In this document: positions 1 to 64,000 of the stretch, in pieces | How the letters are laid out: every line of letters starts with the position of its first letter | Position numbering within the stretch: position 1 is the stretch's first letter | DNA from: Pseudomonadota bacterium | GTDB lineage: Bacteria > Bdellovibrionota > UBA1018 > CAIMNF01 | Assembly (NCBI GenBank): GCA_027486675.1 | Contig: JAIXOQ010000003.1 | Location: 1-64,000 of the forward strand | Direction of reading: 5' to 3' | Length of the DNA stretch: 64,000 bases | Notes under the pieces: generated by a model | Databases searched by the model: none | Told to the model about the DNA's origin: nothing | Seen by the model: only the letters and a program-made list of their open reading frames with translations | Program-made: the position numbers and the translations under genes

Positions 1-86
1 AATGGAATCACGTATCTGAAGTTCAATTAAATCCAACAAAAGAAATGAGGGAATCACTCCAAAATGCCGAACAATCCGCTGCCTAA
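1..86 (+). CDS. possible 3' end of a gene entering from the left
   Basis: Frame 3 is open from the window edge to a TAA at 84-86, giving about 27 residues rich in Asn, Gln and Glu. It could be the C-terminus of a gene of the same integrated element as the recombinase at 262. So short an open stretch can arise by chance and there is no family signal. Positions 87-261 show nothing recognisable except the recombinase ribosome-binding site. Confidence 0.25.
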   Translation, partial: WNHVSEVQLNPTKEMRESLQNAEQSAA

Positions 87-261
87 AAAGCACGCGACAT
101 CTTTCTTGAAAAATTCCGGCTATATAGCTTATTGAACCAGCTCCATGGCGAGACGTGTATCCATACGTCTTGCTCGAATCGAAATCATTCCCTGATCCAA
201 AAAAACGAGACATCAAACCAGGGCCTTTCTGCGCATTGCGCGGAAGAAAAAGGAGCGATCG

Positions 262-1959
262 ATGGAGAAGAGCATATTCAGAAAGCAGCGTAGGGCTCCA
301 AACAAGCGAGCACTGCAAAAGACGAATGAGATTCGCGCAGCATTCTATATTCGGGTTTCGACGGAAGAACAGGCGGAGAATCCAGAGGGATCGATCAAGA
401 ATCAGGAAGAGCGTTTAAACTTTGCCCTTCAGATGCGTAGTTCTGACGTAATGCAGTGGCATAAGATCGGCGTCTACTGCGACGCGGGTAAATCCGGAAA
501 GGACATGAACCGTTCAGAACTCAGACGGCTATTAGACGACATTGAGTCAGGGAAGATCAATATGCTGATGGTGAGCGAGCTGTCCCGACTCACCCGCTCC
601 ACTAAGGACTTTTCGGAACTCTGGGAATTCTTGCAGGCGAATCGGTGTGGGTTCTTAAGCCTACGGGAAAACTTCGACACCTCTACTGCTGCGGGCGAAA
701 TGATGCTCTATCAGATAGCGAACTTCGCTCAGTTTGAACGGAAGCAAACCTCTGAACGCGTGTCGGCGAACTTTGAAGCCCGCGCAAAACGGGGGCTTTG
801 GAATGGGGGCGTTATCCCGTTGGGATATGAGGTGGACCCAGAGAATCGCGGATGCCTGCGAATCTGCGAGGAAGAAGCAGCGTCCGTTCGCGCAGCCTTT
901 CAGGCGGTGATCATCCAAGGAACCTTAACGAGTGCCGCGCGCTGGCTCAATGAAAGCGGCATCCCTTACTGTGGAAGCAATCCTAGACGCACCTTCCGTC
1001 CGAGGCTAAAACACTTCGTATCCGATAACCTAAGACGCCTCATCATCAACCAGCACTACATTGGAATCCGGCGTTTTAAGACGAAGGAAGGTTTCAAAGA
1101 AGTGAAGGGCGCATGGACGCCCATCATCGATCAAAAGACCTTTGAACACGCGAATCAGATCCTTGCCGCAGTTCCGATCACCCACCCGAATATGCGGAAT
1201 CGGTATCCGTATCTCCTTTCGGCGCTTGTGTACTGCGAGCAATGCGGGCAGGTCCTGATCGGAAGGACGGCTACGAGTGAAAGCGGAAAGAAGATTGGCT
1301 ATTACGAACACTCCACCCAGATCAGGCGCGAAAGTACTCTAGCCGTGAAATCTCCGAAGTGTGCAACTCACCGCATACCCGCGAAGAAGATCGAAGAACG
1401 CACCTGGAATGAAATCTTGGATCTCCTAAAAGGTGAAAACAGACACCGAATGCTTCAGGCGATCCAAGCTCTGAACGACCAGTCACCAGAAAGAAAGCAC
1501 ACCTCGCGCATTGAAAAGGAGCGAGATGCCACAACATTAAAGCTTCGTGTCCTTGCGGAACGGTTGGCCGAACTACCGGAAGGAATTCCGACGGATGCGA
1601 TCTACGCGGAAATGAAACGACTTCAGGAGGCAAAGGTGCGCTTGGAGGAGGAGGTCCTGGCCAGTCTACGGGAGACTCCAACCCATGAACCCGTCACGCC
1701 GGACCGGTATGCGAAGCTCCTCAATAGCCTCGCGCACACGATGAGTCAGGAACCACTCATCATCGGCTTTGAGTCCAAACGCAGGATCATTCAGGCGCTC
1801 ATTCACAAGGCGGTCGTGTTTAAGTCAGGACTGAAGCTGATGTTCTATGCGGGATCTGAACAAATGAGAAAGGGGGAGGCGTTGGCCTCCCCCTTGGAAT
1901 CATTCAAGAATTTGTTTTCTACACAAAGTTCGATTTTGGGGTTGAATGGTGGGCGATGA
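262..1959 (+). CDS. large serine recombinase (site-specific integrase)
   Basis: This 565-residue protein is a member of the large serine recombinase family, which integrates and excises phages and mobile elements by cutting both DNA strands through a serine-DNA bond. The N-terminal resolvase domain starts near residue 25 with YIRVSTEEQ, which places the nucleophile at Ser33. A recombinase domain follows (about 190-300). Then comes a zinc-ribbon (CEQCGQVLIG, with a further Cys after a YEH motif near residue 360), and a charged coiled-coil region (about 420-480). The start at 262 is supported by AGGAG six bases upstream. The last four codons overlap the 3' end of the tRNA-Val gene on the other strand, so the element boundary lies there. 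The product may be functional, because all domains are present and the frame is intact. Confidence 0.93.
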   Translation: MEKSIFRKQRRAPNKRALQKTNEIRAAFYIRVSTEEQAENPEGSIKNQEERLNFALQMRSSDVMQWHKIGVYCDAGKSGKDMNRSELRRLLDDIESGKINMLMVSELSRLTRSTKDFSELWEFLQANRCGFLSLRENFDTSTAAGEMMLYQIANFAQFERKQTSERVSANFEARAKRGLWNGGVIPLGYEVDPENRGCLRICEEEAASVRAAFQAVIIQGTLTSAARWLNESGIPYCGSNPRRTFRPRLKHFVSDNLRRLIINQHYIGIRRFKTKEGFKEVKGAWTPIIDQKTFEHANQILAAVPITHPNMRNRYPYLLSALVYCEQCGQVLIGRTATSESGKKIGYYEHSTQIRRESTLAVKSPKCATHRIPAKKIEERTWNEILDLLKGENRHRMLQAIQALNDQSPERKHTSRIEKERDATTLKLRVLAERLAELPEGIPTDAIYAEMKRLQEAKVRLEEEVLASLRETPTHEPVTPDRYAKLLNSLAHTMSQEPLIIGFESKRRIIQALIHKAVVFKSGLKLMFYAGSEQMRKGEALASPLESFKNLFSTQSSILGLNGGR

Positions 1960-2022
1960 GAGGCTCGAACTCCCGACCTTGACGGTGTAAACATCCTGCT
2001 CTACCAACTGAGCTAATCGCCC
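1947..2022 (-). tRNA. tRNA-Val (anticodon TAC)
   Basis: A 76-nt cloverleaf reads on the minus strand, with acceptor GGGCGAT pairing ATCGCCC, a D-arm GCTCAGTTGGTAGAGC, anticodon loop TTTACAC and a TTCGAGC T-loop. CCA is encoded (1947-1949). The first pair of the anticodon stem looks mismatched (G27 with A43). It lies downstream of rpoC on the same strand, behind a terminator. Its 3' end is shared with the stop region of the serine recombinase, as expected for an integration site. Confidence 0.93.
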
Positions 2023-2030
2023 TAACCTGA

Positions 2031-2079
2031 GAAAAATTTTGAACCTTCGGGAAGAGAGAAGCTCAGATCCCGAAGGTTC
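2031..2079 (-). terminator. rho-independent terminator after rpoC
   Basis: An 11-bp perfect stem (GAACCTTCGGG at 2069-2079 with its complement at 2041-2051 when read on the minus strand) is followed by AAAATTTTTC. It sits just after the rpoC stop and would end the rpoBC transcript before tRNA-Val. Confidence 0.85.
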
Positions 2080-2091
2080 GTAAATATAATA

Positions 2092-5000
2092 CTACAAAGT
2101 GGCCTGTGTGCCTTCTGTAATTGTTGAAGCCATCGAATCAGAAATCCCGGCATCCTCAGTCACTTTCGCAACGAGGTTACGGTATTTAGCCAACCCGGTT
2201 CCAGCTGGAATCAAGCGACCCATGATGACGTTCTCTTTGAGACCTTTTAGGTAATCCGTCTTCCCAGAGATTGCAGCCTCGGTGAGCACCTTTGTCGTTT
2301 CCTGGAAGGATGCAGCCGAAATGAAGCTCTCCGTGGTCAAGCTGGCTTTTGTGATCCCTAAGAGAAGAGGCTCAACCGTACACGCCGTGCCACCACCTGC
2401 GCGGATACGATCGTTCTCGGCTTCAAGAGTCCAACGGTCTACTTGTTCACCACTCAAGAAGCGAGTATCGCCGACGTCTCTGACCTTCACCTTACGCAAC
2501 ATCTGACGAACGATCGTTTCAATGTGCTTGTCGTTAATGCGGACGCCTTGAAGACGATAGACCTCTTGAACTTCATCCACGAGGTATTTCGCAAGAGCCT
2601 TGTCACCTAGTACGCGAAGAATATCGTGTGGATTGACTGGGCCATCCATCAACGGCTCACCCGCTTTGAGATAATCCCCTTCGTTCACAGCCAAGTGACG
2701 GCCTTTACCGATGAGATATTCGCGAGCTTCGCCACCTTCTGGGGTAACCACAATCTTACGTTTCCCTTTGGTGTCTTTCCCGAATGAGACGACGCCATCG
2801 ATTTCCGTAACAACTGCTGAATCCTTCGGTTTACGAGCTTCAAAGAGTTCCGCGACGCGAGGCAAGCCCCCCGTGATGTCCTTCGTTTTCGAAGTTTCAC
2901 GGTGAATCTTTGCGATCACATCCCCAGGCTTCAGCTCACTGCCGTCGCTGACCACAAGGTTAGCGCCGACTGGGAGCATGTAACGTGCAACACGTTGTGA
3001 TCCAGGAATGACGATTGGATTGCCTTTAGCATCCATGATCAACAACTTCGGACGCTTGTCAGTCGATTTGGACTCAATGATGACTTTATGGGAGAGACCG
3101 GTAACAGCATCAAACTGTTCAGTCATGGTCACACCCTCTTCAAGATCATCGAATGCGACAGTTCCGCCGACTTCGCTAATCATTGGAGTGGAATATGGAT
3201 CCCATTCGGCAATCAAGGTTCCGCGTTCTACTGAATCATTTTCTTTCAGTAGAAGTTTTGCGCCGTAAACAAGCTGGTAACGCTCTCTTTCACGGTTGGT
3301 TTGATCGTAGACGGAAAGTTCACCGTTCCGGGTCATGACGATCAAGAAACCCTCGCGGTTTTTGACTGTCGTTACGTTATGGAACTTAATCGTGCCTTTG
3401 GTTTTCGCCTGAAGGTTAGATTGTTCAGCACTTCTGGATGCTGCACCACCGATGTGGAAGGTACGCATCGTGAGCTGAGTTCCTGGTTCTCCGATCGATT
3501 GGGCAGCGATCACACCGACTGCTTCACCGATGCTTGCCTCACGTCCGCGACCTAAGTCACGGCCGTAACACTTGGAGCAAATACCCCAACGTGTGCGGCA
3601 AGTCAGTACCGAGCGAATCTTCAAGCGGTCAACACCAGCATCTTCGATCTTACGAACGAGAGCTTCATCCAGCTCTGTCGTCGCAGGAACAAGAACCACT
3701 GAGTTCACAGGATCTAGGATGTCTTCGAGTGTGACGCGACCTAAGGCACGGATTGCAAGTGATTCAATCACTTCCCCGCCTTCGATCAACGCGCCGACTT
3801 CGATGCCATCTTTAGTACCGCAATCAACTTCGGTCACGATCACGTCCTGAGCAACGTCCACAAGACGGCGCGTCAGGTAACCCGAGTTCGCTGTCTTCAG
3901 AGCGGTATCGGCCAAGCCTTTACGTGCTCCGTGAGTGGATACGAAATACTGAAGAACAGATAGCCCTTCGCGGAAGTTTGCGATAATCGGTGTTTCGATA
4001 ATCTCGCCGGATGGTTTCGCCATCAAGCCGCGCATCCCAGCAAGCTGCCGGATTTGTGCGTTCGAGCCCCGAGCTCCGGAGTCCGCCATAATAAAGATGG
4101 AGTTAAAAGCAGGACCTACGACGGTCTTCTCTTTTCCTGCCCATCCTTCTGGTGCGGTATAAGTCTGCGTCGACAAGTTCTTCATCATCGCATTGGTGAC
4201 TTTTTCCCCAGTTTGCGCCCAAATATCGATCACCTTGTTGTAGCGCTCGCCATCAGTGATCAGACCCTCTACGTATTGGTTCTCAATTTCTTGAACCTGC
4301 GCGTAGGCGGCATCAACGAGTTGTTTTTTCTCGTTCGGTATCATCATGTCGTGGATCGAGATCGAAATCCCTGCTTTCATCGCCTGACGGAAACCCGTCT
4401 GCATGATGTTGTCAGCAAGAAGGACCGTTTTCTTATTTCCGGTTTTACGGAAACAGATATCGATCAATTCGGCGAGTTCCTTCTTACCCAAAACTTTATT
4501 GTAAGCTTTGAATTCGATTTCCTCAGGAACGATATCGCTGAGCAACGCACGACCAACTGTGGTCTCCGCTAATACGCCTGCGATACGGCATTTAATTTTT
4601 GCTTGAAGATCTACAACGCCACTTTCGAATGCGAATCGCACTTCATTGACGTTAGAGAAAATCTTGCCTTCGCCACGAGCAAACGGACGTTCGCGCGTCA
4701 TGTAATACATCCCAAGAACAATATCTTGAGATGGAACGATGATCGGCTTTCCGTGTGCTGGGGAAAGAATGTTGTTCGTGGACATCATGAGTACGCGTGC
4801 TTCGATCTGAGCTTCGATCGAGAGAGGTACGTGCACGGCCATTTGGTCACCGTCGAAGTCAGCATTGAATGCCGTACAAACGAGCGGGTGAAGCTGAATT
4901 GCTTTCCCTTCGATGAGTACTGGTTCAAATGCTTGAATCCCAAGGCGGTGAAGCGTTGGAGCGCGGTTCAAGAGCACTGGGTGTTCTTTAACCACTTCTT

Positions 5001-6237
5001 CCAAGATATCCCAAACTTCTTGGCGTTGAAGCTCGACCATCTTCTTAGCAGATTTGATCGTGGTGACGAATCCGTACTCGATCAACTTGCTGTAGATGAA
5101 CGGCTTAAAGAGCTCAAGTGCCATCACCTTTGGAAGACCGCATTGATGGAGTCTCAATTCAGGTCCAACGACGATTACGGAACGACCCGAATAGTCGACG
5201 CGTTTTCCTAGTAAGTTCTGACGGAAACGGCCCTGCTTCCCTTTGAGCATGTCAGAGAGGGAGCGCAATGGACGCTTGTTAGGACCAGTGAATACCTTTC
5301 CGCGACGACCGTTGTCGAAGAGTGCATCTACCGCTTCTTGAAGCATGCGCTTCTCGTTGCGGATGATGATCTCTGGAGCATTGAGCTCCACGAGACGGCG
5401 AAGACGGTTGTTCCTGTTGATCACGCGACGGTAGAGGTCGTTGAGATCGGAAGTCGCAAACCGACCACCATCAAGTGGCACGAGCGGACGTAGTTCCGGT
5501 GGAATCACAGGAATCACATCCAGCATCATCCACTCAGGGCGATTGGTTCCGCTGGTTTTCAGGGACTCAACAACGGTCAGACGTTTTGTAAGCTTCGTGC
5601 GCTGAGCTTCAGATACGGTTTCCTTAAGATCTCGCCGCAATTGGCGTCCGAGAAGCTCGAGGTCGATCTTCTTCAGCAACTCACGAATCGCTTCACCGCC
5701 CAAGCCGGCTTGGAAAATGGCGGTTTCTTTGATGAGTTGGTTGTACTTTTCTTCCGAAAGCACCGTGCCCACTTCGAGGCCAGTATTACCGGCATCGATC
5801 AGGACATAGGCTTCGCAATAAAGAACCTTTTCAAGATCTTTAAGGCTCAGGTCTAAGAGAGCGCCGATCCGAGAAGGCAAGGAGCGCAAGAACCAGATGT
5901 GTGCAACTGGAGTAGCGAGTTCGATGTGCCCAAGACGTTCACGGCGAACTTTGGATTGAATGACTTCAACACCGCACTTTTCGCACACAACACCGCGGTG
6001 TTTCATGCGCTTGTACTTACCGCAGTTACATTCGTAATCCTTCACTGGTCCGAAGATCTTCGCGCAGAAGAGACCGTCACGTTCCGGCTTAAATGTCCGG
6101 TAGTTGATGGTTTCTGGCTTCTTCACTTCGCCAAAGCTCCATTCACGGATTTTTTCCGGTGATGCGAGCGAGATGCGAATACCGCGGAAGGACAGCGGAT
6201 CTTTCGGCTTATCGAAAAAGTTCAATAGATCTTTCAT
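2092..6237 (-). CDS. rpoC: RNA polymerase subunit beta'
   Basis: This is the beta' subunit, which carries the catalytic magnesium site of RNA polymerase. At 1381 residues it is close to the usual proteobacterial length. Visible hallmarks are the N-terminal zinc finger ([20 protein letters not shown], about residues 70-88), the active-site motif NADFDGDQ near residue 456, and the second Cys cluster [16 protein letters not shown] near 885-900. The start ATG at 6237 is preceded by AAGGGGACACG. It follows rpoB after only 9 bases, so the two are cotranscribed. Confidence 0.99.
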
Positions 6238-6246
6238 CGTGTCCCC

Positions 6247-9200
6247 TTAGAGCAGATCTGCTTTTAGTTCTTTAGTTTCATCGGACTCAATGAGTTCGAC
6301 GTTGAGCGCTAAGCTCTGAAGTTCTTTGACTAATACGTTGAAGGACTCAGGCAAGCCTGGTTCTAGGATCTGTTCGCCTTTTACGATCGCTTCATACATC
6401 CGGTTCCTACCTGTGACGTCATCCGACTTCACAGTGAGGAATTCCTGAAGTGCATAAGCTGCACCGTAGGCTTCAAGTGCCCAGACTTCCATCTCTCCAA
6501 GACGCTGGCCCCCAAACTGCGCTTTACCGCCGAGTGGTTGTTGGGTCACGAGGCTGTATGGCCCGATGCTTCGCGCATGGATCTTTTCTTCGACCAAGTG
6601 GTGGAGTTTCAGCATGTACATAATGCCGATCGTCACTTCCTCAGCAAAAGGTTCGCCCGTCACACCGTCAAACAAGGTGGTCTTTCCAAGATTTGGAAGA
6701 TCCGCAAGTTTCAACATGTTGTGAATGTCAGCTTCATCAGCACCATCAAAGACAGGAGATGCAAAGTGAACACCATCTTTCAGGTGCGATGCCATTTCCA
6801 AAACGTCTTTGTCTGAGGCTTTAGCCAAATAGTCTTGAACACTCTTGTCCGTGTAAGTCGCCTTAAACAGCTTACGAAGAGGCTCGACTTGTTGACGCTC
6901 CACCAAGCCAGTGATCTGGTCACCCAAACCACGAGCGGCCCAGCCCATCGTGATTTCAAGCAACTGACCAATGTTCATCCTGGATGGAACACCGAGTGGG
7001 TTCAGAACCATATCCACAGGGCGACCGTCTGCCGCATACGGCATGTCTTCCTGAGGCATGATTCGGCTGATCACCCCTTTGTTTCCGTGACGGCCGGCCA
7101 TTTTATCGCCGACTTGCAACTTACGTTTGATCGCAATTTGCACCTTCACCATTTTGATCACGCCTGGAGCAAGTTCGTCCCCACGCTTTAATTTTTCAGT
7201 CTTTTCACGGAACACAAAACGAATCGCTTCGATGCGCTGTTTTGCTGTCTTCATGACTTGGGTGACTTCGGCTTCGAGGTCGCTCTTCACTGGGATGAAG
7301 CCGATCAGCTCGAAAGGAATTCCTTCGATTGCGGCAGCATCCAGTTTTTGACCCTTGGCTAGAAGCTCTTCGGATCCATCTTCAGAAAGCAACTTTCCCG
7401 TAGTTGCGGAACCTTCAAGAGCCTTAATCGCACGGTCCAGAGCTGTCCTTTTGACAGCATCAACCTCAATTTTCTCATCGCGGCGGATTTTTGCTACCGC
7501 GTCTTCAAGGATCTGTTTGGATCGATCATCAAGCTCAGTGCCTTCACGTGCAAACACTTGCGCATTGATGATGGTTCCGTAAACACCAGATGAAGCGCGA
7601 AGAGATGTATCCCGCACGTCGCCGGCTTTTTCGCCGAAGATCGCTCTTAAGAGCTTCTCTTCAGGAGAAAGTTGCGTTTCACCCTTAGGTGTCACCTTAC
7701 CGACAAGAATGTCGCCAGGTTTCACTTCGGCACCGATGCGAATGATCCCGCTCTCGTCGAGGTCTTTCAGTGCCTCTTCGCCAACGTTTGGAATATCGCG
7801 GGTGATCTCTTCTTTCCCGAGCTTCGTATCGCGGGCAACACATTCATATTCTTCGATGTGGATCGAAGTAAAAGTGTCATCCTTGATCAAACGCTCAGAG
7901 ATCAGGATCGAATCCTCGAAGTTGTATCCGCCCCATGGCATCAGAGCAACGAGGATGTTTTGGCCAAGAGCCAATTCGCCAGCATCTGTGCTTGGACCGT
8001 CTGCCAGAACGTCGCCGGCAGAAACTTTCGCTCCAACGTGAACAACCACGCGCTGATTGATGCAGGTGTTTTGGTTCGAACGTTGGTACTTCGTCAGGTT
8101 GTAAATATCTACGCCTGATTCATCTTCGCTAAAGTCATCGGTCCTGCGAACGACAATCTTGCCGCCGTCGACAAGGCTCACTTCACCATCGTGCTTGGCG
8201 ACGATGACATGACCGCTGTCGCGGGCAACAACGCGTTCGATCCCGGTCCCGATGAACGGAGCCTTCGACCGAAGCAGAGGCACAGCTTGACGCTGCATGT
8301 TCGAGCCCATGAGTGCGCGGTTAGCGTCGTCATGTTCAAGAAATGGAATCAGGGAAGCGGCGATAGACACCAACTGATTGGCAGAAACGTCCATCAGCTC
8401 GATATCGTCCGGGTTCACCATCGCAAATTCGCCTTTTTTACGGGCAGGAGCGAACTCACCGTCGAAGGACTTTTTACCAAGAGCCTCGGCGTTTGCTTGA
8501 GCGATGATCTTGTTTTCTTCTTCGGTTGCGGTGAAGAAGTTGATTTCATTTGAAACCTTACGGTCCCGGATCACGCGATATGGGGTTTCGATAAATCCAA
8601 ACTCGTTCACGCGAGCAAAGGTTGAAAGACTGGCGATCAAGCCGATGTTTGGTCCTTCAGGAGTCTCGATCGGACAAATCCGACCATAGTGAGTCGAGTG
8701 AACGTCGCGGACTTCAAAGCCTGCGCGATCACGAGTCAGACCACCGGGTCCAAGGGCAGAAAGACGACGTTTGTGAGTCACTTCTGACAATGGATTGGTC
8801 TGGTCCATGAACTGCGACAATTGGCTAGAACCGAAGAACTCTTTCACCACCGCAGACACTGGTTTCTGGTTGATGAGGTCGTGCGGCATGAGCGTTTCAA
8901 TTTCTTGAATGCCCATTCGCTCTTTAACCGCGCGCTCCATACGCACAAGGCCGATACGGAACTGGTTCTCTACGAGTTCGCCCACTGCACGAACACGACG
9001 GTTCCCGAGGTGATCGATATCATCGATCGTCCCGCGGCCGTTGTTCAGTTCACAGAGATAGAACAAGGTGCTCAGCACGTCTTCTTTCGTAAGAACAGTG
9101 GAATCCTTGCTTTTAGTATTATTTGGGAATTTGTAGTTCAACTTCAAACGGCCAACGATCGAAAGATCGTAACGGTCTGTATTGAAGAACAGATTTTCCC

Positions 9201-10389
9201 ACAAGACTTTTGAAGCATCGAGCGTCGGTGGATCACCTGGTCGCATGCGTTTGTAGATGTCGATCAATGCCTCTTCGGGGCTGTTGATCTTGTCGATGAG
9301 CAACGTATCACGCACGAAAGATCCGTTAGTGAGGTTGTCGGTATAGATTACCTTCACTTCTTTGACTTTCTTGACGATCAGATCCTTAAGCTTGGTTTCA
9401 GTAAGGTCCTCGTTAGCTTCGCAAAGAACCTCGCCGGTCTTCTGATCCACGTGGTCTTCACAGATTACCCGACCAACGACTGCTTCCATCGGCACTTCAA
9501 TGCGCTTAATGTTGGCTTCAGCAACACGGGCAAGGACCTGCTTCGTGAACTTACGGTTCTTCTTAACGATGACTTCCTTAGTCTTAGGATCAAGGATGTC
9601 CTCTTCAGCACGCTGACCTGCGAGAATGTCGAGGTCTACGACCTTAAAGAAGCGTGCCCCTTTGCCATCGGCTTCAATCTGGATGTGCTCAGTTTTGTAG
9701 AAATGAGCCAAGATTTCAGTGACGGTAAGTCCAAGGGCCTTGAGCAGTGTTGTCGCAGGAAGTTTTCTCTTGCGATCAATACGGGCGTAAACAAGGTCTT
9801 TGTGATCGAACTCAAAATCGAGCCAAGATCCACGGTGAGGAATGATACGAGCCGAGTAAAGAATCTTCCCAGACGAGTGGGTCTTCCCGTGATCGTGGGT
9901 AAAGATAACCCCTGGTGAGCGATGGAGCTGAGAAACGATAACTCGCTCAGTACCGTTAATAATAAAGGAACCACTCTCAGTCATGAGAGGGATCTCGCCC
10001 ATGTAGACTTCTTGTTCTTTGATGTCGCGAATGCTGCGGTTGCCGCTTGCTTCATCGACTTCATACACAATCAAACGAACAGTAATTTTTAGAGGCGCAG
10101 CATAGGTCATGCCCCGCTGACGGCACTCTTGCACGTCGTACTTTGGAGTCTCAAGATTGTAAGACTCGTACTCAAGAGCAGCAGTCTTATCAAAGTCCTC
10201 GATAGGAAAGATGGACTTAAATACGGCTTGGAGCCCGATGTTCGCGCGCTTTTCCGGCGGAACGTCCGCTTGCAGAAACTTGTCATAGGAGCGTCGCTGC
10301 AAGTCGATGAGATTCGGGATCTCGATCGGGGTTTTGATCTTCGAAAATTCTCTACGGACGCGTTGGCCTTCTGTAAAAGGTGCGATCAT
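6247..10389 (-). CDS. rpoB: RNA polymerase subunit beta
   Basis: The 1380-residue beta subunit of RNA polymerase binds rifampicin in other bacteria and forms the fork of the active-site cleft. The rifampicin region ([20 protein letters not shown]) and the C-terminal [12 protein letters not shown] motif are intact. The rifampicin-region residues look wild-type. The ATG at 10389 has AAGGAG six to seven bases upstream. It is preceded by a 124-bp gap after rplL containing a hairpin, a typical position for an attenuator or RNase III processing site in this operon. Confidence 0.99.
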
Positions 10390-10438
10390 TGCTTCTCCTT
10401 AGGACGGACACGATCATGCGAGCGATCAAAGTGCGTTA

Positions 10439-10467
10439 GGCGTGAAGCCAGAACCTGGCCCCACGCC
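10439..10467 (-). other. hairpin in the rplL-rpoB junction
   Basis: The minus-strand RNA reads GGCGTG, GGG, CCAG, GTT, CTGG, CTT, CACGCC: a 6-bp and a 4-bp helix separated by a symmetric 3x3 internal loop. There is no following T-run, so it is not a simple terminator. By position it may set the ribosomal-protein to polymerase expression ratio by processing or partial termination; that role is inferred. Confidence 0.5.
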
Positions 10468-10513
10468 CCACAAAAACTATTTAAATGAAGAACAACTGAG
10501 AGAGGTCAATGAC

Positions 10514-10891
10514 CTATTTCAGTTCAGCTTTGCCGCCGGCAGCAGCAAGTTTCTTCACGATCTCTTCAGCATCTTTCTTTGCGATGCCTTCTTTAACTGC
10601 CTTTGGTGCGCCTTCGACTAGGTCTTTAGCTTCTTTCAAGCCAAGGCCTGTGATCGCACGCACTTCTTTAATCACGTTGATTTTGTTATCGCCACCGGAG
10701 GTCAACATGACTGTGAACTCGGTTTGCTCTGCCGCTGCAGCGCCTGCTGCTGGGCCAGCCATCATCATTGCTGCTGGGGCAGCTGCTGATACGCCGAATT
10801 TCTCTTCAAGCTCTTTTACGAGTTTGGAAAGATCCAATACGGACATGGTTTCGATAAACGACACAACTTGTTCTTTTGTTACTGCAGACAT
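10514..10891 (-). CDS. rplL: ribosomal protein L7/L12
   Basis: This 125-residue protein is the multicopy stalk protein of the large subunit, which recruits translation factors. It has the standard N-terminal dimerisation helix region, an Ala-rich hinge (about residues 35-55, [19 protein letters not shown]) and the C-terminal factor-binding domain with [20 protein letters not shown]. The gene lies 108 bp downstream of rplJ and its start is preceded by GGAAGG. Confidence 0.98.
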
Positions 10892-10907
10892 TTTTTTCTA
10901 CCTTCCA

Positions 10908-10942
10908 AAGGTTTGAACCGTGCTTCCTCTCGGCCAAACCTT
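10908..10942 (-). other. hairpin in the rplJ-rplL junction
   Basis: An 8-bp stem (AAGGTTTG with CAAACCTT) and a 19-nt loop lies between rplJ and rplL, ending 16 bases before the rplL start and overlapping its GGAAGG region. L7/L12 is needed in excess over L10, so a translation or processing element is plausible here. The function is inferred from position only. Confidence 0.4.
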
Positions 10943-10999
10943 AAAATTTTGCTTCCGGCATCCTACCATCCGCTGAATTGAACGAAATTTTCCTCAGGA

Positions 11000-11566
11000 C
11001 TAAGGAGCTTCAGTTCCGGCCTCTACTGCAGGAGCAGACTCCGACTTCTTCTTCTCAATCTGAGACAACACCGTCACGAAACCGCGGGGTACCGCAGCTA
11101 ATACACTGACAAAGCTCTTGGCTGGACCATTGAGTACGCCAAGAAGCTGAGCCAAGAGAACTTCTCTTGAGGGAAGATCAGCAAGCTGAGTGACTTCAGC
11201 CGACCGAAGAAGCGTTTTCCCAAAGAGACTCTCTTTAATTTTGAGTGCCTCGTGATCCTTCGCGAATTGATTGATCACTTTAGCCGTCGCAGCAGGATCG
11301 CCATAAGAGAACGCTACAAGTGTCGGCCCCACTAGCCGATCCATCACGCCTTGAGCATCCGCCCCTAACGAACCATCTTTTGTAATCAAGCGGCCGATAT
11401 TGTTCTTAAGAACCTTCACTTCACATTTCTGTGAGCGAAGAGCACGTCGGAAATCATCCGCCTCTGAAGCCTTCAACCCCTTGTAGTCAGCAAAAATTGC
11501 GACTGAGGCTTTCGAGAATTTTGTTTTTAGCTCTTCCGCTAATTTTACTTTTGTTGCCTTTTCCAT
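11000..11566 (-). CDS. rplJ: ribosomal protein L10
   Basis: L10 anchors the L7/L12 dimers at the stalk base. The 188-residue product begins MEKATKVKLAEELKTKFSKA and contains the usual FADYKGL segment and C-terminal helix. The start at 11566 is chosen because AAGGAC lies just upstream; an upstream in-frame start would add ten untypical residues and overlap rplA. The rplA stop is 19 bases away, so there is no room for a long L10 leader of the enterobacterial type. Confidence 0.97.
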   Translation of the reverse strand: MEKATKVKLAEELKTKFSKASVAIFADYKGLKASEADDFRRALRSQKCEVKVLKNNIGRLITKDGSLGADAQGVMDRLVGPTLVAFSYGDPAATAKVINQFAKDHEALKIKESLFGKTLLRSAEVTQLADLPSREVLLAQLLGVLNGPAKSFVSVLAAVPRGFVTVLSQIEKKKSESAPAVEAGTEAP

Positions 11567-11585
11567 CGTTAAGTCCTTTCTACAA

Positions 11586-12311
11586 TCACGCTGCACCGAA
11601 CGACACAGCGTCCGAGATGTCGAGGCGAAGTCCTGGGCCCATCGTTGAAGACAGAGTGACTGACTTCACATAGTTGCCTTTGGAGGTTTGTGGTTTTGCA
11701 CGCAACACTGCGGACATAACCGCACTAAAGTTGTCCTTGAGTTTGTCCGGACCGAATGACTTCTTGCCAATCTTCACGTGAACGATACCGGCTTTCTCTG
11801 CGCGGTATTCAACCTTACCCTTGCGCTGTTCATTGATCGCTTTTGACAAATCAACCGTCACAGTGCCGAGCTTTGGGTTCGGCATCAAATCTTTAGGACC
11901 AAGAATCTTACCGACTTTAGAGATCGCAACCATCATGTCAGGAGTCGCGATTAACTTATCGAAATCAAGAAATCCCCCTTGGATCCGCTCAATAAGGTCA
12001 TCCGAACCGACGATGTCTGCACCAGCGGCGACAGCTTCTTTAGCCTTGTCCCCTTTTGCAACAACCGCGATACGAACCGACTTACCGGTTCCGTGGGGCA
12101 GAACGACTGCGCCGCGGACTTGCTGATCACCTTGTTTGGTATCAACACCGAGATTGAAGGCCAAATCGATGGTTTCATCGAATTTCGCGAAGGATAGCTT
12201 GCAGGCTAATTCCAAGGCTTCTTTGACTGTGTATTGTTTTAAACGATCAACCTGAGTTGCCGCAGCACGATATTTCTTGCCGCCCACGCCAGGGGTTCTT
12301 TCAACTGCCAT
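11586..12311 (-). CDS. rplA: ribosomal protein L1
   Basis: L1 forms the mobile stalk at the E site and in many bacteria represses its own operon. The 241-residue product has the conserved GKxxRVAVVxKG-like segment (GKSVRIAVVAKG) and PNPKLGTV. The start at 12311 (MAVERTPGVGGKKYR) is preferred over an upstream ATG because GAGGGAGAAG lies directly before it. It follows rplK by about 60 bases. Confidence 0.97.
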   Translation of the reverse strand: MAVERTPGVGGKKYRAAATQVDRLKQYTVKEALELACKLSFAKFDETIDLAFNLGVDTKQGDQQVRGAVVLPHGTGKSVRIAVVAKGDKAKEAVAAGADIVGSDDLIERIQGGFLDFDKLIATPDMMVAISKVGKILGPKDLMPNPKLGTVTVDLSKAINEQRKGKVEYRAEKAGIVHVKIGKKSFGPDKLKDNFSAVMSAVLRAKPQTSKGNYVKSVTLSSTMGPGLRLDISDAVSFGAA

Positions 12312-12373
12312 CTTCTCTCCCTCTTGGTGCAAACGCTCCAGGCCCCATGCCTGAAAGCTCCCAAAAAATTTTA

Positions 12374-12799
12374 TTAACCTTGAATCGTAATTCCGCAGCT
12401 CTTTGCAGTTCCTTCGATCGAGTGCATCGCTGTTTCAACAGAACCTGCGTTAAGATCTGGCATTTTCAAACGCGCAATCTCTTCAAGCTGCTTCTTTGTG
12501 ACAGAACCTACTTTTTTCTTGTTTGGCTCGCCTGATCCCTTTTCGATCTTTGCCGCTTTAATCAACAGCACAGCAGCAGGAGGAGTTTTTGTTATGAACG
12601 TAAAAGAACGATCCGAATACACAGTGATAATCACCGGAATCGTCATCCCTTTTTGATCCTGCGTTTTTGCGTTGAATGCCTTACAAAACTCCATGATGTT
12701 AACACCGCGCTGACCGAGCGCTGGACCAACAGGGGGAGCGGGGTTTGCACCACCGCCTGGAATTTGGAGTTTAATCTGACCTGTAACTTTCTTTGCCAT
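12374..12799 (-). CDS. rplK: ribosomal protein L11
   Basis: L11 binds the GTPase-associated centre of 23S rRNA. The 141 residues match the family length exactly, with the N-terminal [20 protein letters not shown] and [15 protein letters not shown], and a C-terminal rRNA-binding domain ending CGITIQG. It is preceded by nusG on the same strand after 24 bases, the conserved order. Confidence 0.98.
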
Positions 12800-12823
12800 A
12801 AGTGCCCTATTCTAGTGTTTTAC

Positions 12824-13396
12824 TCAGGTCTTTTCAACCTGAATGAAGTCGAGTTCAACCGGTGTTGATCGACCAAAAATACTTACCAATACCTTTACTT
12901 TACCTTTGTCCTGATTCACTTCTTCAACTAAACCGCTAAAGTTAGCAAACGGACCATCCACTACCTTAACGCTTTCTCCCTCTTGGAAGGAGACTTTTGG
13001 ACGCGGCTTAGCTTGCCCTTCCACAATCCGGTTCGTCATTTTCTGAATTTCGGATTCTGGAACTGGGTGTGGGCGAAGCTTATCTCCAACGAATCCCGTT
13101 ACCTTCGGAGTATTCTTTACAATGTGCCAAGTCTCATCGGTGAGATGCATCTTGACGAGGATATAGCCGGGGAAGAAACGACGCTTCGTGGTGCGCTTCT
13201 GACCCTTCACCAACTCGACTACGTTCTCTTCTGGGACGACGACCTCAGTAAAGAATGCCTCTTTTTTGTTGTTCCTGATGCGCTCCTCTAAAGAGAGCTT
13301 CACCTTATGCTCGTAGCCACTGTACGTGTGAACCACGTACCACGACATTTCGTGTCCAGTTGCTGCTGTTTCTGCGGTATTCGATACGTCAGACAT
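12824..13396 (-). CDS. nusG: transcription factor NusG
   Basis: NusG binds RNA polymerase through its N-terminal domain and links it to ribosomes or Rho through the C-terminal KOW domain. The 190-residue product has [15 protein letters not shown] at about residues 19-33, PGYILVKM near 85, and the KOW segment [17 protein letters not shown] near 140. The start is preceded by AAGGTGG. It lies between secE and rplK as in most bacteria. Confidence 0.98.
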
Positions 13397-13412
13397 TGCA
13401 AGCCACCTTTAT

Positions 13413-13787
13413 CTAGAAAATCTGCTGCATGACCCAGGTCATGAGCGAATCAAAGCCACCAAGGACAACACCGGAAATCATCACCATAATCACAACAAGG
13501 AAAGTCGCCCGAGTCGTGTCTTGCCGAGTGGGCCAGGTCACACGCCCCATTTCAAGTACGACCTCATTCATAAAGGCATTTGAACGATCGTTGAAATAAA
13601 GCCCAAATCCAGTAATGAGAGCCGCCGCAAGGGCCGCTCCTCTCACGACTAAGTCTGACCTGCGGATCCGGACTTCCAGTCCATAGGCAGCAAAAATCTT
13701 TGTTAAACCCACGAAGAAAACGAGCCCAACAAGAGCACCGCAACCGAGGAAAATGAGATTAACCCACTTTTGACGCTGATTTTCCAC
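13413..13787 (-). CDS. secE: protein translocase subunit SecE
   Basis: SecE clamps SecY in the protein-export channel. Three membrane segments are visible (about residues 8-32, 47-66 and 97-122 of the 124-residue form), the three-helix arrangement of E. coli type. The conserved amphipathic region EMGRVTWPTRQDT precedes the last segment. A GTG start at 13787 with AAAGGGA upstream is preferred, since the longer reading frame would begin inside the tRNA-Trp gene. That leaves only 15 bases between the mature tRNA and secE, so they share a transcript. Confidence 0.9.
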   Translation of the reverse strand: MENQRQKWVNLIFLGCGALVGLVFFVGLTKIFAAYGLEVRIRRSDLVVRGAALAAALITGFGLYFNDRSNAFMNEVVLEMGRVTWPTRQDTTRATFLVVIMVMISGVVLGGFDSLMTWVMQQIF

Positions 13788-13802
13788 TTCTTGATCCCTT
13801 TC

Positions 13803-13878
13803 TGGCAGGCCGGGAGGGATTCGAACCCACAACCCGCGGATTTGGAATCCGCTGCTCTACCGTTGGAGCTACCGACCT
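13803..13878 (-). tRNA. tRNA-Trp (anticodon CCA)
   Basis: The 76-nt cloverleaf has acceptor AGGTCGG pairing CCGGCCT, anticodon loop TTCCAAA and a TTCGAAT T-loop, with CCA encoded (13803-13805). It sits between tuf and secE, the conserved position of trpT. Confidence 0.96.
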
Positions 13879-13880
13879 CC

Positions 13881-13922
13881 AAAAGAGAGGCCGGGGCGGA
13901 GAAACTCTCCAGCACCGGCCTC
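13881..13922 (-). terminator. terminator-like hairpin between tuf and tRNA-Trp
   Basis: On the minus strand GAGGCCGG pairs with CCGGCCTC, with an inner GGAGA-TCTCC helix, followed by TCTTTT directly before tRNA-Trp. It should reduce read-through from the highly expressed tuf gene into secE-nusG, or serve as a processing site. Confidence 0.7.
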
Positions 13923-13942
13923 CAAAAATCTAAGTTTCAGAG

Positions 13943-15133
13943 TTACTCGATGATTTCCGAAACAACACCTGCGCCTACAGTTCTGCCGCCCTCACGGATA
14001 GCAAAACGTAGTTCCTTTTCCATCGCGATAGGAGTGATGAGTTCAACTTCCATCGAAATGTTGTCCCCAGGCATTACCATTTCTACGTTCTCTGGAAGAG
14101 TGACAACACCAGTCACGTCCGTTGTACGGAAGTAAAACTGTGGGCGATAACCTTTAAAGAATGGAGTGTGACGGCCACCTTCCTCTTTTGTGAGGATGTA
14201 AGCAGCACCTTTGAATTTTTTGTGCGGAGTGATCGAACCTGGCTTCGCAAGAACTTGGCCACGTTCCACGTCTTCTTTTTTAGTACCACGAAGAAGTGCG
14301 CCGATGTTGTCGCCAGCTTCGCCGGAATCCAACAACTTACGGAACATCTCAATCCCGGTAACGACAGTTTTTGTCGTTGGGCGAAGACCGATGATTTCGA
14401 TCTCATCATTGACACGCAGAACGCCGCGCTCAATACGGCCTGTAACAACGGTTCCACGACCAGAGATCGAGAAAACGTCTTCAACCGGCATCAAGAATGG
14501 ACGATCCAAAGCACGAGTTGGCTGTGGGATCGCTGCGTCTACTGCGTCCATAAGCTTCATGATTGCTTTTTCGCCAAGATCACCAGCATCACCTTCGGAA
14601 GCTTTCAAAGCTGAACCGCGGATGAATGGGATTGTGTCTGCAGGGAAACTGTATTTTTTCAGAAGATCTTTCACTTCTTCTTCGACGAGCTCGATCAGAT
14701 CCGGGTCATCGACCATGTCGCACTTGTTCAAGAAAACAACAATCGCTGGAACACCGACTTGGCGAGCAAGAAGAATGTGTTCACGTGTTTGCGGCATTGG
14801 ACCGTCTGCTGCAGAAACAACAAGAATAGCGCCGTCCATTTGAGCAGCACCTGTGATCATGTTCTTCACATAGTCAGCGTGACCAGGACAGTCCACGTGA
14901 GCGTAGTGACGTTTTTCAGTCTCGTACTCAACGTGCGTTGTATTGATCGTAATCCCGCGCTCTTTTTCTTCTGGGGATTTATCAATGCTCGCATAGTCCA
15001 TGGCTTTTGCGCGGCCTGCTTTAGCTAAAACTTTCGTAATCGCAGAAGTCAGCGTTGTTTTTCCGTGATCGACGTGGCCGATCGTTCCAATGTTGCAATG
15101 GGGCTTATTCCGCTCAAACTTTTCTTTCGACAT
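13943..15133 (-). CDS. tuf: elongation factor Tu
   Basis: EF-Tu delivers aminoacyl-tRNA to the ribosome. The 396-residue product begins [20 protein letters not shown]. It carries the G1 motif GHVDHGKT, the switch segment ending [22 protein letters not shown], and NKCDMVDD, followed by domains 2 and 3. The start at 15133 is fixed by homology; the longer open frame upstream is untypical. It is framed by tRNA genes as in the E. coli tufB operon. Confidence 0.98.
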
Positions 15134-15299
15134 ATACCTACCATCCCTTTCCGATGACAAATTCCAGTGACAAAAAATGACGAACAATTTTTCCGACTCG
15201 CGATTTGGGTCGCGTTTCGGAATTTCACTCAAAACCAGCGAGAGAGTGATTCAGGGCCGAAGAATACACCAAACAGTGAACCAAATGCTATAGCCGAAG

Positions 15300-15374
<75 letters not shown>

Positions 15375-15416
15375 GCTACCACTTTCGTTAACTAACACAA
15401 TCCACTCTGTTTAAAG

Positions 15417-15493
15417 TGGAGCGGGAGACGGGTCTCGAACCCGCAACCCTCAGCTTGGAAGGCTGATACTCTAGCCAATTGAGCTACTCCCGC
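15417..15493 (-). tRNA. tRNA-Gly (anticodon TCC)
   Basis: The 77-nt cloverleaf has acceptor GCGGGAG, anticodon loop CTTCCAA and encoded CCA (15417-15419). Confidence 0.95.
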
Positions 15494-15505
15494 CCGACAA
15501 AATAA

Positions 15506-15591
15506 TGGTGGAGAGGGAAGGAATCGAACCTTCGAAGGCTGACGCCGCCAGATTTACAGTCTGGTCCGTTTGACCGCTCCGGAACCTCTCC
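15506..15591 (-). tRNA. tRNA-Tyr (anticodon GTA)
   Basis: This 86-nt class II tRNA has a long variable arm, acceptor GGAGAGG, anticodon loop CTGTAAA and encoded CCA (15506-15508). Confidence 0.95.
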
Positions 15592-15613
15592 ACACAAAAT
15601 ACCTAAAGAAACA

Positions 15614-15689
15614 TGGAGCTGAAGATCGGATTCGAACCGATGACCTGCTGTTTACAAAACAGCTGCTCTACCAACTGAGCTACTTCAGC
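15614..15689 (-). tRNA. tRNA-Thr (anticodon TGT)
   Basis: The 76-nt cloverleaf has acceptor GCTGAAG, anticodon loop TTTGTAA and encoded CCA (15614-15616). It is the first gene of the thr-tyr-gly-thr-tuf order known from E. coli. Confidence 0.95.
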
Positions 15690-15713
15690 CTTTTCTCTTT
15701 TCGATAGGTACCC

Positions 15714-15743
15714 ATGTTTTTCTGTCGGATCCGCCTTTGTCAA
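15714..15743 (-). promoter_or_regulatory. probable promoter of the tRNA-tuf operon
   Basis: A perfect TTGACA (-35) lies at 15738-15743 on the minus strand, about 50 bases before the first tRNA. The -10 at the right distance (AAACAT or overlapping AAAACA) is poor, so only the -35 is convincing. Confidence 0.45.
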
Positions 15744-15755
15744 TCCGAATTGCCG

Positions 15756-16883
15756 TCATTCCGCAACTGGGGGCACTTGTGTGACTGGAAACTGCATCAG
15801 GGAGCCCATCACCCCTACAGATGCATCATTTCCGTTCACATCCGCAGGCAAGACCCGCACTTTTGCTTCCCCGACGGTCGGAGAGAGCTCAATTTGAGTC
15901 ACAGATTCCGTTTCAGAAAGAGTATGTGGATTCACGTGCTCGGTAGAATTTTGGATACAGGTGAAGAAGGGAGACGACACTGGACGCGTTTCCCAAACAC
16001 TAGGCACCAATAAACTTGGGCGTATGCGGCAGTTTGAATCTGGGAGGCAGCTATATTCTGTGCCCACAGCTATTTGAACCTCACCCGTGAATGTTGGCAT
16101 GCTGAACGCTTGGTTCGTGCGGACACGAGAGCAGTAAGACTGACAATCGGTGACTTCGACAGTTTGGGTTGTGCGCTCTTGCGGCCTCAAAAGACTTAAC
16201 TCCTCCTGATCGAGCTTCGCATAAACGTTGAAATAGGCATTGTTTTGATCTGTTTCTATAAATTCTGGATAGACCGGAAACACCTCGTCACTTGCACCTT
16301 CGGACTGAGTGACGCTTCCTCCACATCCTTGATTCCCTACAGTCACCGTTTGTCTCCTGATGAAAGGGCGTGCAGTACCGATCGCTTCAGTGCCGAAAGA
16401 AAAATTAAAAGTTTTCCCTGATTGATTGCGCTGTAGAGCAAGCCGTCCCAGCACTACGCGTTGAAGCGCTCCTTCAGCTTGCACCTCGGGCCCGATATTG
16501 GGCGGCGCTAACTGAGCTGCGATTAAGCCAGGAACCCAATTGAGAATGAGATTTGGAATTTGCTTTTTCCACAGAGGAATACCATCGGTGACCGTGCCCA
16601 CTGCCCCTTGGACTTGAACGGGCGCGAGTGGGTTTCCCTTCGAATCTAGTCCGGACAGCTCTACGCCAGACGCGCTACTTGGAAGGATCAGGGTGCGTGC
16701 AGTTCCTGGCAGCTCTTCGGTCCGCGATCCGGCACGCGCGGTAAACTTTGCAGGATTTTCCTCTGATACCTGCTGTTGTCCTTGATCCTGAACGACATCC
16801 ACTAGGCTTTGGTTGCGCTTCGAACCACACCCAAAAAGCAGACAAGGAAGTAGTAACCCTAAGAATGAAAGTTTCTTTGACAT
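15756..16883 (-). CDS. exported lipoprotein of unknown function
   Basis: I recognise no family. The 375-residue product starts with a lipoprotein signal (MSKKLSFLGLLLPCLLFGC), so it should be lipidated at the Cys at about residue 19 and anchored in an outer or inner membrane facing the periplasm. The remainder is low in Lys and rich in Val, Thr and Pro, with six or more Cys in the second half that could form disulfides, suggesting beta-rich extracytoplasmic domains. The ATG at 16883 has GGAG six bases upstream, but this SD lies inside a perfect hairpin (16886-16908). An in-frame ATG at 16907 would add eight residues before the signal and is less likely. It is last in a minus-strand cluster, 35 bases after meaB. 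Confidence 0.8.
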   Translation of the reverse strand: MSKKLSFLGLLLPCLLFGCGSKRNQSLVDVVQDQGQQQVSEENPAKFTARAGSRTEELPGTARTLILPSSASGVELSGLDSKGNPLAPVQVQGAVGTVTDGIPLWKKQIPNLILNWVPGLIAAQLAPPNIGPEVQAEGALQRVVLGRLALQRNQSGKTFNFSFGTEAIGTARPFIRRQTVTVGNQGCGGSVTQSEGASDEVFPVYPEFIETDQNNAYFNVYAKLDQEELSLLRPQERTTQTVEVTDCQSYCSRVRTNQAFSMPTFTGEVQIAVGTEYSCLPDSNCRIRPSLLVPSVWETRPVSSPFFTCIQNSTEHVNPHTLSETESVTQIELSPTVGEAKVRVLPADVNGNDASVGVMGSLMQFPVTQVPPVAE

Positions 16884-16885
16884 AC

Positions 16886-16908
16886 AATGCTCCTTTTTGG
16901 GGAGCATT
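16886..16908 (-). promoter_or_regulatory. hairpin that encloses the SD of the lipoprotein gene
   Basis: AATGCTCC and GGAGCATT form an 8-bp perfect stem with a 7-nt loop (CCAAAAA). The right arm holds the GGAG SD, and the start codon follows the stem after two bases. The upstream meaB stop is 10 bases away, so ribosomes leaving meaB could open it (translational coupling). The role is inferred; the structure is directly visible. Confidence 0.6.
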
Positions 16909-16918
16909 CATGCGGGGA

Positions 16919-17887
16919 TCATGCCAATCGGCCAGAAAGCGCGTTAGCTACCTGATAGGGCGAGAGCCGCTTTGCGAGTAGTTCCTTAAGAAGCTCCTGT
17001 CCACTGGCGGAAGTCATCGATGCTGCGAAAGAAATCCTGAGCTGTTCAGATAGAACATCAAAAACTTCTTCGGCTAAAAATTCTGTCTGTTTCTCAGCCA
17101 AGAGTCCTGATTCCAGAATATGTTTTCCATGACTTAAGCACGCGTCGACCAAAGCCTCCACCCCTTGACTACGAACCGCTTCCATTTTTAGGACTGGCGG
17201 TGTGTATCCCCGACGCGACTTGTTCTCCGCCAGGCCAATCATGAGCATGAGCTCACGCACGAGTTTGTCTGCCTCAGGACGATCCGCTTTATTGACTGCG
17301 AAAACATCCGCGATTTCCATAAGTCCAGCCTTCATCACTTGAATGCTGTCTCCACTTTCTGGAACGAGCAAAACACATACAGTGTGCGCCAACTTGAGAA
17401 TATCGAGTTCCGTCTGACCCACTCCTGCTGTTTCAACGAGAATGAAGTCAAAACCCGTTGCGTCTAAGGCCATAACGACTTCTTTAGTCGCGTGAGATAA
17501 ACCTCCGTGGCGACCCCGAGTCGCAAGGCTTCGAATATATACCCCAGAATCAGAAGCATGCTGCTGCATGCGAATGCGATCTCCAAGAATTGCCCCACCG
17601 GTAAATGGGCTGGATGGATCGATTGCAACTACCGCAACAGAATGTCCCCGCGCGCGTAAAATGTGAATCACCTGGTCCACTGCGGTAGATTTTCCGGCAC
17701 CGGGCGGGCCTGTGAATCCCCACACTTTCGCTGTCCCAGTATGCGAAAAGAGTGCACTGATCAGCTCTTCGGTATCGAGACTTCGGCGCTCAATTTTGGA
17801 GATCAGTCGTGCGAGTGCCGCCCTATTCCCTTGTCTGGCTTGCTGAATGAGTTCGGCATGCGAAGTCGTCCCTAGATCAACTGCCAT
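16919..17887 (-). CDS. meaB: MeaB/ArgK-type P-loop GTPase
   Basis: MeaB-type GTPases act as chaperones that protect and reload the cobalamin-dependent methylmalonyl-CoA mutase. The 322-residue product has the P-loop GPPGAGKST near residue 55, the family motif DPSSPFTGGAILGDRIRM near 90, DFILVETAGVGQTE near 145, and NKAD for guanine recognition. No mutase gene lies in this window, so the partner must be elsewhere. The ATG at 17887 overlaps the end of the upstream small gene; a GTG at 17911 is an alternative and would overlap it more. Confidence 0.88.
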   Translation of the reverse strand: MAVDLGTTSHAELIQQARQGNRAALARLISKIERRSLDTEELISALFSHTGTAKVWGFTGPPGAGKSTAVDQVIHILRARGHSVAVVAIDPSSPFTGGAILGDRIRMQQHASDSGVYIRSLATRGRHGGLSHATKEVVMALDATGFDFILVETAGVGQTELDILKLAHTVCVLLVPESGDSIQVMKAGLMEIADVFAVNKADRPEADKLVRELMLMIGLAENKSRRGYTPPVLKMEAVRSQGVEALVDACLSHGKHILESGLLAEKQTEFLAEEVFDVLSEQLRISFAASMTSASGQELLKELLAKRLSPYQVANALSGRLA

Positions 17888-18125
17888 TGGACTTTGCTGC
17901 AGCCTTTTCACTCATACGCTGCTTAATTTTTTGTTTAATATATTCTTTGGAATGCTGGCAGTCAGAGGTGAGCTCTTTCTCTTTTTCGCTCAAACACTGA
18001 AATACTTTCTCAGTCGATTTTTGTTCTATTTTGGAACAATGGGAGTCCATGTCTATTCGGCACGCTGAATCTAAAAAGGGGTTCTCTGCAAAACACTGTG
18101 TGAGCGTAATCAATAACCAAATCAC
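17877..18125 (-). CDS. small exported Cys-rich-repeat protein
   Basis: The 82-residue product from a GTG at 18125 (GAGGG nine bases upstream) starts with a short hydrophobic signal (VIWLLITLTQCFA). It is followed by a segment with Cys spaced as in the cysteine-rich repeat of eukaryotic Golgi protein GLG1: SACRIDMDSHC, then FQCLSEKEKELTSDC. Such single-repeat periplasmic proteins occur in many proteobacteria with no known role. The C-terminus is Lys-rich. A longer frame upstream lacks signal features. The gene sits between the helicase and meaB with 13 bases on one side and an 11-base overlap on the other, so it belongs to the same transcript. Confidence 0.7.
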   Translation of the reverse strand: MIWLLITLTQCFAENPFLDSACRIDMDSHCSKIEQKSTEKVFQCLSEKEKELTSDCQHSKEYIKQKIKQRMSEKAAAKSNGS

Positions 18126-18138
18126 AATATCATTCCCT

Positions 18139-19287
18139 CTAATGAGAGATATTAGCACAGCCAGAGCAACGTCCGCAGTTCCCCTGAGAATCTGGCGATT
18201 TGGAGTCAAAATACTTCTCTAGAATATGGATCTTGCAAGCGCGGGACCGGTACCAAGCCTCGGCCTCCGCGAGCATCCGGCCTCGTCGTTCCGAGCCCTC
18301 CGCTATCCAACTGAGGCGGCCGAAATCATCGGAATCCCAAAAGGCGTAGACTTTTGCAGAATCCCCCGTCCTCCCGACTCGCCCGATCGCCTGTGCCAAT
18401 GCAAGTAAAGAAACAGTCGGTTGCAAGATGATCCCATGACGTAAATGCGAAATATCCATACCCATTCCAAAAGCTGAGGTAGCGATCATGAAGCGCGTCT
18501 TCCGTGATCTAAAGTTTGATTCAATGGCCTTACGTTCCTCTGGACTCAACCCTGCGTGGTAGTAAGCAGTAGAAGAATATTCGGCTTGGAGAGCGCTGTA
18601 GACACGCTCCGCCAATTGGCGAGTAGAGACAAAAATCACACATGCATCCTTCGCGTCTGTACTGAGGACTTCCCTCACTCGGCCTAATCTTTTATGCAGC
18701 GACTCATGCATCACTCGAATCTGAATCGAGGACGGAACGGAAAATTGTCCAACAATGTGGAGAGGTAGATTTTCCAGGCCCTCACGTAAAAACCGAACCC
18801 CTAAGCTAGGGATAGTAGCGGTCGCCCAATATGAAGAACGAAGCGATGACAACTGACACACGTCAAAAACGGACAAAAATTCGGGCCGAAAGTCGTCGGC
18901 CCAGTCCCAAACACAGTGGGCTTCATCGACAAAGAGAAATTCTGGCAGCCATCTTCGAGTGACTTCTAACCGATTGGACAGGACCTCCGGACTCACGATC
19001 CAGATTCCTTTCTCACCCTTTGCCGGCGACCTAGCGCTGCCACCAAAACCCTCAATCGTCTCAAAGCCCTTGTTTGCTAGGTTTTGCGCCAATTGGCGAG
19101 CGAGTGCCACGAGTGGAACAACAGCAATCACGCGGTCAAATTGGCGAGCATGCAGCTCAAAGACAAGAGTCTTGCCCGATCCAGTGGGCGCAATGAGAAG
19201 AACGTGTTGGTGATCTGCTAAAGCCTTAAGGGCCTCGGTTTGCGACGCGCGTAAGATTTGGTTTTGGTTATTGGGGCTGGTGTCCAT
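18139..19287 (-). CDS. short RecQ-like superfamily 2 DNA helicase
   Basis: The 382-residue protein has a complete RecA-like pair: motif I APTGSGKT near residue 35, motif II DEAH (VDEAHCVWDWADDFRPEF), and motif VI QAIGRVGRTGD near 305. The DEAHC.WDWADDFRPEF block is diagnostic of RecQ. After the helicase core only a reduced zinc-binding segment remains (CKIHILEKYFDS then CGRCSGC), and neither winged-helix nor HRDC domain follows. It is therefore much shorter than E. coli RecQ (about 610). A 3'-5' DNA-unwinding activity is likely by family. The ATG at 19287 overlaps the upstream gene by 20 bases; a TTG at 19308 is possible. Confidence 0.88.
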   Translation of the reverse strand: MDTSPNNQNQILRASQTEALKALADHQHVLLIAPTGSGKTLVFELHARQFDRVIAVVPLVALARQLAQNLANKGFETIEGFGGSARSPAKGEKGIWIVSPEVLSNRLEVTRRWLPEFLFVDEAHCVWDWADDFRPEFLSVFDVCQLSSLRSSYWATATIPSLGVRFLREGLENLPLHIVGQFSVPSSIQIRVMHESLHKRLGRVREVLSTDAKDACVIFVSTRQLAERVYSALQAEYSSTAYYHAGLSPEERKAIESNFRSRKTRFMIATSAFGMGMDISHLRHGIILQPTVSLLALAQAIGRVGRTGDSAKVYAFWDSDDFGRLSWIAEGSERRGRMLAEAEAWYRSRACKIHILEKYFDSKSPDSQGNCGRCSGCANISH

Positions 19288-20278
19288 CACCAGATGAATG
19301 TTCAACAACCGTGCCGACTTTAACGGGACGAAGCACGTATATCACCCCACCCAATACACCCACCACGACCTGGGTCAGGACAATCCAGTTAAAAACGTCC
19401 ACGCCAATATCAAGACCAACCATCTGAAACAGAAAATAAAATGCCGCATGCCCTGTGCCAATACCGGCCGGAAGAATGGGAATGGCGGTAAACAACATCC
19501 CTACCGGCACAATGATCGCAAGTAACCCAAGAGAAGGGGGCGCGGGCGCCAACACAGTCGCGACCAAAAACGCAATCGACACCAAAATTGCGTGAATCAA
19601 TAGAGAAATTGCCGCCGCCCTGACCAGAGTTCTACGTTCCTCCCGAAAGGAAAGGATAGATTGGTACACACGAGCAAGAGATCCCATCTTTGGAAACCGG
19701 TGTGCAAAAGCGTGAAACATCTTGCCCAAGGGGTCCGATTTACGGTGAGACAAAACGTAGGAAAAAAATCCAATCACACCGAGTCCAGAGAAAAGTATTG
19801 ATGCCAGAAGAGACCGCGGAAATTGAAACCCATGGCTATCAATCACGTTTAAGAGTGTCGCCATACAAGCCACTGCGACTAACGCACTCATGCCTAAGAT
19901 GCGATCTATAAGGATGCTTCCAAAGGCATTGGAACGTCTACCCTCTGCAACCCTCACTACGAGTACAGCCTTAACGACATCACCACTCACCGCCCCAGGC
20001 AGGGCAATATTAAAAAAAGCACCGATGAGGTTGAGATGAAGTACTTTCGACCAACCCAGAACAATCCCCTGAGCAGCGAGCAACATCTTCCAACGCCAAG
20101 TGCCTAAGAGCGTATTTATAATCAATAAAACGACGATCGCCGCACAGATCGGCTGGTTATCGACAACGGCAGCGAAAGCGCCTTGTGAAATCAGACCGCG
20201 TTTTTGCAAAAAGTAAAAGAGTGCAGCTACCGCCACAAACTTTAAAAGTGGAACTGCAAAACGCTTAGGATTTTCCAA
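19268..20278 (-). CDS. flippase-like integral membrane protein (YbhN/LPG-synthase TM family)
   Basis: The product (about 336 residues) has some eight membrane helices and the layout of the lysylphosphatidylglycerol synthase transmembrane family, including NLIGAFFNIALPGAVSGDVVKA and an IPILPAGIGTGHAAF-like segment near the C-terminus. Members without the synthase domain are thought to act on polyprenyl-linked lipids or sugars. The neighbouring glycosyltransferases suggest an envelope glycolipid role; this is inference. The start is uncertain: a TTG at 20278 with GGAG close upstream leaves a 14-base overlap with the amidotransferase, while the longer frame from 20338 would overlap by 74. Confidence 0.8.
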   Translation of the reverse strand: MENPKRFAVPLLKFVAVAALFYFLQKRGLISQGAFAAVVDNQPICAAIVVLLIINTLLGTWRWKMLLAAQGIVLGWSKVLHLNLIGAFFNIALPGAVSGDVVKAVLVVRVAEGRRSNAFGSILIDRILGMSALVAVACMATLLNVIDSHGFQFPRSLLASILFSGLGVIGFFSYVLSHRKSDPLGKMFHAFAHRFPKMGSLARVYQSILSFREERRTLVRAAAISLLIHAILVSIAFLVATVLAPAPPSLGLLAIIVPVGMLFTAIPILPAGIGTGHAAFYFLFQMVGLDIGVDVFNWIVLTQVVVGVLGGVIYVLRPVKVGTVVEHSSGDGHQPQ

Positions 20279-20987
20279 TTTTCTCCAAGAAGTTGCCGAA
20301 GATAATTTCTGGGACTCGCACGTCATATAACTCTGCACTACGATTCGGTTCCATCAAAAGTGGACCATTCCCCCGAGATCTATGCATTTCAAAAAATTTT
20401 TCTGTCTCATGGACCCGGTACTCAGGATGAAATTGAATCCCGAAGATCGGCAGCCCCTCAACTTCGTAGGCTTGAATTTGACAACGCTCGGAACTCGCTA
20501 AGGACCGAAAACCAGCGGGGATCTCGGTGATTTCCTCAAAGTGCTGAGAATATGTATAAAACGATTTACTCTTCATACCTTCAAACAGGACCGAATCCGA
20601 ATGAAGTTTAACTTTCGTCCAACCGAGTTCAGGAGTGGATGATCGACTTAAGCGGGGGGTCCGTCCTTCAAGACGGTCCATAGCGCGCGCGATGCTTTGA
20701 TGCCCGTAACAAATGCCAAGAGTGGGCACCTTTTGCTGAATAAGGCTGACTAAAAATGCATCCAGCGCATCCACCCAAGGCGGTGTATCCATACAGGACA
20801 TAGCGGAGCCCGAGATCACGATGCGATCAAAAATTTTTGGATCCTTTGGGAGATCGAGATCTGGTCCGCGCCGAACCGTAATATGAAGCGGTTCTGGCTT
20901 TTTCCATGACTGAAGCAACCAAAATACAATCGACTTGGCTCCAAAACGTGGCTTCATCATGCCGTTATCAATGACAAGGACGTTCAC
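20265..20987 (-). CDS. class I glutamine amidotransferase-like protein
   Basis: This 240-residue protein matches the stand-alone GATase1 fold that hydrolyses glutamine to supply ammonia, or related peptidase-like activities. The nucleophile elbow LGICYGHQSIA (Cys near residue 94) and the GIQFHPEY motif with catalytic His near 190 are intact. The acceptor enzyme is not obvious. Lying between two glycosyltransferases and a flippase, it may modify an envelope sugar, as a few surface-polysaccharide loci carry such enzymes. It overlaps the upstream glycosyltransferase end by 20 bases. Confidence 0.82.
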   Translation of the reverse strand: MNVLVIDNGMMKPRFGAKSIVFWLLQSWKKPEPLHITVRRGPDLDLPKDPKIFDRIVISGSAMSCMDTPPWVDALDAFLVSLIQQKVPTLGICYGHQSIARAMDRLEGRTPRLSRSSTPELGWTKVKLHSDSVLFEGMKSKSFYTYSQHFEEITEIPAGFRSLASSERCQIQAYEVEGLPIFGIQFHPEYRVHETEKFFEMHRSRGNGPLLMEPNRSAELYDVRVPEIIFGNFLEKIGKS

Positions 20988-21900
20988 TCTTGGAGTCTCC
21001 TTTTGTTACCAGCCTGTAGCTTTTGTATTCAAAGGGGCGCCACCCGGTCAGGCGCTCCAACAAATCTAACGCTACTTTGATTAGGTCGCGCGGTGCAAAG
21101 ACGAAAGGTGCTTTTGCTAAATCAACAAGCGAAACTGAATCGGCTACACGTTGATGCATAGCCTTGGGATGCGTGCCACGAAAGGCACGTAAGCCCCAAA
21201 ATCGTTTATATTTGTACGCATCTCCAGCGACCGCTGTCTCGAGTCCATGGTACAGCTGGTCCAGTGCTTGGGTCTTAACCCGCATCGTGTCCTGCTGCTT
21301 AACCCAACCGTAATGGAAGATACGTGCCCGTGTGAGAAACGCGTTCAACTTTCGTCCATTCGCATGTCGAAAACTTTGTGCATCGCCGACACTGACTGCT
21401 CTGGCACTCTTTCGTACCATTCGTACTTCCCTACGGTAAGCACTGCGCGAGTATTGTTCGGTCTGGTAGTCCCCGTAGAAATGGATGTATTGAAATACGA
21501 TCGCTTCTATCTCCTTTGCGGTGCACGCGTTGTGCAGGGTCTGCACCAACAGAGGTTGATCTGCTTCATGAAGTACTTCATCCCCCTGCAAGTAGAGACA
21601 CCAATCATTTGAGCACGCGTTGAGCGCGATATTGGTCTGGGCTGAAAGAATTTTTCCCCCAGCAAGCTGTGCTGAGTCGTCCATAGGCCAAACGGTGTCA
21701 ATCAAGACGACTTTTTCAGGAAACTCAGCTTGAAACTTCCCTGCTGATGCCCGTGTTTCGTCGGTTGAAGCGCCGACTGCGATCACGAACTCATCTACCC
21801 AGGGCAATACTGATCTCCAAGACTCTTCAAATGGGTATCCATACTCAATCCCATTTCGAATAATCGTGAATCCAGAAATTTTATGTGCGGACGAACTCAC
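20968..21900 (-). CDS. family 2 glycosyltransferase
   Basis: The 310-residue product begins with a GT-A fold signature (ISGFTIIRNGIEYGYPFEES) and carries DEFVIAVGASTDET and a LQGDEVLHE segment in place of the usual DxD. C-terminal basic and aromatic residues may contact membrane. It starts with GTG inside the end of the upstream glycosyltransferase (20-base overlap), so translation is coupled. It likely adds a sugar to a lipid-linked or lipopolysaccharide acceptor; the exact substrate cannot be read. Confidence 0.85.
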   Translation of the reverse strand: MSSSAHKISGFTIIRNGIEYGYPFEESWRSVLPWVDEFVIAVGASTDETRASAGKFQAEFPEKVVLIDTVWPMDDSAQLAGGKILSAQTNIALNACSNDWCLYLQGDEVLHEADQPLLVQTLHNACTAKEIEAIVFQYIHFYGDYQTEQYSRSAYRREVRMVRKSARAVSVGDAQSFRHANGRKLNAFLTRARIFHYGWVKQQDTMRVKTQALDQLYHGLETAVAGDAYKYKRFWGLRAFRGTHPKAMHQRVADSVSLVDLAKAPFVFAPRDLIKVALDLLERLTGWRPFEYKSYRLVTKGDSKSERPCH

Positions 21901-22999
21901 GTTTTAGCCTTAGGCATTGGGAAAGAACGTCTTCAACTGAAGTGCGAGTCATGCACTGGTGGGCTTCAGCCACACATTCATTGAGCGCACACCAAGGGGG
22001 CGACCCCGGAGCACTGCCCGTGCGGCAGGCGAGTGGCTCAATAAACAGCATCGGGTGCTTATCCTGCGGATAAGGATGCCATTCCAGCGGATGCTCTGGA
22101 CCAAACAATGTTACGGTAGGTACATCCAGTGCTGAAGCCAAATGACGCGGACCAGAGTCGTTGCCGACCAGGACATCGAGGGCACTGATTCTTTGGGCGA
22201 GTGTGCGCACTGCACAAGGTCTCATTATTTGTACGGCGGTGCGCATCGATTCCTCTGTTGGGATCGACCTAAAAAAATCTTCTGTGAGCTGTTCTTCACC
22301 GGGGCCAGCGATTACCAAGACACTGCCACCGGTGTCTTTCACCCATGACTTTGCAACCTCAGCGAAGCGATGAATCGGCCAGATCTTGGTGGGACGACTC
22401 GCCCCGAGTGCGATGCCTAAAATGGGCCGCTTGAGTTGCCATGAAGCAAATTCTTCTGCCGCAAATGCGCGTTCCGATTCCTTCAGATAGATCTTTGGCA
22501 TTATGCCTTCAGGCACTTCGACACCTAAAGCGCGCACGGTATCTAAGTCCCGCTCGACCACGGGTTTGATGACTCCCTTGCCAGGAACCACTACTGTGGA
22601 GTGCGTGTTTTTAGATTTAAAGGAATGGAAGTGGATGGAGCGTGTCTTTGCGCCTGTTGACAATGCAACCATCGCCGCAACAGGACTGGAGTGGAAACTG
22701 CAAACGATGTCGTACTTTTCCTTACGAAGCTGAAACGCGAGACGGGTTGCCGCCTTGGTTCGGGCGGCCTTGTCACTGTGCCAAGTGATCGGCCAGAGTT
22801 TTGTCACTCCAGGGAATCCTTCCAGCAATGAGATCCATGCTTCAGGGACCGACACATGAATTTGCGCTTGAGGAAAGATGCGATTGAGCTCTGAAAGAGC
22901 TGCCGTCATCAGGATGGTGTCACCCATCGCACGGAACTTCGTGACCAATATTCGTCGTGGATTCAGCATGGGGACTTGTCTAATCTTAAACGCAGCCAT
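21881..22999 (-). CDS. family 9 glycosyltransferase (heptosyltransferase-like)
   Basis: Family 9 enzymes transfer heptose or related sugars to lipopolysaccharide core in the cytoplasm. The product (372 residues) starts with LVTKFRAMGDTILMTAAL near residue 15 and has the C-terminal nucleotide-sugar site LVGNDSGPRHLASALDVPTVTLFGPEHP near 290-317 and a Cys-rich tail. The start is set at 22999 because the family begins there; the longer frame upstream adds 62 residues with no similarity. This ATG shares two bases with the divergent ATG of the glutathione S-transferase gene (CATG). Confidence 0.88.
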   Translation of the reverse strand: MAAFKIRQVPMLNPRRILVTKFRAMGDTILMTAALSELNRIFPQAQIHVSVPEAWISLLEGFPGVTKLWPITWHSDKAARTKAATRLAFQLRKEKYDIVCSFHSSPVAAMVALSTGAKTRSIHFHSFKSKNTHSTVVVPGKGVIKPVVERDLDTVRALGVEVPEGIMPKIYLKESERAFAAEEFASWQLKRPILGIALGASRPTKIWPIHRFAEVAKSWVKDTGGSVLVIAGPGEEQLTEDFFRSIPTEESMRTAVQIMRPCAVRTLAQRISALDVLVGNDSGPRHLASALDVPTVTLFGPEHPLEWHPYPQDKHPMLFIEPLACRTGSAPGSPPWCALNECVAEAHQCMTRTSVEDVLSQCLRLKREFVRT

Positions 23000-23612
23000 G
23001 ACTACAGACCAGCAATCCTTTAGGTTAATTCTCTCTGAAAGATCCCCCTTTGCTCGCCGCATCCGAATGGCGCTGCGATCGTTAAACCTCCAGGTGACGG
23101 AAGAAATGGTGAATGTGTTGGAGGATCCAAAGCCTTTAATTGGAAAAAATCCTCTAGGGCTCGTGCCTACACTTTGGCACCCCAAACATGGCTGGCTCTA
23201 TGAATCCTCTGTGATCTTACAAATCCTGGAAGAGGAGCATCCTGGCGCTCTGTGGCCAGTAAGATCCCACCGAGTACAACATTTACGAATCTCTGCACTC
23301 GCCACGGGGATCATGGGGGCATCGGTTCATTATTTTTTAGTCACAAAGATGCAGGAAACTCCTTCAGAGCGCTGGGCCGCCGATTATCTATCCTCCGTTG
23401 TGGAGGGCATCAAGGCTTTGGCAGAAGAACTCGCTCAAGTCCCGATTCCTGATACTTACTCACAAGCACACATAGATGCGGGGATTGCCTTGGAATACGC
23501 AGGACTGAGAATTCCGGATACAGCGAATCAGCTGGATCAAACGGCTTTCAGAACTCTTTTAGAAAAACTCAGGAAATTCACTTGGTTTGAGGCATCGCGA
23601 CCTCGTCAATAG
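22998..23612 (+). CDS. glutathione S-transferase-like protein
   Basis: The 204-residue product has a thioredoxin-like N-terminal domain (FRLILSERSPFARRIRMALR, with LVPTLWHPKHGWLYESSVIL containing the cis-Pro and ES glutathione contacts) and an all-helical C-terminal domain. The Ser in SERSPFARR is in the position of the catalytic residue. The substrate is unknown. Its ATG overlaps the divergent family 9 glycosyltransferase start, and its 3' end overlaps the convergent lipoprotein gene by 35 bases. No clear SD is visible. Confidence 0.85.
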   Translation: MTTDQQSFRLILSERSPFARRIRMALRSLNLQVTEEMVNVLEDPKPLIGKNPLGLVPTLWHPKHGWLYESSVILQILEEEHPGALWPVRSHRVQHLRISALATGIMGASVHYFLVTKMQETPSERWAADYLSSVVEGIKALAEELAQVPIPDTYSQAHIDAGIALEYAGLRIPDTANQLDQTAFRTLLEKLRKFTWFEASRPRQ

Positions 23613-24483
23613 AGACGAGGTTGTATCGCTGGCGTGTCTCGTGGATCAATGATTTGAGCAATGCGTCTGGATCCTTCACGACATCTTTCACAGCTTGAAA
23701 TCCAAGATAAAACTCCGCATCCAGCACATTGAGAGGGGCATCGGGATTGCGTAAGGTGCCAAAAGCTTGGGCTTTGCCATTGTCTTCGACCAAGGTGATC
23801 GCGAGGTCCTCTTTATCGCTGGAGATCGCTGAGAGACTCCCCGCAAAGACCGTATCTTTTGTCAGTACTGCCACCGCGTTCATCGACGCTCTTTCTGAAG
23901 CCGTGCGCGTCTTATTTAAGGCAAGCAACTGAGCGAGCGCTAATCCTTCTTGCGAGCTTGCAGGCAGTGCCCGCCAAACTGTAAAAACGGAATCGGCAGA
24001 CGCGGACTGTGACCCCGGGTCAAGCGGGTCAAATCCTTGGAAACAATTGGTCCAGAATTCTGAAAAACTTGAGGTATCGACAGTTTTTGTTTCGACCGTT
24101 GTCGTCGCTAAAGACTCCTTCAAGGCGCAAGCAATCGAGAGTTCTTTCAAAGACTCGTCCGGCTTAGCTCCCACGAAGCGTGAGTCCTGCTGGGCTTTCT
24201 TAAACTCTTGATTGATCAGTATCTCCAGCATTTCACTTGGGGTTTGTGGTAAAACCTCGCCTGGCTTCGGTCCCATTTTTTGCGCTAGTCCAAAAACAAC
24301 GTCGATCTTTGCTGGAGTAGTGGCAAGCCTAAGGAGACGATTTTTATTCTCAATTTTTTTGAGCTCCTCTTGGGACAAGGAGGCTCCGCGCTCTGCAGTG
24401 GCCTTACTGGTGCCGCAACCCACTGCCCCACCGCACACGAGGAGCGCAACTGTGGCGATGGTCAGGAAATTGTGCTGACCCAT
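23578..24483 (-). CDS. lipoprotein of unknown function
   Basis: The 301-residue product begins MGQHNFLTIATVALLVCGGA and ends its signal with AVGC, a lipobox. The mature part is largely helical with many Lys, Glu and Ser, and ends EVAMPQTK. I recognise no family. The start at 24483 lies 5 bases after the stop of the upstream lipoprotein gene, so both are in one transcript. The end overlaps the convergent glutathione S-transferase gene. Confidence 0.8.
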   Translation of the reverse strand: MGQHNFLTIATVALLVCGGAVGCGTSKATAERGASLSQEELKKIENKNRLLRLATTPAKIDVVFGLAQKMGPKPGEVLPQTPSEMLEILINQEFKKAQQDSRFVGAKPDESLKELSIACALKESLATTTVETKTVDTSSFSEFWTNCFQGFDPLDPGSQSASADSVFTVWRALPASSQEGLALAQLLALNKTRTASERASMNAVAVLTKDTVFAGSLSAISSDKEDLAITLVEDNGKAQAFGTLRNPDAPLNVLDAEFYLGFQAVKDVVKDPDALLKSLIHETRQRYNLVSIDEVAMPQTK

Positions 24484-24488
24484 AAGAA

Positions 24489-25148
24489 TCACAGAGGACA
24501 AGAAGCGACAACGCCGCCGTTGGTGCAGCAACGTTCGACTTCAACTGCGCCAGCGTTTCCGCTATTGAATTGCACAACCGTTTGTACTGGCGAGCACTGG
24601 GCTTCAATCGTCACGCGAACATGGACAGTTCCTGCATTTTGCATGATGCGGCCTTGTCCGTTTGCGAAATCTGAAAGAGGTAGATTTCCGTCTGGAGTCA
24701 CCACAGTAATCGCCGATGATGGCAGTGGCTCAGAGATTGCGGGACCAACCCAGCTCGCAAACCCACCTAAAAGACATGTAACATTGGGTTGTACCAGAGC
24801 GGCGCCATCGAAATTCACAAAGATCTTTTCACCTGGGTTCACTTGAGTACTGTTGCTGACAACCACACCCTGCGCAGTATTCTGTGAGAGATTAGTCCCA
24901 ATCAAGGTCTGGCGTGAACGATAACCAATCAGCTGCGATCCCTCATAAATGGGCGTGGAGTTAAAACTCGAACAGGTGTTGTTGACGCCTTGAAAGGAGA
25001 GGCAAGCCGGGTAGTTAAAACCCCCTGCGAAACAATTTTGATTTTGCCCCATTTGGTTGAAGCCACTCGAAAAATTCGGATTCTGCGCGTTCTGACCGCA
25101 GGCCGAAATCAGGCTAACTAAAGCAAGCGAGAGGAGTGGGCATTTCAT
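24489..25148 (-). CDS. lipoprotein of unknown function, Asn/Gln-rich N-terminus
   Basis: The 219-residue product has a lipobox (SLISAC) after a short signal. A stretch of Asn, Gln, Phe and Gly follows (about residues 20-45), and then a domain with about eight Cys, two adjacent near the end (RCCTNGG). Multiple Cys point to disulfides in the periplasm. The ATG at 25148 has GAGG six bases upstream. No family is recognised. It forms a pair with the lipoprotein gene that follows. Confidence 0.8.
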   Translation of the reverse strand: MKCPLLSLALVSLISACGQNAQNPNFSSGFNQMGQNQNCFAGGFNYPACLSFQGVNNTCSSFNSTPIYEGSQLIGYRSRQTLIGTNLSQNTAQGVVVSNSTQVNPGEKIFVNFDGAALVQPNVTCLLGGFASWVGPAISEPLPSSAITVVTPDGNLPLSDFANGQGRIMQNAGTVHVRVTIEAQCSPVQTVVQFNSGNAGAVEVERCCTNGGVVASCPL

Positions 25149-25257
25149 AGAGAACCTCATGATGCAGGAAATTATAATACCCTGTGAAATAAGTCAAGAA
25201 TTTTCTCTAAAACAAGACGGCGAGCGGCCCGAGCTTAATAGTTATGTTTACTTAACA

Positions 25258-26004
25258 TTATTCAGCGCTGTGCGCAGCTTTCCTCAAACAAGAAATCGCC
25301 TTAAATTGCTTCTGAATCGGCTCAAAGTCGTTCGCTAGTTTCTGACTCTCAAAAGTTACCGCATTCTTTGGATCTATTGACGTTTGCGTTGGAGACAACT
25401 CAGCCTTAACGACCCAAACTTCTTTTGCTAGGCCATTGAAGTCAGACTCAGAAAGATGATGGAGTGGCATTCGTTTTACCGCCGCTGAAAATTGATGGAG
25501 ATCACGGCCAGGCAGACTCAGATAGTAACGCACGTCGGAAAGGCTCCTTCTGGCCATTTTAGACTTCTCAAAAGAGTGCAGATAATTGTCTTTGAGCTCC
25601 TCAAAATCGTCCATTCCGTCGAATTTTCTATGGACCTCAAAAAAACGAAGCTGCTCGCCATCCTCAGCCGATGCATATCTCAATCCGAAAAACTCTAAAA
25701 GCACGTAACGTTGCTCCTGATCACTCAGGTCGTGAAAACTCCCTGATTTCAATAACCCACTCAGCTCTTTGAGAGACTCAACTAGAGCCGCTCGTACTCT
25801 TTTTCCTGACTCAGAATAGGTGTCTGAGTAGTCTTGACCTTCTACGAAGTCGAGCAACTTCTTCGCCACTGAGAGATAGCGCCCGAATTCATACGCGTGA
25901 AGTTGGCGTATGAGGGACTCAGCAACCTCTGGGTCCGTCACCTTAGCATTCACAAAAGACGGGCTCGCAAAAAGCCCGATACATAGACCTAAGAAAAGTT
26001 GCAT
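25258..26004 (-). CDS. exported protein of unknown function
   Basis: The 248-residue product has a signal peptide with probable cleavage after SFVNA (about residue 20), no lipobox, and a helical mature region rich in Leu, Glu and Lys, with one Cys near the end. No family is recognised. It lies 97 bp after the lepA-cluster genes and 109 bp before the next lipoprotein gene, so it may have its own promoter; none is clear. Confidence 0.7.
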   Translation of the reverse strand: MQLFLGLCIGLFASPSFVNAKVTDPEVAESLIRQLHAYEFGRYLSVAKKLLDFVEGQDYSDTYSESGKRVRAALVESLKELSGLLKSGSFHDLSDQEQRYVLLEFFGLRYASAEDGEQLRFFEVHRKFDGMDDFEELKDNYLHSFEKSKMARRSLSDVRYYLSLPGRDLHQFSAAVKRMPLHHLSESDFNGLAKEVWVVKAELSPTQTSIDPKNAVTFESQKLANDFEPIQKQFKAISCLRKAAHSAE

Positions 26005-26101
26005 GGCAATAATCTATGAATGTCTGGTTGCTTCAGTCAAACATATATTTGACTAAACCACTTACGATGTGAGCTGTGCTTTCGGGGACGGCCCTTGGAC
26101 C

Positions 26102-26752
26102 CTAAAACCGCGACGACTCCGCATAGATATGCTGCACCGGAATATGGGCGAACCGCTGGTGCTTGAGCTTCATGCCCGCCAACTGAAGGATGAACTTGAT
26201 ATGCCGCGCCCGATCCTGATGACGGATCTTTGCAATCTCGGCCTTCACAAAAGGCAGTACTTCGCGGGGATGAAAACAGAATCCGTTTGCAAAAGAGTAG
26301 TGTCCGCTAATTGGAATAATACGGGCCTCAAAGAGGTCCCCTGGCGCAAACGCAGATCGCAAACGTACCTCATCGACGGTGTAAGACTTTTTTGAAAACA
26401 GGTCGTAAATCACGAGCTTTTTCTGAAAGAACGTAAAGCGCTTGAGTACAAAAAGGCTATGTACCGTATTGCACAGACCATCAATGATTTCCTGATCCTC
26501 TGGCGAAAACTCCCCTACATGAGAGCGGCTATAGAAACGAAGTGGGGGCAAATCCACGCCAGGAAGATCCCGATCCAGAAGATACCAGTCCATGAAGAGG
26601 TTCATTCGCTGCTCGAACTCAGAGTCGTCTTCATAGACAATCCCCGTTCGATCAAAATATTCGGCTTTCGCTTGCACGACCTGCTCATGGTAGTTGCCGG
26701 TGACAAATTGGTCGACGATCGGGGCCAAAACTTTTTCTACACGTTCAATCAT
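26102..26752 (-). CDS. conserved-looking cytoplasmic protein of unknown function
   Basis: The 216-residue product has no signal or membrane segment. It contains an acidic aromatic block (GIVYEDDSEFEQRMNLFMDW then YLLDRDLPG) and a C-terminal HPREV...KIRHQDRARHIKF segment. Its dense aromatic content and 11-base spacing from the TSUP gene support a real gene in the lepA cluster. I cannot name a family. Confidence 0.75.
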   Translation of the reverse strand: MIERVEKVLAPIVDQFVTGNYHEQVVQAKAEYFDRTGIVYEDDSEFEQRMNLFMDWYLLDRDLPGVDLPPLRFYSRSHVGEFSPEDQEIIDGLCNTVHSLFVLKRFTFFQKKLVIYDLFSKKSYTVDEVRLRSAFAPGDLFEARIIPISGHYSFANGFCFHPREVLPFVKAEIAKIRHQDRARHIKFILQLAGMKLKHQRFAHIPVQHIYAESSRF

Positions 26753-26763
26753 TGGCTTACAGC

Positions 26764-27495
26764 TTATCGAAGCATCGACAGAACGAGGAGAAAAACGACA
26801 ACAGTCAAAATAGGCTTGGCGATCCGCTCAGCATGCTTTGAAGCAAAGTAGGACCCGACTAACGCACCGCAAACGGAACCCGCCGCCATGGTCAGTCCGA
26901 CATCCCAATGAACGTAGCCACCTAAAGCGTAGTTGGTGCCAGAGACACCTGAAGAAACCACGTTCGCAAGTTTAGATAAAAGAAGGGCCTCAAAGAAAGG
27001 CAAGCGTGCCACCCAGAGAAGGCTGAGCAACATAAATGTCCCACCCCCGGGGCCGAAGAATCCCTCATAGAATCCGTTTGCTACGCCGGTCAATAAAGTG
27101 GCCAGACTAAAAGCATGAGTTGGCCCGCTTGCGGCGCGAAGCCATAATTGTTTCGACCAAACGAGCAGCAGAATCAGCGGCGACATGCATACCAGCAACC
27201 ATTTAAAAACTTCGCGTGGAACATAGAGCGAAGCGGAGGAACCTAAGTAAGCGCCGAGCATGATCGTACCCAAAAATCCAAGTCCCCGCTGTACCGACAA
27301 GGAATGAGAGCGACGATAAACCAAAAAAGCAACGAAGGCCGCGATGGTGCCGACTACCTTATTGGTACCAATTGTGTGAGGACCAAGCTCCAGATAATGG
27401 CTCAGAACTGGGAAGGTGATTAGTCCTCCACCGCCAGCAATAGAATCAATCAGGCCCGCGAAAAATCCAGTAATCGCAAGGATAAATTCCATCAT
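26764..27495 (-). CDS. TSUP (TauE/SafE) family membrane permease
   Basis: The 243-residue product has about eight membrane segments in two related halves, beginning FFAGLIDSIAGGGGLITFP with the Gly-rich motif of the family, repeated as GFYEGFFGPGGGTFML in the second half. Members move sulfite, sulfonates or other anions. The substrate cannot be told here. The ATG at 27495 overlaps the stop of the upstream glycosyltransferase (ATGA), which indicates coupled translation. The 42 residues that a longer frame would add look unrelated. Confidence 0.88.
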   Translation of the reverse strand: MMEFILAITGFFAGLIDSIAGGGGLITFPVLSHYLELGPHTIGTNKVVGTIAAFVAFLVYRRSHSLSVQRGLGFLGTIMLGAYLGSSASLYVPREVFKWLLVCMSPLILLLVWSKQLWLRAASGPTHAFSLATLLTGVANGFYEGFFGPGGGTFMLLSLLWVARLPFFEALLLSKLANVVSSGVSGTNYALGGYVHWDVGLTMAAGSVCGALVGSYFASKHAERIAKPILTVVVFLLVLSMLR

Positions 27496-28937
27496 AGCGA
27501 CCAACCCTGACGCATAAAACAAGCACGTTCCAAGGGAAGTTTTGGATAAAACTGACGTAAAATTTTTGTGCCCACCTGATCCAAATAGGATCGCGCTCGA
27601 AAGCCGTGTGCAGTCGCCCAAGCCACCCGCGCGTCGCCAACTTGCAAGAAATCTGCGCCATCTACACGCTCGAAATAATCTGAAAAGCCCCCAGCTTCAG
27701 GCAATCCGCGCCCCACGAACAAAAAGTCTTTCCCTGCCAAAGACCCCCAAGGCATCCATTCGTCAAAGGCACGCCCGAAACGGTTCCCCTCACCGATCAC
27801 GCCGACCGGCTCAGTGCGGCCTGCCTCATAAAGCGCAAGCGACAAGATACTTGCGTAGCTGTAATTGTCTGTGACCACAGCATCAAATTTTTCGGTGGCG
27901 AGACCGAGCGCCACTTCTGCGCGCGCAGTCGCAAACGAGAGATCATTCTGCTGCCTTTCAGAAAGAATTCTTGGCGCCCACAGTTCCTGTGTGAAGAGGA
28001 TCAAAACCACAAGACAGGAAAAACTAAGGGACTGCGCAAGGTATGCCTTCACAGGAAAGCGAGAACCTAACGCAATTGCGAGCCCCACCAGGATCCATGG
28101 GAAAAACGCCATATACCAGTGAATCCCTTGGCCCTTAAAGATTGCAGTTACCGCAAAGAAACCGACTGGAATTAAGCCAAAAAGAGCCACCCGATAGGCC
28201 ACTGTATTCCAAGATTTTCTACTCTTCCAAAATGCGTAAACGCCAACAGGAGTGGCCCAACAGACCAGGTAAACAAGAAACAACCCAAAGGTCTGGAAGA
28301 ACGTTCCATCGCTGACCGCTTGCCGCGTGATGAGATTGAAAGCGAAGTTTTCCATGCAGTGGTTCTGATTCCACCAAAGATGCTGCAGCAATGCTGGAAT
28401 TGCAGCCAGACACACGAAGCCCAGAGTCTTGAGCTCAGTGCGCAGACGGAAGGCGAGCGGTAAAAAAAAGAGCACCGCAAAGTACTTAGATAGGAAAGCA
28501 AGACCGAGCAAACCGCCAAGCATTAGCGCTTCCTTCGATCCGAGTTTTTTCGTTTTTAATACGAGTGCCGTCGCGATTGAGAGGAAGAACACCAAGGGCC
28601 AGTCGGGTGAAAGTGAAACAAACCCCACCAAAAACGGATGAGTAATCAAAATCAAGTAGGCCAATGGGCCCGCAATCCAAGCCCCGAGCAAAGCGAGAAT
28701 GAAATGAAAGAGAATGGGAAAGATGCGTAGTGCTTCAAAGGGGAGACCGAGTGCGGGCCCAAGCGATGTAATCCATCCCACAAAAGGAGGGAGATCGTAA
28801 TATCCACCTTGAAGTCTGAGGCCCCAGACCATGTAGTAAGCTTCATCCGCAAATACTGGAAGTTTAGCCGCAATTGCTCCCTTGATGAGGAGAACAGCGA
28901 ATGAGAAAACGAAGCAGGCCCGCTTCAAAGAAAGCAT
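27492..28937 (-). CDS. family 39 glycosyltransferase (ArnT/PMT-like)
   Basis: The 481-residue integral membrane protein has about ten hydrophobic helices and the diagnostic acidic pair in FADEAYYMVWG near residue 30, in the first periplasmic loop. Family 39 enzymes transfer sugars from polyprenyl-phosphate donors to lipids or proteins on the periplasmic side. A soluble C-terminal part of about 160 residues follows. The ATG at 28937 overlaps the lepA stop by one base (TGATG), so it is translated with lepA. Confidence 0.87.
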   Translation of the reverse strand: MLSLKRACFVFSFAVLLIKGAIAAKLPVFADEAYYMVWGLRLQGGYYDLPPFVGWITSLGPALGLPFEALRIFPILFHFILALLGAWIAGPLAYLILITHPFLVGFVSLSPDWPLVFFLSIATALVLKTKKLGSKEALMLGGLLGLAFLSKYFAVLFFLPLAFRLRTELKTLGFVCLAAIPALLQHLWWNQNHCMENFAFNLITRQAVSDGTFFQTFGLFLVYLVCWATPVGVYAFWKSRKSWNTVAYRVALFGLIPVGFFAVTAIFKGQGIHWYMAFFPWILVGLAIALGSRFPVKAYLAQSLSFSCLVVLILFTQELWAPRILSERQQNDLSFATARAEVALGLATEKFDAVVTDNYSYASILSLALYEAGRTEPVGVIGEGNRFGRAFDEWMPWGSLAGKDFLFVGRGLPEAGGFSDYFERVDGADFLQVGDARVAWATAHGFRARSYLDQVGTKILRQFYPKLPLERACFMRQGWSL

Positions 28938-30733
28938 CAATCTACCTTAAGAACTGCCAAGAAAGCTTCTTGAGGGATCTCGACAGTGCCGATCTGCTTC
29001 ATGCGCTTCTTCCCTTCCTTCTGCTTTTCTAAGAGTTTTCGTTTTCTAGAGATATCACCGCCGTAACATTTTGCTGTCACGTTCTTACGCAGTGCCGAAA
29101 CAGTTTCACGCGCGATTACCTTAGCCCCGATTGCAGCCTGAATTGCCACCTCGAACATTTGTCGCTCGATCAATTCGCGCATTTTCTTCACAAGTTCACG
29201 GCCCCTAAAATTCGCTTTTTCCCGGTGAATAATAATAGAAAGCGCATCTACCGGATCACCATTGATGAGCACATCTAGCTTCACAAGATCGGACGGCCGG
29301 TAATCGAGGACAGCATAGTCCATGGAGGCATAACCACGCGTACAGCTTTTTAAGCGATCATAGAAGTCAAAAACCATTTCAGACAACGGCAGCTGATAGA
29401 CCAGCGTCACCCGAGTCGCCGATGCATAGTCCATTTTCTCTTGGATACCGCGTCGCTCGTTACACAGTGCCATCACTGCACCTAAGTATTCCGAAGGCAG
29501 ATGCACACTGAGACGAATAAAGGGCTCTTCGATCGTTTCGATCTTCACTTGATCCGGAAGTTTTGCAGGGTTGTCGACAAAGAGGACTTCGCCGTCGGTT
29601 TTGGTCACGCGATAAATAACCGATGGCGCAGTGGTAATGATACTTAAGTCATATTCGCGCTCAAGACGCTCCTGCACGACGTCCATGTGCAGCAGTCCCA
29701 AGAATCCACATCGAAAACCAAAGCCGAGAGCCGTTGATGTTTCAGGCTCGTACTGCAGGGCGGAATCATTGAGACGCAGTTTTTCGAGCGCCTCTTTGAG
29801 ATCATTGTAGTCAGCGGCTTCAATGGGATAGACCCCACAAAAAACCATGGGCTTTGCTTCTTTAAAGCCCCCTAAGGACTCCGTTTCCAAGAAGTTGGCG
29901 TCGATGACGGTATCCCCTACCTTCATGTCTCGCACATCCTTGATTCCACAGATAATCGCGCCGACTTCGCCCGAAGAAATCTGTGCGACTTCTGTAAACT
30001 TCGGCGAAAATACGCCTACCTTTTGAACCTCATAGGTTTTCCCTACGTGCTTCAACTGAATCTTCATGCCAGGTTTCAGGCTGCCTTCTACGACTCGACA
30101 CAGTGCGATTACACCTTGGTAAACATCGAACCAGCTATCAAAAATCAAGGCTCGCAGCGGGGATACATCATCTTCCTTAGGAGGAGGAAAGTATGTCACG
30201 CACGCTTCTAGGATGTCATCGATTCCGAGTCCAGACTTTGCACTGCAAAGCACACTGCGAGAAACATCGACCATGCCGATCGTATCTACGATCTCTTGTT
30301 TCACACGCTCGGGATCTGAAGAGGGGAGATCGATTTTATTGATCGCTGGGAAAACTTCCAAGTTCCCCTCTAAAGCCATGAATACGTTCGCAAGGGTTTG
30401 CGCTTCGACTCCTTGAGTCGCGTCCACCACCAGAATTGCGCCTTCGCAGGCCGCCAAACTACGCGAAACTTCGTAGGTAAAATCCACGTGCCCAGGCGTG
30501 TCGATCAAATTGAGGATGTAGTCCTCACCTGCTTTAGATCGGTACTTCAAACGAACGCTTTGGGCTTTAATCGTAATGCCGCGCTCACGCTCGATGTCCA
30601 TGCTGTCTAAGTATTGAGCTTCCATTTCGCGGGTCGTCACAGTTCCGGTCCGTTCAAGCAAACGGTCCGCAAGCGTGGACTTGCCGTGGTCAATGTGCGC
30701 GATGATGCAGAAGTTGCGGATATTCTTAGACAT
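28937..30733 (-). CDS. lepA: elongation factor 4 (LepA)
   Basis: EF4 is a ribosomal GTPase related to EF-G that aids initiation and elongation under stress. The 598 residues match the family. N-terminal motifs are [28 protein letters not shown] and NKIDLP, and the C-terminal domain ends with [21 protein letters not shown]. It heads the four-gene set lepA, family 39 glycosyltransferase, TSUP permease, unknown protein. Confidence 0.98.
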
Positions 30734-30878
30734 AAATTGCGGAGCCCCAAAGCTTACGAGTGCAGACCTCCAGTCTCAAGGTTGAACTCAGGGCGTCAAG
30801 GTTTACCCTCTCGGCAGCCACACCTTTCCTGTTTACAACGATATGCGTCAAGCCGAGGATTAAGAGTGGGAGTTTTTT

Positions 30879-31247
30879 ATGAAAAAGATCGCACTCTTAG
30901 GACTACTGCTCGCGGGCTGCTCAACCATTCAAGGCGCAAGGAACGATGCCGAAGTCGCAAAAATTGAGGTCGGCGCGCCGCAATCTGAGGTCGAAGCCAC
31001 TTTAGGACGTCCCAACCTCATTGCCCACACTGCAAAGGGCATTTCTTGGGTTTATTCATTTGGGGGCGCCGATGATGGGCGCGAGGTTCGCGTCGACTTT
31101 GTGGATTCCAAAGTGACTCAAGTTCAGCGATTTGATTCTGGACGTGAGCCGGCAGCAGAATCTGTTGTCGAAGGGTCGATTGACTCAGGCCAGTGCTTGA
31201 ATCCCTGGTCCAGGATGAACGACTATCAGTCTACGTGTCGGAAGTAA
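30879..31247 (+). CDS. BamE/SmpA-like small lipoprotein
   Basis: The 122-residue product has a lipoprotein signal (MKKIALLGLLLAGC) and a BamE-like core: VGAPQSEVEATLGRPNL, then GISWVYSF and VRVDFVDSKVTQVQRF. BamE is an outer-membrane lipoprotein of the beta-barrel assembly complex, but the same fold is used by others. The start has GGGAG seven bases upstream. Its end overlaps the next gene's probable start by up to 55 bases. Confidence 0.82.
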   Translation: MKKIALLGLLLAGCSTIQGARNDAEVAKIEVGAPQSEVEATLGRPNLIAHTAKGISWVYSFGGADDGREVRVDFVDSKVTQVQRFDSGREPAAESVVEGSIDSGQCLNPWSRMNDYQSTCRK

Positions 31248-32338
31248 CTCAAACAGCAAAGGTCACTATTTACGATGTTTCTCGCGGAGGGGCCGGTGTA
31301 GCTCGCTTAGAAAGTGGGCAAGTGGTCTTCGTCCCATGGACCGACGTGGGTGATGAAGTAGAAATCGAATACAAACTTTCAGACGAGCGTTTTTTACAAG
31401 GCCACCCCATTTCCTGGATTAAATATGGCCCAGGCCGAATCGAGCCTAAGTGCCCCTACTTTGGAAGATGCGGGGGTTGCGACTGGCAGCACCTTCCCTA
31501 CGATCGCCAATGGCAAATCAAATTGAGCGGAGTTGCTCACGCGCTGGGACGGCAAGGAGTCATCTTCCAAGCTTTAAAAGAATTTCCTGCTGAAATCCAA
31601 TGGTCCTACCGCAACCGAGCACAATTGCGTGGACGCGGACAGCAGCTTGGATTTTTCGCACGTGGATCAAATACTTTTGTCGGGGTCGATCGGTGCGATG
31701 TTTTAGACGAACGGATTAACTCGCTTCTGCCAACTATCGGGCAGGAGGCCGCTGCAAAGTTCACAGGTCCCTACAAAGCGGAAGTAGCACTCCGCGAACA
31801 CGGCTCTGTGGATTGGGCTTTTAACCAACGTCACAGTGCACTGGGATTCCAGCAAGGCCATCCTGCACAAAACAGGCACTTAAAAGCCTGGGTTGCGAGG
31901 AATATCCAGGGAAGAGATGTCTTGATCGATCTTTATGGCGGTAACGGCAATCTTTCAGCAGAAATTGCTGGCCGTTTTCAACAATCCCACTGTGTCGATG
32001 TATCCGTTCCAGAACACATTCCAGGGAACCCCTTGGTGTTCCATAGGTCTGATGTCGACCGTTGGCTTAAGAGACATGCGGAATCCTTCAAAGGGAGAAC
32101 TACATCTGTCATTCTTGATCCACCTCGTGCCGGCCTTGGCGCCACAATCCAGCTTCTTGCGCCCTGGATGGAACGAAATGGGACCACCGAGGTCGTTCAC
32201 ATCGGTTGCGATGCGGATGCAGCGGCTCGTGACATATCGAGGCTGACAAAACTCGGCTTCGCTTTGAAGGACTGCGGTGTGGTCGATTTATTTCCGCAAA
32301 CAGCTCATGTCGAAGTGCTGGCCTATCTTGTTCGCTGA
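31193..32338 (+). CDS. RlmD/TrmA-type RNA uracil-5 methyltransferase
   Basis: Enzymes of this class methylate C5 of uridine in 23S rRNA or tRNA. The 381-residue protein has an N-terminal TRAM domain (about 20-70), the iron-sulfur motif CPYFGRCGGC near 85-94, a SAM site DLYGGNGNLS near 245, and LDPPRAGLG near 308. The catalytic Cys is in HIGCDADAAARD near 346; the usual motif is SCNP, so this site is variant. The GTG at 31193 overlaps the upstream gene; a GTG at 31235 is the alternative. Confidence 0.85.
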   Translation: MLESLVQDERLSVYVSEVTQTAKVTIYDVSRGGAGVARLESGQVVFVPWTDVGDEVEIEYKLSDERFLQGHPISWIKYGPGRIEPKCPYFGRCGGCDWQHLPYDRQWQIKLSGVAHALGRQGVIFQALKEFPAEIQWSYRNRAQLRGRGQQLGFFARGSNTFVGVDRCDVLDERINSLLPTIGQEAAAKFTGPYKAEVALREHGSVDWAFNQRHSALGFQQGHPAQNRHLKAWVARNIQGRDVLIDLYGGNGNLSAEIAGRFQQSHCVDVSVPEHIPGNPLVFHRSDVDRWLKRHAESFKGRTTSVILDPPRAGLGATIQLLAPWMERNGTTEVVHIGCDADAAARDISRLTKLGFALKDCGVVDLFPQTAHVEVLAYLVR

Positions 32339-32362
32339 CACTTAAGTGATACTCTTTTGATC

Positions 32363-33130
32363 ATGCGGCCTCGTTTTCATGTTTCCTCTTTCATCCTTCT
32401 GATCGCCGCTTTGGGCTGCTCAAGCGCTCAAACAAAAAAGGATCCCACTCCGATCGAGCGGGCAAAACTTCTCACGGATATCGCTTCAGCTGCCTTAGGT
32501 GAAGGCGACGCCACCGGCGCTCTTGGTTACCTAGAACAGGCAGAGGATCTCGATCCTAAGTCACCCGGGATCCAATATCTATTTGCGTTGGCCTATTATC
32601 AAAAGAAGGAATTAGACCTGGCGATTGGCGCTGCCAGAAAGGCAGTTTCCATGGCGCCAAAATTCACAGATGCGAAAAACACTTTGGGGAAACTGCTTGT
32701 AGAAAAAGGACAATATGTTGAAGCAGAACCTCTACTGCGTGAGGCTGCCTCAGACTTAAAGAATCCGAACGCATACATGGCGCGGACAAACTTAGGCATG
32801 TTGTATTTTAAGAGCGGAAAGAAGGACCTCGCCAAAGCTGAGTTCACCCGAGTGATCAATGAAACACCTCAGAACAGCTGTGTATCGGCTTTTTTCAGGG
32901 GACAGATCCTCTTTGAACAGGGGCTTTTTGAAAAATCATTGAAGGACTTCCATCTTGCGGGTCGAGGTTATTGCGGGAATTTACGCGAGGCACACTTGTT
33001 TGAAGCGCGCACTTTGATGGAACTCGGCCGCAAAGATCAAGCAAGGGCAAAGCTGATTGAGATTCAGAAACTATTCACCAACTCGTCCGAAGCCGAAGAA
33101 GCTGCCGGACTACTTAGGCAAATCCAGTGA
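32363..33130 (+). CDS. TPR lipoprotein (PilF/PilW-like)
   Basis: The 255-residue product has a lipobox (LLIAALGC) and at least five tetratricopeptide repeats from about residue 45 to 250, for example LGYLEQAEDLDPKSPGIQYL. PilF/PilW lipoproteins guide type IV pilus secretin assembly. The order methyltransferase, TPR lipoprotein, rodZ resembles the rlmN-pilF-rodZ arrangement of proteobacteria, which supports this reading. The stop overlaps the rodZ start by about four bases. Confidence 0.82.
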   Translation: MRPRFHVSSFILLIAALGCSSAQTKKDPTPIERAKLLTDIASAALGEGDATGALGYLEQAEDLDPKSPGIQYLFALAYYQKKELDLAIGAARKAVSMAPKFTDAKNTLGKLLVEKGQYVEAEPLLREAASDLKNPNAYMARTNLGMLYFKSGKKDLAKAEFTRVINETPQNSCVSAFFRGQILFEQGLFEKSLKDFHLAGRGYCGNLREAHLFEARTLMELGRKDQARAKLIEIQKLFTNSSEAEEAAGLLRQIQ

Positions 33131-34182
33131 CAAACATGAAACTTGGCGAGCATTTTCGCGCCCTCAGAGAGGACCGAGGCCTTTCGATTGAACAACTCAG
33201 CGCTGAGACGAGGATCTCAGCGAAGGTCCTACGCGCAATAGAAAGCGATGACCCGAAGCTTTTACCTGCCCAAGCCATTACACGTGGATTTCTCATCAAT
33301 GCCTTACGCATCTTAGGGCACGACGCGAATGCATTTCTTGTTGAGCATAGCGCCGAGATGGCTGCGTTAGGCGGGATGCGCGAAGGCGCCAAGAGTCACT
33401 TTGAGGGATATGCGTTTGAGCAGCAGGAACTCGATCAAAACCGAAGATGGATGACGGTCTCTGCTGTCGTGGGCGCTGTTTTTGTCTTGGGCGCTCTGTT
33501 TATACTCAAGCCAAAACTCAAGAAGCGGGGTCATGCCCCTGAAGAACTGTCGGCAGAAAACAAGGCAAAAGTGGTTCAACCGGACTTGGAACAAGCATTC
33601 ACCCAGGAGGCTGTACCATCGTCCGCCGGCGCTGCAAAACCGACAATCACTCCGACGCGTGCTGCACCCACACCATCACCAGTGGCGGTGGCGGTGGCTA
33701 TAGCCACTCCGCCACAACCCACGCCTACAAAAGCCTCTCCCACGCCTGTTGCTGCTGTTCCGATACCATCCCCTGCAATAGCAGTCATCGCTGATGCAAG
33801 CCCTTCGGTTAGCCCATCCCCAAGTCCAACGCCAAAGCCAGATCCGCTCTTTAAGGGTGATGATCTACAACCGAAAGCCATAGCTATTAAGATTGCGTTT
33901 AAAGCGCTACAAGACACCTACGTTCAATATCAATCGGATGAACGTAAGCCGCTCACGATGGTCTTTCGAGCGGGAAAACTCCTAGTGATTAAGGCGGAGC
34001 GGCAAATTCGCTTCCGTGTTCAAAACAACCAGGCGGTCGAAATGAAGGTGCGTTCAGGGGCCTTTGAGCCTCTGACGATTTCGAACTTTAAGATCGACAA
34101 GTCAGGTACGCCTGAAGCTCAAAGTGGTGGCATTTTGGGCCTAAAAGAGCTCGGAACCGAGCCTCCGAACCCAAAACCTTAA
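33127..34182 (+). CDS. rodZ: RodZ-like cytoskeletal membrane protein
   Basis: RodZ links MreB filaments to the membrane and keeps rod shape. The 351-residue product has an N-terminal helix-turn-helix (LGEHFRALREDRGLSIEQLS, about 6-75), and one membrane helix (about 103-122). A low-complexity periplasmic linker of Pro, Thr, Ala and Ser follows (about 160-240), and then a C-terminal beta domain with RFRVQNNQAVEMKVRSG. GTG at 33127 or ATG at 33136 could be the start. It is the last gene of the plus-strand run. Confidence 0.87.
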   Translation: MTNMKLGEHFRALREDRGLSIEQLSAETRISAKVLRAIESDDPKLLPAQAITRGFLINALRILGHDANAFLVEHSAEMAALGGMREGAKSHFEGYAFEQQELDQNRRWMTVSAVVGAVFVLGALFILKPKLKKRGHAPEELSAENKAKVVQPDLEQAFTQEAVPSSAGAAKPTITPTRAAPTPSPVAVAVAIATPPQPTPTKASPTPVAAVPIPSPAIAVIADASPSVSPSPSPTPKPDPLFKGDDLQPKAIAIKIAFKALQDTYVQYQSDERKPLTMVFRAGKLLVIKAERQIRFRVQNNQAVEMKVRSGAFEPLTISNFKIDKSGTPEAQSGGILGLKELGTEPPNPKP

Positions 34183-34359
34183 ACGGCCTTCGCTGGTTCA
34201 CGTTTTTGTGAACTATCTATGCACCGAATTACGCGTTTTTTCCACCAGGCGTAAATAGCTGTATTTATTGAACTTTTGGTGGTCGATTCCAAAGTATTCA
34301 ACACGCAATTGGGTTTTATCCACATTTGCCCACGAATCTGCGGGGAAATTGACGATTTT

Positions 34360-35460
34360 TTACCATGATGCGCGGCGAAAGCTCCAAAACCCGGCAAAAA
34401 GTACCGCAAAGTTAGGAATTGATAACCATAACCCAGGGGAAAAAGTTGATTTGTTGGCCCACTGGATGGACGCAACCTGCAGCTGCCAGAAGACTGCAAG
34501 GATCAAAAGAGAGATCAACATCACACTCGCTCGGTGAGTACGAGTGCGTGTGATTCCAAACCCCATGGCAATCAGAACAAAAAATATGGGTGAGATTGCC
34601 GTGGCGACTCGACGCCAGAGTTCGACATCGAATTTCCGGTCGGTTTTTCGCGCTTCAAGCAATTCTTGAAAGGTGAACATCGTCGGTTTCACCGTCAGCT
34701 CCGCGATTGAACCCGCGAGGTCGAGCCACATTTGATAGACCTCAAACAGGATCCGACGGGTTGAGGAACTATTCACTTCGCTATCGAAGACGGTGCCCTG
34801 CTGGAGCTGAAGAAGCATGCCTTCAGAATCCCCAGCTGGATTGACGACACGAATGATCTCTCCGTTTTTCGCAACGATCGCAAGTGGACGAGCAGGATCG
34901 CGCTCATCATATAGAAAAACACGCTCCATACGACCGTTTTCAGGGTTGGATTTCTCTGCGTAAACCAAGACGTTTTCAAGGCCAGTGGAGAACGTCCCTT
35001 CACGGATCATTTGCGTGAAACGACTATTGCCCAACTTTAAAAGCAACCGGCGCTTCGAGGTCTCGGCCCAAGGAACTAGGCTGAGATTCACGAACAAAGA
35101 ACCTAAAACAACCAGAGCAGAAAGGCTAAATACCGGGAGGCTTAAGCGGGTGATCCCGTATCCCGTAGATTTCAGTGCCACCACTTCACTGTCGGCAGAC
35201 ATCCGAGCGAATGCTGACAGGACACCAATCAAGAAAGCTACGGGCAGCCCGAGGGGCAGGAAGCTCATGAGGATGTAGCCGATCATCTCGATAAACTGCG
35301 AGACCGCAACCCCGTGTTCGATAAGGTATTCAGCAAGCTTCAGGATCTGGAACATCAAGAAGATGAAACTCAAAAACACGAGAGCTGTAAGAAACGATTG
35401 GAAAATCTCGCGCCTTAAGTACCGATCAACGATGGATATTTTGAGCCACTTAATACGCAT
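34360..35460 (-). CDS. LptF/LptG-type LPS export permease
   Basis: This family forms the membrane part of the ABC exporter that extracts lipopolysaccharide toward the outer membrane. The 366-residue protein shows six helices, three at each end, around a periplasmic beta-jellyroll domain (about 130-270). The N-terminus has DRYLRREIFQSFLTALVFL and FLPLGLPVAFLIGVLSAFARMSADSE, strongly typical. It overlaps the upstream sugar transferase by 11 bases. The 177 bp between its end and rodZ show no gene. Confidence 0.9.
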   Translation of the reverse strand: MRIKWLKISIVDRYLRREIFQSFLTALVFLSFIFLMFQILKLAEYLIEHGVAVSQFIEMIGYILMSFLPLGLPVAFLIGVLSAFARMSADSEVVALKSTGYGITRLSLPVFSLSALVVLGSLFVNLSLVPWAETSKRRLLLKLGNSRFTQMIREGTFSTGLENVLVYAEKSNPENGRMERVFLYDERDPARPLAIVAKNGEIIRVVNPAGDSEGMLLQLQQGTVFDSEVNSSSTRRILFEVYQMWLDLAGSIAELTVKPTMFTFQELLEARKTDRKFDVELWRRVATAISPIFFVLIAMGFGITRTRTHRASVMLISLLILAVFWQLQVASIQWANKSTFSPGLWLSIPNFAVLFAGFWSFRRASW

Positions 35461-36808
35461 TCTTGTTCATGAACCCTCGGATCACTGTTAGCGCAAGAAT
35501 ACGGATATCAAGCCACAGTGACCAATTTCGAATGTAGTAAAGATCGTACTCGATTCGTTTCTCAAGCGAAGTATTTCCGCGCCATCCATTCACCTGAGCC
35601 CAGCCTGTCATCCCAGCCCGAACCTTGTGCCTGAGCATGTAGCCAGGAATCTCTTGTTTGAACTTTTCAACGAAGACTGGGCGCTCCGGGCGGGGGCCCA
35701 CCAGCGACATCGACCCCTGAAGCACATTCAGAAGCTGTGGCAATTCGTCGATACTCGTGGAGCGAAGAAAAGACCCCATCATGGTCCTGCGCGGGTCATT
35801 CTCAGTGGTCCATACGGCGCCGGTTTTCGACTCCGCATCCACTGCCATAGTTCGAAACTTCCATATTGAAAATTTTTGGCCATCTAAACCCATGCGCTCT
35901 TGGCTATAGAGTACGGGCCCTTTCGATCCAAGACGGACTGCGAAGGCAATCAATATAAAGAAGGGACTTAAAATGAGAATGCCCACTGAGGACAAAAGAA
36001 TATCAAAGGCGCGTTTTAAAAAGTGCTCAACCTCACTCCCAGGCGCCGAGTTCACTTCGACGACAGGCACACCTCTAAAGTCCACTACCCTCGCACCCAC
36101 GTTCACTAACTCGGAAACTTTGGGCACATAAAGCACGTCCACAGGCTCTGACTTTGCGACCTTTAGAATTGAGCTAATTTCTTCAGCACCCGATTCCGAT
36201 GCGAAAACAAGGACCGTTCGAATGCCTTCTTCTCGCACGATAGTTGCAAGCTTTGGCCAATCCTCCCGCATCACTTCACGGAGTGGAAAAATGCCGAATT
36301 CCGGATAGCGCTTGAACCATCCTAAGACTTCTTGGGCTTGGCTGGAGTCCCCGATCCAAACCAGCTTGTGACGAAATTTTCCGCTTAAAGCCTGGCTCTT
36401 GAACCACTCCCGCACACCGAGGCGCGCTAACCAAAGGAGCACGCCTGAAAGGACTGCGAAAAGAAGCATGACAAAACGGGAGTACCTAAATTCTGTGATG
36501 AGAAATGTGGCGCTGACAAAACAAACAAACGACAAGGCGTGCGCTCGCAACATTCGGAGGACTTCCTCTGTGCGTCTTAAAAATCCTGATACGTCATACA
36601 CCTGGGTCGCGCTAAAGACGGAGACCCAAATGAGAAGCACCAGAGGAAGGAGCGAGAAGTAGCTCTCAAACTCCGGCACTCCTTTGGTGGTGAACCAATG
36701 AAACAGATGGAAACGAATTGGATACACCGCAAGCCAAGCAGTCACAAGCGCCAGTATGTCGAGCGCGCGAAGCCACAATCCGGCAGTGCTTTGATACCTC
36801 TTCAACAT
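35450..36808 (-). CDS. polyprenyl-phosphate sugar-1-phosphate transferase (WcaJ/WbaP type)
   Basis: The enzyme starts surface polysaccharide synthesis by linking a sugar phosphate to undecaprenyl phosphate. The 452-residue product has four N-terminal membrane helices, a CoA-binding-like domain (about 140-250), and the C-terminal catalytic domain. The latter carries ILSPFFILIAFAVRLGSKGP, KFRTM, GPRPERP and KVRAGMTGWAQVNGWRG. The neighbour lptF suggests a link with envelope glycan export. The start at 36808 lacks a clear SD and faces pepA divergently across 48 bp. Confidence 0.9.
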   Translation of the reverse strand: MLKRYQSTAGLWLRALDILALVTAWLAVYPIRFHLFHWFTTKGVPEFESYFSLLPLVLLIWVSVFSATQVYDVSGFLRRTEEVLRMLRAHALSFVCFVSATFLITEFRYSRFVMLLFAVLSGVLLWLARLGVREWFKSQALSGKFRHKLVWIGDSSQAQEVLGWFKRYPEFGIFPLREVMREDWPKLATIVREEGIRTVLVFASESGAEEISSILKVAKSEPVDVLYVPKVSELVNVGARVVDFRGVPVVEVNSAPGSEVEHFLKRAFDILLSSVGILILSPFFILIAFAVRLGSKGPVLYSQERMGLDGQKFSIWKFRTMAVDAESKTGAVWTTENDPRRTMMGSFLRSTSIDELPQLLNVLQGSMSLVGPRPERPVFVEKFKQEIPGYMLRHKVRAGMTGWAQVNGWRGNTSLEKRIEYDLYYIRNWSLWLDIRILALTVIRGFMNKNAY

Positions 36809-36856
36809 GATTCGGTACTATGTTAACAAATAAGATCAAATCCCAAGGAGTCAAAC

Positions 36857-38359
36857 ATGAAGAATTCCCCATCCCCATCGCGTTTTTCCATGAAGGTCAC
36901 TGAGACCACCCAAGCCCAAGCCCTAGGGTTCTTCGTTAACCAGGATGAAAAGCGGGCGCCTGTGCCAGCTACGGGGCTCCCTGGGATCGCCGATCCAATG
37001 CTGAAAGGCTCTCCTTTTAAGGGCGCTGCAAAAACCAACCTCTTTCTTCGCAGCACGAGCGATGAACCACACGTTCTCTTCATCGGTGTCGGGCAAAAGA
37101 AAGAACTCACCCCAGAGACCTTCCGTCTTGCGGGATCAGCGGCCTATTCCAAGGTGCAGACCGAGGGGGCGGAGTCCTTTGCCATCAGTTTTGACGAACT
37201 TGTCAAAGCGGCGGGCAGTAAAGCGGCTGACGCCTGTCTTGAAGCATTTCTTCAGGGCTATGGAATGACGAGCTACAAATTTGATAAGTACAAGTCCGAC
37301 AAGAAGGACCCTAAAGTTCTTAAGATTGAGGTGGTCGCTTCAGGCGAGTTGAAGAAACGTGCGGCTGCGGCCTTAAATCGGGCTGCGATCCAAATGGATT
37401 CGATCCAAATTGTTCGAGACTTTTCAAACGAACCTTCTAATTTTGGAACGCCAGAATACTACGCCAGCGAAATTCAGAAAATCTGCCGTACCCATGGTCT
37501 CAAGTGCCGCGTGTTGAATGAGGCCGCTGCAAAAAAAGAGAAGATGGATCTCTTTTTGTCCGTAGGAAACGGATCAAAACGCGAAAGCCAAGTAGTGATT
37601 GTGACTTACGAACCGAAAGTAAAAGCGAAGAAAACCATAGCTTTTGCGGGTAAAGGCGTCACCTTTGATACGGGCGGAATTTCATTGAAGCCAGGCGCAC
37701 GCATGGAAGACATGAAGCATGACATGACCGGTGCTGCTACCTTGTTTGGCGCAACTTTAGCTGCAGCACGTTTGGGATGCAAAAACCGTATCGTCACGAT
37801 CTTAGGGTTTACCGAAAATATGCCTTCCAGCACTGCTACGACTCCAAGCAGCGTCGTAACGGCACGAAATGGAAAAACGGTAGAAATCATCAATACTGAC
37901 GCCGAAGGCCGATTGGTTTTAGGCGATGTGCTGGATCTTTGCTGTGATGAAAAACCTGACTTGGTTGTGGATGTCGCGACACTCACTGGCGCATGCGGCA
38001 TTGCCCTTGGAAAATTCTGTAGTGCGTTGTTCGTCAACAACGACAAGTTGCTGAAACACTTTCAAGCGGCTGAAGAAAAGACAGCCGAACGTTTATGGCA
38101 ACTGCCACTCTGGGATGAATATTTTGATGACATGAAATCTGCGACTGCAGACATGATGAACATTAGTTCTGATGGCACTGGCGGAACGATTCGCGGCGCA
38201 ATCTTCCTGAAACAATTCGTAAGAAAAGGCACCGACTGGGCTCACATTGACATCGCAAATCGCGCTTCCGACAACCCAGTTGTCCCTTACCACCCACGTA
38301 AAGGTGCAAGCGGCGTATACACCCGATTCCTAACCGAACTTGCAATGGACTTTGAATGA
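36857..38359 (+). CDS. pepA: leucyl aminopeptidase (M17)
   Basis: Cytosolic M17 aminopeptidases remove N-terminal residues with two metal ions. The 500-residue product has the metal and catalytic segments GKGVTFDTGGISLKP near residue 268, MKHDMTGAATL near 290, and the family signature NTDAEGRLVLGD near 345. The ATG at 36857 has AAGGAG eight bases upstream. The stop overlaps asnS by four bases (ATGA). Confidence 0.96.
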   Translation: MKNSPSPSRFSMKVTETTQAQALGFFVNQDEKRAPVPATGLPGIADPMLKGSPFKGAAKTNLFLRSTSDEPHVLFIGVGQKKELTPETFRLAGSAAYSKVQTEGAESFAISFDELVKAAGSKAADACLEAFLQGYGMTSYKFDKYKSDKKDPKVLKIEVVASGELKKRAAAALNRAAIQMDSIQIVRDFSNEPSNFGTPEYYASEIQKICRTHGLKCRVLNEAAAKKEKMDLFLSVGNGSKRESQVVIVTYEPKVKAKKTIAFAGKGVTFDTGGISLKPGARMEDMKHDMTGAATLFGATLAAARLGCKNRIVTILGFTENMPSSTATTPSSVVTARNGKTVEIINTDAEGRLVLGDVLDLCCDEKPDLVVDVATLTGACGIALGKFCSALFVNNDKLLKHFQAAEEKTAERLWQLPLWDEYFDDMKSATADMMNISSDGTGGTIRGAIFLKQFVRKGTDWAHIDIANRASDNPVVPYHPRKGASGVYTRFLTELAMDFE

Positions 38360-39639
38360 CCGCGGTCAGAATTTGTGACGTAGGTCAATCGGAAGGCAAA
38401 GAAGTCCTGCTTCAAGGCTGGGTGCAGCAGAAACGTTCGTCCGGGAAGATTAAGTTTCTGGTCGTGCGGGATGGTTCTGCCCTGATCCAAGGCGTGCTTG
38501 TCGCGGGTGAATGCAGCGAAGAGAGCTTTCAGCTCTTTGAACGCTTAGGGCAAGAGAGCTCGATCCGTGTGAAGGGTATTGTGCGAAAAGATGCACGATC
38601 CGCATTGGGATATGAGCTGACAGTGAAGTCGATCGAAGCTTTACAAATTGCGGAAGGGTACCCGATCACTCCGAAGGAACACGGGGTGGAATTCCTCATG
38701 GAAAATCGCCACCTCTGGATCAGGTCCCAAAGACAGTGGGCAGCACTTCGGGTCCGGTCTGAGATCATGTTTGTGATCCAAGACTTTTTCAGAAATGACG
38801 GTTTTATTCGGTTTGACCCGCCGATTCTGACTCCGACTTCATGCGAAGGAACTTCGACTCTTTTTTCGACGAACTACTTTGACGAGAAAGCATTTCTGAC
38901 GCAGTCCGGGCAGCTGTACGGGGAAACAGGCGCTTTTGCATTCGGCAAGGTCTATACCTTTGGCCCAACCTTTCGCGCGGAAAAATCAAAGACTCGAAAG
39001 CACCTCACAGAGTTCTGGATGGTGGAACCTGAAGTCGCGTTTGCTGAACTTCCAGATGTGATGACCTTAGGGGATCGTTTGATCAGTGCAATCGTGACTC
39101 ACGTGCTGAAGAACTGTACGGCAGAATTGAAGATCTTAGAGCGGGATGTCGTAAAGCTTGCACGCTACCAGGGTCCATTCCCAAAAATTCACTACGATGA
39201 AGCGATCAAGATCCTACAGAAACGTGGATTCGATGTTCCTTGGGGCGAAGATTTTGGTGCACCTCATGAACAAGCTTTAGGGGAAGAGTTTGATGGCCCC
39301 GTGTGGATTCATCATTTTCCAGCGCAAATTAAGGCATTCTACTTCAAGCAAGACGGTAAATACGCTTTAGGTGCAGACCTGATTGCTCCAGAGGGCTACG
39401 GTGAAATCATCGGCGGTGGCCAACGGGAAGATAGTGCGGAGGAACTTACAAAACGCGTTCTTGAGCACGGTCTGAATGTTGCTGATTACCAGTGGTACAT
39501 CGACCTGCGGAAGTTTGGATCTGTGCCTCACGCGGGCTTCGGCCTCGGCGTGGAGCGTACTGTTGCGTGGATGACCGGTGTTGAGCACGTGCGCGAAACC
39601 ATCCCTTTCCCACGCATGCTGAATCATCTGCGGCCTTAA
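38356..39639 (+). CDS. asnS: asparaginyl-tRNA synthetase
   Basis: This class II synthetase charges tRNA-Asn. The 427-residue product has the anticodon-binding OB fold (about 15-100), motif 2 in FRAEKSKTRKHLTEFWMVEPE (the AsnRS form) and motif 3 GFGLGVERTVAWMTG near the C-terminus. Translation is coupled to pepA through ATGA. Confidence 0.96.
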   Translation: MTAVRICDVGQSEGKEVLLQGWVQQKRSSGKIKFLVVRDGSALIQGVLVAGECSEESFQLFERLGQESSIRVKGIVRKDARSALGYELTVKSIEALQIAEGYPITPKEHGVEFLMENRHLWIRSQRQWAALRVRSEIMFVIQDFFRNDGFIRFDPPILTPTSCEGTSTLFSTNYFDEKAFLTQSGQLYGETGAFAFGKVYTFGPTFRAEKSKTRKHLTEFWMVEPEVAFAELPDVMTLGDRLISAIVTHVLKNCTAELKILERDVVKLARYQGPFPKIHYDEAIKILQKRGFDVPWGEDFGAPHEQALGEEFDGPVWIHHFPAQIKAFYFKQDGKYALGADLIAPEGYGEIIGGGQREDSAEELTKRVLEHGLNVADYQWYIDLRKFGSVPHAGFGLGVERTVAWMTGVEHVRETIPFPRMLNHLRP

Positions 39640-39642
39640 GCT

Positions 39643-40116
39643 GTGAACGATTACGGTCTAAATATTTGTCTGGTCTGGCCCGAAATTCCGCAGAATACGG
39701 GTACGATCGGGCGTTTGTGCGTTGCAACGAATAGCTGCCTTCATTTGGTGAAGCCACTCGGCTTTGAAATTGATGAACAGCGAGTGCGTCGCGCCGGTTT
39801 AGATTACTGGAAGCACGTAAACCTGACCGTGCATGAGGATTTAGAGGCGTTCATGGGCATTCTGCCGACTGAGGATGATCAGGTTTTTTTGATTGAGACG
39901 AAAACTCAGCAAACCTATTTCGATGCGAAGTTTAAGAAGGGCGCGTTTCTCATTTTGGGCCAGGAAACCAAGGGTTTGCCTGCTCCACTGATGGAACGTT
40001 ATGCATCCCGCGTTTACTCCATTCCTATGTGGGACACGCGCGTGAGGTCTCTAAATCTCTCAAACGCTACGAGTATTGTGACGTATGAGGCGATTCGGCA
40101 GTTGGGCAGTACTTAG
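39643..40116 (+). CDS. trmL: tRNA (cytidine/uridine-34-2'-O)-methyltransferase TrmL
   Basis: TrmL is a SPOUT enzyme that methylates the ribose of the wobble base in tRNA-Leu. The 157-residue product has PEIPQNTGTIGRLCVATN, GLDYWKH, LILGQETKGLP and IPMWDTRVRSLNLSNATSIV, the trefoil-knot motifs. A GTG start lies 3 bases after asnS. It has the usual length. Confidence 0.94.
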   Translation: MNDYGLNICLVWPEIPQNTGTIGRLCVATNSCLHLVKPLGFEIDEQRVRRAGLDYWKHVNLTVHEDLEAFMGILPTEDDQVFLIETKTQQTYFDAKFKKGAFLILGQETKGLPAPLMERYASRVYSIPMWDTRVRSLNLSNATSIVTYEAIRQLGST

Positions 40117-40185
40117 CGCAGTTATTATCATTGTTCTTATCAAAAGCTGTTTGACGGCTGCGAAGGAACTGAGAATAATGCCCGC

Positions 40186-41202
40186 ATGATTTACTTCGGT
40201 CGAAGATTCTGTTCCGTTGTCTTTGGGCTTCTTTTTTTGGCGTCCGGCGCCTTTGTTCCACAAGCGAAAGCCGAACTCGCGGACCTCTGCTGGTTGATCG
40301 GCCAAGGGTTAGAAAGTCAGAGTACTGAAAAGCTAACGCGCGACGGCGCAGTACAAGAAATTCTGCGATATACAGTTGCTCTCCTGAATCACGATCAGAA
40401 TCTTTTGACCTCGGGATCTGAGTTCATGATCAAAAATACCTATAAAAACAATAATATCATCGCTTATCTTGCCGCCTTTGCGAAAGGCCTACGCGCTCGC
40501 GACGGTGTTGAGAAGAGCGCATATATCAGCAATGAAGATGCAGTTTTAGGTTACACCGTCTCGTATCAACTTTTTAGAGAACATCTCAGAGTTTTTGTAG
40601 AAGCTGGACAAGATCCGAATTCGATTGGTACGCGCACATACGAGCACACGCTCAATGGAGACCGACTAGATATTGAGGGGTTGCAGAGGCAAGCTCAGAC
40701 CAATTCGGATAGATATCAAAAGTACTTCAAAGTTTCGGCTGGGGTGACTATTTTGGGGGCGATCTTCACCACTCTTAATTATACGAATGTGCTTCCGCTT
40801 GAAAATTTTCCGACTCTTTTTGCTGCTCTGGGTGGATTTTTCTATGGAGGCTTGAGCACCGGGTTTACATACGCTGCGAGTATCCGCTATCGCGAGGAAG
40901 CAGCTCAAAGAGGCCTAGAGATCGCGAAAATCGATAAGGAATTAAAACAGCCTCCTATCAGTGAACCGAACGAAGATGACATCAAAACTTTTTTAGGGGA
41001 AGTGCCAGCAAAAGAAGGTGGGCCAAATCCATATCTCGTAGAATCCAAAGACTTCGTCGTTCTACTACCTGTTAACCGTGATGATCCAAATGCCAAAATG
41101 AGTATCGTTTTTAAGAATCTGAATCTGCTCTCCATGCTCGAACAACGTCGACTTCGAATTGGAGCGGATAGCGGTCATCAAGTCCTCTCTCCTCCGAATT
41201 AG
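40186..41202 (+). CDS. exported membrane protein of unknown function
   Basis: The 338-residue product has a signal peptide cleaved near VPQAKA (about residue 28), a helical region with one Cys, then two closely spaced hydrophobic segments (about 185-225, Gly- and Ala-rich) and a charged C-terminal domain. No family is recognised. It follows trmL by 69 bp and its start has only weak SD support. Confidence 0.7.
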   Translation: MIYFGRRFCSVVFGLLFLASGAFVPQAKAELADLCWLIGQGLESQSTEKLTRDGAVQEILRYTVALLNHDQNLLTSGSEFMIKNTYKNNNIIAYLAAFAKGLRARDGVEKSAYISNEDAVLGYTVSYQLFREHLRVFVEAGQDPNSIGTRTYEHTLNGDRLDIEGLQRQAQTNSDRYQKYFKVSAGVTILGAIFTTLNYTNVLPLENFPTLFAALGGFFYGGLSTGFTYAASIRYREEAAQRGLEIAKIDKELKQPPISEPNEDDIKTFLGEVPAKEGGPNPYLVESKDFVVLLPVNRDDPNAKMSIVFKNLNLLSMLEQRRLRIGADSGHQVLSPPN

Positions 41203-41270
41203 AGGACCTCGATTCAGAAACACCCTCACAAAGGTTGCCTGACTAAAGGAACCGCTGATTCACCCCGTGC

Positions 41271-41765
41271 CTACTTTTCCGGATGCTGAACTACTTCGAC
41301 TTCGTGATCGAAGTACAGCACAACAATCGGAGTCTCCTTTTCATCCCTTCCGACTCGGGCCATGCGCATGTTCCCGGTTAAATGCAGCGTTACTCCATCC
41401 TTAGAATCGTCGGGGCCTGGGTACGCGGTCACGCGCATCTGTACATAAACATTTGGGTCTTCCTGGGTGAAAACCTCTAGGGAGGCTTTTACGACGTGAC
41501 CCGCGAGGGCTTCATCAAAAAGCTCCTGAGCCTGCGTATTGGCCTCAAAATTGAGCGTGTACTGAAGTGGGTCCTTTTGATTTTTATCCCTCAGATCGAT
41601 CTCAACGCCAGTCCAGGACTGATCTTGTTGATTGCTGTGAAATTCGTAACGTAAGGTAGCTCGGTAACGGTCTGGGTCTGACGTGATTGTCTTAAACTCA
41701 CCGGAGGAATGGCATCCGGTAATTAAAAACAGAGAAAGAAAAAGACAAAGTCGAACGTGATGCAT
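41271..41765 (-). CDS. small lipoprotein of unknown function
   Basis: The 164-residue product has a lipobox signal (CLFLSLFLITGC) and a beta-rich mature domain. AAGGAG lies nine bases before the start at 41765. No family is recognised. It is convergent with the exported protein gene at 40186 across 68 bp. Confidence 0.78.
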   Translation of the reverse strand: MHHVRLCLFLSLFLITGCHSSGEFKTITSDPDRYRATLRYEFHSNQQDQSWTGVEIDLRDKNQKDPLQYTLNFEANTQAQELFDEALAGHVVKASLEVFTQEDPNVYVQMRVTAYPGPDDSKDGVTLHLTGNMRMARVGRDEKETPIVVLYFDHEVEVVQHPEK

Positions 41766-41824
41766 CTTTAATTGCTCCTTGATCCCATTAAAAAAAGTGG
41801 CCTCTGCGGAATACCGTTCAGAGA

Positions 41825-42724
41825 TTACTTCACCCTACGGAAGAATCCCTGATTTTCAAAACCTTCACGCCGGTTTAAAAATACACGCAAAAAAGTTGCC
41901 GCCCAATAAAGCAACGGTCCAAAATTACTGAGCAAAGCGCGGACCTTCTTCTTCAGGAATCCTAGTGGCCCCGAGCCCGAGTCTGGCTGACTACGCACAT
42001 CTGCATCGCCCTTTTCCCAACGCGCGCTGTAGTCCGTTTGATAAGGTGCGGTCGCAAACAGTGGTTTTTGCTGCGCGCGTACAGCATGCACAAAAAGATT
42101 CACAGGCCACGCGTTCGACAGTGTGACGCGCGACTTCACCACACTTGGGTTCTCCACAGCAAAATGCCGATGGGCCGGGGATAGCTCAATCGCTATCATC
42201 TGATTTACTTTGTAACCGTTAGAATCAGACAAGACGTTGTAAAAAAGCTCAGGACTAAACTGATAAAACCCGTGCCCCACAAGGTTATTCATTGGGGTGA
42301 TGGAAACGAAAGCGCCTCCTACTTTCACCATCTCCATCGCATTGGAGAGTGCGGTCGGAAAATGAAATACGTGCTCTAGCGTTCCTCCATCAAAGACAAA
42401 ATCAAATGCTGCATGGAGCTTCTGATCCACGGGTCGATTCAGATCATGAATGATCTTCGCCCCCTCATAGTCCGAAAAATCCATCGCCTGAAAATCCTCT
42501 GCGCCTAACAAACGGAACAAAGGATCGGCCACTCCACGATTAAATGAAGTCACCAAAAACTCTTGTATCTTAGCCCCACTGACACCAGCCGCCCGAAGAT
42601 AGGGAAGTAATTCCTTGGGTTCAAAAAAAAGCTGCTGCCGACCTAACGTTAACGTGCGTTTAAACGACGTTCCGCGACTGAAAAGACCCAGTAAAAGTGA
42701 AGCATCGTCCAGCATTACGCCCAT
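41825..42724 (-). CDS. SAM-dependent methyltransferase-like protein
   Basis: The protein (about 299 residues from ATG 42724) contains FDFVFDGGTLEHVFHFPTAL, the acidic strand 4 and following helix of class I methyltransferases that are often found in polysaccharide or lipid loci, and a VKVGGAFVSITPM strand. A Gly-rich SAM loop is not obvious. Starts at 42748, 42724 or 42715 are all possible and none has a good SD. A divergent methyltransferase gene begins at 42747. The acceptor is unknown. Confidence 0.7.
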   Translation of the reverse strand: MGVMLDDASLLLGLFSRGTSFKRTLTLGRQQLFFEPKELLPYLRAAGVSGAKIQEFLVTSFNRGVADPLFRLLGAEDFQAMDFSDYEGAKIIHDLNRPVDQKLHAAFDFVFDGGTLEHVFHFPTALSNAMEMVKVGGAFVSITPMNNLVGHGFYQFSPELFYNVLSDSNGYKVNQMIAIELSPAHRHFAVENPSVVKSRVTLSNAWPVNLFVHAVRAQQKPLFATAPYQTDYSARWEKGDADVRSQPDSGSGPLGFLKKKVRALLSNFGPLLYWAATFLRVFLNRREGFENQGFFRRVK

Positions 42725-42746
42725 GTTGTGCGATAGTAGACAACGC

Positions 42747-43532
42747 ATGACAGAAAAGACAGATGCAGCTCAGGGAACTTTCGGGAACAAGTGGCCTCAG
42801 GATTTTTGGGACTCCAGCTGGAGCGACAAAGACTACGGAGTCACGTCTCCTACGGGACAAATGCGGCGCTGGATGGAGGAACGCATCGCCGGCTCAACTC
42901 CTGGAAGCTGCTTCGAAGTGGGCTGCTTTCCGGGTGGTCATCTCGCGTTCTTAGGTGAGGCCGGTTACACATTAAACGGCGTGGATCTCACGCCCCGCAC
43001 CACTCCAGAAATGGCGCAGTGGCTTAGAAAGCAGGGCTATCAAGTCGGGGCCATTGAACGGCATGATTTTCTGACCTACCCGACTGACACGCAATTCGAC
43101 CTGGTCTATTCCAATGGCTTCATCGAACACTTTGAAAACTGGGCTGAGGTCCTTCTGAAACACGCAGCCCTGGTGAAACCGGGCGGCCAATTGCTCATCA
43201 CTGTGCCTAATTTCAGGGGCCGCCTCCAACATTGGCTGCACAGTCTGGTAGATCAGGAAAACTTAAGCCGCCACTACTTGCCGTCGATGGATCCCATTCT
43301 TTGGGCCAAGGTCCTTCGTGATGCGGGCTTCGATATTCAGTGGCAAGGCTACTTCCCTGAGTTCGATTTCTGGGTCGGGGTGGAAAAACGCTCACTCCCG
43401 AATCGGCTCCTCTTCTATGTGATCCGTGCGCTCATCCCAGTTTTAAGGGTTTTATTGCCTCAAACTGGCTCTGAATCGAGCTCGCCTTACTGTGGTGTCG
43501 CAGCGCGCAAAATGACTCAGCGCGCAGAGTAA
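42747..43532 (+). CDS. class I SAM-dependent methyltransferase
   Basis: The 261-residue product has a clear SAM-binding loop FEVGCFPGGHLAFLGEAGY near residue 55, the acidic end of strand 2 (NGVDLTP), and FDLVYSNGFIEHFENWAEVL with VKPGGQLLITVPN. Its similarity to sugar or lipid methyltransferases and its neighbour suggest an envelope substrate; this is inference. The ATG at 42747 shares two bases with a possible divergent start, and no SD is seen. Confidence 0.85.
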   Translation: MTEKTDAAQGTFGNKWPQDFWDSSWSDKDYGVTSPTGQMRRWMEERIAGSTPGSCFEVGCFPGGHLAFLGEAGYTLNGVDLTPRTTPEMAQWLRKQGYQVGAIERHDFLTYPTDTQFDLVYSNGFIEHFENWAEVLLKHAALVKPGGQLLITVPNFRGRLQHWLHSLVDQENLSRHYLPSMDPILWAKVLRDAGFDIQWQGYFPEFDFWVGVEKRSLPNRLLFYVIRALIPVLRVLLPQTGSESSSPYCGVAARKMTQRAE

Positions 43533-43561
43533 AGAATTCTTAATACCTGATAAAATAAGTC

Positions 43562-43589
43562 TAAAGTTCCGTCAGACTTCCGCCGATCC
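43562..43589 (+). promoter_or_regulatory. sigma-28 (FliA) type flagellin promoter
   Basis: TAAAGTT at 43562-43568 and GCCGATCC at 43582-43589 closely match the flagellar sigma-28 consensus (TAAAGTTT, GCCGATAA) with a 16-base spacing after TAAA, one base longer than the usual 15. Transcription would begin near 43596, giving a leader of about 105 bases before flagellin 1. Confidence 0.8.
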
Positions 43590-43639
43590 GTCTCTTGTAA
43601 CGCATTGATTGACTGATTTTATCAGCTAATGGGTGCGTT

Positions 43640-43663
43640 ATGCGGGGTACAGCAATCCCGCAT
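43640..43663 (+). other. hairpin in the flagellin 1 leader
   Basis: ATGCGGG pairs with CCCGCAT (7 bp) around a 10-nt loop, 37 bases upstream of the flagellin start. It could stabilise the abundant flagellin mRNA. Confidence 0.5.
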
Positions 43664-43699
43664 GGGTTTGAAAACGTAAACAGAAGGAGAAGTGGTGGT

Positions 43700-44533
43700 A
43701 TGGGACTTCGTATTAATACAAACGTTCAGTCATTGGTTTCACAAAGAACCTTGGGCTCGAGTGTTGCGAAACAACAACAAAGCTTGGAGAAGATTTCTTC
43801 GGGTACACGGATCGCGAAATCTGCAGATGATGCTGCAGGGTTAGCAATCAGTGAAAAAATGAGAGCAGACGTTCGTTCGGTTCGCGCAGCGACCCGCAAC
43901 GCAAACGACGGTATCTCTTTGATCCAAGTTGCAGAAGGCGGCATGGCAGAAATGGGCAATATCTTGACCCGCTTCCGCGAACTGTCGATCCAAGCAGCTT
44001 CCGATACAATCGGCGACAAAGAGCGCGGATTTATCGACAAAGAAGTTCAGCAATTACGGGGCGAAATCGACCGTATTGCCCAAACAACTGAATTCAACGG
44101 ACGCAAGCTCCTTTCCGGAGAAGGCGAAATGCTTGAAGTTCAAGTGGGCAAAGACAACAGCCCTGAATTCGACCGATTCGTCTACGACACTTCAAAGCAA
44201 CGACTCACGTCGGAAGCTTTGGGCGTCAGCGACATCAATACGGCCTCAAAAGTAGCGGCTCAAGAAAACTTGGCGAAGATCGATGGAGCTATCACCCATC
44301 TTTCTGAAAACCGAGCTGACATGGGTGCTCTTCAGAACCGCTTGCAATCGACTGTAAACAACTTGCAAGTGTATGAAGAGAACTTGTCTGCCGCACGCAG
44401 CCGTATCTACGACGTAGACTTGGCCAGCGAGACTGCAGAACTGACGAAAGCTAACATTCTTTCCTCAGCGGGTGTGTCGGTCCTCAGTCAAGCCAACAAC
44501 AACGCTACAGGCGCATTGAAGCTTCTGTCGTAG
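43700..44533 (+). CDS. fliC: flagellin (first copy)
   Basis: Flagellin is the filament subunit. The 277-residue protein has the conserved N-terminal D0/D1 helices (MGLRINTNVQSLVSQRTLGS) and a C-terminal mate ending SVLSQANNNATGALKLLS, with only a small central part, as in small flagellins. The start at 43700 is set by homology, with AAGGAG upstream. A longer frame from 43640 would add 20 untypical residues. The gene is expressed from the sigma-28 promoter. Confidence 0.96.
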   Translation: MGLRINTNVQSLVSQRTLGSSVAKQQQSLEKISSGTRIAKSADDAAGLAISEKMRADVRSVRAATRNANDGISLIQVAEGGMAEMGNILTRFRELSIQAASDTIGDKERGFIDKEVQQLRGEIDRIAQTTEFNGRKLLSGEGEMLEVQVGKDNSPEFDRFVYDTSKQRLTSEALGVSDINTASKVAAQENLAKIDGAITHLSENRADMGALQNRLQSTVNNLQVYEENLSAARSRIYDVDLASETAELTKANILSSAGVSVLSQANNNATGALKLLS

Positions 44534-44552
44534 TTACAGATCTAAATAAGGA

Positions 44553-44584
44553 GGGTGGGCCATCAGTTCCTCGGTGGTCCACCC
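44553..44584 (+). terminator. strong hairpin after flagellin 1
   Basis: GGGTGGGCCATC pairs with GGTGGTCCACCC over 12 positions (two G-T pairs) around an 8-nt loop, 20 bases after the stop. No T-run follows, so it may protect the mRNA 3' end or act as a weak terminator. Confidence 0.6.
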
Positions 44585-44834
44585 GACTTATCCCTTAACA
44601 ATTGAGGGGAGATCCTGGCTTGGTGAGTACGGTTTTTGAGTCCTTTTAGCCAATAATTACAATAACTTGAGATGATTCATACAGTTAGATTGATTCACTC
44701 AACTATTTTAATGCGGCGCGTTCCTTAATATTGTATTCTGGAGTTGTCCGGTCAAGAAATTGACACGGATCGCCAGCGGCCCGAAGCGAAAGCGGAGGGG
44801 AGGCGAACCAAAATGCGGTTGAGGGAATAGAATC
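44585..44834. other. intergenic region between the flagellins
   Basis: These 250 bases contain no gene. An AT-rich first half is followed by a GC-rich segment before flagellin 2. I find no sigma-28 match as good as that of flagellin 1, so the second gene may use a weak one (TCAA, 16 bases, then GCCAGCGG near 44751-44778) or read-through. Confidence 0.4.
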
Positions 44835-45668
44835 ATGGGTCTGCGTATATCGACCAACTTGGCTTCGATGGGTGCGCAAAGAGTGTTGTCACGGACTACC
44901 GAAGAGGTAAACAAAAGCTTTCAAAGGCTAGCCTCAGGTAACCGGATCGTGTCTGCAGGCGATGATGCTGCAGGGCTGTCGATCAGCGAAAATCTGCATG
45001 CGCAGATCAGATCACTGAAGCAGGCAGAACGAAATGCACAGGACGGAATCTCTTTGGTCCAAGTCGCTGAAGGCGGCATGTCAGAGATTGGTAACATCTT
45101 AGTGCGCTTAAGAGAGCTTTCGATCCAAGCAGCCTCCGACACCATCGGTGATCGCGAGCGCGGCTTTATCGATAAGGAATACCAAAGCTTAAAGGCTGAG
45201 GTGGACCGGATCGCAAACGTTACGAACTTCAACGGCACGCCACTTCTAAACGGCGAAGCCCAAAAATCAAACTTAGAATTTCAGGTTGGCGCACGAAACA
45301 GTGAGGCCGATCGCATTAACTTCGATGTTGCCGAATACTCGGTCACAGCCGATGCCTTAGGGATTAGCGGCGTGCGTGCCGAATCGATCGATAGTGCTCG
45401 GGATTCGATTGAATCCTTAGACGAAGCCATAGGGCGAGTCACGGGCGCACGAGCCGGCTTAGGTGCGATGCAGAACAAACTGCAATCAACCACCAATACG
45501 ATCGCAATCAGCAAAGAGAACTTGTCGCAAGCCAGGTCTAGGATTGCTGATACCGACATCGCGGAAGAGATGACGAATCTCACGCAGAAGAACATTCTGC
45601 AATCGGCCGGCGTGAGTGTCCTTTCACAAGCGAACTCGGCGCCACAACAGGCTCTGAAACTTCTGTAG
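44835..45668 (+). CDS. flagellin (second copy)
   Basis: The 277-residue product is the same length as the first copy and very similar in both terminal regions, for example RERGFIDKEYQSLKAEVDRI beside RGFIDKEVQQLRGEIDRI. It differs in the short central part (EFQVGARNSEADRINFDVAE). GAGGGA lies 9-10 bases before the ATG. Multiple flagellins in one filament are usual in Bdellovibrio relatives. Confidence 0.96.
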   Translation: MGLRISTNLASMGAQRVLSRTTEEVNKSFQRLASGNRIVSAGDDAAGLSISENLHAQIRSLKQAERNAQDGISLVQVAEGGMSEIGNILVRLRELSIQAASDTIGDRERGFIDKEYQSLKAEVDRIANVTNFNGTPLLNGEAQKSNLEFQVGARNSEADRINFDVAEYSVTADALGISGVRAESIDSARDSIESLDEAIGRVTGARAGLGAMQNKLQSTTNTIAISKENLSQARSRIADTDIAEEMTNLTQKNILQSAGVSVLSQANSAPQQALKLL

Positions 45669-45772
45669 ATCTTGAGCACCTAAGAACACATTGATCTCTT
45701 GCTGAAGATCAACGTGAACCACCACTGCTTCTTAGAGCCCTTAGATATTCCTATGTAAGCCGCACCACCGCA

Positions 45773-45820
45773 CCCCAGGTCTGCTTCGGGTAACAAGCCC
45801 CGACGGATCTGGGGATTTTT
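45773..45820 (+). terminator. rho-independent terminator after flagellin 2
   Basis: CCCCAGGTC pairs with GATCTGGGG (9 bp, one G-T), with an inner CGGG-CCCG helix, followed by ATTTTTG. It is 105 bases after the stop. Confidence 0.8.
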
Positions 45821-45880
45821 GTTGGTGGATTCATCCAAATTTCGTCATCAATTTGAGGCCGGCCGCCAGAGGCGTCAGAT

Positions 45881-46147
45881 TCAAACGACTTTCTTCCTGC
45901 TCTTCGCGAGCAGGTCCAAACGCTCTACTATCCAAAGTTTAATCAGCGCTTGGCGGGAAACGCCCAGTCGGTTTGATTCTCGGTCAAGCTCCGAGACACT
46001 CCATGCCGGGAAGTCCACGTTGACGCGAAAAGTGGCGTTATCCATGTCCAGATACTCCATGATGCTTTCGCCGTTATCGAAACGACGATCCAGTTCCTCA
46101 GCGGTGATTGATTTTGGCATTTTTTTCGTAGGCGCTTTTTTCTTCAT
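45881..46147 (-). CDS. brnA: BrnA-type antitoxin
   Basis: The 88-residue product has a Lys-rich start and the ribbon-helix-helix end typical of BrnA: NATFRVNVDFPAWSVSELDR, then SRQALIKLWIVERLD. It neutralises BrnT and represses the operon by DNA binding in known pairs. GGAG lies eight bases before the ATG at 46147. The start overlaps the toxin gene by 50 bases. Confidence 0.85.
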   Translation of the reverse strand: MKKKAPTKKMPKSITAEELDRRFDNGESIMEYLDMDNATFRVNVDFPAWSVSELDRESNRLGVSRQALIKLWIVERLDLLAKSRKKVV

Positions 46148-46382
46148 TTCGCGATCTCCGTACTGAAATTATTCTTATCCTGTCTTCCCTTTGAGTAAAA
46201 AATGCAGTCCAGAACATCCCGTGAATCGGACCAATAATTGCTGCACGATTTTCAGTTGTACTTCTTGCATCCACCTCAAGGTAGACCCCCAGCCAAAGAG
46301 CCTGTGCCTCCACAAAGTCGATCCCATGTTTCTGCTTATTGCTCTGACTTTTGACTGGGTCAAACTCAAATAGCCTAGTCAT
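46098..46382 (-). CDS. brnT: BrnT-type ribonuclease toxin
   Basis: BrnT is a RelE-fold ribonuclease that blocks growth when free. The 94-residue product begins LFEFDPVKSQSNKQKHGIDF and has IRIISVRRSRNEEKSAYE near the end, both diagnostic. The toxin gene is first, as usual for brnTA. Between the start and a hairpin upstream are two TATACC boxes. Confidence 0.88.
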   Translation of the reverse strand: MTRLFEFDPVKSQSNKQKHGIDFVEAQALWLGVYLEVDARSTTENRAAIIGPIHGMFWTAFFTQREDRIRIISVRRSRNEEKSAYEKNAKINHR

Positions 46383-46385
46383 AAA

Positions 46386-46402
46386 TATACCATTTTTATA
46401 CC
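46386..46402 (-). promoter_or_regulatory. two TATACC boxes before brnT
   Basis: GGTATA occurs at 46402-46397 and again at 46391-46386 on the minus strand, 11 bases apart, one helical turn, ending four bases before the brnT start. This spacing suits a ribbon-helix-helix dimer pair, so it is a candidate BrnA operator. Assignment is inferred. Confidence 0.4.
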
Positions 46403-46407
46403 TTTTT

Positions 46408-46496
46408 TGAAACCGCCGTTTTTTGTCACGCGCCTGCCTTAAAGCAATCCGTATGCCGGCAGAGGCGTGATTCCATTTCTGGAAACGGCGGATTCA
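46408..46496. repeat. 89-bp imperfect inverted repeat
   Basis: TGAAACCGCCGTTT at 46408-46421 is the complement, with one mismatch, of 46483-46496, and an inner pair CACGCGCCTGCC / GGCAGAGGCGTG strengthens the fold. The right arm contains TTTCTGGAAACGGCG, the core seen in the repeats at 46843, 47588 and 50105. Confidence 0.7.
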
Positions 46497-46560
46497 CTCC
46501 CGCACTTCCGTAGTTGACTGATTTAAGTGGGGAAGGTATGGTTCCGGCCCGGGAGTATCT

Positions 46561-46821
46561 ATGCGATTCGCAATTTTGCTTTTAGTTCTTTGCAGTGGCT
46601 TTTCAGCGCAGGCCAAACGATTCAGGGTGATCTGCGGAATAGATGAGACTGCAATTAACAGTCAGATTGATTCTTACGCAAATCCTGTGGCAGTTTCAGC
46701 ACCGAGCGTTGGCATGAGTGCGGCTGCGCCGGGGGTATCGAGCGGCGGTTTCGGTCATGACAAAACCTCGAAGGTCGAATCCAAACAACTCATCTGTGTC
46801 ACCGCTCAACTCCCGGATTAG
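46561..46821 (+). CDS. small exported protein of unknown function
   Basis: The 86-residue product has a signal peptide (MRFAILLLVLCSGFSAQA) and a mature part of about 68 residues with two Cys at its two ends and a central Ser, Ala and Gly region. GGGAG lies five bases before the start. No family is recognised. It lies between two copies of the palindromic repeat. Confidence 0.65.
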   Translation: MRFAILLLVLCSGFSAQAKRFRVICGIDETAINSQIDSYANPVAVSAPSVGMSAAAPGVSSGGFGHDKTSKVESKQLICVTAQLPD

Positions 46822-46842
46822 CAATAAATTTTTGAATGGGGC

Positions 46843-46899
46843 CAGTCCCCGTTTCCGGAAACGGCGAGTACGCACTACGCAAAACTTCAATTCAGGCGA
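46843..46899 (+). repeat. palindromic repeat, copy at the 3' end of hicB
   Basis: The copy begins CAGTCCCCGTTTCCGGAAAC and ends AATTCAGGCGA. The core CCGTTTCCGGAAACGG is a perfect 16-bp palindrome. The end covers the hicB stop codon. It is in the same orientation as the copy at 47588, and the pair brackets hicAB. Confidence 0.75.
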
Positions 46900-47317
46900 C
46901 CAGACGGATCTCTAATGCTTCATTTAATGCCCTAGAAATAGCAGCCAATGTACGCACCGTCGGATTGGACTTTCCCGGAGTCTCGAGCTTCTGAACCTGT
47001 TGAAAACTTACGCTAAGAAGGCTTGCCAACTCTTTCTGTGAAAGGCCGTGCTTCATCCGCGCCTGACGGATCATCAGTGGAATTGCCACATCTTCATGAG
47101 GGGAGATCCATTGGTAACCGGCCCCAGATCGGGATCTAGCCTCCGGCACCACCCAACTCGGATCCCGTGCATCTTCTAGGTAAAGGCTCAACGACTGACG
47201 GGCGTTCTTTTCGGCATCCACTTTTGTCTTTCCATCACTAAAACATCCTGGAAGATCCGGAAAGACGACGGAGTACCGTTTTCCGTCTTTGAAAATTCTT
47301 GCTTGGTATCGAATCAC
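46892..47317 (-). CDS. hicB: HicB-type antitoxin with helix-turn-helix domain
   Basis: The 141-residue product joins a degenerate RNase H-like HicB domain (YSVVFPDLPGCFSDGKTKVDA) to a C-terminal Cro-like helix-turn-helix (HGLSQKELASLLSVSFQQVQKLE). It binds HicA and should autoregulate the operon. A GTG start overlaps the hicA stop (GTGA). Confidence 0.9.
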   Translation of the reverse strand: MIRYQARIFKDGKRYSVVFPDLPGCFSDGKTKVDAEKNARQSLSLYLEDARDPSWVVPEARSRSGAGYQWISPHEDVAIPLMIRQARMKHGLSQKELASLLSVSFQQVQKLETPGKSNPTVRTLAAISRALNEALEIRLVA

Positions 47318-47505
47318 AGTAATTTTTCTCCGGTCTGCCGTTCGATCGCTTTGATGAGCCCAATCCCTAAATCCGAATTTCCATGGACAGGGACCTGAGT
47401 CACCTTTTCGCCCTTCACAAGCTTCACATGGGAGCCTCTTTGACTTTTAATTCGCCATCCCAGACGGATGAGTCTCCGAACTAAAGCTTTACCCGAAATC
47501 GGCAT
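47314..47505 (-). CDS. hicA: HicA-type mRNA interferase toxin
   Basis: HicA cleaves mRNA with a dsRNA-binding-like fold. The 63-residue product starts MPISGKALVRRLIRLGWRIK and has the catalytic His in RGSHVKL and PVHGNSDLGIGLIKAI. The start at 47505 fits family length; the longer frame upstream is untypical. Confidence 0.9.
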   Translation of the reverse strand: MPISGKALVRRLIRLGWRIKSQRGSHVKLVKGEKVTQVPVHGNSDLGIGLIKAIERQTGEKLL

Positions 47506-47587
47506 AACCAGAATACAACCTATAGGCTGTATTGTCCAAGGCTTGTTTATGTTGCATGAGCAACACACTGAGCAGCAAGGAACATAC

Positions 47588-47648
47588 CAGTCCCCGTTTC
47601 CGGAAAACGGCGACCTAGCATTGTTCATTCGCTCCTGAATTCAGGTGA
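47588..47648 (+). repeat. palindromic repeat, copy upstream of hicA
   Basis: It shares CAGTCCCCGTTTCCGGAAA and CGGCGA with the copy at 46843, plus AATTCAGGTGA at the distal end, with an unrelated 24-29-base centre. The distal end also forms the 12-bp palindrome CCTGAATTCAGG. Confidence 0.75.
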
Positions 47649-47663
47649 TCATGCATCAAGCCA

Positions 47664-48269
47664 CTAAAGGTCTAGCAACTCGCGGCGCTTCTTTAGTTCA
47701 GCCCACCGTTGCTCATTTGAACTGATCCGCCTCTTGAAATACTGGTCACAAATCTGACTCAATTTATCTAAGTGCTTCTTCTCGGTCTGTAACTCCATGT
47801 CTGCTTGGAAGGACCCCAACTCGGACAAGCGCTCATGATCAAGAAGTTGCGCTTCATAAATATCCATCGCAAAGGTCACGAGTTCCGAGACCGCTTTCTC
47901 TCTGGTGAGAGGGGAGTCTTGCAGGCTCTGCGATTTTTTGAACACCTCAGTTGAAAGTAAAAACGCGAAAATCCTGCCTTGAACACCATGATCCGTGACG
48001 AGCCTACGTTTTTTCGATTCTTGAATGAGTCCGGTCAAGTCCGACGAATTCGAGAAGCGATTTCGCAAGTCTTTCACGATATCCATTCTCATCTGTGTGG
48101 ATTGGATGGTTTGAGAAGTAGAGTCATCTAGGTTCTCGCCGCGAAAGATCGCTTTCACGGCGCTAGTGACACTCTCGAACTCGTCTTTTCCTAGCCATAG
48201 CCGCAGTCCCACAATAGAGGCCAAAGCAACTGCGACCAATACAATCGCTGTCTTTTTAAACCAGTTCAT
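47664..48269 (-). CDS. membrane-anchored protein coupled to lolA
   Basis: The 201-residue product has one N-terminal membrane helix (MNWFKKTAIVLVAVALASIV) and a helical, charged body without Cys clusters that ends KKRRELLDL. Its start is one base after the lolA stop, with GGAG upstream, so it is translated with LolA. I recognise no family. A role beside lipoprotein transport is suggested by coupling only. Confidence 0.75.
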   Translation of the reverse strand: MNWFKKTAIVLVAVALASIVGLRLWLGKDEFESVTSAVKAIFRGENLDDSTSQTIQSTQMRMDIVKDLRNRFSNSSDLTGLIQESKKRRLVTDHGVQGRIFAFLLSTEVFKKSQSLQDSPLTREKAVSELVTFAMDIYEAQLLDHERLSELGSFQADMELQTEKKHLDKLSQICDQYFKRRISSNEQRWAELKKRRELLDL

Positions 48270-48270
48270 A

Positions 48271-48876
48271 TCACTCCGCGATGATGTCGGTATTGCGATC
48301 CGGACTAAACCGGAATCCACCTGGGGGCACGGGCGCCTTCAGCGTCAGCTTCTTCACCGCAATCTGAGTCAGATTCCCAGACAAATAGACGAGCTTCACA
48401 GCATCGATCTTTCCAGAGGCGTGGTCGACGGTCAGCTGAATTTCTTTGAGGTCCCCTGCACTCTTGGGCTTTGGGGTCACAACCACTTCTTTCGCAGTCT
48501 CTGAAATTTTGTGACCCTTCTTTTCTAAATTGCTGAGTGACCCTCGCAAGATCTCTGACAAAAGGTCCGTCTGCACTTGTCCGGCAGTACGGATCAATAC
48601 TTGTCCACGGTCCCCTTTTGAAAATGGCGGAGTGTAGAACCAATAAGTCTTTCCATCACTGACCAAAAGTTCCGGCTCTGGTTCCAAAGTTTCCCAACGG
48701 ATCTTGCCCTCGCCGCCTAACCACAAGCGACCATTTTTGGACTGCGTCACTTTGGTCGCAGCAAAGGTAAGCTTTTGATCAAATTCGACGAAGATGGGCG
48801 ACCGGTTCAGGTAGTAGGACTCTACTTTTTGAACCAACAGCGCGTGGGCAGAAAGGGCAAATGCGAGGAGCAGCAT
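48271..48876 (-). CDS. lolA: outer-membrane lipoprotein carrier LolA
   Basis: LolA shuttles lipoproteins across the periplasm. The 201-residue product has a short signal (MLLLAFALSAHA), then the typical LLVQKVESYY start and a half-barrel core including GEGKIRWETLEPEPELLVSDG and YWFYTPPF. There is no SD, but TATACT lies 7 bases before the ATG, so a leaderless mRNA is possible. In many genomes lolA sits beside ftsK, which is absent here. Confidence 0.85.
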   Translation of the reverse strand: MLLLAFALSAHALLVQKVESYYLNRSPIFVEFDQKLTFAATKVTQSKNGRLWLGGEGKIRWETLEPEPELLVSDGKTYWFYTPPFSKGDRGQVLIRTAGQVQTDLLSEILRGSLSNLEKKGHKISETAKEVVVTPKPKSAGDLKEIQLTVDHASGKIDAVKLVYLSGNLTQIAVKKLTLKAPVPPGGFRFSPDRNTDIIAE

Positions 48877-48940
48877 GGAGTTAAGTATACTGTGTTTGGG
48901 CCTTCTGATTACAAGGACAGGTAGGAAAAGATATCCCTAC

Positions 48941-49417
48941 TTACTTATAAACACTCTCATCAGCTGCGACGTTGAATCCGCTGACTTCATCCAACCACTC
49001 AATCTTGTCCTTCTTTACCTCTAGGACTATTGCCCATCTCATGACGCCATTACCCATATCGTAGGTAGAGATCGCCACTCTCGGATACTCACCCGATTCC
49101 GAATCGATGAATCGATTTGGCTTGATTTGAACGAAGTAGGCGTACTCCCAGGTATGCCGGTTGCCATCAGTCTCACGCACTTCAGACCAGATCCTGTTTT
49201 TGAGGGATTTTTCACCCTGACCCAAGATAATTCTAGTTTTATGGATGCCGATCTTTTCGAGCCAGATCCACCGTTGATCGGGAAGTCGGATGAAGTCTCG
49301 ATCGACCGGGACATCGCCTGCGTAGGAAGACCCGACATATGAAAGTGCGAGGGCTCCGACGATTTTAGACGTTTTAAGGTTTCTTAAGAGACTTGTTGTA
49401 TAGCGCAAGAACTCCAT
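48941..49417 (-). CDS. exported protein of unknown function
   Basis: The 158-residue product has a signal (SKIVGALALSYVGSSYAG) and a mature beta-rich part with many Trp and Asp. GGGGAGG lies nine bases before the ATG at 49417. It overlaps the lytic transglycosylase end by 44 bases, so they are cotranscribed. No family is recognised; it could be a partner or inhibitor of the transglycosylase. Confidence 0.7.
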   Translation of the reverse strand: MEFLRYTTSLLRNLKTSKIVGALALSYVGSSYAGDVPVDRDFIRLPDQRWIWLEKIGIHKTRIILGQGEKSLKNRIWSEVRETDGNRHTWEYAYFVQIKPNRFIDSESGEYPRVAISTYDMGNGVMRWAIVLEVKKDKIEWLDEVSGFNVAADESVYK

Positions 49418-50066
49418 CCGCATACGCCTCCCCTTCTTTGTTCCACTGGTGGTAGCCAATCAACGCGCCCTTTGCGTTCTTAGGAAATTTTTTCGGTGTC
49501 TGAGAGTACTTGTGACCAAGCAGCCTGATACCTAATGCAATATTTACTACAGGGTCAACCTTGTCAGCCTTTTCTACATGAATCAGGTGTTTCTTTGCTT
49601 CGATCCATTTCGCCTTAATAGGAAAACCCCCTAAAACTCGAAGGGCCTGATCGGTCACTTGCATCAAGCCTGATGCCGTACTCTTCGGGTCTCTACTTTT
49701 GGCTTGGGGATTAAAACTGGACTCTATCGCAATCAAGGCCTTGATCATCAATGGATCTAAATCTTCTGGAAATGAAACACCTTTTTCCTTCCAATATTCC
49801 AACCAGAACTGAATGACAGAGTCATATTCAGCCCCAGACTTGAATCCAAAAATCGGACTAAGTGGCTCATATCTCCTTTTGGTATTCCAAAACAGGAAAT
49901 GAATATTTTCTATCAACAGGCCCGGAGCAATTCTCCCATGGTTCCGGCGCACGTGCTCATCCACCCAAGTGCTGGTCCCAGACTTACAAACGCGATCATG
50001 TCCGCGCACAACATGATAGCCGGGCGGACACATTTCTGTGGTTTTTGGGCGTTTCAATGGGTTCAC
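49374..50066 (-). CDS. lytic transglycosylase (SLT domain) protein
   Basis: The 230-residue product has an SLT core with catalytic Glu in ALIAIESSFNPQA near residue 115, then GLMQVTDQAL and a final segment GYHQWNKEG. It should cleave peptidoglycan. No signal peptide is visible at the N-terminus, which carries a Cys pair (MCPPGYHVVRGHDRVC), so export needs another route or the start is wrong. A GTG at 50066 or ATG at 50033 are candidates, neither with a good SD. Confidence 0.8.
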   Translation of the reverse strand: MNPLKRPKTTEMCPPGYHVVRGHDRVCKSGTSTWVDEHVRRNHGRIAPGLLIENIHFLFWNTKRRYEPLSPIFGFKSGAEYDSVIQFWLEYWKEKGVSFPEDLDPLMIKALIAIESSFNPQAKSRDPKSTASGLMQVTDQALRVLGGFPIKAKWIEAKKHLIHVEKADKVDPVVNIALGIRLLGHKYSQTPKKFPKNAKGALIGYHQWNKEGEAYADGVLALYNKSLKKP

Positions 50067-50104
50067 GCTGATAGTATATAGATGATCCGATCTTGCTCCA
50101 AACT

Positions 50105-50122
50105 CTCGTTTCCGGAAATGGG
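50105..50122. repeat. palindromic repeat, isolated core copy
   Basis: CTCGTTTCCGGAAATGGG carries the core shared with 46843 and 47588, with two changes. It lies in the 297 bp between the transglycosylase and the HNH gene, where I see no other feature. Confidence 0.45.
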
Positions 50123-50363
50123 CCTGGATGACTCATCGAGATATACGACTTCATCGAAAAAAGAGAAAAACTTTTCTTCTTGACCGCAAACATCGTAGGC
50201 ATTTTTTTGAGTCTTCAATCGTTCAATAGACATCCGTTTGCGAGAACCTAAATTCCGTATAGGTTACGATCTCGCATCGACTGTCTTTTGAAACCAAATT
50301 TTCATTTCTGGGCCGAATGTCGGGCAGTGAGAGGTCTCAAAAACACAGGGTTATGATTCGTAA

Positions 50364-51422
50364 ATGATGAATCAAAATCTGGCAAAACTCACTGAGTCAA
50401 AAACATCATTCCCACTCACTGATCTTGAACTTCATCATATGACCTATGCGCTATCCCGCATTGAACAGCGTGCCACTGCGACACTTGTCGCTCATCTGGA
50501 AGAAGTAGACAGAAGAAAAGCTTACGCACTTTTGTCTTACCCAAGCCTCTTTGAGTATGTACGAAAGGAACTGGGCTATTCCGAGTCCTCCGCCTACGAA
50601 CGCATCGCAGCCATGCGGCTTACCAGGCAGAATGAAAAAGCAAAGCAGCTGATTGAATCAGGAGAACTGACCTTAACTGGAGCCACTCAAGTTCAAAGAT
50701 TTCTAAAAGAGGAAAAAGCTGCAGGAAACGAACTGAGCGGCAGTCAGCAGAACGACCTACTGAGTGCGATCGCTGGGAAATCAAAAAGAGAGACTGAGAG
50801 ATATCTCCTGGCCCAGGCCACGCACCCAGAAACGACACGGCTTCAGGAAACCACTCGGGTAGCTACGCCCACTCACACGGAGGTGAAGTTTTTCTTGGAT
50901 GAGGAAGGAATGAAACTATTCAACCGAGCGCGGGAACTCGTTCGGGCAGACTCTACTGCAGATCTGGTGACTGAAGCCCTCAAGACTCTGATCGAAAAGA
51001 AGGAGCGAGGCCTGGGGAAGGTGGATCATCAAGAAAAGCCATTCATTCAAGAAGGAATCGCTCCAGCGCAAAAATCCCGTCCGGACGGGATTCCGCACCC
51101 TGCTCAACCTATCTCATCCTCACGCTTCATTCCGCTGCACTTCAAGCGACCGATCCACACCCGCTCTGGTGGCCAGTGTGAATACATCTCACCGTTCACC
51201 GGAACCCGCTGCCCCTCGCGCGCGCATTTACAGGTAGATCACCGCACGCCCCTAGCCCACGGCGGAAAAACAGAACTCAATAACCTTCGTCATCTATGTC
51301 CGGCCCACAATCTAAAAGCCGCAATGGATGTCAGCCTTGGACGAACGCCCCCCGCCGCCTCAGTGTCCTATACCCTGACCTGCCGCAAACCAGCGCGAGC
51401 AGAGTTGCCCTTCGCCAGGTGA
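50364..51422 (+). CDS. HNH endonuclease with helical N-terminal region
   Basis: The 352-residue product has a C-terminal HNH nuclease motif: CEYISPFTGTRCPSRAHLQ, VDHRTPLAHGGKTELNNLRH and LCPAHN, with Cys pairs for zinc. The N-terminal 200 residues are helical and resemble the region found in repeated HNH proteins of Bdellovibrio (HLEEVDRRKAYALLSYPSLF). The DNA target and role (mobile gene, defence) are unknown. Its stop codon lies in the left arm of a 27-bp inverted repeat. Confidence 0.88.
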   Translation: MMNQNLAKLTESKTSFPLTDLELHHMTYALSRIEQRATATLVAHLEEVDRRKAYALLSYPSLFEYVRKELGYSESSAYERIAAMRLTRQNEKAKQLIESGELTLTGATQVQRFLKEEKAAGNELSGSQQNDLLSAIAGKSKRETERYLLAQATHPETTRLQETTRVATPTHTEVKFFLDEEGMKLFNRARELVRADSTADLVTEALKTLIEKKERGLGKVDHQEKPFIQEGIAPAQKSRPDGIPHPAQPISSSRFIPLHFKRPIHTRSGGQCEYISPFTGTRCPSRAHLQVDHRTPLAHGGKTELNNLRHLCPAHNLKAAMDVSLGRTPPAASVSYTLTCRKPARAELPFAR

Positions 51423-51492
51423 GTGCGCACAAAATATTTTCGAACCCTTAAGGATTGTCGGGTGAGAAAATGTTTTGTGCGCACTCACCTGG
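51415..51492. repeat. 27-bp-arm inverted repeat between HNH gene and smc
   Basis: CCAGGTGAGTGCGCACAAAA and seven further bases (51415-51441) pair with 51466-51492; the sole irregularity is a T-G wobble (51435/51472). The 24-nt loop contains an inner ACCC-GGGT pair. The left arm holds the HNH stop codon. It could end both convergent transcripts, but no T-run follows in either direction. Confidence 0.85.
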
Positions 51493-51527
51493 CTCAACCC
51501 CAATACCTATATCGCGCTAGTTCGCGC

Positions 51528-54500
51528 TCAGTGCAGCTGTATAGACACCATCTTCGATACGCCCGGCTCTTCCATCGTCACGCCATAAAGCGCGTCGTTG
51601 AGTTCCATGGTCTTCTTGTTGTGGGTCACCAAGATGAACTGGGACTTCACCGACATTTCACGCACTAATGCGTTGAACTTGCCGATGTTGGAATCATCCA
51701 GCGGCGCGTCCACTTCGTCCAAGATACAGAACGGAGATGGCTTCACCATGAAGATCGCAAAGATCAAAGAGATCGCAGTCAGCGCTTTTTCGCCGCCGGA
51801 GAGAAGATTCATATTTGAAATTTTCTTTCCCGGAGGTTGAGCCAAGATATCCACGCCGGCCTCTAAAATATCCTTTGATCCTTCTGGATAAACTAAAGAT
51901 AGGCGCGCCTGCCCACCACCGAAGATGATCGGGAAGAGCTTTTCGAAACGGGTCGCAATCGCATGAAACGCCTTTTCAAATCGTTCGACCGATGTGCGAT
52001 TGATGTGTTCAATCGTTTCGCGCAAATCGTCCATAGACTTCAGCAAATCATTGCGTTCCGTCTGCAGAATCACGTGACGGCCTTGAACTTCTTCAAATTC
52101 AGCAATCGCGTTTGGATTCACTTCACCCAAACGACGCAGCTTTTCTTTGAGTTCTTCCACTTCTTCGTGAAGGGCCCGTTCATCCTCTTCGGACATTTCT
52201 TTTGTCACAACATCAGGGCCAAGATCCGTCTGTTCGTCCGACACTGTCAGTGACTCCAGACAGCCAACGCCGTATTTTTCTTCCTGGTTCTGTACCAAGT
52301 ACGAAATTTCACCGTGGATGCGTTCTGAATCCACACCTAGAGAACCCAATTGCGAGGTCTTCTGGTCGCCGTCGTGGTGCAAACGTTTGATCGCAGTCAG
52401 CTTCTCCGTCATGGCGGCCTGCACAATTTCGTTTTCATTCCGAAGTTGCGCCAAAGCTGCACGACGCTCGCCAAGCTCATGAGTCAGATGCGCCACTTGC
52501 TCTTCATTGCCTTCGTCTCTCGCGCTGGTGTCTTCATTTTCTGCTGAAAACTGATCCAACAATCGCGTCAACTCCGATTCACGGCGCATCAAATCCTGAA
52601 GGAAGCGTTTTTCGCCTTCCAGCTGTCGCTGCGCACCGGCCAACCGCTCAGAGGATTGCACCCAAGCAAGGCGCGCCTCTTGAAGCACACGTTCGCTTTC
52701 CTGAAGCAGGGTATTTTGCTCTTCCGCGCCCGAAGCGTTAGCCATGATCCACTGATCAAGATCAGAACGTTCCTGGATCAGCGATGCACCACTGCCCTCA
52801 AGTTCAGCCAAGGAGCCCGTAGCAGCTGCAGCGGTTTCTGCAAGGCGAGTGATCGCCGCTTCGCGGTCACTGACATCCTTGGAAATGCGTTCAAAAGACT
52901 TTGCATTGGAAAATGCGTCCCGGCGCAGAAGCTCAAGTTTGAGTGCGCACTCGCGCTGATCTTCTTGAAGTTGCTGCTCTGAGTCCTGAAGTTCTTTTTG
53001 CGCGATTTCGAGCGCATCTTTTGAGGCTTCGATCTCTGTGACCCGTGCGGAGAGTTCACTCACTTCGGTTTGAAGCTCATGAATCGCACGACGACGACCT
53101 AACACCGATGAAGCATCCAAGGACCTAGCGCCACCCACTGCAAGCACACCGGACTCAGGATCGAAGACTTCGCCATTCTTGGTCACTTGCGCGCGCTGGG
53201 ACTTTGCGTCGATTGTATCGACTAAGTCGTAGCGGGATGCAACCTGGGACAAAACGCCGTGGCAAAGCGTCGCGATGTCGTTTGGACAATCGGGAGGAGT
53301 GATGAAGCCCAATGCTTCCGCCAAACTTCCTGAGCGGTTTTCAATCTTTGCGCCCGTTGCCAAAAATTGGAACTCCACCCGACCGCGTGTGCCTTCTTCA
53401 GACAAAGCCTCAATCACTTCAGCAATTGAAAGTGAACTCAGGATCCGATTGAATGCGGCTGAAAGTACGGATTGAGCGGCTAGTTCATGGCTAGCGCTGA
53501 CTTGAAAGAAATCAGAAAGAACAAACGCACTCACGCCTTGGGCCGAAAGCTTCTGAAGAGCTGCCTTCGCAGTCTCATCTAATCCTTCGCGCGCTTGATC
53601 CAATTCCGTCAGCGACGCCAATCGAGCCTGCAGTCCAAAGAGTCGATCCCGCTCTTTCTGGAATTCGCGACCGATCGCTGCCTTCTGATCCGCCATTGCT
53701 GCTAACTTAGGTTTCAAGCCAGCAAGATCCGATTGCGCTGAAACAAGGCGATCTTCTGCATCCGCAACTTCTGTAGCCAGACGTTCGGTCTGCATACCGA
53801 ACTCGTCGCGCTGCGCTAACAATCCTTGTAGCTCTGCGTTTGCGCGCTCTACGGATTCTTCTGCTGACCGAGCCCGTTCTTTGAGGGCTGCAACTTGCTG
53901 CAATATTTTTGTCGATTCACGAATCACTTCATCTAAGCGATTGCGCTTCATTTGAACTTCGCTGCGTGCCTGATCGTGAGCTAAACGCCGATCCCGCACG
54001 ACTGCCTCTACTGAAATCAACTCTTCCTGAAGTTTCGCAACGGTCATGGTGTCCGTCGCGTTGCCTGACTCTAATTCATCCACTGTTGTGCGACGAGACA
54101 CGAGCTCAACTTCGATTTCAGACTTTTCTTCATTGAGCTGCGATAGCCGTTGGCGCAAGTCTTCCTGACGCTTCAATGAAAGCTCGAGTGCATTGCGATG
54201 GTGATTCAAATCTGCGCTCAGACGTTCGGCCTCGGACTGCACCACTTCTTGTTCTTTGCTTAAATCCAGCTGACGAGCGCGTGCCGTTTCCAGCTCGATT
54301 TCATTGCGTGACAACTCCGCGCGCAAGCCGATCAGCTCTTGCTCTAACCGATCGCGGCCAGTCACTGCCAATTCGTACTGAATACGAAGCACCGCAAGTT
54401 TTCGTTTTGCCCATGCCGTTTCTTTGTCCACAAGTTCGGTCTTGATCTCTTTGTGGCGTTTCGCGCGCTGAGCTTGGCGTTCAAGCGAATCTAGGTTCTT

Positions 54501-55085
54501 TTCGATCTCTTTTAAAACGTCATTCAAACGCGCCAAGTTCACATCTGCGGATTCAAGCTTACGGAGTGACTCTTTCTTCCGCGCTTTGTATTTCGCAATC
54601 CCGGCTGCATCTTCGATGAGTTGGCGGCGATCTTCAGGCTTGGAATTCACGACCTTATCAATCTGGCCCTGCTCAATGACGGAGTAACCCTTAGCACCCA
54701 CACCGGTGTCTAAGAACAATTCCTGGATGTCCTTCAGTCGAGCGGGACTTCCGTTCATGAAGTATTCGCCCTCGCCGGAACGATAGACACGTCGGGTGAC
54801 GGAAACTTCCTTCGCGTCCTCACCCGTTTCTTCCATGACCAAAGTCGCTTCGGCCAAACCGAGTGGAGCGTACTTGCTACTGCCTTTGAAAATGATGTCG
54901 TCGGAGCCAGAGCTTCGGATGTGTTTGTAGGATTGCTCCCCCATTACCCAGAAGAACGCGTCTACGATATTGGACTTACCTGATCCGTTTGGGCCGACAA
55001 TCCCTGTGATGGGAGAGTCGAAATGGATCACAGTCTTATCCTTGAACGACTTAAAACCTTGAAGCTCGAGCCGCTTAATGCGCAT
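51528..55085 (-). CDS. smc: chromosome segregation ATPase SMC
   Basis: SMC forms the condensin ring that organises chromosomes. The 1185-residue product has the Walker A site GPNGSGKSN near residue 35, two long coiled coils (about 170-500 and 670-1000), a hinge between them, and the C-terminal signature LSGGEKALTAISLIFAI with Walker B FCILDEVDAPLD. The ATG at 55085 fits the family start; a longer frame would add 16 residues. It follows the receiver gene by 51 bases. Confidence 0.97.
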   Translation of the reverse strand: MRIKRLELQGFKSFKDKTVIHFDSPITGIVGPNGSGKSNIVDAFFWVMGEQSYKHIRSSGSDDIIFKGSSKYAPLGLAEATLVMEETGEDAKEVSVTRRVYRSGEGEYFMNGSPARLKDIQELFLDTGVGAKGYSVIEQGQIDKVVNSKPEDRRQLIEDAAGIAKYKARKKESLRKLESADVNLARLNDVLKEIEKNLDSLERQAQRAKRHKEIKTELVDKETAWAKRKLAVLRIQYELAVTGRDRLEQELIGLRAELSRNEIELETARARQLDLSKEQEVVQSEAERLSADLNHHRNALELSLKRQEDLRQRLSQLNEEKSEIEVELVSRRTTVDELESGNATDTMTVAKLQEELISVEAVVRDRRLAHDQARSEVQMKRNRLDEVIRESTKILQQVAALKERARSAEESVERANAELQGLLAQRDEFGMQTERLATEVADAEDRLVSAQSDLAGLKPKLAAMADQKAAIGREFQKERDRLFGLQARLASLTELDQAREGLDETAKAALQKLSAQGVSAFVLSDFFQVSASHELAAQSVLSAAFNRILSSLSIAEVIEALSEEGTRGRVEFQFLATGAKIENRSGSLAEALGFITPPDCPNDIATLCHGVLSQVASRYDLVDTIDAKSQRAQVTKNGEVFDPESGVLAVGGARSLDASSVLGRRRAIHELQTEVSELSARVTEIEASKDALEIAQKELQDSEQQLQEDQRECALKLELLRRDAFSNAKSFERISKDVSDREAAITRLAETAAAATGSLAELEGSGASLIQERSDLDQWIMANASGAEEQNTLLQESERVLQEARLAWVQSSERLAGAQRQLEGEKRFLQDLMRRESELTRLLDQFSAENEDTSARDEGNEEQVAHLTHELGERRAALAQLRNENEIVQAAMTEKLTAIKRLHHDGDQKTSQLGSLGVDSERIHGEISYLVQNQEEKYGVGCLESLTVSDEQTDLGPDVVTKEMSEEDERALHEEVEELKEKLRRLGEVNPNAIAEFEEVQGRHVILQTERNDLLKSMDDLRETIEHINRTSVERFEKAFHAIATRFEKLFPIIFGGGQARLSLVYPEGSKDILEAGVDILAQPPGKKISNMNLLSGGEKALTAISLIFAIFMVKPSPFCILDEVDAPLDDSNIGKFNALVREMSVKSQFILVTHNKKTMELNDALYGVTMEEPGVSKMVSIQLH

Positions 55086-55136
55086 CGTCGAAATCCCCCT
55101 CAAAACTTTTGCGCACGGAGGGGAAAAACGCAAGAT

Positions 55137-55553
55137 CTACGCGGCGTTGAGTCTATTTTGTGCGGCTGCCGGCAGGAGCAGCGAACGCTCCATCACCTGA
55201 CGTAAATGCGCGGGATCTATGGGCTTCTTCACGATCCAGGGGAGCGGCAGGCCCTGTCCCAAGAACCTTTCGTAGGCGGCCGCAGGATCTGGCGTGAGCA
55301 GGATCACCTGGGTTTCCGGCCAAAGGATTTTGACGTGGTGCGCAAGCTGAATGCCGTCCTCAGACGTTTCAACGCAGTGCGCAAGGCTCAATTCAGTGAT
55401 CACAAAATCAAAGTGGCGCTTGGCGACCCACTCTTTTGCGCGCGAAAACCGCAGCGCTGACTCCAATTCCAGCTCCATCCCCTCAACTGCCCGAAGCAGA
55501 TCGACTCGAGTGGGCAAGTGGTCCTCGACTAACAATAAGGACTTCAAGCTCAT
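55137..55553 (-). CDS. single-domain receiver protein with Glu at the phosphorylation site
   Basis: The product (138 residues from the second Met; 141 from 55562) is a CheY-like receiver with the acidic pocket LLVEDH, a TP pair near position 90 and VKKP. At the phosphoacceptor position the motif reads FVITELSL, so Glu replaces Asp (position 57 of the longer form). No output domain follows. It may act constitutively, since Asp-to-Glu often mimics phosphorylation, or as a binding module. It lies between a terminator and smc. Confidence 0.82.
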   Translation of the reverse strand: MSLKSLLLVEDHLPTRVDLLRAVEGMELELESALRFSRAKEWVAKRHFDFVITELSLAHCVETSEDGIQLAHHVKILWPETQVILLTPDPAAAYERFLGQGLPLPWIVKKPIDPAHLRQVMERSLLLPAAAQNRLNAA

Positions 55554-55567
55554 AGGATTCACCCCAT

Positions 55568-55607
55568 AAAAAACGGTGCGGGAGGCTCCTGTATTAGGAC
55601 CTCCCGC
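55568..55607 (-). terminator. strong rho-independent terminator before the receiver gene
   Basis: GCGGGAGG pairs with CCTCCCGC, with TCCT-AGGA inside, followed by ACCG and TTTTTT. It ends a minus-strand transcript that comes from the gene-free region 55608-55857. Confidence 0.9.
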
Positions 55608-55857
55608 TCTAAATTTGCACCTTCGTGCTTTGATGTCGGGTCTTATACAACCCTTTGTTTTCTAAGTATTTATTGTATTTCCCGCTTCCATTGGACCTGG
55701 CCAGATCCAACCTTAAGCGGCTCATGAGTGCCGGGAGTACAACCCGGGTGGCTCATGCTAGGCGTCTCGTGGAGGCCCCGTCACCGCGTAACTCTTTTCA
55801 TGCCATCCTTTGAGGTTTCTGCTCACTGTTGCGTCTACTCTCATCAGCCCTCCCATG
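55608..55857 (-). ncRNA. candidate structured RNA or leader of unknown class
   Basis: The region has a plausible promoter on the minus strand (TTGACC, 17 bases, GATGAT, near 55860-55890) and a strong terminator at its end. In between lie hairpins: CATGAG..CTCATG enclosing CCGGG-CCCGG (about 55724-55757), and CCGCTT..AAGCGG enclosing TTGGA-TCCAA (about 55683-55722). A 28-codon ORF with GGAGG upstream (55758-55844) and a 38-codon ORF (55609-55725) are also present and could be translated. It matches no tmRNA, SRP RNA or RNase P motif I know; 6S-like or a new class are possible. Confidence 0.5.
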
Positions 55858-55883
55858 AAAAGATCATCTCAAATCCGATATAA

Positions 55884-56696
55884 TTGGTCAAGAATAAAAT
55901 TAAGAGACCTAAACAATTTAAGAAGCTCCTGAAACTGCTGAAGATTTGGGACAATGACCAGGTGAGCCCCACCCTGACCCTGGTCCTCCCCGCCTATAAT
56001 GAAGCGAGCCGCCTCCCCAGGACGATTAAGCTGCTGGGGGAGGCCCTGGCCCAGGGCGCCTTTGGTCCCTTAACGGTCACCGAGATTTTAGTCGTCAATG
56101 ACGGCTCCACCGACAATACCTCTGCAGTGGTCGAGCTTTCCCGCAAGGAACTTCCACTCCTCCGTTTGGTAAACGTGACCCCCAATCGCGGTAAAGGATT
56201 TGCAGTCAGACGCGGACTCCAGGAAGCGAGCGCGGATTACATTCTGATCGCCGATGCCGACAGCGCAACACCTTGGGTGATGGCAAAAGTATTAGCGGAT
56301 GCAGCACTGCAAGCGAATTTGCCATTTTTCATCGGATCTCGGGGCTTAAAAACTTCAGACATCGTGGTACGACAGTCGTTTGCCCGCGAGTACATGGGAC
56401 GGACCTTCAATCTTTTGGTCCGACTGATCACGGGGCTTTCGTTCAAAGATACCCAATGCGGATTTAAACTCCTGAAATCCACGGAAGCCAAGACCTTACT
56501 CCCCTTGCTTCAGGTAGATCGCTTTGCTTGGGATGTGGAATTTTTGATGCGGGCGGAGCGGGCCAATTTTAAGGCCGTAGAAATTCCCATCACTTGGGAA
56601 CATCAAGACGCTTCCCGAGTGCACCCCATCAGGGACAGTCTAGAGATGTTATGGCGTCTCATCCAACTTCGACTTCGAATCAGCCTCGGCGGGTAG
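55884..56696 (+). CDS. family 2 glycosyltransferase (DPM1-like)
   Basis: The product is like dolichyl-phosphate mannose synthase or polyprenyl-phosphate glycosyltransferases, which make lipid-linked sugar donors on the cytoplasmic face. LVLPAYNEASRLPRTIK, VVNDGSTDNT and DADSATPW form the nucleotide-sugar site; DTQCGFKLL follows. The next gene is a family 39 transferase, which uses such donors, so the two form a functional pair. The start is uncertain: a TTG at 55884 or GTG at 55962. Confidence 0.88.
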   Translation: MVKNKIKRPKQFKKLLKLLKIWDNDQVSPTLTLVLPAYNEASRLPRTIKLLGEALAQGAFGPLTVTEILVVNDGSTDNTSAVVELSRKELPLLRLVNVTPNRGKGFAVRRGLQEASADYILIADADSATPWVMAKVLADAALQANLPFFIGSRGLKTSDIVVRQSFAREYMGRTFNLLVRLITGLSFKDTQCGFKLLKSTEAKTLLPLLQVDRFAWDVEFLMRAERANFKAVEIPITWEHQDASRVHPIRDSLEMLWRLIQLRLRISLGG

Positions 56697-58195
56697 AGCT
56701 CGCTCTCCTCCTATTTTATGTCCTTTTTCTATTCTTAGGCTGCGCGCTGATCCCCGCGTTTGATCTGGATGAAGCGCTCTATCAAAGTGTCGCGTCCCAT
56801 ATGAAACAAAGCGGTAACTGGTTCTTAATGCAGTGGAATGGCACACCGCTGTTTCATAAACCGCCCTTTTATTATTGGCTGATTGCACTTTCAAGTCTGT
56901 GCATCGACGGAGCTTCGGCGCCCGTCAGCACCTTCGCAGCAAGACTTCCATCCGCGATCGCAAGCCTACTCTTGCTATTCGTGCTCATAAAAACGCAAAC
57001 TCGCCAAACTCTACGTCCTGCATTCGGATTCCTACTTTTCACAGCTCCTCTGATTACAGCAGGCGCGATTCTGTTTGACCCCATCCAAAGCCTGCTGCTG
57101 GTTCTTTTCTTTCTTGCTTCCGAATCGTGGCTCAAGACCGGTCAAGTCCCTGCACTCAAGCGAGCGCTAGGACTTTCTGCGATTGTTGCCAGTGCTGCGC
57201 TTTTTAAGGGCCTCAATGGCTTTTTTATTCCGCTTGGATATGCGCTTGCGATGAGTGTCTTCCACATCACGATCCGCCAAGTAAGATCTTTGATTTTTGT
57301 CTTCGGCACTGCGGCTTTGATCACGGCGAGTGGTTATTTTTACTTAGACCAAACGTTGGGCCGCGCATTCACTCAGGAATTTTTCTTCGTTCATCATTTC
57401 GGGCGCGCATCCACTGCGATGGAAGGCCACGGCGGAGCCTGGTACTACTTCCCGCTGGTATTTATTTTAGGCTGCGGGCCAGCGCTTTATTTTTTAAGAC
57501 ACTTCACCCGGTCCCAGGGCCTATGGATTTTATCCGTGATTGGTTTCTTCTTCTTTTCAAAGACCTCACTGCCCCACTATGTCTGGCCTGCGTGGCCCGT
57601 GGCTGCACTTGCGGTGAATGAAGCCCGGACGCATCAAAAATATTTTCGTTTTGCGGCTGTACCGCCATTTGCTCTTGGATTTTTAGCAATCTTTTTAGCA
57701 TTTCCAGATGCTGCGGCTCGTTTGTCGGAATGGATCTCAAGCCCCTCAGCTCATGCCATCCTAACCGCCAGACCTGCGTTGACTGCTCCCCAGCAAAGTC
57801 TCTTTTTCTTAGGGGGCACTCTCCAGTTCTTGATCGGCGCACTGATGCTGAGTCAAAGAGCTCGGGTTCATAGTGTGGCTCTGTTGCATATCGCTAGCTT
57901 AGGAATGATCTTTTTCACAGGTGCAAAACACTACGATGATTGGACGCAGGCACCGCTTCAGCGTTTGGCTATTGCAGCGGAAAAATCTGCGGGCACCGAA
58001 GGCTGCATTCGATACGTTGGACCCACCTCGGCTGTGTTTTCATCCGCATTACAAGGCGGAAGAATGGTAAATAACTGTGTGACTGCGGATGCTCAGGCCT
58101 TGATTGTTCCTGAGTGGAAAAGCAAAGAGTGCGAGGAGTTTTCACTCACCCGCACTCTTCACGATTCTTATTTTTGGTTGTGTTTAAAACCTTAG
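56651..58195 (+). CDS. family 39 glycosyltransferase (ArnT-like)
   Basis: The 514-residue membrane protein has about ten helices and the acidic motif FDLDEALYQSVASHM near residue 40, then PPFYYWLIALSSL. It should transfer a sugar from polyprenyl phosphate to a periplasmic acceptor, such as lipid A. It overlaps the upstream donor synthase by 46 bases. The ATG at 56651 is chosen because the longer frame lies inside the upstream gene. The 3' end overlaps the histone gene by four bases. Confidence 0.88.
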   Translation: MASHPTSTSNQPRRVELALLLFYVLFLFLGCALIPAFDLDEALYQSVASHMKQSGNWFLMQWNGTPLFHKPPFYYWLIALSSLCIDGASAPVSTFAARLPSAIASLLLLFVLIKTQTRQTLRPAFGFLLFTAPLITAGAILFDPIQSLLLVLFFLASESWLKTGQVPALKRALGLSAIVASAALFKGLNGFFIPLGYALAMSVFHITIRQVRSLIFVFGTAALITASGYFYLDQTLGRAFTQEFFFVHHFGRASTAMEGHGGAWYYFPLVFILGCGPALYFLRHFTRSQGLWILSVIGFFFFSKTSLPHYVWPAWPVAALAVNEARTHQKYFRFAAVPPFALGFLAIFLAFPDAAARLSEWISSPSAHAILTARPALTAPQQSLFFLGGTLQFLIGALMLSQRARVHSVALLHIASLGMIFFTGAKHYDDWTQAPLQRLAIAAEKSAGTEGCIRYVGPTSAVFSSALQGGRMVNNCVTADAQALIVPEWKSKECEEFSLTRTLHDSYFWLCLKP

Positions 58196-58395
58196 TCGAA
58201 ATCACGATCCATGACGGTCTTACGGCCATCACGTTTCGCATTTTCGATCGCCTGATTGGTCATCGCACGGATTTTTTCGGACAGTGCTTCCACCACTGAT
58301 CCAGAGGTGTTGAAGCCAGACTGTGCACGGATGTAATTCTTCAATTTCGATGCAACGATCAGCACTTCTTTTTCGTTAGAACCTGCTTCGGTCAT
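58192..58395 (-). CDS. bacterial histone-fold protein (HBb-like)
   Basis: The 67-residue product is a single histone fold. VLIVASKLKNYIRAQSG forms helix 1, a long helix 2 follows (about residues 29-53), and the DGRKTVMDRD motif matches loop 2 and the start of helix 3 of archaeal histones and of the Bdellovibrio histone HBb (Bd0055). Helix 3 is very short, as in HBb, and there is no tail. It likely binds DNA as a dimer and shapes the nucleoid. AAGGAG lies seven bases upstream. It begins 10 bases after the diguanylate cyclase gene, in apparent operon with it. Confidence 0.85.
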   Translation of the reverse strand: MTEAGSNEKEVLIVASKLKNYIRAQSGFNTSGSVVEALSEKIRAMTNQAIENAKRDGRKTVMDRDFD

Positions 58396-58405
58396 TTCGT
58401 TCTCC

Positions 58406-60178
58406 TTAGACTTTCGGTCTCTTCTGTTCTTCAGAGACTACCTGAGCCGGAGCGGGAGGAACAGCGGCCAGACGGACCTGATTGCGACCGTCCTTTTTAG
58501 CCTGGTATAGAGCTTCATCGGCTAAGTTGAAAAGCTGCCTAGGATCATTGGAATGGAGGATGGTCTGGGCCACCCCAATGGAAAGCGTTACGGAAAGATT
58601 CGTTCCTTCATAGTTGAAGGTCTTGGATTCAACTAAACGGCGGAATTCTTCCAGTATCAGCACGGCCTCAGTGGCCTCGGTCCTTGGGAGGACAAAACAG
58701 AACTCTTCACCCCCGTAGCGGTACACATGGTCCGAGGTCCCTTGACGAGTGGTTTGTTCCATCAAAGCCCCGACCTGCTTGAGGATGAAATCTCCGGCCC
58801 TATGGCCGTGGTTGTCGTTGAACTTTTTGAAGAAATCGATGTCGACAATCCCTATGGTCAGCGGCGCATTTTCGATCGCAGCCTGAGTCACCATTTCGTA
58901 AAATGTATCTTCAAAGTAGCGCGCATTGTGCAACCCGGTTAAGCGGTCAGTGATCGAAGCGGAATAGAGTCTAGACTTGTTGAGACTGACTGCAGATTGA
59001 TCGGCAATCCCCTGCAATAAGGACACGTCTTCTTTTGTGAAGCGACCTAAGGTGTCAGAAACCGGCGTACCGTCTTCACGGAACTGCACTTTGTTAGTGA
59101 AGTTCATGACCCCTTCCAACTGGTTCCCGTTCATCACAGGAATAGAGCAAATACAAAATGTGTCGTAACCACCCATTTGCGGAATTTCGTCTCTATTGTT
59201 CACAACGATCGGTTTACGAATTAAAGCCGCCTGCCCGGCAATGCCTTCTCCGATTTCAAAACTTTTGGTTTCAATGCGGCCGGCGTTCACGGCATCCACG
59301 ATCGCACCATCGATGTGACCCCAAGCACGGGTGAGCTCCAGACGGTTAGTCGTTTTGTTGAGCAGCATCAGGTTCCCTTTTTGGGCCTTCACTGCCATAA
59401 CCGCGTTACGGATCGTTTCAAAACAAAGCTGTTTGTAGTCATTGATGTTGGCCAACTCTTGGTGAACATCGTAAAGAATTTGAATATTGCTCAAGATTCT
59501 CTGATTTTTTTCGTATTTCAGCGTTGAATCGATAATGGTGCTTGCGATGGATGCCAGTTCCTGGACAAAAGAATAATCGGCTTCTGTAACCTGACTACCG
59601 TCTCGTTTTTCGCCTAAAGTAAGGATCCCGATGACTTCGCCGGACTTAATCAGTGGGCACCAGAAGTCGGACCGCAAATAATCCAAAGCCGTCTTTTCCC
59701 AAGCTGTGACAAAGCGGGGTTCCTTTTGAAGATCACGCACACTGACGACGTTTCCTTGTTGAATAATGTTCCAAAGTAACCCGTTGTTTTGCTCTAAGCG
59801 GAAAAGATAAAGGGGTTCGCGGCGTCCGCGCTCGTCGACATAGAAATCATCTAAGCCATAGAATCGTTTCACCTGAAAAAATGTTTTTGAATTGCCTTCA
59901 GAATCTTCACGCAGTAGGACCGAGGAATTCACCACGTCGTACCGCTCACGCACAACCGCCATGAAGGTATCGAGCAACTGAGACAGATTCATGATGTTGC
60001 TGAGTCCCTTACCGGACTGAAGCAGGGCCTGCATTTCAAAAATCCTGATGTCTTGGGTGATCACGGTTTGTTTTAAGGTCTTGATCTCGCGCTTCAATGA
60101 ACGCATCAGATCGCCCTGACCCTCTGAAGAGGAGTCAGCAACCGTGGTTACATCAATAAGTTTCGGATCAATGGCCAT
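58406..60178 (-). CDS. diguanylate cyclase with GAF domains
   Basis: The product (590 residues from ATG 60178) makes cyclic di-GMP. It has a short coiled coil (about 25-60), two GAF-like sensory domains (about 65-215 and 225-385), and a C-terminal GGDEF domain starting ITDRLTGLHNARYFEDTFYE with active site YRYGGEEFCFVL. The inhibitory site upstream reads GTSD instead of RxxD, so product inhibition is probably lost. An ATG at 60190 and a more distal start exist. The next gene downstream, 10 bases away, encodes the histone. Confidence 0.92.
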   Translation of the reverse strand: MAIDPKLIDVTTVADSSSEGQGDLMRSLKREIKTLKQTVITQDIRIFEMQALLQSGKGLSNIMNLSQLLDTFMAVVRERYDVVNSSVLLREDSEGNSKTFFQVKRFYGLDDFYVDERGRREPLYLFRLEQNNGLLWNIIQQGNVVSVRDLQKEPRFVTAWEKTALDYLRSDFWCPLIKSGEVIGILTLGEKRDGSQVTEADYSFVQELASIASTIIDSTLKYEKNQRILSNIQILYDVHQELANINDYKQLCFETIRNAVMAVKAQKGNLMLLNKTTNRLELTRAWGHIDGAIVDAVNAGRIETKSFEIGEGIAGQAALIRKPIVVNNRDEIPQMGGYDTFCICSIPVMNGNQLEGVMNFTNKVQFREDGTPVSDTLGRFTKEDVSLLQGIADQSAVSLNKSRLYSASITDRLTGLHNARYFEDTFYEMVTQAAIENAPLTIGIVDIDFFKKFNDNHGHRAGDFILKQVGALMEQTTRQGTSDHVYRYGGEEFCFVLPRTEATEAVLILEEFRRLVESKTFNYEGTNLSVTLSIGVAQTILHSNDPRQLFNLADEALYQAKKDGRNQVRLAAVPPAPAQVVSEEQKRPKV

Positions 60179-60318
60179 AAACAGTTCCATCTCAGATATC
60201 GGCGGATGGGTGACCAAAGTTTAGTTTTATGGAGGCACCCACCTGGGGAGATCAACTATAGCAGTTTGACTATTGACGCCTAAACAACTAGATTGATTCA
60301 CTTCAAGGGGGCTCACGG

Positions 60319-61431
60319 ATGGGGCAACACCATACTTACGGATTAGTCGGGATTTTGGCGGCTCTCAGCACGGTTCCAAGCGCTTTTGCGCAACTCCACC
60401 CTTGGGAGAAACCTTTCCTTCCAGTCTTAGAAGAAGCCCCTGTGATCAAAGATTTGATCCAGCGCAGCAAAGGCGGTGTGGAGCGCCGCAGCAGTTTAGG
60501 GAATATACTCCCCCTCCTTCCACCCATCCGGAATCAGCAAGATCGAGGGACTTGTTCCAGCTTCGCAAGTCTGGCACCTGTGGAAGTTTGGCTTCAACGC
60601 CAAGGAATGACGCAGGAAGAGGCTGACCTGTCTGAGGAGTTTCAATACTTCCTTGCCAAGACCCAGGTCTATCCCAATGGGATCGCGGGAAGTACAGACT
60701 TAGCCAATATTGGGGTTTTAAAACATCTCGGCTTCATGCGTGAAGCGGATCGTCCATATGACGGGACCGATTGGCACACGGTTAAATCCAATGAAGAAGT
60801 GGCAAAAGTGATGCAAGAGTGTTCTACGTTTAATGGCCAGAAACTTTCAATTTTCAATGTTCAGGTTTGTCAGGAAGCCCATGGATTCTTGCCAAAACTC
60901 GATGTTTTGACTCTTGCAAGCTTACTCAGCTCACCGATGATCAAACGGTTTCTACCAGCCGCCAAGATGCGTGATGAACTCAAAGAACGAGGGATTAGCC
61001 TATCTAAACTAGGTTCGCGCCTATTACTCACAGAGGAAGAAATTAAGCATTCCATTGACCTCGGCATTCCTATGTACTTAGCAGTCACTTACTTTTATGG
61101 AGCGTGGAATTCGCCACGCATGGAGGAGTTTGGAATCGGCAAATGGGACTGGAAAAAGTACAGGCAAGGGAACATCACTTACCCCACCGAAAAGGACATC
61201 GCGATTTCTAAACAGAAAAAATCAGGCGGCCATGCCGTTGTCATCGTGGGTTATGACGATTTCCGAGAAAAATTCATTATCCGTAATTCCTGGGGCACTG
61301 AAGCTATGGGCAGCGAATACATTGGGATTGTCGATGGAACCAGCGTTCCTATGCCGGGATATGCAGAAATCGACTATTCTTACGTTTTTGATTTCGGACT
61401 GGTGTCAGCGTTAACGCCGCTACCGAACTAG
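60319..61431 (+). CDS. secreted papain-family (C1A) cysteine protease
   Basis: The 370-residue product has a signal peptide (cleavage near PSAFA, residue 24) and a papain-like catalytic layout: Gln73 in RNQQDRGTC with Cys79 six residues later, His305 in SGGHAVVIVGYDD and Asn323 in IRNSWG. A long insertion (about 180-300) separates the two parts. The propeptide is short (about 40 residues). A role in prey or envelope protein degradation is possible but inferred. It ends in a four-base overlap with the convergent ankyrin gene. Confidence 0.9.
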   Translation: MGQHHTYGLVGILAALSTVPSAFAQLHPWEKPFLPVLEEAPVIKDLIQRSKGGVERRSSLGNILPLLPPIRNQQDRGTCSSFASLAPVEVWLQRQGMTQEEADLSEEFQYFLAKTQVYPNGIAGSTDLANIGVLKHLGFMREADRPYDGTDWHTVKSNEEVAKVMQECSTFNGQKLSIFNVQVCQEAHGFLPKLDVLTLASLLSSPMIKRFLPAAKMRDELKERGISLSKLGSRLLLTEEEIKHSIDLGIPMYLAVTYFYGAWNSPRMEEFGIGKWDWKKYRQGNITYPTEKDIAISKQKKSGGHAVVIVGYDDFREKFIIRNSWGTEAMGSEYIGIVDGTSVPMPGYAEIDYSYVFDFGLVSALTPLPN

Positions 61432-62240
61432 ATTCTCTTCTTACGCTGATCGCGCTCGGTTTTCTTGTATTCCAAATATCTACGTTCTGGTTTCTTACCA
61501 AAGACGTCACTCAGTTCGCGCCGAGCACCGCTGCGCAAAAGCAAACGGATCGCATCGTCGTGACCACTTTCTGCAGCCAGCATCAATGGTGTGGAGTGCG
61601 TGAATTTTGAACTCGCATTGAGATCCGCTTTCAGCCGGATCAAAAGGCGAATGGCCTTAAGCTGCCCCGCCCTTGCTGCGAAATGGAGCGGAGTTTCACC
61701 GACTTTGCTTCTGACATCGACCGGCACTTGGCGATCATTGACTAAGGTCAGCATCAATTTCACGTTCCCGTTACGGGCTGCCTCGTGCAGAGCTGCCCGA
61801 CCGTCACCGAGGTAAGCTTTGTCTTGGATCTGCGCATCGGTGCGCGAGTCAGAGAGCAATGCTAAGAACACAGATTCGGCGGCGCTTTGGAGGCCGCGTT
61901 TTTGCGATGGGCGCGCAAGCGACGCCGCAACCAAGAGGGCGGGAGTGCCTCGGCCGTCCCGGATATTTGGGTCTGCGCCATGGTCCAAAAGGAGTTTCAC
62001 GCTGGCAGGTGCGCTTAAGGCGATGGCGCGCAGGAGGAGCGTTTCGCGGAAGGGGCCTGCGACGCGGGCCTGGGCTAAGGACGGGGTCTTGCGGAGGATG
62101 CGGCCTAAGGCGTTCAGGTCCCGCTTTTCCAGGGCCTGTATGGCAGGGTGCGTCAGGGTAAGGGTGTTTGGGGCTACAGCGGCCGTGCGAGGCTCTGGGG
62201 CGGCTATGGCGAGCTGTAGGACTGCAAGCAGGACAAACAT
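61428..62240 (-). CDS. exported ankyrin-repeat protein
   Basis: The 270-residue product has a signal peptide (MFVLLAVLQLAIAAPEP) and about five ankyrin repeats, such as VGETPLHFAARAGQLKAIRL and STPLMLAAESGHDDAIRLLL. Ankyrin repeats bind proteins. The C-terminus is strongly basic (KKTERDQRKKRI). The ATG at 62240 with AGAGGGG upstream is preferred to a 39-residue longer frame. The partner is unknown. Confidence 0.88.
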   Translation of the reverse strand: MFVLLAVLQLAIAAPEPRTAAVAPNTLTLTHPAIQALEKRDLNALGRILRKTPSLAQARVAGPFRETLLLRAIALSAPASVKLLLDHGADPNIRDGRGTPALLVAASLARPSQKRGLQSAAESVFLALLSDSRTDAQIQDKAYLGDGRAALHEAARNGNVKLMLTLVNDRQVPVDVRSKVGETPLHFAARAGQLKAIRLLIRLKADLNASSKFTHSTPLMLAAESGHDDAIRLLLRSGARRELSDVFGKKPERRYLEYKKTERDQRKKRI

Positions 62241-62366
62241 CGATGGGCGCCCCTCTTTATCGGCAAACGGATGGCTTTCAGGTCTAAGAGAGCAAGAGGC
62301 ACGCCACCGTCTACCCCCCAGGGTTTCATTGTAGGCGAAAAGGAGGTGTCTAAACATTAGACAAAT

Positions 62367-62399
62367 GAAAAGGGCGCGAACCCATCGGATTCGCGCCCT
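62367..62399 (-). terminator. rho-independent terminator
   Basis: AGGGCGCGAA pairs with TTCGCGCCCT (10 bp) around a 9-nt loop, followed on the minus strand by TTTC. It lies 35 bases after the exported protein gene at 62435. Confidence 0.8.
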
Positions 62400-62434
62400 A
62401 AAATATCTGGAGGCCTATGAGATGCTTCCTGAAA

Positions 62435-63331
62435 CTAGATGCTGCAGTTCGCAGGCGCTGGCTTCATGGTGCCTTCGTCGGTAACGAAGTCTGCAGGATT
62501 GAAGCTACTTGGGGTCTTGCACTGTACGTGTCGTGTGTTCATGATCATTTTCGCTGATTTAATGTCGAACTTGAGTACGCTCTGTGTCGTGTTCAAGTAT
62601 GAACGAGCAAGCTTCCACTTTGCACAGTCCCCTCTATCGTATCTACGCACAGAAGTTTGACCTGCCACTGACTCTTCTGCGATGTTGATCAGGCCTGGCT
62701 CAGAGTACTTTGTAACTGCGCAGGTCTCTGGACCAACAAGGGTTTCACCTGTGGTTTCATAAACAATCTTGTTTGCAGATGCAATTCGAGTCACAGCTTG
62801 CTTGGAGGCCTCAGTTGGGTTCTCCATCATGATTGCGACTTCGCCTACAGTCACAGTTTGTCCTGTGAACTCAGGAGCTGCTGTTACTGCCGCTTCCTTT
62901 GTTGCCACTGGAGCTTCCGCTGTCACTGTCTTCACAAGGCTTGGACGAACCAATTTGTTGCTGCGTTCAGCTGTGCTTGAGCCAGCGGAAAACTTTGGAG
63001 CTGTTGTGCCAGAGCTCACTTGCACGGTTGGCACTGCGCCAGTTTGTGAGGTGGTGTATTGGGAGCCGCGCACCAAAGCGCCGGTTTCACTTGTTTTATA
63101 CTGTTTCTTTACATTGCCTGCTTCGACTTCACTCACGCGAGCACCTGCAGTGTTAAACTCTACAGGGCCGGTTTTTGTCGCAGCTCCAGGACCTTTCAAA
63201 GTGTTGATTCCGCTTTTAATGATCGCCGGTGCCTCTTTCGCAACTGTGACGACTTGCCCTGTTCCTTGTGCGAAACTCAATATGGGACTTACTACTAAAC
63301 TTGCTACTACTGCGATACTTACCTTCAACAT
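62435..63331 (-). CDS. exported protein of unknown function, low-complexity
   Basis: The 298-residue product has a signal peptide (MLKVSIAVVASLVVSPILSFAQ). A Thr-, Ala-, Val- and Ser-rich unstructured region follows (about 30-165), and then a C-terminal domain with four Cys that may form disulfides. GGAGG lies four bases before the ATG at 63331, and a terminator follows, so it is a monocistronic gene with its own expression. No family is recognised. Confidence 0.82.
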   Translation of the reverse strand: MLKVSIAVVASLVVSPILSFAQGTGQVVTVAKEAPAIIKSGINTLKGPGAATKTGPVEFNTAGARVSEVEAGNVKKQYKTSETGALVRGSQYTTSQTGAVPTVQVSSGTTAPKFSAGSSTAERSNKLVRPSLVKTVTAEAPVATKEAAVTAAPEFTGQTVTVGEVAIMMENPTEASKQAVTRIASANKIVYETTGETLVGPETCAVTKYSEPGLINIAEESVAGQTSVRRYDRGDCAKWKLARSYLNTTQSVLKFDIKSAKMIMNTRHVQCKTPSSFNPADFVTDEGTMKPAPANCSI

Positions 63332-63476
63332 AAAACCTCCAGTGGTTGGTTGAATTTTTAATCTAAAAGATCTGCGCCATCTTATCCGACGCTTTCGCCA
63401 TGTCAATATCTTTTCTTATATTCACTCATTTCATAGAAGACACATCTATTCCAGCCCTAAAATTGGTCCTATTCTA

Positions 63477-64000
63477 ATGAAACCCATGACCCAACGTCGC
63501 GTGCTCATATTGGACCGTCCTGAAGGCTTAGAATCCTTATTGAAAGAAGGCCTTTTAGCCACGAGTGGGGCGAATTACGAGTTTTGCCTGGAACACAAAA
63601 AAAAGGACGCTTTGAGCGAGCTGAAAAAACGCGGGGCCGACATCATTATTGCTGGAAATCGGCTCGAAGAAGGGTCGGCTTCTGACTTTTTGGAAGAGAC
63701 CTATCGGATCTATAGCCCACCCATTCCAGCGATCATCCTGGCGCTTGCAGAAGAAGCCGACCTGGTGAAGGAGGCATTCCGAGCCGGGACCTTCGACGTG
63801 CTCTATAGACCGTTTCCGGTTGAGCAGCTCACTAAGAAAATCGCGATGGCCTGCCAGATGTTTAAGCCCAGAGTGCGCATCGAAACCTTTGAGGCCGAAT
63901 CGCCTGCACACACCAATTACGAAGACCTGGTGCGCTTGTCGCGCGAGAGGGAAATGTCCGTAGTCAGCTTGCTCGCGGAGCAGCTTGCTGCACAGAAGGC
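63477..64000 (+). CDS. degenerate receiver-like protein, cut by window end
   Basis: The open frame has 174 codons and runs off the window. Residues 8-125 follow a response-regulator receiver (RVLILDRPEGLESLL, AIILALAEEAD, FRAGTFDVLYRPFPVEQL). The phosphoacceptor position reads DIIIAGNRLEEG with no Asp, and the conserved Lys is Arg (YRPF). It therefore cannot be phosphorylated in the usual way. The part after residue 130 is helical; its continuation, perhaps a sensor or regulator domain, is outside. Two close ATGs (63477, 63486) are possible. Confidence 0.7.
   Translation, partial: MKPMTQRRVLILDRPEGLESLLKEGLLATSGANYEFCLEHKKKDALSELKKRGADIIIAGNRLEEGSASDFLEETYRIYSPPIPAIILALAEEADLVKEAFRAGTFDVLYRPFPVEQLTKKIAMACQMFKPRVRIETFEAESPAHTNYEDLVRLSREREMSVVSLLAEQLAAQK

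What the first reader, a model, noticed from the sequence alone, without database searches (positions are those of the whole stretch)
58192..60178. Histone-fold gene in apparent operon with a diguanylate cyclase
A 67-residue histone-fold protein with the DGRKTVMDRD motif starts 10 bases after a GAF-GGDEF protein. Histones in bacteria are known from Bdellovibrio HBb, but a shared transcript with a cyclic-di-GMP enzyme would link chromatin packing to the signal that controls the predatory/growth switch in that group. The pairing is seen here; the functional link is inference.
Basis: partly seen in the sequence, partly recalled or inferred. Interest (0 to 1): 0.82.

Follow-up and report, generated by a model that had tools for sequence, protein, structure and literature searches.

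The report
Lone bacterial histone behind cyclase gene
The gene is a real bacterial histone lying 10 bases behind a cyclic-di-GMP-making enzyme, but relatives show this close pairing arose when a zinc-finger domain and a small RNA gene were lost from between them, so it is not evidence that cyclic-di-GMP controls chromatin.

Summary
Observation confirmed. 58192-58395(-) encodes a 67-aa alpha3 histone of the HBb-like "bacterial dimer" type. It lies 10 nt behind a GAF-GAF-GGDEF gene, and its Shine-Dalgarno (SD) site overlaps that gene's stop codon. It is the only histone found in a 95%-complete genome. The predicted fold matches HBb, but its closest Bdellovibrio relative by sequence is the ZZ histone (60%), not HBb (46%).

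Interpretation only partly supported. The gene order is conserved in all 12 testable family genomes and was seen nowhere else. In the 11 sisters the genes are 277-1808 nt apart, with a sigma54-box, terminator-ended small RNA between them and in some a marC gene. The tight pair is therefore derived. Here co-transcription is likely, from a FliA-type promoter (60197-60223), but no histone-c-di-GMP link is shown.

By-product: in most sisters the histone is fused in frame to an N-terminal ZZ zinc finger. The fusion starts at a weak GTG, and an internal ATG with an SD-like site could yield a free histone. The ZZ part was lost at least twice, probably three times, each time keeping that start. One gene may make two histones.

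The parts
58192..58395 (-). alpha3 'bacterial dimer'-type histone, 67 aa, the only histone found in the genome
58396..58405 (-). 10-nt intergenic gap; SD AAGGAG at 58402-58407 overlaps the cyclase stop (duplex energy -9.1 kcal/mol)
58406..60217 (-).
   Evidence: the start is inferred from alignment with relatives beginning near residue 17
60197..60223 (-). FliA (sigma28)-type promoter TAAAC-N16-CCGATA just upstream of the likely cyclase start
   Evidence: only match to TWAA-N17-CCGATA in the window, 0.13 expected; similar N16/17-CCGA sites in all 12 family genomes, individually modest; FliA present in the genome; consensus TTAAG-N16-CCGATA from PMC3627812
56594..58195 (+). convergent gene, membrane glycosyltransferase-like by sequence, stop overlapping the histone stop by 4 nt; a similar gene lies on this side in relatives
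   Evidence: no Pfam hit, so the glycosyltransferase label is from reading the sequence

Best explanation
A stand-alone alpha3 histone of the dimeric, DNA-bending HBb kind, the only histone gene found in this uncultured Bdellovibrionota genome, is the second gene of a two-gene unit behind a GAF-GAF-GGDEF cyclase. The tight pairing is derived. In the sisters, and so probably in the ancestor, the same order holds, but a sigma54-type small RNA with its own terminator, in some lineages a marC gene, and an in-frame ZZ zinc-finger extension of the histone lie between. Here these are gone, so the histone is probably made from the cyclase transcript, starting at a FliA-type promoter. Shown: fold, sequence class, spacing, SD, gene order in relatives, terminator and small-RNA sequence in relatives, no ZZ found in this genome. 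Inferred: co-transcription, promoter use, DNA bending, direction of the deletion. No regulatory link between c-di-GMP and the histone is shown.
For: Histone identity. Only histone found. Cyclase ortholog (66-73%) upstream and same strand in 12 of 12 testable family genomes, found in no other family at 1e-90; no related histone outside the family had it nearby. Gaps of 277-1808 nt in sisters and the terminator-ended RNA. No ZZ and no small-RNA match in this genome. ZZ losses mapped on the cyclase tree. FliA-type promoter.
Against: No transcript data. The genome is 95.3% complete, so a second histone or the small RNA could be in the missing part. The small-RNA search of this genome used strict filters plus one exact pattern. 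An internal promoter in the cyclase 3' end is not excluded (best sigma70 site 8 of 12 bases). The order cyclase-histone is kept in all family genomes, so some selection on it cannot be excluded, although flanking genes are kept as well. The window's genome is the sister of the rest on the cyclase tree (midpoint root), so loss in this genome rather than gain in the sisters is likely but not proven.
Confidence: 0.7

Rival explanations
1. One reading: the pair is a functional operon in which c-di-GMP synthesis and chromatin packing are co-controlled to run the predatory/growth switch.
For: 10-nt gap with the SD overlapping the stop; order and strand conserved in 12 of 12 family genomes; FliA-type promoter upstream, FliA being the attack-phase regulator in B. 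bacteriovorus (PMC3627812).
Against: Terminator-ended small RNA between the genes in sisters; pairing not found next to related histones outside the family nor in B. bacteriovorus; flanking genes are syntenic as well, so proximity is not specific.
Confidence: 0.12
2. The histone has its own promoter inside the cyclase gene and the 10-nt spacing is without consequence.
For: Histones and other nucleoid proteins are usually single-gene units (PMC11390915); sisters appear to have a separate unit.
Against: No strong sigma70 site in the last 200 nt of the cyclase gene and none on the minus strand in the scan; consensus scans are weak evidence in this phylum.
Confidence: 0.25
3. The histone is the ortholog of the essential Bdellovibrio HBb.
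For: HBb is the best structure match and the best PDB sequence match.
Against: In B. bacteriovorus kdesi the closest sequence is the histone domain of the ZZ histone (60%), HBb only 46%; sisters carry a ZZ extension on the same gene. The histone tree is too short to resolve.
Confidence: 0.15

Closest known systems
HBb (Bd0055), bacterial dimer histone of Bdellovibrio bacteriovorus (8cmp, 8fvx, 9ezz)
   Same: One short histone fold with truncated third helix, RxTxxxxD motif, lysines of helix 1, no FtF residues R48/N52
   Different: About 46% identical; HBb has a second (ZZ) histone beside it in the genome; no GGDEF hit near HBb in the kdesi genome
ZZ histone of Bdellovibrio (Bd3044 type; L143)
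   Same: Closest histone domain by sequence in B. bacteriovorus (60%)
   Different: The window gene has no ZZ domain; the Bdellovibrio gene has a good ATG/SD start for the long form and no internal ATG at the histone start
HLp of Leptospira perolatii (9qt0), face-to-face histone
   Same: alpha3 histone fold
   Different: FtF interface residues R48 and N52 are N and D here (read from the alignment)
6C RNA (RF01066), compared with the small RNA between the genes in sisters
   Same: Two hairpins with C-rich loops
   Different: 23.4 bits against a gathering score of 47; terminator-ended, sigma54 promoter box

Membership tests
alpha3 bacterial dimer histone | Single histone fold with third helix of 3-4 residues | tested here: met
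   helices 4-26, 34-56, 63-66; mean pLDDT 80; HBb best in PDB
alpha3 bacterial dimer histone | RxTxxxxD / RKT motif after helix 2 | tested here: met
   R58 K59 T60 ... D65; R, K, T and D65 invariant in 30 relatives
alpha3 bacterial dimer histone | Lacks the FtF residues R48 and N52 | tested here: met
   N and D at these places in the alignment to HLp (feature from PMC11390915); the placing of R48/N52 on HLp is my reading
alpha3 bacterial dimer histone | Dimer in solution, bends DNA | not testable with these tools
   only a monomer model was made
ZZ histone | N-terminal ZZ zinc finger (C4 + C2H2) | tested here: not met
   absent from the gene and not found in the genome; present on the same gene in 8 sister genomes
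face-to-face histone | R48/N52 dimer-dimer contacts, tetramer | tested here: not met
   alignment; tetramer not testable
active diguanylate cyclase | GG(D/E)EF active site | tested here: met
   RYGGEEF in P0002; PF00990 E 1.8e-39
active diguanylate cyclase | RxxD product-inhibition site (optional feature) | tested here: not met
   GTSD at that place in P0002
6C RNA (for the sisters' small RNA) | Rfam RF01066 gathering score | tested here: not met
   23.4 against 47 bits; no RF01066 match at E 0.5 or better in seven further loci

The most novel reading that the evidence does not exclude
In this family one gene makes two histones: a ZZ zinc-finger histone from a weak GTG start, and a free histone from a conserved internal ATG with a better SD site. 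In the window's lineage the ZZ part and an intervening sigma54-controlled C-loop small RNA were lost. The cell's only histone then came under the FliA-type promoter of a diguanylate cyclase, so that histone supply follows the motile-phase programme.
Probability: 0.35. Interest if true: 0.65.

Novelty: new variant of a known kind. Interest (0 to 1): 0.45.

Why it matters
Bacterial histones are a recent field, and alpha3 histones are described as single-gene units (PMC11390915). A genome whose only detected histone sits in a two-gene unit with a cyclase, behind a motility-type promoter, is an odd variant and gives a clear test of when histone is made. The family comparison also points to a dual-start ZZ/free histone gene, one possible way for a cell with a single histone gene to have both forms, and to an uncatalogued sigma54-linked small-RNA family. 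The c-di-GMP-chromatin link itself is not supported by the comparison.

Tried and rejected
Small RNA as merRNA or a c-di-GMP riboswitch: no Rfam match at gathering score in 8 relatives' loci apart from tRNAs, and the best low hit over the element is 6C, below its gathering score. Weak R1 hit in the window at 62362-62436: no C-rich loops, only a terminator hairpin, rejected. Histone tree: 57 columns, mostly unresolved, not used. Histone in phage records: no match. sigma70 scans over the pair: at chance level. Kinship search centred on B. bacteriovorus: not accepted; its genome was searched directly instead. Gain of ZZ in the sisters instead of loss was considered; ZZ proteins of the same type are widespread in the order as stand-alone genes, so loss is favoured for G004 and for the G001/G003/G009 group and is likely, not proven, for the window's genome. 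A rule that every fused gene with the W-type ZZ domain has the internal ATG was dropped: L120 lacks it.

Full report
What is there. On the minus strand, 58406-60217 encodes two GAF domains and a GGDEF domain, with the active-site GGEEF and without the RxxD inhibitory site. Ten nucleotides on, 58192-58395 encodes a 67-residue protein. It passes the Pfam histone cut-off, matches solved HBb at 9.9e-11 and HLp at 4.8e-10, and is predicted as two long helices plus a four-residue third helix, with HBb as best PDB match at probability 1.00. The SD AAGGAG overlaps the cyclase stop.

Which histone. It has the bacterial-dimer signature: truncated third helix, RxTxxxxD, and no FtF residues R48/N52 (alignment; definitions from PMC11390915). 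It is the only histone found in the genome (95.3% complete). In B. bacteriovorus kdesi the closest sequence is the histone domain of the ZZ histone (60%), HBb being 46%. A tree of the short domain is unresolved. The named relatives in the same family are mostly MAGs labelled Bdellovibrionales or Oligoflexia.

Is the pair conserved? The cyclase ortholog (66-73% identity) lies upstream of the histone on the same strand in all 12 testable family genomes, the window's included. It was not found outside the family at 1e-90 (a diverged ortholog is not excluded). Among 80 related histone loci, only family members had it nearby; two others had an unrelated GGDEF gene within 8 kb. In B. bacteriovorus the GGDEF hits are 290 kb or more from either histone. 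Neighbours in the family (a metallophosphoesterase/5'-nucleotidase, OsmC, a glycosyltransferase-like gene, a GT2) are also kept in sisters, so the conservation is that of a block. The 10-nt spacing is seen only in this genome; sisters have 277-1808 nt, with a MarC gene between in some.

What lies between in the sisters. All 11 sisters tested have, between the genes, a block of about 90 nt: a hairpin (GTGCC/GGCAC in most) with a C-rich loop, a second hairpin with a C-rich loop followed by a T-run, and a sigma54 -24/-12 box TGGCAY-N5-TTGC at near-constant distance upstream. The box was found 12 times in 301,666 nt of family loci (both strands) and at this place in all 11 sisters. The second stem covaries across 17 genomes, including six from another family where the RNA lies on other contigs than the histone. 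It scores 23.4 bits against 6C RNA, below the gathering score of 47, so it is 6C-like, not a member. A terminator of this strength between cyclase and histone makes separate transcription units likely in the sisters. In the window's genome no match was found, although RpoN is present.

ZZ extension and the internal start. In 8 sisters the histone frame continues upstream into a ZZ-type zinc finger (C10, C13, C26, C31, C41, C45, H49, H55, against C10, C13, C26, C31, C41, C43, H49, H55 of the published ZZ-histone profile, PMC11390915). All 8 long forms have GTG as the best start candidate, with a weak SD (median duplex energy -2.05), while an in-frame ATG at the histone start has a better one in most. 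Five further fused genes from other lineages have such an ATG too. Grouping by ZZ type, which I did after seeing the data, 13 of 14 fused genes with the CWD-type ZZ domain have the ATG (L120 does not), against 0 of 8 Bdellovibrio-type ZZ histones (Fisher 2.8e-5, not corrected for kinship). SD energies of 11 representatives are lower than those of 408 control internal ATGs (median -7.1 against -2.4, p 2.8e-7; related sequences, so rough). No second histone was found in the 12 fused-gene genomes that have the ATG, some of them incomplete, whereas most Bdellovibrio-type ZZ histones read here coexist with a separate free histone. On the cyclase tree ZZ was lost in G004 and in the G001/G003/G009 ancestor (both nested among ZZ carriers) and probably in the window's genome, each time keeping the short form with its start. 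This supports, but does not prove, that the internal start is used.

How this genome probably expresses the histone. Upstream of the cyclase is TAAAC-N16-CCGATA (60197-60223, minus strand), the only such site in the window (0.13 expected); FliA is encoded; N16/17-CCGA sites lie upstream in all 12 family genomes, though individually modest. In B. bacteriovorus TTAAG-N16-CCGATA is the attack-phase FliA site (PMC3627812). No good sigma70 site precedes the histone. So the likeliest reading is a FliA-driven two-gene transcript created by deletion. Whether this organism is a predator is unknown.

Verdict. The pair is real and probably co-transcribed here, but the comparison gives no support for a conserved c-di-GMP-chromatin circuit. 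The dual-start ZZ gene and the small RNA are the more durable observations.

Noticed in passing
L054:6980-7065 (+), and 16 more genomes: Terminator-ended small RNA with two C-rich-loop hairpins and a sigma54 promoter box at near-constant spacing; covarying second stem; not in Rfam at gathering score. In family sisters it lies between the cyclase and the histone; in six other-family genomes it lies on other contigs.
   Followed up: partly
L083:4633-5178 (+) with internal ATG 4981; same in L073, L076, L077, L079, L081, L082, L094, L086, L092, L148, L146, L172: ZZ-histone genes with an internal ATG and SD-like site at the histone start, and (in the eight family members) a weak GTG start for the long form; candidate dual-product genes.
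   Followed up: partly
L054:10510-10596, L055:10648-10735, L062:10066-10150, L056:10633-10717, L058:2001-2094 (-), L059:7207-7295: A second conserved C-rich, terminator-ended RNA near the GT2 glycosyltransferase gene in sisters, with no Rfam match at gathering score in the loci scanned.
   Followed up: no
L182 (G021:C164): A ZZ-histone gene with an in-frame TAA inside the histone domain; assembly error or pseudogene not decided.
   Followed up: no
window 55563-55883: Intergenic stretch between a response-regulator gene and GT2 that holds a strong hairpin with T-run on the minus strand; might hold an RNA gene, no Rfam match at gathering score.
   Followed up: no
window 13806-15689: Cluster of five tRNA genes on the minus strand; a sixth lies at 1950-2022.
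   Followed up: no
L153-L168: Stand-alone ZZ-type zinc-finger proteins (108-169 codons stop to stop) across the order, in genomes whose histone lies elsewhere; possible partners of the free histone.
   Followed up: partly
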